38,954 bases of DNA from a virus. The stretch covers positions 1-38,954 of the IMG/VR virus record IMGVR_UViG_3300047995_000022. One strand, written 5' to 3'. Under the pieces are notes generated by a model that worked only from the letters and a program-made list of their open reading frames with translations, searched no databases and was not told the origin of the DNA. Positions 1 through 38,954 of this stretch are shown here, one piece after another; position 1 is the first letter of the stretch, and the number at the start of each line of letters is the position of its first letter. The translations under genes and the position numbers were made by a program.

Positions 1-243
1 TTTCAGATCACACTCCCAGAAGTAAAAGTAGAAGACACACTTGATGAGTTGCTACCTTTACTTGAAGAAGGTGATATAATTATTGATCACAGTAACAAAG
101 ACATACCAAAATGTCAGGAGCTTGAGAAGTATTGCTCTAAGCTTGGCATCTCATATATCTTCTCTGGAGTATATGGCGCACCCTATGCTGTCGATGCCTG
201 CTCTAGAATTTTTCAATCACTATCACCAGGGAACGTTGAATGA
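1..243 (+). CDS. 6-phosphogluconate dehydrogenase-like protein, 3' part only
   Basis: The reading frame is open from base 1 and stops at 241-243, so the true start lies upstream; 80 residues are visible. The stretch GDIIIDHSNKD, followed about 20 residues later by SGVYGAPY and then SLSPGN, follows the N-terminal Rossmann domain of 6-phosphogluconate dehydrogenase (GDIIIDGGN, SGVSGGEEGA, SLMPGG). That enzyme oxidises 6-phosphogluconate to ribulose 5-phosphate with NADP+ in the oxidative pentose phosphate pathway, and many cyanophages carry a gnd gene thought to feed nucleotide synthesis. Oddly, the frame ends right where the long helical C-terminal catalytic and dimerisation domain should begin. 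The product would then be only an NAD-binding domain, or a remnant. The family-typical GGN is HSN here. Homology is moderately sure; activity is doubtful. Confidence 0.6.
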   Translation, partial: FQITLPEVKVEDTLDELLPLLEEGDIIIDHSNKDIPKCQELEKYCSKLGISYIFSGVYGAPYAVDACSRIFQSLSPGNVE

Positions 244-371
244 CTTTTGCTGATGTCCTACTTTTCGGATCACTACCCTTTATATGTGCCACCATTTATT
301 TCGGGCACAGAAGAGGTGAGAATAACTATTATGAAACCGACGCCTACTCAGGAAATGGAACAGCGCATTAA
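240..371 (+). CDS. Small single-pass membrane peptide (43 aa)
   Basis: The ATG at 240 overlaps the TGA of the preceding frame (ATGA), a typical coupled start. The 43-residue product begins MTFADVLLFGSLPFICATIY, which is one hydrophobic helix of roughly 18 residues. A basic HRR turn and a polar, acidic tail follow. No family is recognised. It lies in a run of similar mini-genes and its 3' third overlaps the next gene in another frame. The arrangement suggests a real gene, but it is short and composition alone cannot prove expression. Confidence 0.45.
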   Translation: MTFADVLLFGSLPFICATIYFGHRRGENNYYETDAYSGNGTAH

Positions 372-555
372 AATGCGTTTTGCTTTTGCTATGTCCTCAT
401 TTGGTAGGATGTTTAGACCAGATCATATTACACTTGAGATGAGAGATCTTTGTAACGAATGGTCTAAGATCGAAGAGCAACCACCTCAAAGTGATTTGTA
501 TAACGTCGATCGGTATTTTTTAGAACTTTGGAAAACCAGGAATGAATCTATCTAA
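331..555 (+). CDS. Hypothetical protein (74 aa)
   Basis: Chosen start is ATG 331, about 12 bases after an AGAGGTGAG purine tract. The same frame is open further upstream to ATG 253, which would give 100 residues, but the extension lacks a ribosome site and reads differently in composition. The product is soluble and charged, rich in Met, Phe and Arg near the N terminus, with a WSKIEEQPP segment and the ending LELWKTRNESI. I recognise no family. It overlaps the 3' end of the 240-371 membrane peptide and is itself overlapped by the next start at 542. Confidence 0.55.
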   Translation: MKPTPTQEMEQRIKMRFAFAMSSFGRMFRPDHITLEMRDLCNEWSKIEEQPPQSDLYNVDRYFLELWKTRNESI

Positions 556-706
556 GTTATCAATTGATATTTTAAACGAACAAATTAATATCTTGAAACA
601 AGAAAATTTGTTATTAAAGCTTAAGCTTGATCAATTAAATAACGAGTGGGTTCATCCTAGATCGTGCCTACACAATTCAGATCCTTGGCGGGAGTTTATT
701 GAGTAA
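542..706 (+). CDS. Small coiled-coil protein (54 aa)
   Basis: The ATG at 542 lies 14 bases inside the previous gene, with CCAGG just upstream. Residues 5-35 carry hydrophobic residues in a heptad-like pattern (SIDILNEQINILKQENLLLK), indicating a short coiled coil. A polar tail with a single Cys and two Trp follows. A small homo-oligomer or adaptor is plausible, but no function can be assigned. The stop TAA shares its last A with the ATG of the next gene. Confidence 0.5.
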   Translation: MNLSKLSIDILNEQINILKQENLLLKLKLDQLNNEWVHPRSCLHNSDPWREFIE

Positions 707-804
707 TGAATAAAGTTTCTAACGTAAGAGCAACAGGATTTTTTCTACTCAGTTTTATAGCACTATTTGTAGTATGGGGGTTGGGTAATGCTTATCCTTA
801 TTAG
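706..804 (+). CDS. Membrane peptide (32 aa)
   Basis: ATG 706 overlaps the previous TAA by one base. Ten mostly polar residues precede one hydrophobic helix (residues 11-28, FFLLSFIALFVVWGLG), and the peptide ends NAYPY. This is the size and form of small thylakoid or inner-membrane peptides, but I see no match to a named photosystem subunit. It is part of the chain of overlapping mini-genes and its 3' end overlaps the next frame by 17 bases. Confidence 0.45.
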   Translation: MNKVSNVRATGFFLLSFIALFVVWGLGNAYPY

Positions 805-934
805 ATATACGATGGAGCATCAGTGGAGTTTGGGTCTCCTATCAATGATCTTAATAGTAGTTCCTATTATAGGAATGGATCTCGTTCATAAATATGGTTG
901 GGAGCACTGGGAACCTTTTACGAGGAAACATTAA
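788..934 (+). CDS. Membrane peptide (48 aa)
   Basis: The ATG at 788 lies within the previous mini-gene. The 48-residue product has an amphipathic start, one membrane helix around residues 15-31 (LGLLSMILIVVPIIGM) and a Trp/His-rich polar tail. No family is recognised. The stop TAA at 932-934 shares its last base with the next ATG, so translation is probably coupled along the run. Confidence 0.45.
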   Translation: MLILIRYTMEHQWSLGLLSMILIVVPIIGMDLVHKYGWEHWEPFTRKH

Positions 935-1143
935 TGAATCCAGTAATTTTAATCGGTTGTTTTACGCCGCTGGTTTTAATTTTTATAGTAATGAAACTTG
1001 CCGTATGGGTATCTGCTGTTAATACAGAAAACTCTTATGTCGGAAAAGAACCTCTACGAAAACGAGGACCCTTCGTGGCGAATGCATATGCAGATGTTGA
1101 CGATGAGGAAGAGGAATATGGAGATCGCACAGACTATCGATGA
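934..1143 (+). CDS. Single-pass membrane protein with acidic tail (69 aa)
   Basis: I chose ATG 934 over an upstream TTG at 898 because it makes the one-base overlap seen at neighbouring junctions and starts the protein directly with its membrane helix (residues 4-25, VILIGCFTPLVLIFIV). A basic patch (KEPLRKR, residues 42-48) follows and then a strongly acidic tail (DVDDEEEE). By the positive-inside rule the tail should be cytoplasmic. Function unknown. The last 107 bases are also read in another frame by the next gene. Confidence 0.5.
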   Translation: MNPVILIGCFTPLVLIFIVMKLAVWVSAVNTENSYVGKEPLRKRGPFVANAYADVDDEEEEYGDRTDYR

Positions 1144-1267
1144 AGCTCTATATCAATACTACACAATAGAAAGAGGCAAACCTGTTCCTAATTGGAGATA
1201 TATTAAAGATCAGGATTGGTGGCAAGAATATTTGAAAAGTTTAGGAATTGATCCGAGAAACCCGTGA
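1037..1267 (+). CDS. Hypothetical soluble protein (76 aa)
   Basis: ATG 1037 (MSEKNLYENEDP) is preferred to a TTG at 998, which would add a hydrophobic leader read out of the neighbouring gene. The product is mostly helical and rich in Met and Gln in the middle. It ends in an aromatic part (NWRYIKDQDWWQEYLKSLG) that looks like a folded or binding segment. It overlaps the membrane protein at 934-1143 by 107 bases. Such a long overlap is unusual and one of the two frames may be over-extended. Family unknown. Confidence 0.5.
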   Translation: MSEKNLYENEDPSWRMHMQMLTMRKRNMEIAQTIDEALYQYYTIERGKPVPNWRYIKDQDWWQEYLKSLGIDPRNP

Positions 1268-1473
1268 ACTATGAACCCCTAGAACCAAGCTTTGCAGCAT
1301 ACTTTGAACTTAGTATGGAGGATTATACAATCATCCTCAATGCATTACACTACTATAAGAAAGTTGAGAAGCGAGGAAACTTTCAGCAATATGATGATGA
1401 GAGGATTAATAAGTTGAGAGATAAAATGGCGTATCAACTGGTACCACCTTTTGATGATATCTATTTTCAATAA
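1264..1473 (+). CDS. Hypothetical protein (69 aa), GTG start
   Basis: GTG 1264 overlaps the preceding TGA (GTGA). The pattern is a beta-like ELSMEDYTIIL element, a helix with two Tyr, a charged turn, then YDDERINKLRDKM and a final helix. By eye the same layout recurs in the genes at 2141-2341 and 36233-36409, so it may belong to a small family of helical-hairpin proteins. No function is known to me. Confidence 0.5.
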   Translation: MNYEPLEPSFAAYFELSMEDYTIILNALHYYKKVEKRGNFQQYDDERINKLRDKMAYQLVPPFDDIYFQ

Positions 1474-1476
1474 ATT

Positions 1477-1554
1477 ATGAGTACATTGTTTGTTTTTGTT
1501 TTTATACTACTACTTACTATTGGTATGGAGTTAACTCTACCAGTTAAGAAATGA
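1477..1554 (+). CDS. Very short membrane peptide (25 aa)
   Basis: ATG 1477 begins three bases after the previous stop, and the frame ends in a TGA overlapping the next ATG (ATGA at 1551-1554). Of 25 residues, about 15 form a hydrophobic stretch (LFVFVFILLLTIGM), followed by a short KK-ending tail. Its size is near the limit of credibility. The exact fit between two genes with coupled starts is the main support. Confidence 0.35.
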   Translation: MSTLFVFVFILLLTIGMELTLPVKK

Positions 1555-1760
1555 ATTTACTATTGCGTCCCTTAGATAATCCAGGCGATCCTGTATGGTC
1601 AGTGATTATCTTGGTAATCATTGCTGTCGGATTGGCACTAGGTTATGTCATATACATATTAAGGATATCATTTACAGAATTAAAAGATGGGAGCAATGAC
1701 ACCACCAAGCAGGAAGAGCTGCTACAACTTCCGAGTGACGGAGATCAATCGTGTCCTTGA
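1551..1760 (+). CDS. Single-pass membrane protein (69 aa)
   Basis: ATG 1551 overlaps the stop of the 25-aa peptide. The N-terminal segment MNLLLRPLDNPGDPVW is followed by one long hydrophobic helix (residues 17-38) and then a polar, acidic, Gln-rich tail. A leading PLDNPGDPVW before a helix gives a well-ordered, conserved-looking membrane protein, but I cannot name the family. Its last 74 bases are also the start of the nuclease gene in another frame. Confidence 0.55.
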   Translation: MNLLLRPLDNPGDPVWSVIILVIIAVGLALGYVIYILRISFTELKDGSNDTTKQEELLQLPSDGDQSCP

Positions 1761-2148
1761 TGGTGATACTATTGACGTTACTATCGACCTCGGGTTTGAT
1801 CTATACAAGAAAGAAAGAGTTAGAGTTGCAGGCGTTGATACGCCAGAGAAAAGGACGAAAAACTTAGAGGAGAAAGCTCTTGGAATCGACGCAACCAACT
1901 GGCTCAAAGAAAAACTGGAAGGTACGTTGGCTGGTGATGATGAGTTGTCTGTTAGGACTGAACTTGTCGGTGGCACTGGCAAGTATGGGCGTCTTCTGGG
2001 TTGGTTATACATCGGGGATGACACAGTGTCACTCAACGAACAAATGATCACGGAAGGTTATGCTCACGCATACGATGGTGGCACCAAGGATATGAACCTT
2101 GAAGCACTGAGAGAGATTCGTAGAGCACACGGTACTCTCGATGAATGA
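1687..2148 (+). CDS. Staphylococcal nuclease-like (SNase/thermonuclease) protein
   Basis: The 153-residue protein follows the SNase OB-fold family: VLDGDTIDVTIDLGF near residues 23-37 (Asp pair binding the divalent metal), RVRVAGVDTPEKR near 45-57 (first catalytic Arg region), then GKYGRLLGWLYIG and SLNEQMITEGYAHAY. The family hydrolyses DNA or RNA phosphodiester bonds with Ca2+. ATG 1687 is the first start; ATG 1696 is also possible. There is no signal peptide, so action inside the infected cell is expected, for instance in host DNA breakdown or DNA processing. It overlaps the membrane protein before it by 74 bases and the next gene by 8. The fold is sure; the role is inferred. Confidence 0.85.
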   Translation: MGAMTPPSRKSCYNFRVTEINRVLDGDTIDVTIDLGFDLYKKERVRVAGVDTPEKRTKNLEEKALGIDATNWLKEKLEGTLAGDDELSVRTELVGGTGKYGRLLGWLYIGDDTVSLNEQMITEGYAHAYDGGTKDMNLEALREIRRAHGTLDE

Positions 2149-2341
2149 GGAAAATACCGAGTGGCATTGTACGATGACCTTAGGTATTGATGAAGTTCGT
2201 ATGATGTATGATCATCTAGACTACTCCATAAGGATGTGGCCAGGTTCTCCCGCTAGACCATACGAAGAACAAATTTGGATGGACATTCTAAAGAAACGAA
2301 TGTTTGCTATGATGATGGAATATAATCTTTACGAAACCTGA
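2141..2341 (+). CDS. Hypothetical protein (66 aa)
   Basis: ATG 2141 lies within the end of the nuclease gene, and the TGA at 2339-2341 overlaps the ATG of the next gene. The layout is a short strand (HCTMTLGIDEVRMM), a helix with Asp/Tyr, a turn holding GSPARPYEEQIW, and a second Met-rich helix. It resembles the proteins at 1264-1473 and 36233-36409 in order and spacing of elements. Function unknown. Confidence 0.55.
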   Translation: MNEENTEWHCTMTLGIDEVRMMYDHLDYSIRMWPGSPARPYEEQIWMDILKKRMFAMMMEYNLYET

Positions 2342-2505
2342 TGACAAACTCTTGGTCTTTACTTTACGACGCAATGGAAGAAAATAGAGAATACTTAGAA
2401 GAAGAGCAGATGCGTGAGCTACAACGTAAGCTTACCAAAAAACGTAGCGAAACATTGAGGGAAGAACCTTGCCCTTTATACGAACCTGAGTTCTTGGAAG
2501 AATAA
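2341..2505 (+). CDS. Small charged helical protein (54 aa) before terminase
   Basis: ATG 2341 overlaps the previous TGA, and the stop TAA shares its last base with the terminase ATG. The protein is about one third Glu and Arg/Lys. Residues 10-42 (from DAMEENREYLEEEQMRELQ onward) form an uninterrupted helix, and the tail is acidic. Position directly before the large terminase is where some phages keep the small terminase. However, at 54 residues it is well under half the size of T4 gp16 and shows none of its sequence, so I do not assign it. Confidence 0.5.
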   Translation: MTNSWSLLYDAMEENREYLEEEQMRELQRKLTKKRSETLREEPCPLYEPEFLEE

Positions 2506-4169
2506 TGCCTGCACATAGTGATGTATATCTTGGTAATCCCAATCTTAAGAAAGCTAATACTTCTCAAAATTTTACCAAGAAACAAGTAGCTGAATATATT
2601 AAGTGTAGGGATAACCCTGTTTACTTTACTGAAAAGTATCTGCAAATCGTCAACGTTGACGCTGGTCTCATATCTTTTGATATGTATGATTTCCAGAAAG
2701 AAATGATGTGGAAGTTCCACAGAAACAGATTCAACATTGCGAAGCTTCCTAGACAGTCTGGTAAGTCCACAATCGTGACGACTTACCTGCTTCACTATGC
2801 GTTGTTCAATGAGAACGTTAACATCGCTATCCTAGCAAACAAAGCTGCTACGGCGAGAGAGATGCTTTCTCGTCTGCAGTTAAGTTATGAAAATTTACCG
2901 CGTTGGATGCAGCAAGGCATTGTAGCGTGGAACCGTGGTTCACTGGAGTTAGAAAATGGTTCAAAAATTATTGCGGCTTCTACTAGTGCCAGTGCTATCC
3001 GTGGTATGTCTTTCAATATTGTGTTCCTGGATGAGTTTGCGTTTATCCCCAACCATATATGTGATCAGTTTTTTAGTTCCGTTTACCCGACGATTAGTAG
3101 CGGAAAGAAATCAAAAGTAATTATAGTTTCTACCCCTAACGGGATGAATATGTTCTACAAGATGTGGAACGATTCTCTTAAGGGAAGAAATGAGTACATA
3201 TCAACAGAAGTTCATTGGTCTGAAGTTCCTGGTAGAGATGACAAATGGAAAGAACAGACGATTAGGAATACATCGCAAAGGCAGTTTACTCAAGAGTTTG
3301 AGTGCGAATTCCTAGGATCTCAGGACACTCTGATTGCACCATCAAAACTAAAAGCATTATCTTTTGACACACCTCTACAGAAAAGTGGAGGATTAGATAT
3401 TTACGAACCTAGGAAAGAAGGGCACGACTATGTAATGACAGTTGACGTGGCACGTGGTACCTCACAGGATTACTCTGCCTTCTGCATATTTGATATCACA
3501 GAGTTCCCATATCGTTTGATAGGCAAGTATCGAAACAATGAAATCAAACCTATTCTATTCCCCAACATTATTGTAGAGACAGCTCGTAACTATAATAATG
3601 CACATATTATGGTAGAGGTTAATGACATTGGAGATCAAGTTGCATCGATCATCCAGTTTGACCTAGAGTATCAAAACCTTTTAATGTGCGCAATGCGTGG
3701 TCGTGCAGGACAAGTTATGGGATCTGGTTTCTCTGGTGGCAGAGCACAGCTTGGTGTCAAGATGTCTAAGACTGTCAAAAAGATTGGTTGCTCCAACCTC
3801 AAAGCTTTGATTGAAGAAGATAAACTTTTAATTAGTGATTACGAAACTATTGCAGAACTGACAACTTTTGTACAGAAGAAAGATTCCTTTGAAGCTGATG
3901 AAGGATACAATGATGACTTGGTGATGTGTCACGTCATCTTCTCTTGGATGGTAATGCAAGATTACTTCAGAGAAATGACGGATCAAGATATCCGCAAACG
4001 TATTTACGATGAGCGTTCTAATGAGATTGAACAGGATATGGCACCCTTCGGATTTGTTGACAATGGTTTAGATAACGATACTGTAGTTGATGAAGAGGGC
4101 AATGTTTGGGAAGTAGACGAATATGGATCGAAACAATATGCTGTTGAATATATGATGCCATACATCTAA
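2505..4169 (+). CDS. 17: Terminase large subunit (gp17): packaging ATPase and nuclease
   Basis: The 554-residue protein matches T4 gp17. Its ATPase domain has Walker A PRQSGKST at 82-89 and Walker B IVFLDEF at 172-178, with the coupling motif VSTPNG near 208-213. The C-terminal RNase H-like nuclease begins at VDVARGTSQDYSA (first acidic residue about 314) and has a later acidic residue in EVNDIGDQ. It cuts concatemeric DNA and drives it into the prohead through the portal (gene at 7333). Size is slightly below T4's 610. The start overlaps the previous stop by one base, and the stop overlaps the next ATG. No gp16 homologue is recognisable just upstream. Confidence 0.96.
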   Translation: MPAHSDVYLGNPNLKKANTSQNFTKKQVAEYIKCRDNPVYFTEKYLQIVNVDAGLISFDMYDFQKEMMWKFHRNRFNIAKLPRQSGKSTIVTTYLLHYALFNENVNIAILANKAATAREMLSRLQLSYENLPRWMQQGIVAWNRGSLELENGSKIIAASTSASAIRGMSFNIVFLDEFAFIPNHICDQFFSSVYPTISSGKKSKVIIVSTPNGMNMFYKMWNDSLKGRNEYISTEVHWSEVPGRDDKWKEQTIRNTSQRQFTQEFECEFLGSQDTLIAPSKLKALSFDTPLQKSGGLDIYEPRKEGHDYVMTVDVARGTSQDYSAFCIFDITEFPYRLIGKYRNNEIKPILFPNIIVETARNYNNAHIMVEVNDIGDQVASIIQFDLEYQNLLMCAMRGRAGQVMGSGFSGGRAQLGVKMSKTVKKIGCSNLKALIEEDKLLISDYETIAELTTFVQKKDSFEADEGYNDDLVMCHVIFSWMVMQDYFREMTDQDIRKRIYDERSNEIEQDMAPFGFVDNGLDNDTVVDEEGNVWEVDEYGSKQYAVEYMMPYI

Positions 4170-4393
4170 TGGATCTAGAAGAACAGTTTTCAATTGAACA
4201 CGTTCTATTTCAGACACGTACGTGTAGGACTTGCGGTGTGACTAAAGATTTGGTAGATGGGTTTTATTTAACTAGAAAAACTAGGGGAAACGTTCCTAGC
4301 TCTTATTCCTATGAGTGTAAGGAATGCACAATAAAGAGAATTACTAATAGGAGAAAGGAGTCTCGTTCAACAGAGATGTATCCAGACTGGTAG
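4169..4393 (+). CDS. Small zinc-ribbon protein (74 aa)
   Basis: ATG 4169 shares a base with the terminase stop. Two CxxC knuckles (CRTCG at residues 19-23, CKEC about 30 residues later) frame a basic, aromatic segment (GFYLTRKTRG). A highly basic helix (KRITNRRKESR) follows. This is the Zn-binding part seen at the front of phage HNH/endonuclease VII-like proteins, but the His/Asn catalytic part is missing, so it is more likely a DNA- or RNA-binding zinc finger. Its place between terminase and sheath genes suggests co-expression with the late genes. Confidence 0.6.
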   Translation: MDLEEQFSIEHVLFQTRTCRTCGVTKDLVDGFYLTRKTRGNVPSSYSYECKECTIKRITNRRKESRSTEMYPDW

Positions 4394-4429
4394 TTCACGC
4401 GGTGTTTCCCCACTGAAAGAGCTGCAAAT

Positions 4430-4437
4430 AATAAATA
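4430..4437 (+). promoter_or_regulatory. Late promoter box (AATAAATA) for gp18
   Basis: One mismatch from the T4 late consensus TATAAATA, read by host RNA polymerase with gp55. It lies 42 bases before the sheath ATG in the only gap after the terminase region. A good ribosome site (AGGAG, 4465-4469) precedes the start. Confidence 0.6.
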
Positions 4438-4479
4438 ACTTAAGAAACCACTGGATTTCATTTCAGGAGAACTACAACA

Positions 4480-6663
4480 ATGGCAGGTCAAGTATCACCT
4501 GGGGTCGTTATTAAGGAACGCGACCTAACGAACGCCCGTATTGACAATACCGTCGATAACGTTGGCGCATTAGCAGCACCGTTTGAACGCGGTCCTGTTA
4601 ATGAGATGATTAACATCCTTAACGAAAAAGCACTACTCGACACTTTCGGTCGCCCGAACGAGAACAACGCAGAATTTTGGTTCACAGCAACTAACTTCCT
4701 CTCGTATGGTGGACAACTTCAGGTTGTCCGAGTCGGCACGGCAGCACTAGTTAACGCAGTGTCCGATAGTGCTACCGCAACACTGATTGAAAACGATACT
4801 GAGTATGTCGTCAACCACTACGATGGCGCACAAGCTTGGCATTATGGTGCTAAGACAGCAGGTAGTTACGGCAACAACATCAGCGTCCACGCTATTGACC
4901 ACGGTTACGATGTAACTTTGGGAACCAGCGTTGCTTTGACTGCTGGTGCTGGTAACGCCGCATACACCTCTTCTGGTGCATCTGGTAAGGTTTACACCGA
5001 TCCAGCTGGTGGATCATCACTCCTCTTGATCGAAACCACTGGTAACTTCCCTGTTGGTTCTGCGAACCTGCTGGTCAAGGAAACTGGCGCTACTGCTACT
5101 ACACTTAACGGTGCTGTTGCATCTGGTGATGCTACTATCACTGTCACCGCTGCTACAAACATCGCTGTTGGCGAGCACCTGCTTCTGGCATCTGGCGAAA
5201 TCGTCAAGGTCACAGATATTGCTTCTGCTCCTGATTTGGGTGTTGACCGTGGACAGTTTGGTACTGCCGCAGCTGCTCAAACAGACGGAACAGATGTATT
5301 TGAACTGACCCAAGCAGACATCACCACATCGATGAAGTGGTGGGACAATGTGAAGATCAGTGGAACGAACATCAACTGGAACACTCTGGTTTCCCGTCCT
5401 GGTACTTCGCAGTATGCTGCTAACTTCGGTTCTAAGTATGACGAACTGAGCATCGTGGTTCTGGATGCTACTGGCAAGATCAGTGGTACCAAGAACACTG
5501 TTCTAGAAAAATTCCAAAACCTTTCCAAGTCTGCCGATGCGCAAACTTCTGAAGGTGGCGATAACTACTACGCCAACGTTCTCCGTTTTGCTTCCGAGTA
5601 CCTGTACTTCGGTAAGCACGACAGCACTAACGTTACCGCTAGCTACGCTGGTTACACCACTGGCATCTGGGGCAGCGGCATCCAAGACGGTCGCAACTAC
5701 ACAATGCTGGGTTACCAGTCCTACACCCTTGCTGGTGGCGTGGATGGTTACAACGTTGATGCTGGCGATCTTACCTCTGGTTACGATTACTTCGCTGATA
5801 CAGAAGCAATCAATCTTGATTATGTCCTTGCTGGTCCTCTACTCAGTACTCGCGTTGACTCGATCACAGTTGCTCAGAAGTGCATCAACATCGCTTCTAG
5901 CAGAAAGGATTGTATGGCATTTGTTTCTCCTTACAAGGCAGCCGTGATTGGCACGCTTGCCGCTAGTGTGGAGCAGCAAAGAGATAACGTAATCGACTTC
6001 TTCGATGGCGTTGGATCTCCTACTTCTTACGCTGTGTTTGATAGCGGTTGGAAGTATGTCTACGATCGTTTCAACGATACTTATCGTTACGTACCTTGCA
6101 ACGGCGACGTTGCTGGTCTCTGTGTTGAGACGGGTGCAGATCTGGATCCTTGGTTCTCACCTGCTGGTTTCACTCGCGGTGTTCTCCGTGGTGTCATCAA
6201 GCTTGCTTACACCCCTGCTAAGTCAGATCGTGACAAGCTGTACCAAGCACGTATCAACCCAATCTCGACATTCCCTGGTCGCGGTACCGTCCTCTATGGT
6301 GATAAGACTGCTCTCAGCACTCCTTCCGCATTCGACCGTATCAATGTTCGCCGTTTGTTCTTGACTGTCGAAAGACAAGTTGAGAATCTTGGTAAGAACG
6401 TTCTGTTTGATTTGAACGATGAAATTACTCGTTCTTCTTTCGCTAACGCTGTTGGCGGTTTCCTCCGTGAAGTCCAAGCACGTCGTGGTATCACTGATTA
6501 CCTAGTCGTTTGCGATGAGACAAACAACACGGGCGATGTGATCGACCGCAACGAATTTGTTGCCGAGATCTACCTGAAGCCTTCGCGCTCCATCAACTTC
6601 ATTACGATCACCTTCGTTGCTACCCGTAGCGGTATTAGCTTCGATGAAATTGTTGGTAGATAA
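4480..6663 (+). CDS. 18: Contractile tail sheath protein (gp18)
   Basis: The 727-residue product follows gp18. The N-terminal SPGVVIKERDLTN handshake segment, FGRPNENN near residue 56 and the C-terminal domain (DRINVRRLFLTVERQVENL ending FVATRSGISFDEIVGR) are all classical. Sheath rings surround the gp19 tube and contract to drive it through the host envelope. It is longer than T4 gp18 (659). The excess lies mostly at about residues 165-278, an Ala/Thr/Gly-rich beta-type domain containing ASGDATITVTAATNI and GVDRGQFGT, which looks inserted and surface exposed. The start has AGGAG 11 bases upstream. Base use is more GC-rich than in the small genes before it, as in other highly expressed virion genes here. 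Confidence 0.96.
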   Translation: MAGQVSPGVVIKERDLTNARIDNTVDNVGALAAPFERGPVNEMINILNEKALLDTFGRPNENNAEFWFTATNFLSYGGQLQVVRVGTAALVNAVSDSATATLIENDTEYVVNHYDGAQAWHYGAKTAGSYGNNISVHAIDHGYDVTLGTSVALTAGAGNAAYTSSGASGKVYTDPAGGSSLLLIETTGNFPVGSANLLVKETGATATTLNGAVASGDATITVTAATNIAVGEHLLLASGEIVKVTDIASAPDLGVDRGQFGTAAAAQTDGTDVFELTQADITTSMKWWDNVKISGTNINWNTLVSRPGTSQYAANFGSKYDELSIVVLDATGKISGTKNTVLEKFQNLSKSADAQTSEGGDNYYANVLRFASEYLYFGKHDSTNVTASYAGYTTGIWGSGIQDGRNYTMLGYQSYTLAGGVDGYNVDAGDLTSGYDYFADTEAINLDYVLAGPLLSTRVDSITVAQKCINIASSRKDCMAFVSPYKAAVIGTLAASVEQQRDNVIDFFDGVGSPTSYAVFDSGWKYVYDRFNDTYRYVPCNGDVAGLCVETGADLDPWFSPAGFTRGVLRGVIKLAYTPAKSDRDKLYQARINPISTFPGRGTVLYGDKTALSTPSAFDRINVRRLFLTVERQVENLGKNVLFDLNDEITRSSFANAVGGFLREVQARRGITDYLVVCDETNNTGDVIDRNEFVAEIYLKPSRSINFITITFVATRSGISFDEIVGR

Positions 6664-6675
6664 TCAAATTTTCTT

Positions 6676-6683
6676 TCTAAATA
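6676..6683 (+). promoter_or_regulatory. Late promoter box (TCTAAATA) for gp19
   Basis: CTAAATA-type box 23 bases before the tail tube ATG, with AGAGG at 6691-6695 as ribosome site. The same CTAAATA form recurs at 8922 and 13012, so it appears to be this phage's variant of the T4 late box. Confidence 0.55.
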
Positions 6684-6706
6684 AATTCATAGAGGTATAA
6701 AAACCA

Positions 6707-7291
6707 ATGCCAGTCTCAAGTAACGTAAAGGACTTCCTTTCAAAAGTAAAAAGTGGTGTAAAACCCAATCTATTCCGTGTCAATCTTGATTGGCCCACTG
6801 GGTTGGGAGCATCCTCTCCTGATAAAGAACTAGCTTCTTTCTTGTGCAAGTCTGCTGCTCTTCCTGCATCAAACATTGGTGTTATCGACGTTCCTTTCCG
6901 TGGGCGCGTCGTGAAGGTTGCTGGTGACAGAACTTTCGACACCTGGAGTATCACCCTGTTCAACGATACTGACTTCGCACTTCGTCAGTTGTTTGAAGAG
7001 TGGATTCAGAACATCAACGCACACGAAGATAACGTAGCTGATCTCACCCTTCCACGTGGTGGTTCCGAAGGATACACCAAGAACCTGATTGTTCATCAGT
7101 TGGGTCGCTCTGGTAAAGAGTCCGACAAGATCAGAACCTACAAGATGTGGGGTTGTTTCCCTACTCAGATCTCCCAGATCGATCTTGCTTATGACAGCAA
7201 TGATCAGATCGAAGAGTTCACCGTTGAGTTCCAAGTTCAGTACTGGACTGCTGGCGACAACGGCCCTGAGTTCAACAACCAGATTAGTTGA
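6707..7291 (+). CDS. 19: Tail tube protein (gp19)
   Basis: The 194-residue protein has the gp19 layout: FLSKVKSGVKPNLFRVNLDW, the LASFLCKSAALPASNIG segment, FRGRVVKVAGDRTFDTW and the C-terminal MWGCFPTQISQIDLAYDSN then EFTVEFQVQYW. It polymerises into hexameric rings forming the inner tail tube inside the sheath. It follows gp18 by 43 bases, with its own late box and ribosome site. The protein at 13043-13564 shares the FPTQ plus final strand pattern and is probably a paralogue. Confidence 0.95.
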   Translation: MPVSSNVKDFLSKVKSGVKPNLFRVNLDWPTGLGASSPDKELASFLCKSAALPASNIGVIDVPFRGRVVKVAGDRTFDTWSITLFNDTDFALRQLFEEWIQNINAHEDNVADLTLPRGGSEGYTKNLIVHQLGRSGKESDKIRTYKMWGCFPTQISQIDLAYDSNDQIEEFTVEFQVQYWTAGDNGPEFNNQIS

Positions 7292-7294
7292 TCG

Positions 7295-7302
7295 CATAAA
7301 TA
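7295..7302 (+). promoter_or_regulatory. Late promoter box (CATAAATA) for gp20
   Basis: One mismatch from TATAAATA. Counting the last A as -6, transcription would start near 7308, in the loop of the hairpin at 7298-7320. Late transcripts would therefore lack the left arm. The box sits directly after the gp19 stop (7289-7291). Confidence 0.6.
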
Positions 7303-7322
7303 CCTTAGTATTAGGTATTTTT
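7298..7322 (+). terminator. Factor-independent terminator after gp19
   Basis: Left arm AAATACCT (7298-7305), loop of seven bases, right arm AGGTATTT (7313-7320), continuing into a run of five T (7318-7322). The stem is 8 bp but AT-rich, so termination is likely partial. It overlaps the late promoter box of the next gene. Confidence 0.6.
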
Positions 7323-7332
7323 CCATAATATA

Positions 7333-8925
7333 ATGGCTCAATTATTTGGATTCTCTATTAAGAGAAAGGAGGGACCGAAGGGTCAGTCCCCGATCCCTCC
7401 ATCACAGGATGATAGTATCACCACAATTGCTGGTGGTTACTTTGGGCAATATGTAGACCTAGATGGCGGCGCATCGTCTCGTAATGAATACGAGCTGATT
7501 CGCCGCTATCGTGATATGGCACTTCACCCAGAAGTCGATACTGCTATCGATGAAGTGGTGAATGAAGCTATCATTTCCGATCTGGATGATACTCCAGTTC
7601 AGATCGAATTGTCTAACCTTGAAGTTGGAGATAATATCAAGACAAAAATTCGTGAGGAATTCGAGAACGTCAAGCGTCTGCTTGATTTTGATCGTAAATC
7701 CCACGAAATTTTTCGTCGATGGTATATTGATGGAAGACTTCACTACCACAAAGTAATCGATCTCAATAGTCCTAAACTCGGTATCACCGAACTTCGCTAT
7801 ATTGATCCCCTAAAGATCAAGAGAGTGCGCGAGATCAGAAAGAACGATAAGGATCCCAACGCAGCACGACGTGCTAATGGTGGATCTGAACCGTCTGCTC
7901 TTGATTATGATTTTGGAAACCACGATGAGTATTACATCTATAACCCAAAAGGTTTCCTGAATATGAATGGACCTGAGCAAAAAGGTATCCGCATCGCGAT
8001 GGATGCTATTGCTCACACCAATTCAGGACTGATGGATCTCAATCAAAAGATTGGTCTTTCATTCCTACACAAGGCAATCAAATCTCTTAACCAGTTGAGA
8101 ATGATTGAAGATGCTTTGGTTATCTACCGTTTGAGTAGAGCACCTGAGCGCAGAATTTTTTACATCGATGTTGGTAACCTGCCCAAAGTTAAGGCAGAAC
8201 AATACCTTCGCGATGTAATGAATCGGTATCGCAATAAGCTGGTATATGATGCTAACACGGGTGAGATTCGCGATGACAAAAAGCATATGTCTATGCTGGA
8301 AGACTTCTGGCTTCCACGCCGCGAGGGAGGGCGCGGTACCGAAATCTCCACCCTTCCTGGCGGGCAAAACCTTGGTGAACTCAAGGATGTAGAATATTTC
8401 AGAACGAAATTATTCAAGTCACTCAACTTACCACCAAGTAGATTGGATGGCGAAAAAGGATTTAGTCTCGGAAGAAGCAATGAAATTCTCCGTGATGAAC
8501 TTAAGTTTGGTAAGTTTGTTGGTCGTCTCCGCAAAAAGTTTTCTGTTCTATTTGATGATCTTCTGAAGACTCAGCTTGTTCTCAAGCGAGTTATCAGTGT
8601 AGAAGAGTGGGAGGATATGCGTGAGCATATTCAATATGATTTCCTATTCGATAATCATTTCCAAGAACTAAAAGACGCGGAACTTAACAACAATCGTATG
8701 GATCTTGCTGTCAAGATGGAACCATACCTGGGACGTTACTTCTCAGCTGAGTACATCAAAAAGCAAGTACTTCAGCAGAGTGATCAAGAACGGAAAGAAA
8801 TTGAAACTCAGATCAAAGCAGAGAGAGCAGCTGGTATCATTCCTAGCGTTGTTCCTATCGATGCAGTACTCCCCGAAAACCAACCTGATCTAGGAAGCGC
8901 AAGTTCTAGCGACTTAGATAGCTAA
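7333..8925 (+). CDS. 20: Portal vertex protein (gp20)
   Basis: The 530-residue protein has the gp20 signature: YELIRRYRDMALHPEVDTAIDEVVNEAI near residues 53-82, then WYIDGRLHYHKVID, GLMDLNQKIGLSFLHKAIKSLNQ, YRLSRAPERRIFYIDVGNLPK and EDFWLPRREGGRGTEISTLPGG. A dodecamer of it forms the head vertex through which the terminase pumps DNA and to which neck and tail join; it also nucleates head assembly. No clear ribosome site precedes the ATG. Cyanobacterial and cyanophage genes often lack one. Its stop codon overlaps the late box of the next unit. Confidence 0.96.
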   Translation: MAQLFGFSIKRKEGPKGQSPIPPSQDDSITTIAGGYFGQYVDLDGGASSRNEYELIRRYRDMALHPEVDTAIDEVVNEAIISDLDDTPVQIELSNLEVGDNIKTKIREEFENVKRLLDFDRKSHEIFRRWYIDGRLHYHKVIDLNSPKLGITELRYIDPLKIKRVREIRKNDKDPNAARRANGGSEPSALDYDFGNHDEYYIYNPKGFLNMNGPEQKGIRIAMDAIAHTNSGLMDLNQKIGLSFLHKAIKSLNQLRMIEDALVIYRLSRAPERRIFYIDVGNLPKVKAEQYLRDVMNRYRNKLVYDANTGEIRDDKKHMSMLEDFWLPRREGGRGTEISTLPGGQNLGELKDVEYFRTKLFKSLNLPPSRLDGEKGFSLGRSNEILRDELKFGKFVGRLRKKFSVLFDDLLKTQLVLKRVISVEEWEDMREHIQYDFLFDNHFQELKDAELNNNRMDLAVKMEPYLGRYFSAEYIKKQVLQQSDQERKEIETQIKAERAAGIIPSVVPIDAVLPENQPDLGSASSSDLDS

Positions 8926-8928
8926 ATA
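8921..8928 (+). promoter_or_regulatory. Late promoter box (GCTAAATA) upstream of gp67-like/gp21
   Basis: The CTAAATA core overlaps the portal TAA stop (8923-8925) and lies 22 bases before ATG 8951. It matches the CTAAATA variant seen before gp19 and gp3. Confidence 0.5.
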
Positions 8929-8950
8929 ATATTATTCTGGTCTCTTAATA

Positions 8951-9181
8951 ATGGAAAACACGACTCCCGAAGCTTCCGCACGAGCGGCAGTTGATGCTAT
9001 TGCTGATGGCAACCGCGCTGCAGCTGTAGATGCGATTAACCAAATGCTCTATGGTAAATCCGCAGAGACATTAGACACATATGCAGATGTCATTGCCAAA
9101 TCTTATTTTGGTGATGTCGGCGCAGAACCAGAAGCAACTGCTGAACCCACAACAGATGAAACTAATAACGGAAACGATTGA
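8951..9181 (+). CDS. Small acidic protein between gp20 and gp21, gp67-like prohead core candidate
   Basis: The 76-residue protein is Ala/Glu/Asp-rich. Its helical front (ASARAAVDAIADGNRAAAVDAI) is followed by an acidic, Thr/Glu/Pro tail with no hydrophobic core. T4 has the 80-residue acidic core protein gp67 (pip) at exactly this place between 20 and 21. Position, length and composition agree, but sequence similarity is not visible, so the name is an inference. It overlaps the gp21 start by 26 bases. Confidence 0.6.
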   Translation: MENTTPEASARAAVDAIADGNRAAAVDAINQMLYGKSAETLDTYADVIAKSYFGDVGAEPEATAEPTTDETNNGND

Positions 9182-9800
9182 AGAGGTTAATCTTATCATA
9201 GAGGAATCTAATGGTAAGAAAAATCATTACATCGAAGGTGTCTTCCTTCAAGCGGAACTTAAGAACCGTAACAATAGGGTCTATCCTATGAACGTTCTTG
9301 AGCGCGAAGTGAATAAGTATGTCACTGAGCACGTACAAGCTAATCGTGCTGTTGGTGAACTAGGTCACCCAGATGGTCCCACCATTAATCTTGATCGCGT
9401 ATCGCATCGCATCGTTTCTCTCAAGAGAGAAGGCAATAATTTTATTGGTAAAGCAAAGATCTTGAATACGCCTATGGGCAATATTGCAAGAAATCTTTTA
9501 GATGAAGGCGTAAAACTAGGCGTGTCATCTAGGGGTCTTGGTTCCGTTGACCGTCGTGAGAATACTTCTTACGTTAAAGACGACTTTATGTTAGCAACCG
9601 CTGCTGACATTGTTGCCGATCCTTCCGCACCTGATGCTTTCGTCAATGGAATTATGGAAGGTAAAGAATGGGTCTGGAATAACGGTGCCATTCACGAGTC
9701 AAAAGTTGCTAAATATCAGAAGTTCATTTCTGAGAGTGAGCGCCGCGAATTAGAAACGCGGAAACTCAGAGTGTTTCACGATTTCTTGAACACTCTTTAA
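9156..9800 (+). CDS. 21: Prohead core protease (gp21)
   Basis: Start chosen at ATG 9156 (MKLITETIEEVN), giving 214 residues, close to T4 gp21. An upstream frame extension to 9081 is a shadow of the preceding gene. VGELGHPDGP holds the likely catalytic His and GVSSRGLGS the nucleophilic Ser of this herpesvirus-assemblin-like protease fold. It matures the prohead by cutting scaffold and capsid proteins after (L/I)xE, and such a site (LNE) is visible in gp23 here. It is translated in overlap with the gp67-like gene, fitting a core-assembly operon. Confidence 0.93.
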   Translation: MKLITETIEEVNLIIEESNGKKNHYIEGVFLQAELKNRNNRVYPMNVLEREVNKYVTEHVQANRAVGELGHPDGPTINLDRVSHRIVSLKREGNNFIGKAKILNTPMGNIARNLLDEGVKLGVSSRGLGSVDRRENTSYVKDDFMLATAADIVADPSAPDAFVNGIMEGKEWVWNNGAIHESKVAKYQKFISESERRELETRKLRVFHDFLNTL

Positions 9801-9802
9801 TT

Positions 9803-9810
9803 TATAAATA
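9803..9810 (+). promoter_or_regulatory. Late promoter box (perfect TATAAATA) for gp22
   Basis: Exact T4 late consensus directly after the gp21 stop and 45 bases before the scaffold ATG. AGAGG at 9841-9845 is the ribosome site. Confidence 0.75.
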
Positions 9811-9855
9811 AATCTAGACATACAACAGTATAAAAAGCTTAGAGGTTAACTCCCG

Positions 9856-10944
9856 ATGTCCCAATTGATTAACGAAAAATTTGAGGAGATGGTTGCAGAA
9901 ATGCAACTTCCCAGTAGCACTGTGCCTGGCTCGGAGCCCGCTGCACCATCCACTCAGTCGAAAACTGCAGTGAATGCCAAGGCAGAAGCTGGTGATCAAA
10001 CTCCTGGAAAACTCGATCCATCCCTGGTGCCTGGTCAGGCAATTCAGGATCTAGGTGGTCCTACCCCCACTAACAATAAGTCTACTGACGATAGCAACAA
10101 ACTCAAGGACAATGCAACCTTGGGTGCTGCTAAAGATGGTCAGACACGTAGTGACGGTACTGATCTGCCAGACGGTTCTGAACCAAAACTGGATCAGGGA
10201 ATTGCCTATGGCACCCGTCGTGAGGACATCGAAGTTGACCTCAGTGCTGACGTTGCAGCACTCGCAGAAGGCGAACAACTGTCTGAGAAGTTTCTCTCAA
10301 AAGCAGCAACCATCTTTGAAGCAGCAGTTAAAACAAAGATTGGTTCTATTGTAGAGGAACTGGAAGCACAGTACAACACCAAGCTTGCCGAGGAAGTCGA
10401 AAAAGTTCGTGCTTCCTTGGCAGAAGAAGTCGATGGTATGCTTAAGTATACTTCCGAGCGTTGGCTCGAAGAGAACCAAGTTGCTATCGACAATGGTTTG
10501 AAGGTGGAACTCACCGAGTCCTTTATTGGTGGACTCAAGTCCCTCTTCGATGACCATTATATTGATGTGCCTGAGGGCAAAGAAGATGTTCTTGAATCAA
10601 TGAACGTCTCCCTTCGTGAAATGGAAGATCGCCTCAACGAACAAATTGACGCGAATGTGAAACTGTCTAATCGCATCTCTGAATTCTCTCGTGAAGGCAT
10701 TGTTGCCGAAATGAGTGAAGGTCTCACCGACACCCAGAAAGAAAAATTTGCTGCCCTCGCGGAAGCTGTTTCTTTCAAGGACGAAGAGACATATAGAGAA
10801 AAACTCAACACCATCAAAGGTTCTTACTTCTCTGAAGGCAAGTCTATTGCCACTGAGCAAACTGAGACACCTGTCGAAGGTTTGACTGAGAGCTTCGCTA
10901 ACCCCGCTATGGCGGCGTATGTGAAAGCACTCGGCAAAAAGTGA
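9856..10944 (+). CDS. 22: Prohead scaffold core protein (gp22)
   Basis: The 362-residue, highly acidic protein has a Pro/Thr/Asp-rich, apparently disordered N-terminal third. Long helical stretches follow (EAAVKTKIGSIVEELEAQYN and a region of regular Glu/Lys heptads, then SLREMEDRLNEQIDANVKLSNRI). This is the form of T4 gp22, the main internal scaffold around which gp23 assembles and which gp21 degrades. Position between 21 and 23 settles the call. T4 gp22 is shorter (269); the extra length is the N-terminal low-complexity part. Confidence 0.9.
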   Translation: MSQLINEKFEEMVAEMQLPSSTVPGSEPAAPSTQSKTAVNAKAEAGDQTPGKLDPSLVPGQAIQDLGGPTPTNNKSTDDSNKLKDNATLGAAKDGQTRSDGTDLPDGSEPKLDQGIAYGTRREDIEVDLSADVAALAEGEQLSEKFLSKAATIFEAAVKTKIGSIVEELEAQYNTKLAEEVEKVRASLAEEVDGMLKYTSERWLEENQVAIDNGLKVELTESFIGGLKSLFDDHYIDVPEGKEDVLESMNVSLREMEDRLNEQIDANVKLSNRISEFSREGIVAEMSEGLTDTQKEKFAALAEAVSFKDEETYREKLNTIKGSYFSEGKSIATEQTETPVEGLTESFANPAMAAYVKALGKK

Positions 10945-10987
10945 TTCATTAAATTATAAAAAACGTTAACTCAAATTTCCCAAACAA

Positions 10988-12412
10988 ATGGATACCCATC
11001 AGTTGCAGGAAAAGTGGGCACCTGTTCTTGACCACGGCGATCACAGTCCTATTAAGGATGGTCACCGTCGTCAAGTCACTGCTCAACTCCTCGAAAACCA
11101 AGAGCGCTGCCTTAACGAGTCTGCTCTCCTAAACGAAGCCGCACCTATCAACTCAGTTGGTGCTGACGGTCTTAAAAATTCTCACGGTTCCTCAGGTCTG
11201 GCTGGATTCGATCCAATCCTGATCAGCTTGATGCGCCGCGCAATGCCTAACCTCGTCGCATATGACGTGTGTGGCGTTCAACCAATGAGCGGTCCTACTG
11301 GACTCATCTTCGCAATGAAGTCCCACTACAACGATCGTAGTGGCGCTGAAGCATTGTTCAACGAGCCTAACCCTGGTTTCTCTGCCGAGGGTGGCAGCGG
11401 TTACGATCCTACCGCTGGTTACGTTGGTCCTGGTAACGGTGGCGATGGTTCTAACCAAGCTGCTTCTGCTAACAACGACGCTGAAGGCGACAACCCCGCT
11501 ATCCTCAATGATAGCACCACGTACGCTTCTGGCGACGTGCGTTACGAGAACGCTCAAGGCGCTTCACGTGACTACCTGGAAGCACTGGGAACCTCTGGTT
11601 CACCTGACTTCCGCGAGATGGCATTCAGCATCGACAAGGTGTCTGTTACCGCCAAATCACGCGCTCTGAAAGCAGAGTACACCCTTGAGCTTGCTCAAGA
11701 CCTTAAGGCAATCCACGGTCTGGATGCTGAAACGGAACTCGCCAACATCCTCTCTTCTGAGATCTTGGCTGAGATCAACCGTGAAGTGATCCGTACTGTG
11801 TATATGCAGGCAAAGGTCGGTGCTCAGAACAACGTTGCTAACGCTGGCATCTTCAACCTTGACACTGATTCCAACGGACGTTGGAGTGTTGAGAAGTTCA
11901 AAGGTCTGATCTATCAGATCGAGCGTGACGCCAACGCTATTGCACAGCAAACTCGTAGAGGGAAGGGCAACTTCATCCTCTGCTCTGCTGATGTTGCTTC
12001 CGCTCTGAATATGGCTGGCGTGCTGGATTACACCCCTGCACTGTCAACCAACGGTCTCCCCGATGACACTGGTAACACCTTCGTTGGTACTCTCAACGGT
12101 GGCGTGAAAGTGTATGTGGATCCTTATTCTGCAAACCTGGCTAACGACCACTACTACGTGGCTGGTTACAAGGGTAGCAGTGCATATGACGCAGGACTCT
12201 TCTACTGCCCATATGTGCCCCTCCAGATGGTCCGCGCTGTGGATCAGGGATCCTTCCAACCCAAGATTGGCTTCAAGACCCGCTACGGTATGGTCGCCAA
12301 CCCCTTCGTGTTCAAAGCAGACGGTTCTGCTGTGGGCGAAGATCTTCTTGGTACGAACGGCAAGGGACGCAACCAGTACTACAGACGTGTACTTGTTCGC
12401 AACCTTATGTGA
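10988..12412 (+). CDS. 23: Major capsid protein precursor (gp23)
   Basis: The 474-residue protein has the gp23 hallmarks: LQEKWAPVLDH near the start, DPILISLMRRAMPNLVAYDVCGVQPMSGPTGLIFAM (read in parts), MAFSIDKVSVTAKSRALKAEYTLELAQDLKAIHGLDAE and the C-terminal YYRRVLVRNLM. A gp21 cleavage site LNE/A lies at about residues 48-51, so the mature form starts near residue 51. It forms the hexameric HK97-fold shell. The 43-base gap upstream has only a TATAAAAA-like late box (10955-10962) and no Shine-Dalgarno match, odd for the most abundant phage protein. Base use is GC-rich, as in gp18. A strong terminator follows. Confidence 0.97.
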   Translation: MDTHQLQEKWAPVLDHGDHSPIKDGHRRQVTAQLLENQERCLNESALLNEAAPINSVGADGLKNSHGSSGLAGFDPILISLMRRAMPNLVAYDVCGVQPMSGPTGLIFAMKSHYNDRSGAEALFNEPNPGFSAEGGSGYDPTAGYVGPGNGGDGSNQAASANNDAEGDNPAILNDSTTYASGDVRYENAQGASRDYLEALGTSGSPDFREMAFSIDKVSVTAKSRALKAEYTLELAQDLKAIHGLDAETELANILSSEILAEINREVIRTVYMQAKVGAQNNVANAGIFNLDTDSNGRWSVEKFKGLIYQIERDANAIAQQTRRGKGNFILCSADVASALNMAGVLDYTPALSTNGLPDDTGNTFVGTLNGGVKVYVDPYSANLANDHYYVAGYKGSSAYDAGLFYCPYVPLQMVRAVDQGSFQPKIGFKTRYGMVANPFVFKADGSAVGEDLLGTNGKGRNQYYRRVLVRNLM

Positions 12413-12424
12413 TCCAGGATGTTG

Positions 12425-12480
12425 CGGGGCAGGTTGCCCCGACTGTCCTTTCAGACCTCCCTCACGGGGGGTCTTTTTTT
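12425..12480 (+). terminator. Tandem hairpin terminator after gp23
   Basis: Two hairpins follow the capsid gene. The first is CGGGGCA (12425-12431) / TGCCCCG (12435-12441) with a three-base loop. The second is AGACCTCCC (12453-12461) / GGGGGGTCT (12466-12474), 9 bp with one G-U pair and loop TCAC, running into a T tract to 12480. The first may block exonuclease, the second is a standard intrinsic terminator. Confidence 0.85.
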
Positions 12481-12513
12481 ATGTAAATAATTATCTATAT
12501 CAGGCATCCCTGA

Positions 12514-12521
12514 CATAAATA
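12514..12521 (+). promoter_or_regulatory. Late promoter box (CATAAATA)
   Basis: One mismatch from TATAAATA, placed after the gp23 terminator and 68 bases before the small gene at 12589. Together with the terminator it makes that gene an independent late unit. Confidence 0.5.
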
Positions 12522-12588
12522 CTACAGATAACGAGTTAAACTTATGAGATGAAACCTACTTCATTATGACGTACTAAAAAGGTAACTT

Positions 12589-12768
12589 ATGCATAACATT
12601 ATTTCACGTGGTCAGCTAGACGAATGGAAGCATTTTGCATCTACAATCAGTCTGGCAGATATCAAAGATGAAAACGTAGAGGTACTAAATGATTACTTTG
12701 AATGTTTAATTGAATGCGCAGGAGACACGCCGCATTGCAAACGAATATGTAGGGAAATTCTAACGTAA
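12589..12768 (+). CDS. Hypothetical protein (59 aa), Cys-rich C-terminal half
   Basis: ATG 12589 follows AAAAAGGTAACTT, a weak ribosome site. The 59-residue product is helical and acidic in front (residues 8-38) and has four Cys in its last 21 residues (CLIECAGDTPHCKRICREI), spaced for a helical hairpin held by disulfides or a metal. No family is recognised. It is flanked by terminators on both sides, so it is a one-gene unit behind its own late box. Confidence 0.55.
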   Translation: MHNIISRGQLDEWKHFASTISLADIKDENVEVLNDYFECLIECAGDTPHCKRICREILT

Positions 12769-12773
12769 CTTAT

Positions 12774-12796
12774 GGACCCGTGCAGGGTCCTTTTTT
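12774..12796 (+). terminator. Factor-independent terminator
   Basis: GGACCC (12774-12779), loop GTGCA, GGGTCC (12785-12790), then six T. A clean 6-bp GC-rich stem directly after the 59-aa gene. Confidence 0.8.
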
Positions 12797-12801
12797 ATGA
12801 G

Positions 12802-12807
12802 TATAAT
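12802..12807 (+). promoter_or_regulatory. Sigma70-type -10 box (TATAAT)
   Basis: Consensus TATAAT six bases after the T tract of the terminator; no convincing -35. A start near 12814 would leave an 18-base leader before ATG 12832. The same terminator-then-TATAAT order recurs at 20306, 22441, 29823 and 30380. Confidence 0.5.
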
Positions 12808-12831
12808 TATTATGGGTCTTATTATATCCCT

Positions 12832-13011
12832 ATGCTCACCCTCTCGAATTTCTTCTCACCCGAAGGAGACCGTCACGCAATAGTGACTTACAACAGGAAT
12901 GGATTTGAAGTCCTATGTACACAGACTCTAGAAAAAACTTTAGAGAAAAAAATATTTGATAGGGAGGTAGAAGCAGACGAGTTTGCTGAAAACTGGGTTC
13001 TGAATAAGTAA
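12832..13011 (+). CDS. Hypothetical protein (59 aa)
   Basis: I start at ATG 12832 (MLTLSNFFSPEGDRH) because the earlier in-frame ATG at 12772 lies inside the terminator stem and upstream of the TATAAT box. The product has two short strands around FSPEGDRHAIVTYNRNGFEVL and a charged helical end (TLEKTLEKKIFDREVEADEFAENW). This is a small alpha/beta protein of unknown family. It lies between gp23 and gp3 under a probable early promoter, unlike its neighbours. Confidence 0.5.
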   Translation: MLTLSNFFSPEGDRHAIVTYNRNGFEVLCTQTLEKTLEKKIFDREVEADEFAENWVLNK

Positions 13012-13018
13012 CTAAATA
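13011..13018 (+). promoter_or_regulatory. Late promoter box (ACTAAATA) for gp3 unit
   Basis: CTAAATA-type box touching the previous stop (13009-13011) and 24 bases before the gp3-like ATG. Confidence 0.5.
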
Positions 13019-13042
13019 CAGTAGTAGTGACAGAGAATTGTT

Positions 13043-13564
13043 ATGCCTGCCGATTGGCACGTCAAACAACTAGACAATAGAAACTATCTTTCACCTGTTG
13101 GGTTCAAGCTAAAACTTGATATCTTTCCTGGTGTTGATTTCTTATGTCAAAGCGCTTCAATCCCTGGCACAACAGCTCAAGTTACAGAATTTGATACTCC
13201 TCGCAGACCGCTAGCGGTACCCTCTGGAGGAGGAACCCGATTCGATGACCTAACACTCTCGTTCCTAATTGACGAAGATCTAAAAAATTATCTTTCGCTC
13301 TGGAACTGGATCACTAAAACTACAAACGCATACGAACCCGACACTGACGATGACGCAGTGTTCAGTACTGGTCAGCTTTTCGTGCTGACAAATAACTACA
13401 ACGCTAACTTCGTTGTTAATTTTGACAGTTTGTTTCCCACGCAACTTTCTACGTTGCCTTTCAATGTGGGAGCATCTGATGTAGAATACTTAGTAGGCAC
13501 AGTTACTTTTAAGTACGCCTTCTATGAATTCTTGAATATAGAATCCCGTAAGTATGAACCTTGA
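13043..13564 (+). CDS. 3: Tail completion/sheath stabiliser protein (gp3-like)
   Basis: The 173-residue protein has a tail-tube-type beta architecture: FLCQSASIPGTTAQVTEFDTP, FDDLTLSFLIDEDLKNYLSLWNWI and the closing FPTQLSTLPFN then EYLVGTVTFKYAFYEF. These parallel gp19 (CKSAALPASNIG, FPTQISQIDL, EFTVEFQVQYW). T4-like cyanophages carry gene 3 between 23 and uvsY, and T4 gp3 (176 aa) caps the finished tube, stops its growth and stabilises the sheath end. Size and place fit. A tube-initiator homologue (gp54-like) would also show this fold and is the main alternative. Confidence 0.75.
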   Translation: MPADWHVKQLDNRNYLSPVGFKLKLDIFPGVDFLCQSASIPGTTAQVTEFDTPRRPLAVPSGGGTRFDDLTLSFLIDEDLKNYLSLWNWITKTTNAYEPDTDDDAVFSTGQLFVLTNNYNANFVVNFDSLFPTQLSTLPFNVGASDVEYLVGTVTFKYAFYEFLNIESRKYEP

Positions 13565-14000
13565 CCAATTGAAGGAGATGTGGAAGAATGATTCCGCTGT
13601 CCTAGAAGGAAATGATGGTTACCCAGATTTTCTTAAAGCTTGTAATGAAACACCCTACCTACACTCTAAGTATCTAGAAATTTTTTGCGACACCAAGTCA
13701 AGATTAATTGACCAGGAGTTTGCATACAAATTTCAGTACAAAGATAAGTGGTTGTATTATAAAAAGAAGGCACCTGCTACAGCATACAAGGACGTGCCGT
13801 TCGATCTCAAGTTGACTACTAAAGACGAAGTAGAGATGTTTATTAATGCGGATCAAGACCTAGCAAAGGTCACCGCAAAGATAGAGTATTACAAAATGAT
13901 CTTGTTCTTTTTAGAATCGGTTCTTAAACAAATCTCTACTCGTCAATATCAAATTAAAAATGCTATTGAGTGGGAGAAATTTAGAAGTGGCGGACATTAA
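13554..14000 (+). CDS. uvsY: Recombination mediator UvsY
   Basis: The 148-residue protein starts within the end of gp3 (MNLDQLKEMWKNDSAVL) and has the UvsY signature at its end (FLESVLKQISTRQYQIKNAI followed by EWEKF). The middle is rich in Lys, Tyr and Phe (YKFQYKDKWLYYKKK), fitting ssDNA binding. UvsY loads the recombinase UvsX (gene at 33429) onto ssDNA covered by gp32. It overlaps uvsW by 14 bases. Confidence 0.92.
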   Translation: MNLDQLKEMWKNDSAVLEGNDGYPDFLKACNETPYLHSKYLEIFCDTKSRLIDQEFAYKFQYKDKWLYYKKKAPATAYKDVPFDLKLTTKDEVEMFINADQDLAKVTAKIEYYKMILFFLESVLKQISTRQYQIKNAIEWEKFRSGGH

Positions 14001-15444
14001 CCTCCAGAAAAAGAACGAAGTATATAACGTCATCACAGCGGAACCTCACGTTCATAGAGAGCTCTCCGAGTACTTTACTTTTGAGGTTCCCGAAGCAAAA
14101 TTTATGCCTCTATACAGGAAGAAAGTATGGGACGGAAAGATCCGTCTATACTCTCCTGGCAATGGAGAAATATATGGCGGACTAACTGAACACCTGTTGC
14201 ATTGGTGTAAAACAATGCGATACACCATCTCGTACGAAGATAATAAGTTCTTCGGTATGCCTGACGAGATGAACCAAGAGGTTAGTCTGTCTGGTGTTCG
14301 TACTTTTATGCAAGGCATTACTAAACTCGAACCTAGGATCTATCAGATCGAAGGTGTATACCAAGCTCTGAAATATAATCGTAAACTGCTGCTGTCCCCG
14401 ACTGCCAGTGGTAAGTCTTTGATGGTCTATGGCATTGCCAGATACCACGTCGCTATGAAGCGCAAGGTCTTGCTGATTGTTCCTACCACAAGCTTGGTAG
14501 AACAGATGTACAAGGACTTTGAAGATTACGGTTGGAATGCTAGCAAGCATTGTCACAAGATTTACGCGGGTCAGGATAAGTATAAGGAGTCTAACGTAGT
14601 AATCACAACTTGGCAATCTATTTACAAAGAACCACGTAAATGGTTTGAAAAGTTTGACTGTGTGATTGGTGACGAAGCTCACTTGTTTAAGTCAAAGTCT
14701 CTCACAAAGATTATGACTAAATGTCATAATGTAAAATATAGGATTGGTTTTACAGGTACACTTGACGGTATTCAAACACACCAGTGGATCCTAGAAGGAT
14801 TGTTTGGACCGTGCGAGCAACTAGTCAAAACTAAGGAGTTAATGGAAGGTGGGTATCTTACTCCGCTTAAAGTAAAATGTCTATTGCTTAAGCACGAGTG
14901 GAGTATATTTGATACGTACCACGATGAGATTGATTATTTGATTACACATCCCAAACGTAATAAGCTTATTAAAAATCTGTGCTTGGATGCATCAGGCAAT
15001 AGTCTTGTGCTATTCAACTACGTAGAACGTCACGGAGAACCTTTATACGAGTTGATAAATAATAGTACGGATAGGAAAGTGTTCTTTGTCCACGGGGGTG
15101 TTGATGTAGAAGACCGAGAAGAAGTTCGTAGGATTACGGAAACGGAACGCGATGCAATTATCATTGCGTCTTACGGAACATTCTCAACTGGCATCAACAT
15201 AAAGAAGCTACACAATATTATTTTTGCTTCACCGTCCAAGTCGCGTATTCGCAACTTACAATCCATTGGACGAGTGCTGAGAAAATCAAAAGACAAACAC
15301 GTTGCCACTCTATATGATATCGCTGATGATATCTCTCGGGGGGAGTGGAAGAATTTTACTTATAAACATTTTGAAGAACGTGTCAAAATCTATATGGAAG
15401 AAAAATTCGATTACGAAGTAATCAAAGTACGTTCTAAATTTTAG
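13987..15444 (+). CDS. uvsW: UvsW recombination helicase
   Basis: GTG 13987 is chosen because it starts the conserved ADINLQKKNEVYNVI; upstream codons are uvsY in another frame. The 485 residues show an N-terminal substrate-binding domain (1-110), motif I SPTASGKS (137-144), VPTTSLVEQ, the DEAH box (229-232), GFTGTLDG and motif VI QSIGRVLRKS of an SF2 helicase. UvsW remodels branched DNA, unwinds R-loops and helps switch from origin to recombination-dependent replication. Together with uvsY it forms the recombination unit under the gp3 late promoter. Confidence 0.93.
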   Translation: MADINLQKKNEVYNVITAEPHVHRELSEYFTFEVPEAKFMPLYRKKVWDGKIRLYSPGNGEIYGGLTEHLLHWCKTMRYTISYEDNKFFGMPDEMNQEVSLSGVRTFMQGITKLEPRIYQIEGVYQALKYNRKLLLSPTASGKSLMVYGIARYHVAMKRKVLLIVPTTSLVEQMYKDFEDYGWNASKHCHKIYAGQDKYKESNVVITTWQSIYKEPRKWFEKFDCVIGDEAHLFKSKSLTKIMTKCHNVKYRIGFTGTLDGIQTHQWILEGLFGPCEQLVKTKELMEGGYLTPLKVKCLLLKHEWSIFDTYHDEIDYLITHPKRNKLIKNLCLDASGNSLVLFNYVERHGEPLYELINNSTDRKVFFVHGGVDVEDREEVRRITETERDAIIIASYGTFSTGINIKKLHNIIFASPSKSRIRNLQSIGRVLRKSKDKHVATLYDIADDISRGEWKNFTYKHFEERVKIYMEEKFDYEVIKVRSKF

Positions 15445-15447
15445 CCT

Positions 15448-15855
15448 ATGTTAGATCCATTAGAAGAACCTTTTATCGGAATACTTAAATTGACTACTGG
15501 TGAGGAGCTCATTTCTTGGGTTGCTTGGTCAGAAGAAGATAATGTTTTGATGCTCCAAAATCCTATGATGGTTGTGGAAGCAAGCAGCAAAGACGAAAGT
15601 CATATGATCAAAGGATTCAAGTTGGATCTCTGGATGAAATCTGCTATGGAACAAGATGAGTTTTTTCTGCTAACTACTGATAGAATAATTACGATGACCG
15701 AAGCGAACGAGTCGATCGGGAAATTCTATGAGAACAATATCTCTATGGTATTCCGCAACTCTATGTCGAATAGGATCAAACCAACAGCTGATATGGGTCA
15801 CATAGGTACGATCAATGAATACAGATTCAAATTTGAAAAACTCTATAGAAGCTAA
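15448..15855 (+). CDS. Sm-like cyanophage protein (135 aa)
   Basis: The front half reads as a five-strand Sm-like barrel: GILKLTTGEELISWVAW, NVLMLQNPMMVVEAS, then MIKGFKLDLWM and FFLLTTDRIITMTEAN. The order (K..SGE..I, a gap, L..P..V, then a strand ending in EAN) is shared with the two proteins at 30407 and 30672. An Sm-like protein of putative cyanophage origin has been described structurally, to my recollection. Sm/Hfq folds form rings that bind RNA, so a role in phage or host RNA handling is plausible but inferred. It follows uvsW by three bases. Confidence 0.55.
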   Translation: MLDPLEEPFIGILKLTTGEELISWVAWSEEDNVLMLQNPMMVVEASSKDESHMIKGFKLDLWMKSAMEQDEFFLLTTDRIITMTEANESIGKFYENNISMVFRNSMSNRIKPTADMGHIGTINEYRFKFEKLYRS

Positions 15856-15980
15856 CCCTTTAGAAGCTCTGGTGTTTCTCAACAGCGACACTGTTATTAT
15901 ACAGATATCTTAGAGGGCTGTCAAGCTTACCCCTAGATCCACCATTATATGCTATAATAAACACATCGAATTATCGACAA
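15856..15980. other. Intergenic region before gp55
   Basis: 125 bases without a credible gene. I see no strong hairpin and no tRNA fold. It ends with the extended -10 promoter at 15950-15958. Confidence 0.5.
15950..15958 (+). promoter_or_regulatory. Extended -10 promoter (TGCTATAAT) for gp55
   Basis: Perfect TATAAT (15953-15958) with TG one base upstream, the extended -10 form that does not need a -35, and none is visible 16-18 bases upstream. It lies 22 bases before the gp55 ATG. An early or middle host-sigma promoter is expected for the gene of the late sigma factor. Confidence 0.65.
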
Positions 15981-16472
15981 ATGGCAAAAGCTAAAACAGA
16001 GTATTACGTTAATAACAAAGAATTCCTTGCCGCGATCGTTGAATTTCGTGACAAGGTTGCTTATGCCAAGATGAATGATCTTACTCGTCCTCTTCTTCCA
16101 CGGTACATTGCCGAGTGTTTTCTCAAGATTGCCACTCACCTAAGTTATAAACCTAACTTCGTCAACTATATGTTTCGCGAAGATATGGTTTGCGATGGTA
16201 TCGAGAACTGCTTGCAGTACGTCGATAATTTCGATCCAGAGAAGTCTAAGAATCCGTTCGCTTACTTCACCCAGATCATTTACTACGCCTTCTTGCGTCG
16301 TATTCAGAAGGAGAAAAAGCAGCTCGAGATTCGCACTAAGCTCATTGAGCGGTGTGGGTATGCCGAGGTGTTGCATTCTGATCGGTTTGATGGTAGTATG
16401 TCAGGGATGAACGAATCGGATTCGGGACTCAATTCCATTAAAGAAAACATTGAGATTAGAATGTCGCGATGA
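15981..16472 (+). CDS. 55: Late-transcription sigma factor (gp55)
   Basis: The 163-residue protein matches gp55: LTRPLLPRYIAECFLKIATHLSYKPNFVNY then MVCDGIENCLQYVDNFDPEKSKNPFAYFTQIIYYAFLRRIQKEKKQ (read in parts). The second part is a sigma region-2-like helix set that recognises the -10-like late box. It joins host RNA polymerase with the gp45 clamp to start transcription at TATAAATA-type promoters such as those at 4430, 9803 and 37095. No sigma region 4 is present, as in T4. It overlaps gp47 by four bases (ATGA). Confidence 0.94.
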   Translation: MAKAKTEYYVNNKEFLAAIVEFRDKVAYAKMNDLTRPLLPRYIAECFLKIATHLSYKPNFVNYMFREDMVCDGIENCLQYVDNFDPEKSKNPFAYFTQIIYYAFLRRIQKEKKQLEIRTKLIERCGYAEVLHSDRFDGSMSGMNESDSGLNSIKENIEIRMSR

Positions 16473-17515
16473 AGGTTGCTGTAATTACCGACCAACACTT
16501 TGGTTCTCATAAAGGTAGTTACATCTACCGAGAGTATTATCAACGCTTCTATGAGAACGTGTTCTTCCCTTATTTGAAGAAGAACAAAATCACAACCGTT
16601 CTTGATCTCGGTGATACTTTTGACAACCGCAAGAGTATCGACTTTGTTTCTCTTGAATGGGCAAAGGAGACTTACTATAATGTTCTCCGCGATATGGGCG
16701 TCACTGTCCATACCGTTGTTGGCAATCACACTGCATACTATAAGAACACCAACAAAGTCAATTCGATGGAGCTGTTGCTCAACGAGTATGACAATGTGAT
16801 TGTATACAAAGAACCCACTGACGTTGAGATCGGTGGAACAAGTATTCTTTTTGTTCCTTGGATTTGCTCTGACAATTATGACCTGTCCCTTACGAAAGTT
16901 CGTGATTCCTCCTCAAGAGTTGCAATGGGGCATCTCGAGCTCAACGGGTATCTTGCTCGCCCTGGTTTCCGCTATGACAGTGGAATGGACGCTAACCTCT
17001 TTTCTAACTTTGATGTTGTACTGAGCGGACACTTCCACCATAAGAACTCTAAGGGTAACATTACCTATCTTGGTAACCCGTATCAGATGTATTGGAATGA
17101 CTACGGTGACACTCGTGGTTTCCACACCTTTGATACAGAAACATTAAAAATACGTATGGTGAAAAACCCGTACGAAATGTTTGCTAAAATTTATTGGAAT
17201 GATTCTGCAGATTGTCCTGCTCAACTCGATCCCAATGACTATGCCAGCAAATACGTAAAAGTTATTGTCGAGCAAAAAACTAACTACTCAGACTTTGAGC
17301 TAATGCTTAATACTTTGTATGATGCAGGTGCTCACGATGTTAAGGTTGTGGAAAAAGTCGGAGTGTTTGATGACCCTGAAGCTGATGCTTTAGATGTCAA
17401 AGATACTCTGACATTGCTTGACGAATACTTAGATGAAGTGACTGTCGATGTAGACAAAACCGCACTTAAGAATTTAATGAAATCACTATATATTGAAAGT
17501 TGTGAAGTAGCATAG
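16469..17515 (+). CDS. 47: Recombination nuclease subunit gp47 (Mre11/SbcD type)
   Basis: The 348-residue protein has the calcineurin-like phosphoesterase motifs in order: VITDQHFG (5-12), LDLGDTFDNRK (about 46-56), VVGNHTAY and the later VVLSGHFHHKN. Together these bind the two metal ions. With gp46 it forms the Mre11/Rad50-like complex that resects double-strand ends for recombination and for host DNA breakdown. The gp46 gene lies just downstream but is separated by an inserted DUF3110 gene. The TAG stop overlaps a GTG start. Confidence 0.95.
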   Translation: MKVAVITDQHFGSHKGSYIYREYYQRFYENVFFPYLKKNKITTVLDLGDTFDNRKSIDFVSLEWAKETYYNVLRDMGVTVHTVVGNHTAYYKNTNKVNSMELLLNEYDNVIVYKEPTDVEIGGTSILFVPWICSDNYDLSLTKVRDSSSRVAMGHLELNGYLARPGFRYDSGMDANLFSNFDVVLSGHFHHKNSKGNITYLGNPYQMYWNDYGDTRGFHTFDTETLKIRMVKNPYEMFAKIYWNDSADCPAQLDPNDYASKYVKVIVEQKTNYSDFELMLNTLYDAGAHDVKVVEKVGVFDDPEADALDVKDTLTLLDEYLDEVTVDVDKTALKNLMKSLYIESCEVA

Positions 17516-17823
17516 TGTTTATCATCACTTTAGACGGTCACCAAGGAGAGGGCGCTTACGCTGTGCACGATGAGCACGGTGAAAACGTCCTCTATTTGTT
17601 TGTTGACAAAGATGATGCAATGCGGTATGCTGGATTATTGGAAGCAGAAGACTTCCCACCAATCGTAGTTACCAAGGTCGCAGACAAGGAAGTGATTTCC
17701 ACTTGCGAAAAGGTTAACTGCAAATATAGTATTATTACTCCAGACGTTCTCGTTATTCCCCCACTCGATAAAGATGATCCTGTTCCAGAAGATTCGATGG
17801 AAGAACCTCCTAAGCACGGGTGA
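17515..17823 (+). CDS. DUF3110-family protein between gp47 and gp46
   Basis: GTG 17515 overlaps the gp47 stop. The pattern GEGAYAVHDEHGENVLYLFVDKDDAMRYAGLLEAEDFPPIVVTKV is that of DUF3110 (read in parts: EG-Y-V...N-VL-LF-D-DDA-RYA-LLEA-DFP), a small family known chiefly from cyanobacteria. Its function is not established. The last 50 bases, coding the acidic Pro-rich tail, are overprinted by the start of gp46. A host-derived gene lodged between the two subunits of one nuclease complex suggests linked expression, perhaps a physical partner. Confidence 0.75.
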   Translation: MFIITLDGHQGEGAYAVHDEHGENVLYLFVDKDDAMRYAGLLEAEDFPPIVVTKVADKEVISTCEKVNCKYSIITPDVLVIPPLDKDDPVPEDSMEEPPKHG

Positions 17824-19516
17824 TACGTTTACCGAAGTGCAGATTACTGGAGCTGCAACAAACTTAATTATTGGCACTAATGGTGCTGGCAAATCAACTA
17901 TCTTAGATGCGTTTACCTTTGGACTATTTGGTAAACCATTTCGTAAAGTTAACAAACCTCAACTAGTCAACAGTGTCAATGAGAAAGGCACTCTAGTTGA
18001 GATTGAATTTAGTATTGGACGTAAAGAATATAAAATAATTCGTGGCATCAAACCAAACATATTTGAGATCTATGTGGATGGTCGGATGCTTGATCAAAAC
18101 AGCAATGCTGTAGATCAGCAAAAGAATCTAGAGCAGAACGTTCTTAAGCTAAACTACAAATCTTTCACACAGATTGTGGTTTTGGGTAGCAGTACATTCG
18201 TACCTTTTATGCGTTTGCCTCTTCCAGCTCGTAGAGAGATCATTGAAGATCTCCTAGATATTAATGTATTCTCCTCAATGAATGAAGTTCTCAAGGTTCG
18301 CCTCAAGCAAATCAGAGACGCTGTGCAAACGCACAATTTAAACGCACAAAGTGTTAAAGAGAAGATTGAACTTCAAAAAGGTTTTATCCAACAACTGGAG
18401 GAAAAGAAGACTAAAGATATCGAACAGAAGAAAGATCAACTTCGTGACATTATCAAGAGTCAAGACTCTTGTAAAGAAAAGATTACTGACGCTACTAAAA
18501 TGATTGAGGAGATCACTCAACAGATTGATTCTCTCAACAACCCCCAGAAGCGTAGAGCAGATCTCGAATCGTTATCAATGAAGTTACAGCGAAGGGTAAG
18601 TAAGCTTTCAGGTGATAAGAGATTCTATCTCGATACTGAACACTGCCCTACCTGCAAGCAACCAATCAGTGAGGATTTTAAATTTGAACAGATTGAACAA
18701 CTTGACGGTAAGATCGGAGAAATCGAAGTCGCGTTTGCTGACATCGATCAACGCCTTACTGAAATTATTTCACCATTAGAACAACTAACGGAGTATACAA
18801 ATGCTATCAGGGACTGCACTCAGATCACGTACAAACAACAGGGGGTGATATCTACTCTTGATGGTCAGCGTAAAGGACTTCAAAGAGAGATCAAAGGTCT
18901 GGTATCTGATGAGTCTTCTGTCAAAGAAGAAGCTAAGAAACTTTTACAGATGAATGAATCTCTCAAACAAGTCACTGGCGATCTTATAGAATCGAAGAAA
19001 CAGATGGACCTGCATTCAACAGCAGGTCTGCTGCTAAAAGATTCAGGGATCAAAACGAGGATCATCAAGAAGTATCTTCCCGTAATGAACAAGCTGATCA
19101 ATAAGTATTTGAATCAGTTGCAATTCTTCTGCAATTTTACTTTAGATGAAGAATTTAAAGAAGTCCTGAAGTCACGTTACATCGACGAATTTAGTTATGA
19201 AAATTTCTCGGAAGGAGAGAAAGCTCGTATTGACATCAGTCTTCTGCTTACTTGGCGTTCTGTTGCTAAGCTCAAGAATTCTGTGGATACTAATCTATTG
19301 ATTCTTGACGAGATCTTTGACGGGTCTCTTGACACAGTTGGGTCTGATGAGTTATCCTTTATCCTAAGGTCGTTCAACGAAAACGCAAACGTCTTTGTCA
19401 TTTCTCATAGAGATAACCTTACCGATAAATTCGATAGGGTTCTGCAATTTACAAAACCTCAAAACTTCTCTAAGTTAGAAGTTCAAGAATCACCCCATAG
19501 TATCGCAGTAGTTTAA
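17774..19516 (+). CDS. 46: Recombination nuclease subunit gp46 (Rad50/SbcC type)
   Basis: The 580-residue SMC-like ATPase has Walker A IIGTNGAGKST at 32-42, a coiled-coil arm (about 180-280) and a zinc-hook CPTC at 291-294. A return coil (about 310-430), the ABC signature FSEGEKARIDIS and Walker B LLILDEIFDGSLD complete it. It pairs with gp47 to process DNA ends. The start ATG 17774 (MILFQKIRWKNLLSTGDTF) is required for the conserved first strand, so the 50-base overlap with the preceding gene is real. Confidence 0.95.
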   Translation: MILFQKIRWKNLLSTGDTFTEVQITGAATNLIIGTNGAGKSTILDAFTFGLFGKPFRKVNKPQLVNSVNEKGTLVEIEFSIGRKEYKIIRGIKPNIFEIYVDGRMLDQNSNAVDQQKNLEQNVLKLNYKSFTQIVVLGSSTFVPFMRLPLPARREIIEDLLDINVFSSMNEVLKVRLKQIRDAVQTHNLNAQSVKEKIELQKGFIQQLEEKKTKDIEQKKDQLRDIIKSQDSCKEKITDATKMIEEITQQIDSLNNPQKRRADLESLSMKLQRRVSKLSGDKRFYLDTEHCPTCKQPISEDFKFEQIEQLDGKIGEIEVAFADIDQRLTEIISPLEQLTEYTNAIRDCTQITYKQQGVISTLDGQRKGLQREIKGLVSDESSVKEEAKKLLQMNESLKQVTGDLIESKKQMDLHSTAGLLLKDSGIKTRIIKKYLPVMNKLINKYLNQLQFFCNFTLDEEFKEVLKSRYIDEFSYENFSEGEKARIDISLLLTWRSVAKLKNSVDTNLLILDEIFDGSLDTVGSDELSFILRSFNENANVFVISHRDNLTDKFDRVLQFTKPQNFSKLEVQESPHSIAVV

Positions 19517-19517
19517 A

Positions 19518-19700
19518 ATGGTTTCCGAACAAGTACAAGATTCTCTCAAAGAAGCTCAAAAGCATTTACGTGAAGCGTTGGCATTTGCTGCTAGAGCAGA
19601 GAGTCCTTTCATCATTAAAAGCATTGGAGAGATGATCTTTAATGTTGAGCATATCCAAGAGATTGAATCTCTTCTTCAACATATGAACGAAGAAGAATAA
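19518..19700 (+). CDS. Small helical protein (60 aa)
   Basis: Starts one base after the gp46 stop and ends one base before the next ATG. The product is nearly all helix: QDSLKEAQKHLREALAFAAR, a short break at SPF, then SIGEMIFNVEHIQEIESLL. This predicts a helical hairpin. It is acidic with no Cys or Trp. I recognise no family. Tight spacing to gp46 points to joint translation. Confidence 0.65.
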   Translation: MVSEQVQDSLKEAQKHLREALAFAARAESPFIIKSIGEMIFNVEHIQEIESLLQHMNEEE

Positions 19701-19701
19701 T

Positions 19702-20289
19702 ATGCTTGACTACTTTCCTATATTTGCCACTCCTATTTTTAAAGGGCATATTGATATCCCTGATGGTTCACTGCCTTACTGGTTGACTCAATCCGATCTT
19801 TCTTCAGGAAGAAAAAAATCTAATAGGGGTGGGTGGCAATCTAAAGACTGTCGTAACGATCCTTATTTGAATCCTCTAAAAACTTATTTGGCAAATGCAG
19901 TTTCTGCATTTAAATTACAGTCTGCTTGGGTAAACATTAATCGTAAAGGAGATGAGAACGTTCCTCACTGCCATCCTGGAGCTGATCTGTCGTTTGTTTG
20001 GTATCTGACAGATTCCACAGGATTGAAACTACAAAATCCAAACGTCTTTGATCAGTTTAGAATTCTAAGAGAGTTTGAACATAAGGAAGGACACTTCTAC
20101 GAATCTATTAACTTTAGTTTTGCAGCTGGTGATATCATAATTTTTCCTTCTGCCATTGTTCATTCTGTCATAGAGCACACAGAAGACGAACCGCGAGTTT
20201 CTGTATCTGGAAACCTGGAATGGAAACCACCAGTCACTGCTGAAACTGAGGCACTGACACTTTCACAACTGGCACCCCTGATCTCCTAA
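19702..20289 (+). CDS. Putative 2-oxoglutarate/Fe(II)-dependent oxygenase
   Basis: The 195-residue protein has the double-stranded beta-helix pattern of the small phage oxygenase family: SAWVNINRKGDENVPHCHPG (about 74-93) with H89/H91 and D95 as metal-ligand candidates, GDIIIFPSAIVHSV with H154, and R165 in RVSVSGNLEW to bind 2-oxoglutarate. Proteins of this type hydroxylate proteins, nucleobases or small molecules; cyanophages carry several and their substrates are mostly unknown. It ends inside the left arm of a terminator. Confidence 0.75.
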   Translation: MLDYFPIFATPIFKGHIDIPDGSLPYWLTQSDLSSGRKKSNRGGWQSKDCRNDPYLNPLKTYLANAVSAFKLQSAWVNINRKGDENVPHCHPGADLSFVWYLTDSTGLKLQNPNVFDQFRILREFEHKEGHFYESINFSFAAGDIIIFPSAIVHSVIEHTEDEPRVSVSGNLEWKPPVTAETEALTLSQLAPLIS

Positions 20290-20306
20290 TACGGGACAGG
20301 GGTTTT
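20274..20306 (+). terminator. Terminator after the oxygenase-like gene
   Basis: ACCCCTG (20274-20280) pairs with CAGGGGT (20297-20303), enclosing TCTCC/GGGA that extends the stem. The left arm lies in the last codons of the gene. The T run (20303-20306) is the first T of the TATAAT box that follows. Confidence 0.6.
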
Positions 20307-20311
20307 ATAAT
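20306..20311 (+). promoter_or_regulatory. -10 box (TATAAT) fused to the terminator U-tract
   Basis: Consensus TATAAT whose first T is the last of the terminator run. No good -35. AGGAG (20323-20327) and ATG 20333 follow at the distance expected for a short leader. Confidence 0.5.
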
Positions 20312-20332
20312 GTCTGCATACACAGGAGAGCA

Positions 20333-22399
20333 ATGAACCAAGAGATCAAAGGCAACCTTGCTAAACTGCTTGCTACAGAAAATTTGCTGGTTCAACACAA
20401 GGCAGTTAAGACTGCTTCCTTTGATGTGCACAGTCGTATGCTGACTCTTCCTATTTGGAAAGGTCTCTCGTCTCGCGTCTATGATCTTCTAGTGGGTCAC
20501 GAAGTTGGTCACGCTCTGTTTACTCCTGATCGTGATATGACTGACTGTGGAGCTCCTAAGGATTATGTCAACGTGACTGAGGATGCTCGTGTTGAGAAAC
20601 TAATGAAGCGTAAGTACTTGGGTCTCCGTAAAGATTTCTTTGAAGGTTACCGTCAGCTCCAAGCGATGGATTTCTTTGGCATTGACAATGAAGATGTCAA
20701 CGCAATGTCTCTTGCTGATCGTGTCAATCTTCACTTCAAGATCGGTCACTTCATCGACATCAAATTTTCTGTTGAGGAGCAGCACATTGTTTCTTTGGTA
20801 GATCAGGCAGAAACGTTTGATGAAGCTGTTGAAGCAGCACGTTTGATGGCAGCACTCCATAGTAATGATGAGCAGAGCGTGGAGATACCTTTGAATGGCA
20901 CTCAGGAAGGGTCTAACAGTGGTTCTTCCAGTCCTATAGAGCAGCAAGCAGATGAGGGTGATACAGACGATTCTGGAGACGATGGGGAAGATGTAAATGA
21001 AGAAAGCGATTCTTCGGTTGGTGGTAGCGGTTGGCACGACTCTGTGACTACTGCTGAGCATTTCTCTGATGCTCTGGAGAATCGTGCTAGCACTAATCAT
21101 TACGATGAGAATACAGTCATCGAGATTCCTGGTATGAAAGTCGAAGACTTAGTAGTAAGCAATTCTGATTTTCTTAAAGTATGTGAGGAGCACTATTCTC
21201 ATACGGATACTTCTATTGCTGACTCTGAGTTTGCTATGTACCGTAAGTCTGCTGCACGTGAGGTTAATTATCTTGTCAAAGAGTTTGAGTGTAAGAAGTC
21301 TGCAGCTGCATATGCTCGGACTACAGTGTCTAAGACAGGTGTCCTTGACACTGCCAAGTTGCATACGTACAAATATAATGATGATATCTTCAGAAAGATC
21401 AACGTAATTCCTGATGGAAAGAATCACGGTTTAATTGCTTTAATTGATTGGTCTGGTTCTATTGCTGATGTCTCTTTTAATATGATCAAGCAGCTTGCAA
21501 ACATTGCTTGGTTCTGTAAGAAAGTTCAGATTCCTTTTAACGCATATCTGTTTACCACAGAATGGCCACGTGAGCATACCAATTTTCGTGCTACTCCTAA
21601 TACATATTGTTTTAATAGCAACTTCAGTTTGATCAACGTGATCACTACTGATGTTTCTGCAAGAGAGTTTGAAAACCAGCTGAAATATTTGTTTCGTCTT
21701 AGTGCTTTCTTTTCTAGTTATGGAAATGTACCTGTCTTCTATGCTGCTAACGCTTTAGGTTATCCAATTGGATGTCAACTTGGTGGCACTCCTCTTTCTG
21801 ATGCTATCAACTCCTTGCACACTGTGATGCCTTACTTCCGCAAGAAGTACAAGGTTGAAAAATTAAATGTCATTGTTTTATCTGATGGTGAAGCTGGTGC
21901 TGGTGGTTTTGCAGGAGATATTCAATCTTATGATGACCCTGAGAGCTACCTTGTTCGACAGGTTGAAGGTCGTGCACAACTTCGCAATCGCAACTGTGGT
22001 GTGATTCACCCAGTCTTTGACCAAGGTTATCTTGGTAATATGAAAATCTATATTGATAATGTAAAAATTAGTTTTCCTGAATCAAACATTGTTTGTTTCC
22101 GAATGATTGATAATCGTGATGTTGGTGCTTGGGTTCGTACTGCTTCTTGGATGCTTGGGATTGAAGACACCGATAAATTCCGTAGTCGTCTTCGTAAGGA
22201 ACGTACTATGGTTGTGGGTAAAGGTCTTGGTTATGATGCCTTCTATTTGATTACTACAAAGTCACTGTCACTTGACACTGATTTTGAAGTTGATAATAAT
22301 GCTAGTAAAGCTCAAATCAAATCTGCTTTCAAGAAATCTCTTGGAAACAAGTCTGTCAACAAAAAAATCTTGTCTTCTTTCGCTGCTATGGTCAGCTGA
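20333..22399 (+). CDS. CobT-like protein: HExxH metallopeptidase-type domain plus VWA domain
   Basis: The 688-residue protein has an N-terminal zinc-peptidase-like part with HEVGH at 56-60 and NVTEDARVEK at 80-89 (E83 a likely third zinc ligand). A long acidic low-complexity linker follows (about 181-235, with DEGDTDDSGDDGED). The C-terminal von Willebrand A domain has the MIDAS motif DWSGS at 372-376 and a later LSDGEAG. This is the layout of CobT-type partners of MoxR AAA+ ATPases, and such an ATPase is the next gene. Such pairs insert metals (cobalt or magnesium chelatases) or remodel protein complexes. Start follows AGGAG. Domain calls are firm; the substrate is unknown. Confidence 0.75.
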   Translation: MNQEIKGNLAKLLATENLLVQHKAVKTASFDVHSRMLTLPIWKGLSSRVYDLLVGHEVGHALFTPDRDMTDCGAPKDYVNVTEDARVEKLMKRKYLGLRKDFFEGYRQLQAMDFFGIDNEDVNAMSLADRVNLHFKIGHFIDIKFSVEEQHIVSLVDQAETFDEAVEAARLMAALHSNDEQSVEIPLNGTQEGSNSGSSSPIEQQADEGDTDDSGDDGEDVNEESDSSVGGSGWHDSVTTAEHFSDALENRASTNHYDENTVIEIPGMKVEDLVVSNSDFLKVCEEHYSHTDTSIADSEFAMYRKSAAREVNYLVKEFECKKSAAAYARTTVSKTGVLDTAKLHTYKYNDDIFRKINVIPDGKNHGLIALIDWSGSIADVSFNMIKQLANIAWFCKKVQIPFNAYLFTTEWPREHTNFRATPNTYCFNSNFSLINVITTDVSAREFENQLKYLFRLSAFFSSYGNVPVFYAANALGYPIGCQLGGTPLSDAINSLHTVMPYFRKKYKVEKLNVIVLSDGEAGAGGFAGDIQSYDDPESYLVRQVEGRAQLRNRNCGVIHPVFDQGYLGNMKIYIDNVKISFPESNIVCFRMIDNRDVGAWVRTASWMLGIEDTDKFRSRLRKERTMVVGKGLGYDAFYLITTKSLSLDTDFEVDNNASKAQIKSAFKKSLGNKSVNKKILSSFAAMVS

Positions 22400-22412
22400 T
22401 TAACTGTCCATT

Positions 22413-22432
22413 TGCCCCTGGTCACGGGGGCA
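22413..22432 (+). terminator. GC-rich hairpin between the CobT-like and CobS-like genes
   Basis: TGCCCCT (22413-22419) pairs with GGGGGCA (22426-22432) with one G-U pair and a six-base loop. The downstream tract is TCTTCCTCT, a poor U-run, so it may be a weak terminator or attenuator. Confidence 0.5.
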
Positions 22433-22440
22433 TCTTCCTC

Positions 22441-22446
22441 TATAAT
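22441..22446 (+). promoter_or_regulatory. -10 box (TATAAT) for the CobS-like gene
   Basis: Consensus TATAAT 23 bases before ATG 22470; TGGTCA (22419-22424) at 16 bases is a 4-of-6 -35 candidate lying in the hairpin loop region. Confidence 0.5.
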
Positions 22447-22469
22447 AACTACATCAACACAGAAAACCA

Positions 22470-23492
22470 ATGTCTATCGTTTCTGATCTTCGCGACCGCT
22501 TTGGTTCTGACATCAGTTCCACAGAAGTCAAAAAATATGCTCGCGAGCAAGGTCTGTCCTATCCTACCGTGACTCGTCACATCGAACAGTACAAAGTAAA
22601 ACGTGGCAGTTGGAACCTGACTGTCAAAGAAGCACGTGAGCAGTTTGAACAAACTGTTGCTAATCAGAATCTTGTTCCTGCACAAGACTCTTCCTTTGTT
22701 CCTTTCGGTAACTTCAATCGTATCAAGAAAGTTTTCAAATCCGAAATTTTCTATCCACTGTTCGTTACTGGAATGTCTGGTAATGGCAAAACCTTTAGTG
22801 TAGAACAAGCTTGTGCTCAACTCAATCGAGAACTTATCCGTGTTAACATTACTATCGAAACAGATGAGGATGATCTCATTGGTGGTTTCAGGTTGGTTGA
22901 TGGTAATACTGTATGGCACAACGGTCCTGTTATCGATGCTTTGGAACGCGGTGCTGTTCTTTTGCTTGACGAGATTGACCTTGCTTCTAACAAAATTCTG
23001 TGTCTTCAGAGCATCCTTGAAGGCAAAGGGGTGTTCCTCAAAAAAATCGGACGTTGGGTCACTCCTGCTAAAGGGTTCACGGTGGTTGCTACTGCCAACA
23101 CGAAAGGTAAGGGTTCTGATGACGGTAGGTTTGTTGGGACGAATGTCCTTAACGAAGCGTTCTTGGAAAGATTCCCATTGACTTTTGAGCAGGAATATCC
23201 TACTGCTGCTATCGAAATCAAAATCCTGAATAAGCTTTGTTCGGATGCTGAGTTCTGCAAGCGTCTTTCTGATTGGGCAGACATCATCCGTAAGACATTC
23301 TATGATGGTGGTATTGATGAGATCATCTCCACCCGTCGCTTGGTTCATATTGTCAAGGCATTTGACATCTTCCAGGATCGTCTTGAGGCAGTTCAGCTTT
23401 GTCTGAATCGTTTCGATGATGAGACCAAGCAAGCATTCTTAGATCTTTATAGCAAAGTTGATGACAAGGTTGAAATCTCAGGAGATGAGTGA
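22470..23492 (+). CDS. cobS: MoxR/CobS-type AAA+ ATPase
   Basis: The 340-residue ATPase has Walker A GMSGNGKT at 101-108, ETDEDDLIGGFRLVDGNTVWHNGP (about 130-153, read in parts), the insert typical of the CobS/MoxR group. Walker B LLLDEID lies at 164-170 and VVATANTKGKGSDDGRF follows. The first 50 residues look like a helix-turn-helix (SSTEVKKYAREQGLSYPTVT), perhaps for DNA or partner binding. Cyanophage genomes commonly name it cobS, after the cobaltochelatase subunit of aerobic B12 synthesis. Its neighbour is a VWA/peptidase protein, so a general MoxR-VWA chaperone role fits as well. It has its own -10 box. Confidence 0.85.
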   Translation: MSIVSDLRDRFGSDISSTEVKKYAREQGLSYPTVTRHIEQYKVKRGSWNLTVKEAREQFEQTVANQNLVPAQDSSFVPFGNFNRIKKVFKSEIFYPLFVTGMSGNGKTFSVEQACAQLNRELIRVNITIETDEDDLIGGFRLVDGNTVWHNGPVIDALERGAVLLLDEIDLASNKILCLQSILEGKGVFLKKIGRWVTPAKGFTVVATANTKGKGSDDGRFVGTNVLNEAFLERFPLTFEQEYPTAAIEIKILNKLCSDAEFCKRLSDWADIIRKTFYDGGIDEIISTRRLVHIVKAFDIFQDRLEAVQLCLNRFDDETKQAFLDLYSKVDDKVEISGDE

Positions 23493-23790
23493 TACAATAG
23501 AACTTCCTATAACGTTTACCCACGAGGCACCTGATGGATACAGATACGAAGTCTTTCGTAAGAAAGCTAATGTGTTATCAATTTGGACTGTATGTGATCG
23601 TGAGTTTATTTACAATGATGGTAATGACAGTTATTGTATCTGGGGATTCTATGACACCAAACGGGGAATCTACTACAGTCCGATCAATCACAAACAACTG
23701 GGTGACTCCATAGACATCAAAGATACGACACCGTATACTGCGATGCCGAAACCAAAAGTGAAAATCAATCTCCTTGATTTCTTATTATGA
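23485..23790 (+). CDS. Hypothetical protein (101 aa)
   Basis: ATG 23485 (MSDTIELPITFTHEAPDGYRYEVFRKK) is preferred to an upstream ATG at 23458 inside cobS. It overlaps the cobS stop by 8 bases. It is rich in aromatic residues and beta-prone (SIWTVCDREFIYNDGNDSYC, then IWGFYDTKRGIYYSP), with a Lys/Pro linker and the ending INLLDFLL, a short hydrophobic C-terminal peptide that might act as a docking or clamp-binding tail. It sits four bases into the next gene. Family unknown. Confidence 0.65.
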   Translation: MSDTIELPITFTHEAPDGYRYEVFRKKANVLSIWTVCDREFIYNDGNDSYCIWGFYDTKRGIYYSPINHKQLGDSIDIKDTTPYTAMPKPKVKINLLDFLL

Positions 23791-24071
23791 ACAAGTACAA
23801 CGAAGACCACATTATTTCAGAACTACGTGATTACATTTGCTCAACTTACAGTCAACATTATTCATCTGGTGACGACAAGATCCAAACCCTGGATCTAATC
23901 GAAGCTTGCGGTGATGGCGAGGCATTCTGTCGTAGCAACATCCTCAAGTATGCATCACGATATGATAAGAAGGGTACAGCCCGACGTGACCTTATGAAGA
24001 TCCTGCACTATGCTGTTCTTCTAATGCACTTCAATGACAAAAATTCTATCCGTGAGGACTACCCCCAATGA
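23787..24071 (+). CDS. DUF3310-family protein
   Basis: The 94-residue protein carries the DUF3310 core: LDLIEACGDGEAFCRSNILKYASRYDKKGTARRDLMKILHYAVLL (read in parts: D-IEACG-G-FCR-NILKY-SRY-KKG--DL-K---Y---L). The family is frequent in phages, often next to nucleotide or replication genes; it has been called nucleotide kinase-like, but no activity is settled. ATGA overlaps join it to the gene before and to gp45 after. Confidence 0.8.
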   Translation: MNKYNEDHIISELRDYICSTYSQHYSSGDDKIQTLDLIEACGDGEAFCRSNILKYASRYDKKGTARRDLMKILHYAVLLMHFNDKNSIREDYPQ

Positions 24072-24769
24072 GCAACACTGTAAAACTCTCCACCACTACG
24101 ATTGATATCTTGCAAAACTTTGCTACTATTAATAGTAGTATTCTTTTCAAGAAAGGTAATGTTCTGAAGACTATTAGTAATGCTCAGAACATTCTTGCTC
24201 GTGCTGTAGTCGAAGAAGAATTTCCTCAAGATTTTGCTATCTATGATTTGAGTCAGCTTCTTGCTGCTATCTGTTTGTTTGACGAACCTGTCTTGGTCTT
24301 TGATAACAAAAACTATGTCACTATCAAGGACTCTACTAAGGGTCGCCGCTCGAAGTATTACTTCAGCAACCCTGAGATCACGATGCGTAATGCTCCAGAT
24401 CGTGAGATTAAGTTTCCTGGTGGCAACATCAACTTTGAAGTCAGTAATGGCAATCTTAAATCTCTTACTAAAGCTGCCGCTGTCTACGGTCTGCCTGACT
24501 TTACTGTACGGAGTGAGCAAGATACTGTCACTCTCCAAAGCAGAGACAAGGAAGATGACACCAGTAACACCTACGATCAGATTGTTAGTGGTAATGCCGA
24601 TGACGAATATACCCTGGATTTTAAGGTGGAGAATCTGAAACTCTTTGGTATCAATACTATTCAACGGACTGATAAATGCCATTATGCAGTCAGTGTGTCC
24701 TCTCGTATGATTTCTGAATGGAAGTTTTCTGAATTTGACCTGACATATTTTATTGCCCTTGAACCGTAA
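24068..24769 (+). CDS. 45: Sliding clamp (gp45)
   Basis: The 233-residue protein matches gp45 in length (T4: 228) and order: FATINSSILFKKGNVLKTIS near the start, FPQDFAIYDLSQLLAAICLF (about 55-74), KYYFSNPEITMRNAPDREIKFPG and the terminal WKFSEFDLTYFIALEP. The trimeric ring holds DNA polymerase gp43 on DNA and, loaded at nicks, activates gp55-dependent late transcription. The start overlaps DUF3310 (ATGA), and gp44 follows 24 bases on. Confidence 0.95.
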   Translation: MSNTVKLSTTTIDILQNFATINSSILFKKGNVLKTISNAQNILARAVVEEEFPQDFAIYDLSQLLAAICLFDEPVLVFDNKNYVTIKDSTKGRRSKYYFSNPEITMRNAPDREIKFPGGNINFEVSNGNLKSLTKAAAVYGLPDFTVRSEQDTVTLQSRDKEDDTSNTYDQIVSGNADDEYTLDFKVENLKLFGINTIQRTDKCHYAVSVSSRMISEWKFSEFDLTYFIALEP

Positions 24770-24793
24770 ACCCTTTCCACATTTTAAAATATT

Positions 24794-25732
24794 ATGAGTA
24801 AATTTCTTTGGGTTGAAGAGTACCGTCCTCAAACTGTTGCGGACTGTATTCTTCCTAGTGGATTGAAAAAAACATTTCAGGAGTTTGTTGATGCAGGTGA
24901 GTTTCCAAATTTGTTATTCTCGGGACCTGCAGGTGTGGGTAAAACGACGATTGCTCGCGCTCTTTGTTCTGAGCTGGGTGTTAGCTCCATTGTTATTAAC
25001 GGTTCCGATGAGGGGAGATACCTTGATACGGTACGAACCCGCGTCAAAACGTTTGCTTCTACGGTCTCTCTGACTGGATCTAAGCACAAGTGCGTCATCA
25101 TTGATGAGGCAGACAATATGACTCCTGATGTGCAGTCGCAACTTCGTGCTGCTATTGAGGAGTATCAGAACAACTGTCGGTTTATCTTTACTTGCAACTA
25201 CAAGAATAAGATCATCCAACCACTGCAGTCTCGGTGCTCTAACTTCGACTTTACTTTTAAGAAAGAAGAGAAGATGCAGCTGCAGGGTAACTTCTTTGGT
25301 CGTGTTAAATTCATTCTGAATGAGAATGGTGTAACAGCTGAGGATAAAGTACTAGTCAAACTGGTACAGAAACACTTCCCTGATTGGAGACGTTGCCTCA
25401 ATGAACTGCAACGTCACTCTGCTAGTGGTCAAATAGATAGTGGCATTCTGGCAGACATTGCAGACTTGGACGTTACTACATTGATCAAGTCTTTGAAGAA
25501 CAAAGAGTTCAACTCTGTTCGTCAGTGGGTTGTGGAGAGTTTGGATAATGATCCTAACGTTATCCTACGTAAGATCTACGATTCTCTTTCGCAAGTATTA
25601 TCTGGCAAGTCTGTACCACAGTTAGTTCTTATTATTGCTGAGTATCAGTACAAGTCTTCTTTTGTTGCTGACCAGGAAATTAATCTTCTTGCGTGTATGA
25701 CACAAATTATGGTGGAGTGTGAATTCAAATGA
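24794..25732 (+). CDS. 44: Clamp loader large subunit (gp44)
   Basis: The 312-residue AAA+ protein has WVEEYRPQTVADCILP at the front, Walker A GPAGVGKTT (about 44-52), the Walker B with IIDEADN (about 101-107) and the sensor-1 FIFTCNYKNKIIQPLQSRC with the SRC Arg finger. Four copies with one gp62 load the gp45 clamp by ATP hydrolysis. The stop overlaps the next start (ATGA), but that next gene is not gp62, which lies 2.1 kb further on. Confidence 0.95.
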   Translation: MSKFLWVEEYRPQTVADCILPSGLKKTFQEFVDAGEFPNLLFSGPAGVGKTTIARALCSELGVSSIVINGSDEGRYLDTVRTRVKTFASTVSLTGSKHKCVIIDEADNMTPDVQSQLRAAIEEYQNNCRFIFTCNYKNKIIQPLQSRCSNFDFTFKKEEKMQLQGNFFGRVKFILNENGVTAEDKVLVKLVQKHFPDWRRCLNELQRHSASGQIDSGILADIADLDVTTLIKSLKNKEFNSVRQWVVESLDNDPNVILRKIYDSLSQVLSGKSVPQLVLIIAEYQYKSSFVADQEINLLACMTQIMVECEFK

Positions 25733-26529
25733 GTGAAGCTATAAAAGAGTTTCTGTATAATATCAAGACCTATGAGATCGTCCCTCACACTAATTGGGAA
25801 GGTCTCTTAACTGAAGCACGTGCGTGCTACAACCTTTGGGATCAGAATATCAGACAGCATTCAGCTGAACAATTCTTTTCTCAATCTATGGGTGACGGTA
25901 GTGTGAAGGATGGCGATTGGGATATGACCCTTGGGAAGAATGCATACAATTTGATTATGCTGTCTTCGACAATGCCTAACTTCTTCTACCTTTGGCAGGA
26001 TATGTTTAAGCAGATTCGTTCCCATCCAGAACTGAAGAGTCAACCTTTGTGGATCCACGCTTGGATGAATGTCCATAGGTATGAGGAACTTGGAAAGCTT
26101 TCTCTTGGGTGGCATAATCATAGTTACTGTAAGTACCACGGATTTGTTCACTTGAGTGATCGTCCTACTGATACTGTCTTCTGCGATCATCTCGCTCACT
26201 TGAGAGAAAGAGATGAAATCACTCAGTGGTATATGGATAATCCAGACTCACGTGATGATCATCCTTTGAATGATACTGAAAACGTACGTGTCATTCCTAA
26301 TAAGCAAGGACAGCATTACATTGGTCCTGGTCCTTTATTGCATCGGGTAATTCCTAGACAGTATGATGGCATACGTGTTAGTATTGGGTATGATATTATC
26401 GATGATCTGAACTGGGTTCCTCTACAGAGCTGCAGTTCTGAGAAAGGTGTATGCCAAGCGTACCCTGTATTTGAACGTCAAGTTAGTATGTTTAATACTA
26501 ATCTAGTACCTATTCCTTGTTATGAGTAA
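25729..26529 (+). CDS. Putative oxygenase-like (double-stranded beta-helix) protein
   Basis: The 266-residue protein is not a clamp loader subunit despite its place. Its middle has WIHAWMNVHRYEELGKLSLGWHNH (about 108-131, read in parts), HGFVHLSD, a gap, then GPGPLLHRVIPR with H205 and R216 in YDGIRVSIGYDI. The order H129/H131 - glycine - H205 - R216 fits the facial triad and 2-oxoglutarate Arg of Fe(II) oxygenases. The expected Asp/Glu of HxD is replaced by His or Asn near 129-131, so it may bind metal differently. Substrate unknown. ATGA coupling ties it to gp44 and an 8-base overlap to dam. Confidence 0.55.
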   Translation: MSEAIKEFLYNIKTYEIVPHTNWEGLLTEARACYNLWDQNIRQHSAEQFFSQSMGDGSVKDGDWDMTLGKNAYNLIMLSSTMPNFFYLWQDMFKQIRSHPELKSQPLWIHAWMNVHRYEELGKLSLGWHNHSYCKYHGFVHLSDRPTDTVFCDHLAHLRERDEITQWYMDNPDSRDDHPLNDTENVRVIPNKQGQHYIGPGPLLHRVIPRQYDGIRVSIGYDIIDDLNWVPLQSCSSEKGVCQAYPVFERQVSMFNTNLVPIPCYE

Positions 26530-27385
26530 AAGATTTAAAACTCCTCTTAGGTATCCTGGTGGCAAGTCTCGCGCCACTAAGATCCTGTTGGACTATATTC
26601 CATCAAACTACGAGCACTACACTGAAGGTTTCTTGGGTGGCGGTTCTATGGCGATTGCCTTGACCCGTACCAACCCTGACCTTAAGGTGACCGTGAGCGA
26701 CCTCTATACGCCTCTGTACCGCTTCTGGTTGGTGCTTCGCGATATAGGTCCCCAACTGCAGGATCACCTCTTCAACATCAAAACCTACCTCAATAGATTT
26801 GAGGATCAGGATGACGTGATCGCTGCTCACCGTGAGGCATTTCAAAAAGCAAAGCAAAAGCTCAATGAAGACATTGGGGTGTATGAGTCTGCTGTCAATT
26901 TTTATATCTGTAATAAATGTTCTTTCTCTGGTCTGAGTGAGAACAGTTCTTTCTCAGCTCAAGCATCGCAGTCTAACTTCAGTTTCAATGGTATCAATTC
27001 TTTGACCTGGTATCATCAGGCAATCCAAAACTGGAATATCCTTAATGAGGACTATGCCAATGTTATTAGAGAAGATGCATTTAACTTTTTGGATCCTCCA
27101 TATTTGATTAAAGATAATCTATACGGGAAGAAGGGAGATCTTCACAAATCATTTGATCACGTACGAATGTCCGAAACTCTTAAGGACTTTAAAGGTAATA
27201 CTATGATCACTTACAATTCCTGTGATGAAGTAGAAGAGCTCTATCCATCATTCTCAAAATTGAAGTGGGACTTGACTTATACGATGCGTTCGACAGCATC
27301 CTATGGGTCCGATCAAGACAAGCGTAAGGAATTGATGCTAGTCAATTACAACATAGATAACAGTACAGGAAAGTGGTACAAGTAA
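26522..27385 (+). CDS. dam: DNA adenine methylase (Dam, D12 class)
   Basis: The 287-residue protein has motif X/I RYPGGKSR (10-17) with FLGGGSMAIAL (37-47) for S-adenosylmethionine binding and the catalytic DPPY at 191-194, the alpha-class N6-adenine order. NKCSFSGLSENSSF (131-144) follows the family pattern. It should methylate adenine, probably in GATC, which is frequent in this window, so the phage DNA would tolerate methylation. Protection from host restriction or marking of new DNA are likely roles. It is placed inside the clamp-loader gene cluster and overlaps its neighbours. Confidence 0.9.
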   Translation: MSKRFKTPLRYPGGKSRATKILLDYIPSNYEHYTEGFLGGGSMAIALTRTNPDLKVTVSDLYTPLYRFWLVLRDIGPQLQDHLFNIKTYLNRFEDQDDVIAAHREAFQKAKQKLNEDIGVYESAVNFYICNKCSFSGLSENSSFSAQASQSNFSFNGINSLTWYHQAIQNWNILNEDYANVIREDAFNFLDPPYLIKDNLYGKKGDLHKSFDHVRMSETLKDFKGNTMITYNSCDEVEELYPSFSKLKWDLTYTMRSTASYGSDQDKRKELMLVNYNIDNSTGKWYK

Positions 27386-27591
27386 TGGGAAATATTATTG
27401 CCAGAGCTGCGAATGGTCGCGCTCAAATCGTAGACACCTCTGCTGGTGTCATTCAGACCTTCGGGGTCGATGTACAAAATGCACTTATTCAAGGAGACGA
27501 AGTAGTTGTCAACCTCACAAATGGAAAGACCCAGATCTACAGATTCAACAGTAGTGGGAGAACAGTCTTTGGACCAGTCCGTACTTTTTGA
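27385..27591 (+). CDS. Hypothetical beta-rich protein (68 aa)
   Basis: ATG 27385 shares a base with the dam stop; an earlier ATG at 27373 lies inside dam. The product alternates strands and turns: IIARAANGRAQIVDTSAGVI, FGVDVQNALIQGDEVVVNLTNG, then KTQIYRFNSSGRTVFGP. A small barrel (SH3- or OB-like) is likely. No named family is recognised. Its 3' end overlaps the next gene. Confidence 0.6.
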   Translation: MGNIIARAANGRAQIVDTSAGVIQTFGVDVQNALIQGDEVVVNLTNGKTQIYRFNSSGRTVFGPVRTF

Positions 27592-27850
27592 ACTTCCTGC
27601 ATCTGCGACGTGGATGACTGAGTGGTCTTACTACGTTGGAGAAGAACGTCTAGGTAAAGTACGTTTTTTCAAAACACGTTATGGATTGTATAGCAGTGTT
27701 GGTGAAGCTACCCTCAAAGGTCATACTATTTTAACTGGCGGTGAGTTAGATGCAGTCGTCTCGATGACTTACTGGCATCTTAAATGGGCTATTGATGGTT
27801 ACGATGGAATCCAATCTACCTTTAGTAGTGTGGTAAGCGGTAAGCTTTAA
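27569..27850 (+). CDS. Hypothetical protein (about 93 aa), TTG start likely
   Basis: No ATG is placed well. TTG 27569 has GGAG (27557-27560) eight bases upstream and starts the conserved-looking DQSVLFELPASATWMTEWSYY. GTG 27554 is the alternative, without a ribosome site. A further frame extension to 27506 is a shadow of the preceding gene. The protein is rich in aromatic residues, with GKVRFFKTRYGLYSSVGEAT, GGELDAVVSM and a Trp/Tyr-rich end. Function unknown; it lies directly before gp62. Confidence 0.55.
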   Translation: MDQSVLFELPASATWMTEWSYYVGEERLGKVRFFKTRYGLYSSVGEATLKGHTILTGGELDAVVSMTYWHLKWAIDGYDGIQSTFSSVVSGKL

Positions 27851-27865
27851 CTTTAATTTTTTATT

Positions 27866-28240
27866 ATGGAACTCAAGGACTACTTGTATTCAATCAATCA
27901 GTCTAAGAAAGATATTTGGGATGAAGATAATCACAAAAACTACCCACCATTTGTGATTAACCGATGTCTTTCTGGACACTTAGATTGTATATTGCACGTT
28001 AATGAGATGAATCAAGCACATCATCTCGATAAAAAAATGCAGTATGACTACTACATAAATACACTGAGACCTAGGAAAAGATTTTCTCCTTGGTTGAAGC
28101 AGTCAAAACTTAATGATCTTGAAGCTGTGAAGACTTACTATGGTTATAGTAATGAAAAGGCACGACAAGCGCTACAGGTATTGACCACTTCTCAAATCAC
28201 TGAGATTAAATCCTTAATTGACACAGGTGGCAACAGATGA
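27866..28240 (+). CDS. 62: Clamp loader small subunit (gp62)
   Basis: The 124-residue protein matches the cyanophage gp62 form: ELKDYLYSINQSKKDIW, YPPFVINRCLSGHLDCILHV, HHLDKKMQYDYYINTLRPRK, RFSPW and YYGYSNEKARQALQVL. It is the single non-ATPase subunit joining the four gp44 copies that load gp45. It is shorter than T4 gp62 (187). It overlaps regA by four bases, as in T4, where 62 and regA are also adjacent. Confidence 0.9.
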   Translation: MELKDYLYSINQSKKDIWDEDNHKNYPPFVINRCLSGHLDCILHVNEMNQAHHLDKKMQYDYYINTLRPRKRFSPWLKQSKLNDLEAVKTYYGYSNEKARQALQVLTTSQITEIKSLIDTGGNR

Positions 28241-28662
28241 GCGAAGAATTTGTACAATGGGACGAGACCCAAATGGTCGAAGTCGTGCTTGGGGAACCCG
28301 ATGACTTCCTCAAAGTGAGAGAAACGCTAACACGTATTGGTGTCGCTTCTCGCAAAGAGAAGAAAATTTATCAATCTTGTCACATCCTCCATAAACGTGG
28401 TAAGTATTATATTGTTCACTTCAAAGAATTGTTTGCCTTGGATGGCAAGCAGACAAACTTGAGTGTGAACGATATCCAAAGAAGAAATCGTATCGTGCAG
28501 CTCCTGGTAGACTGGGGTCTCGTTACTATTTGTGATCTAAGTAAAGAGAAAATACTCAACGTAGCTCCTCTTAACCAGATCAAAGTTCTTTCCTTTAAAG
28601 ACAAATCTGAATGGATTTTAGAGTCTAAGTATAATATTGGAAAGAAAAAAACCCCTGAATAA
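28237..28662 (+). CDS. regA: RegA translational repressor
   Basis: The 141-residue protein follows T4 RegA (122) in order: MVEVVLGEPDDFLKVRETLTRIG, the CHILHKRGKYYIVHFKELFALDG core, and NDIQRRNRIVQLLVDWGLV. RegA binds AU-rich sites over start codons of early mRNAs, including those for gp44, gp45 and itself in T4, and blocks ribosomes. Several starts here lie in AU-rich sequence without a strong ribosome site, so they are possible targets. ATGA overlap with gp62. Confidence 0.95.
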   Translation: MSEEFVQWDETQMVEVVLGEPDDFLKVRETLTRIGVASRKEKKIYQSCHILHKRGKYYIVHFKELFALDGKQTNLSVNDIQRRNRIVQLLVDWGLVTICDLSKEKILNVAPLNQIKVLSFKDKSEWILESKYNIGKKKTPE

Positions 28663-28664
28663 TT

Positions 28665-29492
28665 ATGTTGACGTTAGGTGATTTCGACTCTCGTGTGGTA
28701 ACTCCCGAGAGATTGGAAAAATTATTTGCTATTAATCCAAATAGAAAAGAATACGTAGAGAAAATTTCGCCCGATTTTGATTTACGTTATATTGCTGTAG
28801 AGAACTGCCTAGTCAATCCTTATGATGTTAGGGATTTTCTAATCAATTCTTCGTATATTACTGGCACCAATGATCTTATGCCGACTAAGACTGGTGCACC
28901 TGGTATGCAGCAGCCTGTTGCGAATGAATGGGTAAAGCCTTATGTAAGTTACTTGCGCAAACTTTTGTTTGACTGGAAGATTACTACCAAATCTATGACG
29001 TGGCACGATTTCTCTTGCTACAACAATGTTTTTTGGAAGGGTATGCAATCAATCGATAGTAACTATCGTCCTCACGTTGACCCTGGTGACTTTGCGTTTA
29101 ACTTGTTTCTTTCTGATGATCTAGTTAATGATGGTACTGCAATGTACTCCATTAATGTTGAAGGCACAAAATGGTTGGACGTTAGACTGTTGGAAAAGCA
29201 AGGAGGATATCGCAGCTCAACTATTGCATCTTTGATGGATGTTGGTAGAGATGGCGTCGGCAAGATGTCTTCCTGGGAATGCTTCCAAGGTGATGAGGTT
29301 TACAACTTAGAAGGTATTGTTCCTGCAGGATTTAATGTCTGCTCTGGATACAGAGGTTCTGTTTTCCACACTGCCTATTATGATGATAAGCAGTATAATG
29401 ATGGTCACGTTAGATATTCTTTAGTTGCGATGTTGGCGCTAACCAATCCACCAGCGAACAAAAGTTCATTCATTACTAAAAAAGATGGCTAA
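28665..29492 (+). CDS. Putative 2-oxoglutarate/Fe(II)-dependent oxygenase-like protein
   Basis: The 275-residue protein has a standard HxD (HVD at 137-139, in NYRPHVDPGDFAFNLFLS), a distal His (H235 in GYRGSVFHTAYY) and an Arg ten to fifteen residues on (R250 in GHVRYSLVAMLAL). These are the facial triad and 2-oxoglutarate contact of Fe(II) dioxygenases. The N-terminal 100 residues (VENCLVNPYDVRDFLINSSY) resemble those of prolyl-hydroxylase-like phage proteins. No signal peptide. The substrate cannot be read from sequence. It follows regA by two bases and overlaps the next gene by 8. Confidence 0.65.
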   Translation: MLTLGDFDSRVVTPERLEKLFAINPNRKEYVEKISPDFDLRYIAVENCLVNPYDVRDFLINSSYITGTNDLMPTKTGAPGMQQPVANEWVKPYVSYLRKLLFDWKITTKSMTWHDFSCYNNVFWKGMQSIDSNYRPHVDPGDFAFNLFLSDDLVNDGTAMYSINVEGTKWLDVRLLEKQGGYRSSTIASLMDVGRDGVGKMSSWECFQGDEVYNLEGIVPAGFNVCSGYRGSVFHTAYYDDKQYNDGHVRYSLVAMLALTNPPANKSSFITKKDG

Positions 29493-29733
29493 GAACAGAG
29501 TTCAAATCATTCACGAAGATTGCGATGCATCTCTTGCAGATGATACGACTCTTCCGTATACTGCATATCTTGTAGAATATAAATCTGAAGGATTTGCAAA
29601 ATATGATATTGCTAAGTGTACAAAAACTGTAGACTTATTTGACTATTACTATGATAAGTATGGTAAAGAGTTCGTAGGTTTCGCACAATCTAAAGGAAAG
29701 ATCAACCCAAGGATGTGGAATCCACCTAAATAG
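29485..29733 (+). CDS. Hypothetical protein (82 aa)
   Basis: ATG 29485 overlaps the preceding stop. The product is alpha/beta: QIIHEDCDASLADDTTLPYT, AYLVEYKSEGFAKYDIAK, then VDLFDYYYDKYGKEFVGF and a KGKINPRMWNPPK tail. Tyr and Asp are frequent. The ending RMWNPPK is well ordered and looks conserved. Family unknown. It ends the clamp-loader transcription unit, followed by a terminator. Confidence 0.65.
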   Translation: MAKNRVQIIHEDCDASLADDTTLPYTAYLVEYKSEGFAKYDIAKCTKTVDLFDYYYDKYGKEFVGFAQSKGKINPRMWNPPK

Positions 29734-29786
29734 TAGTGTCGCTCTTTCGTGCGCGACCTCTACATACGGAATATACGCTACCAATG

Positions 29787-29813
29787 GACGGGTTTCGCCA
29801 CTCGTCTTTTTTT
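29787..29813 (+). terminator. Factor-independent terminator before hsp20
   Basis: GACGGGT (29787-29793) pairs with ACTCGTC (29800-29806), one G-U pair, loop TTCGCC, then a run of seven T. It ends the unit running from the gp45 region. Confidence 0.8.
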
Positions 29814-29819
29814 ATGTTC

Positions 29820-29828
29820 TGATATAAT
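29820..29828 (+). promoter_or_regulatory. Extended -10 promoter (TGATATAAT) for hsp20
   Basis: TATAAT (29823-29828) with TG one base upstream, as before gp55. A start near 29835 would begin the RNA at the hairpin 29836-29852. Confidence 0.6.
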
Positions 29829-29835
29829 TATTATT

Positions 29836-29852
29836 GGATGCCTTCGGGGTCC
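29836..29852 (+). other. 5'-terminal UUCG hairpin in the hsp20 leader
   Basis: GGATGCC (29836-29842), loop TTCG, GGGTCC (29847-29852) form a six-pair stem with one bulged G. It lies at the predicted RNA 5' end and may protect the message. Confidence 0.4.
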
Positions 29853-29887
29853 ACAAAACACAAACTCGCTTTATAGGAGCTACCATA

Positions 29888-30322
29888 ATGGAACGTCTAG
29901 TACGTTATACTGCCTCGGATCTTCCCGAGCTGATGGACAGGATTGTCAAGCACTCAATTGGTGCTGATGATTGGTTCGATCGACTAGGTGCACTGCACGA
30001 GACCACTAAAAATTATCCCCCTTATAATGTTATCCACGAGAGCAATGTAAAAACTCGTATTGAAATTGCACTTGCTGGATTCAAGAAAGAAGAAGTCTTT
30101 GTTTATACTGAACACGGCAAAATGTTTGTCGAAGGTCAGAAAGAAGACAAAGAAACTGACGTTAACTATTCCCATAAAGGAATCGCGCAACGTAGTTTCA
30201 CTCGAGCTTGGACTTTGACTGAAGATTGGAGAGTCGATGCAGTTGAATTTGAGGACGGTTTGTTATCCGTCACCCTACAGAAGGTAGTACCTGAACATTT
30301 CCAACGTCAGGATTTCCTCTAA
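29888..30322 (+). CDS. hsp20: Small heat-shock protein (Hsp20, alpha-crystallin type)
   Basis: ATG 29888 follows AGGAG (29875-29879); an in-frame ATG at 29834 lies at the transcript start and is rejected. The 144-residue protein has YPPYNVIHESNVKTRIEIAL (about 41-60), AGFKKEEVFVYTEHGKMFVEG and the end QRSFTRAWTLTEDWRVDAVEFEDGLLSVTLQKVVPE (read in parts), with the GLLSVTL alpha-crystallin motif. It holds unfolding proteins, and cyanophage Hsp20 is a common hallmark gene. It has its own terminator and promoter upstream and sits near the replication genes. Confidence 0.92.
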   Translation: MERLVRYTASDLPELMDRIVKHSIGADDWFDRLGALHETTKNYPPYNVIHESNVKTRIEIALAGFKKEEVFVYTEHGKMFVEGQKEDKETDVNYSHKGIAQRSFTRAWTLTEDWRVDAVEFEDGLLSVTLQKVVPEHFQRQDFL

Positions 30323-30325
30323 ATA
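30318..30325 (+). promoter_or_regulatory. Possible late promoter box (TCTAAATA)
   Basis: CTAAATA-type box overlapping the hsp20 stop. Since a strong terminator follows within 25 bases, it may be accidental or give short RNA only. Confidence 0.3.
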
Positions 30326-30349
30326 CGTGTGACCCCCTGCGTGCCAACT

Positions 30350-30380
30350 GGACCCCTTGACTTCGGTCGAGGGGTCCTTT
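30350..30380 (+). terminator. UUCG hairpin terminator after hsp20
   Basis: GGACCCCTTGAC (30350-30361) pairs fully with GTCGAGGGGTCC (30366-30377), with one G-U pair and loop TTCG, then TTT. This is the strongest stem in the window. It also contains the -35 of the promoter at 30357-30385. Confidence 0.85.
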
Positions 30381-30385
30381 ATAAT
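30357..30385 (+). promoter_or_regulatory. Full sigma70 promoter embedded in a terminator
   Basis: -35 TTGACT (30357-30362, 5 of 6 to consensus), 17-base spacer, -10 TATAAT (30380-30385). The -35 lies in the left arm and loop of the hairpin and the -10 takes the last T of the U-tract. It should drive the two Sm-like genes and gp43. Confidence 0.75.
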
Positions 30386-30406
30386 AGAGATTCACCTAGA
30401 ACTAAT

Positions 30407-30772
30407 ATGTCGATCCAACTCATTCTGATGAAAAGCGGTGAAGATGTCATCGCTGATGTCTATGAGACACGTTCTGAGACCAGCGATGACGTTGGTTTCA
30501 TCTTGCGCGACCCTCAGATCGTGCGAATTATGAAAAATATGGAAGACCCTGAAGCAGGTCCTAACGTTACGTTTGAGAACTGGGCACCTTTGTCTTCTGA
30601 GCGTCGGTTCCTTGTTAAAGAACACAGCTTCACTACTATTACTAACCCCCTACAAGCCCTAACTGATCATTATGTCGAACGATTCGGAGCAGAAGACGAG
30701 CAACTCACTGCAGGTCGTCCTGCTGAAGAACAACAAAGTGCTCCTGACACAGATGGAGGAGACGGGGGCTGA
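30407..30772 (+). CDS. Sm-like cyanophage protein (121 aa)
   Basis: ATG 30407 is chosen because the frame extension to 30329 crosses the terminator and promoter. The front reads SIQLILMKSGEDVIADVYE, VGFILRDPQIVRIM, then RRFLVKEHSFTTITNPLQALTDHY (in parts), a barrel pattern shared with the genes at 15448 and 30672. The last 35 residues are acidic, low-complexity (DTDGGDGG) and overprinted by the start of the next gene over 101 bases. Possible RNA-binding ring protein; function unknown. Confidence 0.6.
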   Translation: MSIQLILMKSGEDVIADVYETRSETSDDVGFILRDPQIVRIMKNMEDPEAGPNVTFENWAPLSSERRFLVKEHSFTTITNPLQALTDHYVERFGAEDEQLTAGRPAEEQQSAPDTDGGDGG

Positions 30773-30962
30773 TCTTCCTGGAGAACCCGATGTGTTGCTT
30801 GTCAAACCGTATGAACTAGATGAAGACGGAACCTTGACACGCTTCCTTAAGAGTGTTACCATACAAGATGAGATGATGATCCACAGCGATACGATTCTCA
30901 CGCTTGTTGAACCAAATTCGCACCTAGTCAAAGCTTACGATGAAATTTTACAAGAACGTTGA
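30672..30962 (+). CDS. Sm-like cyanophage protein (96 aa), overlaps its neighbour
   Basis: ATG 30672 lies 101 bases inside the previous gene, in another frame. After a polar lead the protein reads LQVVLLKNNKVLLTQMEETG, PDVLLVKPYELDEDG and TLTRFLKSVTIQDEMMIHSD, ending in [20 protein letters not shown]. This is the strand order of the Sm-like protein before it. The end overlaps gp43 by 23 bases, so it is probably translated with the polymerase. A tandem duplication followed by overlap is a likely history. Confidence 0.6.
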   Translation: MSNDSEQKTSNSLQVVLLKNNKVLLTQMEETGADLPGEPDVLLVKPYELDEDGTLTRFLKSVTIQDEMMIHSDTILTLVEPNSHLVKAYDEILQER

Positions 30963-33429
30963 TCAAGTTGGTGATCGCATTCTTGTTCGCGGGTGGGATG
31001 GAAACAAAGAGGTTCGTCTTCGTGACGAGTTCTATCCCACCCTATATGTGAGAAGTAATAACGGAGAGGATACAGGGTACACCACACTTGAGGGTGACAC
31101 TGTTAAACCTATCCGTCCAGGCGGTATTCGTGACAGCAGAGAATTCTGCAAACGTTACGAGAACGTTGAAAACTTCACCGTATATGGTAATCAAGCGTAC
31201 CTCTATCAATGGATCAGCGACAACTTCCCTGGTGAAGTCAAGTATGATCCTAGTAAGATCCGTGTGTTTACGATCGATATTGAAACCGCAGCAGAGAATG
31301 GTTTTCCCGACATTGAGTCTGCTGATCAGGAGATCTTACTTATCACAGTCAAGGACAGTTTTACAGGGATCTACCACGTTTGGGGTTCACGCCCCTTCCA
31401 GACCCCACAGGCTGATGTATCGTACACACATTGCGCTAACGAGCAGGAGCTCCTTCAGAGGTACCTCGCTTGGTGGACCGAGAATTATCCCGACGTAATT
31501 ACAGGGTGGAATGTCAATCTGTTCGACGTTCCATACATCTGTAATCGTCTTGCTCGCATTCTTGGAGACAAGACTACGAAACTCTTTTCACCTTGGAAAC
31601 TTCTTAGTTCCCGTGAAATTTATATTCAAGGTCGTAAAAACATCTCTTATGATGTTTCGGGGATCACGGTGTTGGACTACCTGGATCTGTATAAGAAATT
31701 TACTTATACAAACCAGGAGTCCTATCGCCTAGATCATATTGCATTTGTAGAACTAGGTAGAAAAAAACTCGATCACTCTGAGTTTGATACCTTCAAAGAG
31801 TTCTATACAAACGACTGGAAAAAGTTCGTTGAATACAACATCATTGACGTTCGTCTTGTAGACCAACTAGAAGACAAGATGAAGCTGATGGATCTTGCAT
31901 TCACTCTAGCGTATGATGCTAAGGTTAATCTTGAAGATGTGTTCTCACAGGTTCGTATGTGGGACGCAATCATTTATAACTACTTACGTAAAAGGAATAT
32001 TGCAATTCCTCCCAAGCAAACGTCTGTCAAAAAAGACAAGTATGCTGGCGCTTACGTAAAGGAACCTATAGCTGGAATATATGAGTGGGTCGTAAACTTC
32101 GACCTTAACTCTCTGTATCCCCACCTCATTATGCAGTACAATATCTCACCTGAGACATTGATGGATGTTCGTCATCCCTCTGCCACAGTTGATGGTCTTC
32201 TTAATAAGAAGATTGATATTGATGGTGAGTATTGTGTTTGTGCTAATGGCGCTCAGTATCGTAAAGACGTGCGTGGGTTTTTACCTGAACTAATGGAGAA
32301 AATCTATGATGAACGATCGATTTACAAGCGTAAGATGCTGGATGCAAAACAAGAATACGAAGCTTCTCCGACCCTGGATGTTCAAAAGAGAATTTCTCGA
32401 TACAACAACTTCCAGATGGCACGTAAGATCCAACTTAACTCAGCATACGGTGCTATCGGAAACGAATACTTCCGATACTACAAGCTGGCGAATGCTGAGG
32501 CGATTACTCTCAGCGGTCAAGTCTCGATTCGGTGGATCGAACTGAAGATTAATGAGTACCTAAATAAAACGCTTTCCACAGAAGGTGAGGACTACGTAAT
32601 TGCATCTGACACTGATTCAATTTATCTTAATATGGGACCTCTTGTTACTAAATTTTTTAGTAATAAGTCTAGCAACAAAGCAGCAATTGTTTCCATACTT
32701 GATAAGATCTGCCAAGAGAAACTGGAACCTTTTATCGAACGTTCATATCAAGAACTTGCGTCGTACGTTTCGGCATACGATCAAAAAATGATTATGAAAC
32801 GTGAGAACATTGCTGACCGTGGCATCTGGACTGCCAAGAAGCGATACATTCTCAACGTTTGGAACAGTGAGGGGGTTGCTTATAAAGAACCTAAGATGAA
32901 AATTATGGGTTTGGAAACTGCCCGTTCATCAGTCCCTCAATTCTTTCGTGATCGTCTTAAGAAAGCTTACCGATTGATTATGTCTTCGGACAATGATACC
33001 GTCATCGAGTTTATCGATAAGTGTAAGAAAGAAACTAGGCAAGCAACTATCTCTGAGATTGCTTTCCCTCGTGGTTGTAATAACCTCGGTACGTATTCAC
33101 ATCCCAAAAACATTTATGAGAAGGGGTGTCCTATTCACGTACGTGGTTCTCTCTTGTACAACTACTACATTAAAAAGTACGGTATCGAAAACAAACACGC
33201 TCGCATTCAAGAGGGCGAGAAGATCAAATTCATTTACTTGAAAGAACCAAACATCCTTGGCGAGAACGTCATCTCCTTTTTCCAGGAGCTGCCCCAAGAG
33301 TTTGGGTTGGAACAGTACATTGACTTTGACAAACAATTTAACAAGTCGTTCTACGAACCTCTGCGTTCCGTGTTAGAATGCATTGGTTGGAAGCCGGAAC
33401 GCTCTGGTAGTCTTTTGGAATTTTTTTAA
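30940..33429 (+). CDS. 43: Family B DNA polymerase (gp43)
   Basis: The 829-residue polymerase has exonuclease motifs DIE (113-115), NVNLFDVPY (191-199) and [10 protein letters not shown] (299-308), and polymerase motif A DLNSLYP (388-394). Motif [10 protein letters not shown] (about residue 500) and motif C DTDSIY (about 550) follow. It copies the genome with 3'-5' proofreading, held by gp45. It is shorter than T4 gp43 (898), mainly lacking parts of the N-terminal RNA-binding region and insertions. The start ATG ([20 protein letters not shown]) is inside the Sm-like gene, and the stop shares a base with uvsX. Confidence 0.97.
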
Positions 33430-34442
33430 TGTCGTTTTTGAATAGCGTTATCAAGGAAATTGGTAATGAGTATGCTTCAGTTGTTAGCGACGGGGTTACT
33501 TCAGGTGACCTTGCTGGTTGGGTTGACACTGGCTCTTATATTTTCAATGCCCTTGTTAGTGGTTCGGTCTTTGGAGGTATTCCTTCAAACAAAGTCACCG
33601 CTCTTGCAGGAGAATCAAGCACTGGAAAAACTTTTTTTGCTCTTAGTATCGTTCGGTCTTTCCTTAACGCTAATCCTACAGGTAATGTCATTTATTTTGA
33701 GTCTGAATCTGCTATCTCCAAAGATATGATGTCAGACCGTGCGATCGATACTGATCGTGTGGGACTAGTTCCTGTCGTCACTGTGCAGGAATTTCGTACA
33801 CAAGCTATGAAAATTGTTAGCGAGTACGAAAAGATTAAAGAAGCTGATCGTCCTCCCCTGCTTATGGTCCTGGATAGTCTAGGCAATCTTTCTACATCTA
33901 AAGAGATGGAAGATTCTGCAGCAGGAAAAGAGACCCGTGATATGACTAGAGCACAGGTCATCAAATCCATCTTCCGAGTGTTGACTCTTAATCTTGGTAG
34001 AGCAAACATTCCTTTGATTGTTACCAATCACACTTATGAAGTTGTTGGTGCTTATGTTCCAACAAAAGAAATGGGCGGCGGTACAGGACTTAAGTATGCA
34101 GCTTCCAACATTGTCTTCTTGTCGAAGGCGAAAGAGAAAGACGGTACTGAGGTTGTCGGTAACATTATCACCGCTACAAATAAAAAGTCTAGATTCACGA
34201 AAGAAAATAGTAAAGTGAAGACACGCCTATTTTATGACGAGCGTGGACTTGACCGTTACTTTGGATTGCTAGAACTTGGCGATGAGTATGGAGTCTTTGA
34301 GCGAGTGGGTAATCGTTACAAGATTGGAGACAAGTCTCTTTATCCTAAACAGATCCTTGCAGAACCCGAAAAGTATTTCACCGATGAAGTGATGCAAGCT
34401 CTGGATGAAGCAGCTGCAAAGGAGTTTAAATACGGTGAATGA
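33429..34442 (+). CDS. uvsX: RecA-like strand-exchange protein UvsX
   Basis: The 337-residue recombinase has [20 protein letters not shown] (about 49-68, Walker A at 61-68), [22 protein letters not shown] as Walker B and the L2-like [12 protein letters not shown]. It forms filaments on ssDNA for repair and recombination-dependent replication, loaded by UvsY and working with UvsW. It is fused by one-base overlap with gp43 and by eight bases with gp41, in the usual cyanophage order 43-uvsX-41. Confidence 0.96.
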
Positions 34443-35814
34443 ACGCATTGAACAAACGATCTTACGAAATCTCTTCAGAAATGATGACTACTTTCGTAAG
34501 GTCTTACCATTTATTAAATCTGAATATTATGAAGAACTTAACGAAAAGATCATTTTTGAAGAGATCAGAAAGTTCGCTGATAAGTATGACCGTCTCCCGA
34601 CCACAGAGGTTGTTCTTATTGAAGTCGAAGGACGGGACGATGTTTCTGATCAGACGTTTGGTGAAGTCCGAAGTGTCTGTAAGTCTTTCCAGGATGTAGT
34701 AGAAGATCCAACAAAGGACTGGTTGTTGGATGCCACGGAGAAGTGGTGTAAGGATCGTGCCATCTATTTGGCATTGATGCAGTCCATTAAACTTGCTGAT
34801 GGCAAGGATGAACAGAAGTCGCGAGATTCTATCCCTGACATTCTGAAGGAAGCTTTGTCTGTTTCTTTCGATGATCATATTGGTCACGACTACCTGGAAG
34901 ATTATGAAGAACGTTTTGATTTCTATACCAAGAATGAGGATCGAATTCCTTTTGACTTGGACTTCTTCAATAAGATCACCAAGGGTGGACTGGTTAACAA
35001 GTCTTTGAACGTTGCTCTGGCAGGTACAGGAGTGGGCAAGAGTCTGTTTATGTGCCATCAAGCAGCTGGTTGCTTGACGATGGGTCTGAACGTCTTGTAC
35101 ATCACGATGGAGATGTCAGAGGAGAAAATTGCTGAACGTATTGATGCTAATCTTCTCAATGTAAACATCAAAGACATTGCTGAATTGCCTAGGATGCTAT
35201 TTGAAACTAAGGTTGCTGACCTGTCACGTAAGACAGAAGGTAAGTTTATTATCAAAGAGTATCCTACAGCTTCTGCTCACGTTGGGCATTTTCGTGCACT
35301 TCTCAGTGAACTAGCATTAAAAAAATCCTTCAGTCCAGATATTATCTTTATTGACTATCTAAATATCTGCGCATCCTCTAGGTATAAAGGCGCAATTGTC
35401 AATTCTTATACGTATGTTAAAGCAATTGCAGAAGAGCTTCGGGGTCTTGCTGTCGAGTTTAATTTACCAATTGTATCTGCTACTCAGACTACTAGGTCTG
35501 GGTATGGCAATTCTGACGTTGATCTTACCGACACCTCTGAGTCATTTGGTCTACCTGCCACTGCGGATCTTATGTTTGCTCTTATCTCTACTGAAGAACT
35601 TGAGGCGCAGAACCAGATTATGGTCAAGCAACTCAAGAACAGATACAATGACCCGACCATCTTCAAAAGATTCACCATAGGTATTGACAGAGCGAAGATG
35701 AAGCTGTATGATGTGCAGCAGGAACAAGACTCTGAGGCTGTTGCCAACACGACAAATTTCCAACCAGATTTCTCTAAGGAATCTCAATCCAAATTTTCCG
35801 ATTTTGTAGTATGA
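34435..35814 (+). CDS. 41: Replicative helicase (gp41, DnaB-like)
   Basis: GTG 34435 with AAAGGAG at 34418-34424 is chosen over a frame extension inside uvsX. The 459-residue protein has an N-terminal helical domain (1-150), Walker A AGTGVGKS (after VALAG), [15 protein letters not shown], Walker [12 protein letters not shown] and the [11 protein letters not shown] finger, all of DnaB-type hexameric helicases. It unwinds the fork 5'-3' and joins the primase. The final acidic tail may hold the primase or loader. Overlap with mazG is ATGA. Confidence 0.94.
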
Positions 35815-36233
35815 AAACCCCCGACAATCAAGAAGTTGATTTCATTAAGTATGCTCAGTTTGTAAACGAAGTTACAAGTATTCCCTCTAAGAATGATGAC
35901 GAGTTTATTCGTCGCATTCAAGATTTGCAAGAACAGGGTGTGCCTATCGCTCGTCTTCTAACTGCTGCTGTAGGTATCAGTGCTGAAGGTGGGGAGTTTA
36001 CTGAGATCGTTAAGAAGGTTGCTTTCCAAGGTAAAGAACTTACCAACGATAATAAACTTCATATGGTTAAGGAGTTGGGAGATGTGATGTGGTATGTCAC
36101 TCAAGCTTGTATTTGTCTTGACGTAACTCTGGATCACATCCTGACACAGAATATGGTCAAACTTCTTTCCCGATATCCAGAAGGTTCGTTTGATATCTAT
36201 CGTTCCGAGAATCGTAAGACGGATGACATCTGA
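35811..36233 (+). CDS. mazG: MazG-type nucleotide pyrophosphohydrolase
   Basis: The 140-residue protein has the MazG metal-binding helices: AVGISAEGGEFTEIVKKVAFQGK (about 53-75, with an ExxE pair) and KELGDVMWYVTQACICL (ExxD) after about 18 residues. It hydrolyses (d)NTPs to monophosphates. Cyanophage MazG enzymes are reported to favour dGTP and dCTP, which would help recycle GC-rich host nucleotides. It is a single domain, as in phages. It follows gp41 in ATGA overlap and shares a base with the next gene. Confidence 0.85.
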   Translation: MKTPDNQEVDFIKYAQFVNEVTSIPSKNDDEFIRRIQDLQEQGVPIARLLTAAVGISAEGGEFTEIVKKVAFQGKELTNDNKLHMVKELGDVMWYVTQACICLDVTLDHILTQNMVKLLSRYPEGSFDIYRSENRKTDDI

Positions 36234-36409
36234 TGATTGAATTAGAACTTACCCCTGAAATGGCGGTATCAATTCTGCAAGCACTAATTCGTGAGCAGAG
36301 AGACTATACAACAGATGAAACCTGTTGCCCCTATCGCATCAAAAAACTTCGCGAAGTGATTGGACAACTTGACTCTAAACTAGATCTTTATTACGAGGAC
36401 AAAAAATGA
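36233..36409 (+). CDS. Small helical protein (58 aa)
   Basis: ATG 36233 shares a base with the mazG stop, and its own TGA overlaps the next ATG. The order is a strand (IELELTPEM), a helix (AVSILQALIREQRD), CC, then RIKKLREVIGQL and an acidic tail. This repeats the element order of the proteins at 1264-1473 and 2141-2341. Function unknown. Confidence 0.55.
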   Translation: MIELELTPEMAVSILQALIREQRDYTTDETCCPYRIKKLREVIGQLDSKLDLYYEDKK

Positions 36410-37077
36410 AACGCGCTATTATTCTTAGCACCCTTCTAGGTCTGTCAGCTGCATTGCTGTCACCAGTAATCGCTAAACCTACCAAGGGATACTTCTCGAT
36501 GGATGCTATGGGATGTATGCTTTTGAAAGAATGCACTGAAGGCATTGATCAAATTCATAGTTCTGGTGATCTTCGTTCAGCATATCCTGATTCTAATTGG
36601 GACCTTGTTTCAGCTGAGTTCAATCAAATTATGGTTGCATTCGGACAGGTTGGAGTTAATGTGTATCTTGCTGATGAAAAGTATTTTCCAGTAGGACATC
36701 GTGGTGTCTATCATACTGTTAGCAATCACTTCTATCTTAACAAAAGATATGTTCATCGTCCTGGAGTGTTGATGAGTGTTGTCCGTCACGAAGGATGGCA
36801 CGCTGCGCAGGATTGTATGGCAGGTGGTATCAATAATAACTTTATTGGTATCATTCATAATGAGGAAGACGTTCCTCAGATCTGGCAAGATATGGCTAAA
36901 GATACCTACAGGAGTCAACCTAGTGCTATTCCTTGGGAGAAGGAAGCGTTTTGGGCAGCACGAACTGAGAGTATGACACAAAATGCACTTGAGTCTTGCG
37001 CTGCTGGTACGATGTGGTCAGATTATGAACTGACCCCGATGACCCGAGAATGGCTTGAAAACAACGGGCACCTCTGA
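36406..37077 (+). CDS. Exported HExxH-type zinc peptidase-like protein
   Basis: The 223-residue protein begins with a signal peptide (MKRAIILSTLLGLSAALLSP, cleavage likely after VIA at 23). HEGWHAAQDCMAG gives HExxH at 128-132, and E180 in WEKEAFWAART is the probable third zinc ligand. The pattern is that of a gluzincin-like peptidase with about six Cys, fitting an oxidising compartment such as the periplasm. It could loosen the cell envelope late in infection or modify secreted proteins. Phage-coded exported peptidases are uncommon. It is translated in overlap with the gene before and closed by a terminator. Confidence 0.7.
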   Translation: MKRAIILSTLLGLSAALLSPVIAKPTKGYFSMDAMGCMLLKECTEGIDQIHSSGDLRSAYPDSNWDLVSAEFNQIMVAFGQVGVNVYLADEKYFPVGHRGVYHTVSNHFYLNKRYVHRPGVLMSVVRHEGWHAAQDCMAGGINNNFIGIIHNEEDVPQIWQDMAKDTYRSQPSAIPWEKEAFWAARTESMTQNALESCAAGTMWSDYELTPMTREWLENNGHL

Positions 37078-37083
37078 TAGACT

Positions 37084-37121
37084 AAAGACCTTCTGATAAA
37101 TACATCGGAGGGTCTTTTTTT
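37084..37121 (+). terminator. 14-bp terminator hairpin that also covers the next ribosome site
   Basis: AAAGACCTTCTGAT (37084-37097) pairs along its whole length with ATCGGAGGGTCTTT (37104-37117), two G-U pairs, loop AAATAC, T run to 37121. The right arm contains GGAGGG, the Shine-Dalgarno site of ATG 37122. Confidence 0.85.
37095..37102 (+). promoter_or_regulatory. Late promoter box (GATAAATA) in the hairpin loop
   Basis: One mismatch from TATAAATA. With its last base as -6, RNA starts near 37108, inside the right arm, so late transcripts lack the left arm and keep GAGGG free 14 bases or less before ATG 37122. Confidence 0.65.
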
Positions 37122-38264
37122 ATGGCATACAACGTCATCCCTAAAGATTATAAGGAACTCAGCGCAGCTGTGTCCCATATGAATCCGCAGTCCGCTATTG
37201 AGGCGACACGACTGTGGAATTATCTAGTGACTGAGTATGGGAAACTGCTTCCCGATCCACTTGCTTTCGCTTCTGACAGGAAGAATGATGTTAAGTATGC
37301 ACGTGCATTGAAAGGACAGTTTACAGAAGCGCAATTGAAGACGAAGTTAAAGATAAGTAATCTTAAATTTACTGCAGGCGATGGTAGCAGAGGTAATCGT
37401 GGTGCATCAAACACAGGCAACTTGTTTGAGAAGCAGTTGGAGAATGGTTTAAATGATTGGATTGAGACTAATGAATATACTAACAATCCATACAAAGCTT
37501 TTATTGAAGATCTTGTTAAGACGTATGATTTAAATGACTGTCAGTTTGTTCTTGTTTCTGAAGGTGAGTTGAACAAGAAAAGACCATTAGTATTTTCTGG
37601 TACTAGTTGGAAAGTTGGTGATGCTACAGCAACCAATTATGACATTGGTTCTATTGTCACTGACTTGACCTTGAAAACTAAATGTAAAGGGAAAGCGGAT
37701 CAGGAAATTTATCTTTCTCTAAAGAAAGGTGGGACAACAACGATGTCCAACTTAGGTATGAAAAAAATATTTCCTCAGAGTGAATTGTCTGTGGGAAAAA
37801 TTACCAATCAAGTTGGATTGAAAGTTCTTGAAACGTTTGGTATAGATAATCAAAGACTTTGTAAGATATTTCAAGAAGCTCTTGCGGGTGAAGTAGTCAG
37901 TGGCGGTAACGTTACAAACCCTACGTATAATAGAGGACTACTGCAAAGTATGATCCGAGGATCTATAGGGTATGGATACCACTATACTCATTTGCAGACT
38001 GGTGGAAAGATAAAAAGCTTTCCTATGACTAAACAGAAATGTGATGATGCAACTAACATTACATCTGTCATAGTTCATTATGGAGGTAAAACTGGTACTG
38101 GTCAACGTGTTGATATTACAGTGAAGACACCAGTTATGGAGTTGAAATTTAATATTCGTGATACATCTGGTAGCAGTTTACCTTGGCCAGACAAATTGCA
38201 GTCAGCGTATAAGTTTAAAGATGAACTATTGTTCAGTACATCAGACGAAGGTTACGACGACTAA
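37122..38264 (+). CDS. Putative PD-(D/E)xK-fold protein (380 aa)
   Basis: ATG 37122 follows the terminator T run directly. The first 100 residues are helical and basic (LKGQFTEAQLKTKLKISN). From there LFEKQLENGL (E103), NYDIGSIVTDLTLKT (D181) and EIYLSLKKGGTT (K201 in LSLK) have the order and spacing of the E - D - xxK core of the PD-(D/E)xK nuclease fold. The second half is Lys/Thr-rich without clear domains. Cyanophages keep similar proteins, often called hypothetical or virion proteins. It shares a base with the next, ligase-like gene, so a joint DNA- or RNA-processing task is inferred. Confidence 0.5.
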   Translation: MAYNVIPKDYKELSAAVSHMNPQSAIEATRLWNYLVTEYGKLLPDPLAFASDRKNDVKYARALKGQFTEAQLKTKLKISNLKFTAGDGSRGNRGASNTGNLFEKQLENGLNDWIETNEYTNNPYKAFIEDLVKTYDLNDCQFVLVSEGELNKKRPLVFSGTSWKVGDATATNYDIGSIVTDLTLKTKCKGKADQEIYLSLKKGGTTTMSNLGMKKIFPQSELSVGKITNQVGLKVLETFGIDNQRLCKIFQEALAGEVVSGGNVTNPTYNRGLLQSMIRGSIGYGYHYTHLQTGGKIKSFPMTKQKCDDATNITSVIVHYGGKTGTGQRVDITVKTPVMELKFNIRDTSGSSLPWPDKLQSAYKFKDELLFSTSDEGYDD

Positions 38265-38954
38265 TGGCAAATGTAAAACAGCTTAAGCACCTGGAGCATC
38301 TTGAAGATGAGATGCTGAACTACGGCGTCGATGGATGTATGGCAGCAGTATCATTTCTTGAAGAACTGTTAGCAATGCTGGGTAAAAAGTCTAAGTCGGA
38401 TGGATTTATGCAGACCAAATGGGATGGCGCTCCCTCTATCATCTGCGGAAAGAATCCTCAAAATGGTATGTTTTTCGTGGGTACTAAGTCTGTATTTGCC
38501 AAGACACCTAAAGCTTGTTACAGCGATATAGATGTGGATATGTATTACGAGGGTGACCTGGCAGAGAAACTTAAGTTCTCACTGGCATATTTTAGTAAGC
38601 TTAATATCCCTGGTATTGTACAAGGTGACTTGTTATACACCAGCAGCACACTTGATACAGAGACTGTAGATGGAGAGAAACTTTATACCTTTAGACCTAA
38701 CACTATCACTTATGGCATTCCAATAGATCATCCTATTGGTAGAGCAGCAAAGGTATCGAAGATCGGTGTAGTTTTTCATACTCACTATACTGGTGATGAC
38801 TTCCAGTCAATGCAAGCTCGTGCTGGTGCTCCTATCAATACCTTTGTAAAGGTGCCAGAGGTACTAGTTATTTCTAATGATACTCCTATCAACAGTGTTA
38901 CCTTAAGTAGTAACGAGATTGTTAAATTTCATAATCACATTAAAAAAATTGAGA
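38264..38954 (+). CDS. Putative KxDG nucleotidyltransferase (ligase-like), 5' part
   Basis: The frame runs off the window; 230 residues are visible. FMQTKWDGAPSIICG holds KWDG at 52-55, the KxDG motif I whose Lys takes AMP or GMP in DNA/RNA ligases and capping enzymes. GIVQGDLLYT (117-126) fits motif III, and SKIGVVFHTHYTG (165-177) motif IV. The distances (about 70 and 45 residues) suit the family. DNA repair, RNA repair or capping-like transfer are all open; motif V and the OB domain would lie outside the window. ATG 38264 shares a base with the preceding stop. Confidence 0.5.
   Translation, partial: MANVKQLKHLEHLEDEMLNYGVDGCMAAVSFLEELLAMLGKKSKSDGFMQTKWDGAPSIICGKNPQNGMFFVGTKSVFAKTPKACYSDIDVDMYYEGDLAEKLKFSLAYFSKLNIPGIVQGDLLYTSSTLDTETVDGEKLYTFRPNTITYGIPIDHPIGRAAKVSKIGVVFHTHYTGDDFQSMQARAGAPINTFVKVPEVLVISNDTPINSVTLSSNEIVKFHNHIKKIE

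Follow-up and report, generated by a model that had tools for sequence, protein, structure and literature searches.

The window analysed here, a 38,954-base IMG/VR virus record taken as a whole, covers part of the genome of a T4-like cyanomyovirus, with genes for a major head protein, DNA polymerase, UvsX and a DnaB/gp41-like helicase; the host class of the virus is marine cyanobacteria. The features described below all lie on the plus strand. The upstream gene (36406..37077) belongs to phrog_591 (PHROG E 4.5e-105), and its homologue in S-SCSM2R is annotated as SprT-like/Spartan. It is followed by a gene at 37122..38264, which encodes a 380 aa member of phrog_8438 with a possible, weakly matched, restriction-nuclease-like fold, and by a DUF6267/phrog_455 gene (38264..38954) that begins in overlap with the 37122 stop and is cut by the window end. 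Genes for UvsX, the DnaB/gp41-like helicase and a MazG-like protein place the intergenic element studied here in a replication-type neighbourhood.

Hairpin anatomy and predicted late start

A 34-base hairpin of 14 bp (37084-37117), followed by a T7 tract, lies directly 5' of ATG 37122, in the order AAAGACCTTCTGAT-AAATAC-ATCGGAGGGTCTTT-TTTT-ATG. The fold defines the loop AAATAC (37098..37103) and the right arm ATCGGAGGGTCTTT (37104..37117), and the left arm AAAGACCTTCTGAT (37084..37097) was identified as the anti-ribosome-site strand from sequence, fold and the arm-swap covariation described below. The ribosome-binding site GGAGGG (37107..37112), assigned from sequence, fold and leader geometry, falls wholly within the right arm and is paired in the long RNA. 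The first three T of the T7 tract (37115..37121) belong to the stem, and the tract doubles as a putative terminator U-tract and as the spacer between the ribosome site and ATG. A late-promoter box of the T4 family, GATAAATA (37095..37102), consists of the left arm's last three bases and most of the loop; it is of the NATAAATA type, the cyanophage late motif described for S-PM2 (PMC2984593). Folding of 37060-37140 gave -22.5 kcal/mol vs -12.4 +/- 2.7 for shuffled sequences (z -3.8), with 1/200 shuffles equally stable. The hairpin, box, GGAGGG, T run and ATG were thus correct to the base in the first-pass annotation, which had been made from the sequence before any of these analyses.

We predicted the late +1 from the T4 rule that places the box end at -6 (PMC1524935). 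The predicted start is 37108, at the ribosome site, in agreement with the earlier proposal of a late start near this position. The resulting late RNA would lack the left arm, keep all but the first G of GGAGGG, and have a 14-nt leader that opens with the ribosome site. The bases round the predicted start (CATCG/GAGGG) are GC-rich. T4 late promoters tend to be AT-rich just 3' of the box, which is a tendency and no strict rule (PMC2988020), and the sequence downstream of the box here, CATCGGAGGG, departs from it with 3/10 A/T.

Conservation among relatives of the 37122 gene

We gathered homologues from IMG/VR and from the cultured phages S-RSM4 and Sf-CH1b. TAAATA was present in 51/51 upstream regions examined, whereas 2.9% of 50-nt segments drawn at random from these loci contained it, and most relatives had the box form CTAAATA, which is also a late-box form in phage Aeh1 (PMC1524935). 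The hairpin was almost unchanged in relatives that are 78-80% identical, while at ~60% identity its sequence differed (e.g. ACCTCCCTCTAAATAGTTAGACGGGAGGTTTTCTTATGG) and its plan was the same; the layout was kept in about 40 distinct relatives despite differing hairpin sequences. The first-pass annotation had proposed a search for the element in related phages, and it was found there with the box, ribosome site and pairing kept as the arm sequence changes. Six groups of upstream neighbours were present (phrog_591, a small ORF, a MazG-region gene, a glutaredoxin/thioredoxin-like gene and two others), and the hairpin plan was retained beside the first four. Because it is retained next to four or more unrelated upstream genes, the element belongs to the downstream gene.

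Pairing between the arms was retained through compensating changes. Across the hairpins of 34 distinct relatives, each sequence's own arms folded at a mean of -16.4 kcal/mol vs -14.1 kcal/mol when left arms were swapped between relatives, and 0/20,000 permutations were as good, a result that is inflated by kinship among the sequences, as in all our permutation tests. Clear compensated arm sets were GACCTTCCGA/TCGGAGGGTC and CCTCCCATC/GACGGGAGG. Applying the T4 rule to the relatives gave predicted late leaders of 12-17 nt to the ATG, and the ribosome site was kept in all 40 distinct leaders with the paired layout (40/40). In these leaders the predicted +1 falls at or just 5' of the ribosome site and excludes the left arm, so that the predicted RNAs begin with GAGGG, AGGGAGG, ACGGGAGG, GGAGG and others. 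The hairpin representatives that we checked folded at about -10 to -21 kcal/mol in the long form and at 0 to -2 kcal/mol in the late form. With this geometry, masking of the ribosome site in the long RNA is likely. One variant (L374-L377) has the order box-CCCCC-GTAA-GGGGG-TTTTTT, in which the short left arm occupies -5 to -1 and the predicted +1 lies past it.

Seven distinct relatives (among L029-L032 and L437-L443) lacked the hairpin, so it is not essential. Their box position puts the predicted +1 at the A of the ATG, and leaderless late mRNAs are possible in these phages. The box was constant even where the hairpin was absent, which makes the hairpin an added layer. A late promoter within the 37122 element is very likely by these comparisons, and we infer the late class of the gene from its box only. 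An alternative to a true terminator is an RNA-processing or 3'-end-protecting hairpin, with late 5' ends made by cleavage, and the literature on T4 late ends cautions that primer extension cannot tell initiation from cleavage (PMC2988020). Such a hairpin would leave both the conserved late box and its fixed distance to the ribosome site or ATG unexplained, and we regard it as very improbable.

Probable terminator part and T4 precedents

We scored the hairpin as an intrinsic terminator with the d'Aubenton-Carafa score. The 37122 element has the anatomy of an intrinsic (Rho-independent) terminator, with a stable stem (11-bp core, -14.9 kcal/mol) and a U-tract (T7), and a score d of 36.7. It differs from an ordinary terminator in that it also holds the promoter box and ribosome site of the next unit. 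Scores were 10 to 44 in the relatives scored, apart from L376, which had no qualifying terminator hairpin. The same folding applied to T4 as a positive control recovered the leader hairpins and boxes of e, soc, 49 and I-TevII. The terminator scores of these were -16 for e, -51 for I-TevII and a weakly positive +10 for 49, and soc had no qualifying terminator hairpin by the same score.

A switch that combines a late promoter with a hidden ribosome site is already known from T4 e, soc, 49 and I-TevI. Hairpins that cover the ribosome site in early RNA, and that transcripts from a late promoter skip, have been described for T4 e, soc, 49, I-TevI, I-TevII, I-TevIII and segB and for Aeh1 mobE (PMC3014915, PMC2988022). 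In T4 e and soc, the late genes lie on longer early transcripts whose hairpin covers the ribosome site, with the late promoter in the hairpin's 5' strand (PMC3014915). At 37122 the ribosome site is likewise paired in the long RNA and the late box likewise begins in the left arm, and the gene may also lie on a longer early transcript; the first-pass comparison with e and soc was apt; the two T4 genes differ from it in having two boxes upstream of each and in having no terminator-like hairpin (soc) or a negative score (e). I-TevII is the closer match. Like I-TevI, I-TevIII, segB and Aeh1 mobE, it has the box in the hairpin and the ribosome site in the right arm, giving a late RNA without the left arm, and, as at 37122, the loop holds its box; unlike the 37122 element, it has no T tract after the stem. 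Gene 49, in which the box immediately precedes the left arm and the ribosome-site region is in the hairpin, resembles the L374-L377 layout. It differs in its short TTTATT tract, and the literature consulted does not describe it as having a terminator role.

The T4 precedents raise the possibility that the 37122 element is a T4-type switch only, i.e., a late promoter and a masking hairpin in which the T tract is a U-rich spacer that causes little termination. T4 e, soc and I-TevII work without a terminator, and the T tract in many relatives is the interrupted TTTTCTT, in which the unbroken run is missing. The window nonetheless had a positive terminator score, as did every relative scored except one. 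In a set of 35 further cyanophage leaders whose ribosome site is similar, the spacers were 32% T and contained TTTT in 11% of cases. Gene 13 hairpins (see below) moreover pair a U-tract with a box even though the ribosome site is outside. We therefore consider a switch with little termination unlikely, and termination at the hairpin probable, slightly less so than masking.

The terminator part separates the 37122 element from most T4 precedents, with gene 49 a borderline case. The first-pass annotation had called the element a condensed form of the T4 hairpins that also terminates. The positive score, which T4 e, soc and I-TevII do not share, supports this, and the weak score of gene 49 means that the distinction is not absolute. 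We found no prior description of a variant in which the known switch is fused to an intrinsic terminator, in a literature search that covered papers outside subscription, and the same search found no genome-wide cyanophage start-site map.

Gene 13, other loci and a proposed combined account

Related elements occur at a second locus. In S-PM2 (at 66.8 kb), Sf-CH1b (at 109.03 kb) and S-RSM4, gene 13, which encodes the head-tail adaptor, is preceded by a hairpin and T tract, with the box in the hairpin loop. Among 29 distinct upstream regions from relatives of S-PM2 gp13 (L448-L527), TAAATA was present in 29/29, and the box was in a hairpin, by our own criterion, in 26/29. The arms covary here too (19 distinct hairpins; own arms -17.8 vs swapped -13.7). 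In most cyanophages examined, the gene 13 hairpin does not include the ribosome site, and structural (late) genes lie upstream. The terminator and late promoter are thus the common core, and masking is an add-on specific to sites such as 37122. The switch in one element proposed by the first-pass annotation fits the 37122 locus and does not extend to the core of the design. Three more distant T4-like phages (L078, L116 and L141) had a similar element 5' of a gene, and the products in L078 and L116, the two tested, matched the gp13 family (phrog_211). T4 gene 13 itself had no late box upstream.

The gene 13 layout, with hairpin and box between late genes and the ribosome site outside, is what would be expected if a terminator and an overlapping late promoter simply shared DNA for compactness and masking were incidental. 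At 37122, this explanation has to contend with 40/40 paired-layout leaders in which the ribosome site occupies the element's 3' portion and is spaced so that the late RNA retains it, and with upstream genes of replication type, where masking would matter. Compactness without a role for masking is, in our assessment, quite unlikely at this locus.

The box on its own is no argument for a promoter, since the window has no excess of ATAAATA (8 found vs 6.7 expected). Strong terminators are also common in these genomes, and an ordinary intrinsic terminator could have an AT-rich loop that resembles a late box by chance. We counted boxes in the strong terminators that precede a start codon in 10 phage genomes and the window, 60 in all. 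TAAATA was in the loop of 8/60; among permuted boxes in the same 60 terminators, ATAAAT, which overlaps the true box, was found in 4 and 13 other permutations in 0-2. A wider count that also allowed the box just outside the stem gave 12/425 for TAAATA vs 0-6 for permutations. Four of the counted genomes were chosen for carrying the gene or the element, which biases this enrichment upward; the conservation tests at the 37122 locus are independent of it. In a pattern scan of IMG/VR, strict hairpins with the box in the loop made up 18/77 distinct matches vs 8/81 for a permuted box, among the matches listed. This contrast is only modest because the pattern itself selects terminators, and we relied on orthologues instead. 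The excess of TAAATA over other permutations in terminator loops, together with its presence upstream of every relative examined, including those without a hairpin whose predicted start falls at the ATG, makes a chance resemblance highly implausible. At least one scan match (L127), which seems to lie 5' of a tail gene not of T4 type, may be due to chance.

The hairpin/late-box design is real and in the minority: a genome has some 40 late boxes, of which 0-2 follow it. Terminator hairpins held the late boxes 5' of genes in 2/43 cases in S-RSM4, 2/44 in Sf-CH1b, 2/35 in S-PM2 and 2/41 in a further genome (G001), and in none in Syn9, P-SSM2, P-SSM4, HTVC008M and T4.

We favor an account of the 37122 element that combines terminator, late promoter and masking, to which we assign a probability of roughly 0.7 from the sequence comparisons. 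The hairpin would be a joint between two transcription units, with three signals on the same DNA. RNA of the replication unit (uvsX, gp41-like helicase, mazG-like gene and phrog_591) would form the complete hairpin on reaching the U-tract, and most of it would end there. Read-through RNA would keep the fold and hide GGAGGG, so that no 37122 protein would be made from the long RNA. Initiation at T4-family late promoters, about 6 nt past the box, depends on gp55 and gp45. Late in infection, a gp55-type polymerase would recognise GATAAATA and start near 37108, and the late RNA, without the left arm, would form neither terminator nor mask and would present the ribosome site at the opening of its 14-nt leader.

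It is an even bet whether this can be generalized to a reusable joint of marine T4-like phages, a palindrome that ends one unit, starts the next from its own loop and gates translation where needed. Such a joint would be in use at two or more loci (gene 13 and that of the 37122 family), its arm sequences being interchangeable, and late initiation would remove both terminator and mask. If true, late genes could be inserted in early blocks by means of a self-contained 40-bp element that insulates, times and gates them. The same bases would be an early 3' end and a late 5' end, in viruses that abound in the ocean, and the element would offer a compact early-off, late-on switch design. The cultured phages S-RSM4, Sf-CH1b and S-PM2 carry related elements.

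Other sites in the window and in IMG/VR resemble parts of this arrangement. The site CATAAATACCTTAGTATTAGGTATTTTT (7296-7330), 5' of the gene at 7333, has a T tract and a late box that overlaps the left arm; its hairpin is weak, with a negative terminator score (-12.8), and it was left uncounted. Two sites with TTTTTTATG (12453-12482 and 29786-29816) are strong terminators with no gene start, each having a T tract that continues into an ATG followed by a stop within two codons. In a 187,935 bp IMG/VR genome (G003), two loci (L356:10067 and L361:3863) have a very regular series of hairpin, late box, ribosome site and T tract directly 5' of an ATG.

The product of the 37122 gene had no Pfam or PDB sequence match. 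Its AlphaFold model (pLDDT 76) had MspI as best PDB fold match, which was weak (E 0.04, probability 0.38). D181, S199 and K201 are invariant (D-x17-S-x-K), and their D-x17-(N/S)-x-K spacing is that of MspI. The invariant residues and weak fold match suggest, as a lead only, that the product is a candidate restriction-like nuclease. If so, it would fit the T4 pattern of endonucleases that carry such hairpins. The product of the 38264 gene (DUF6267/phrog_455) contains a KWDGAPS stretch that seems to resemble motif I of nucleic-acid ligases.
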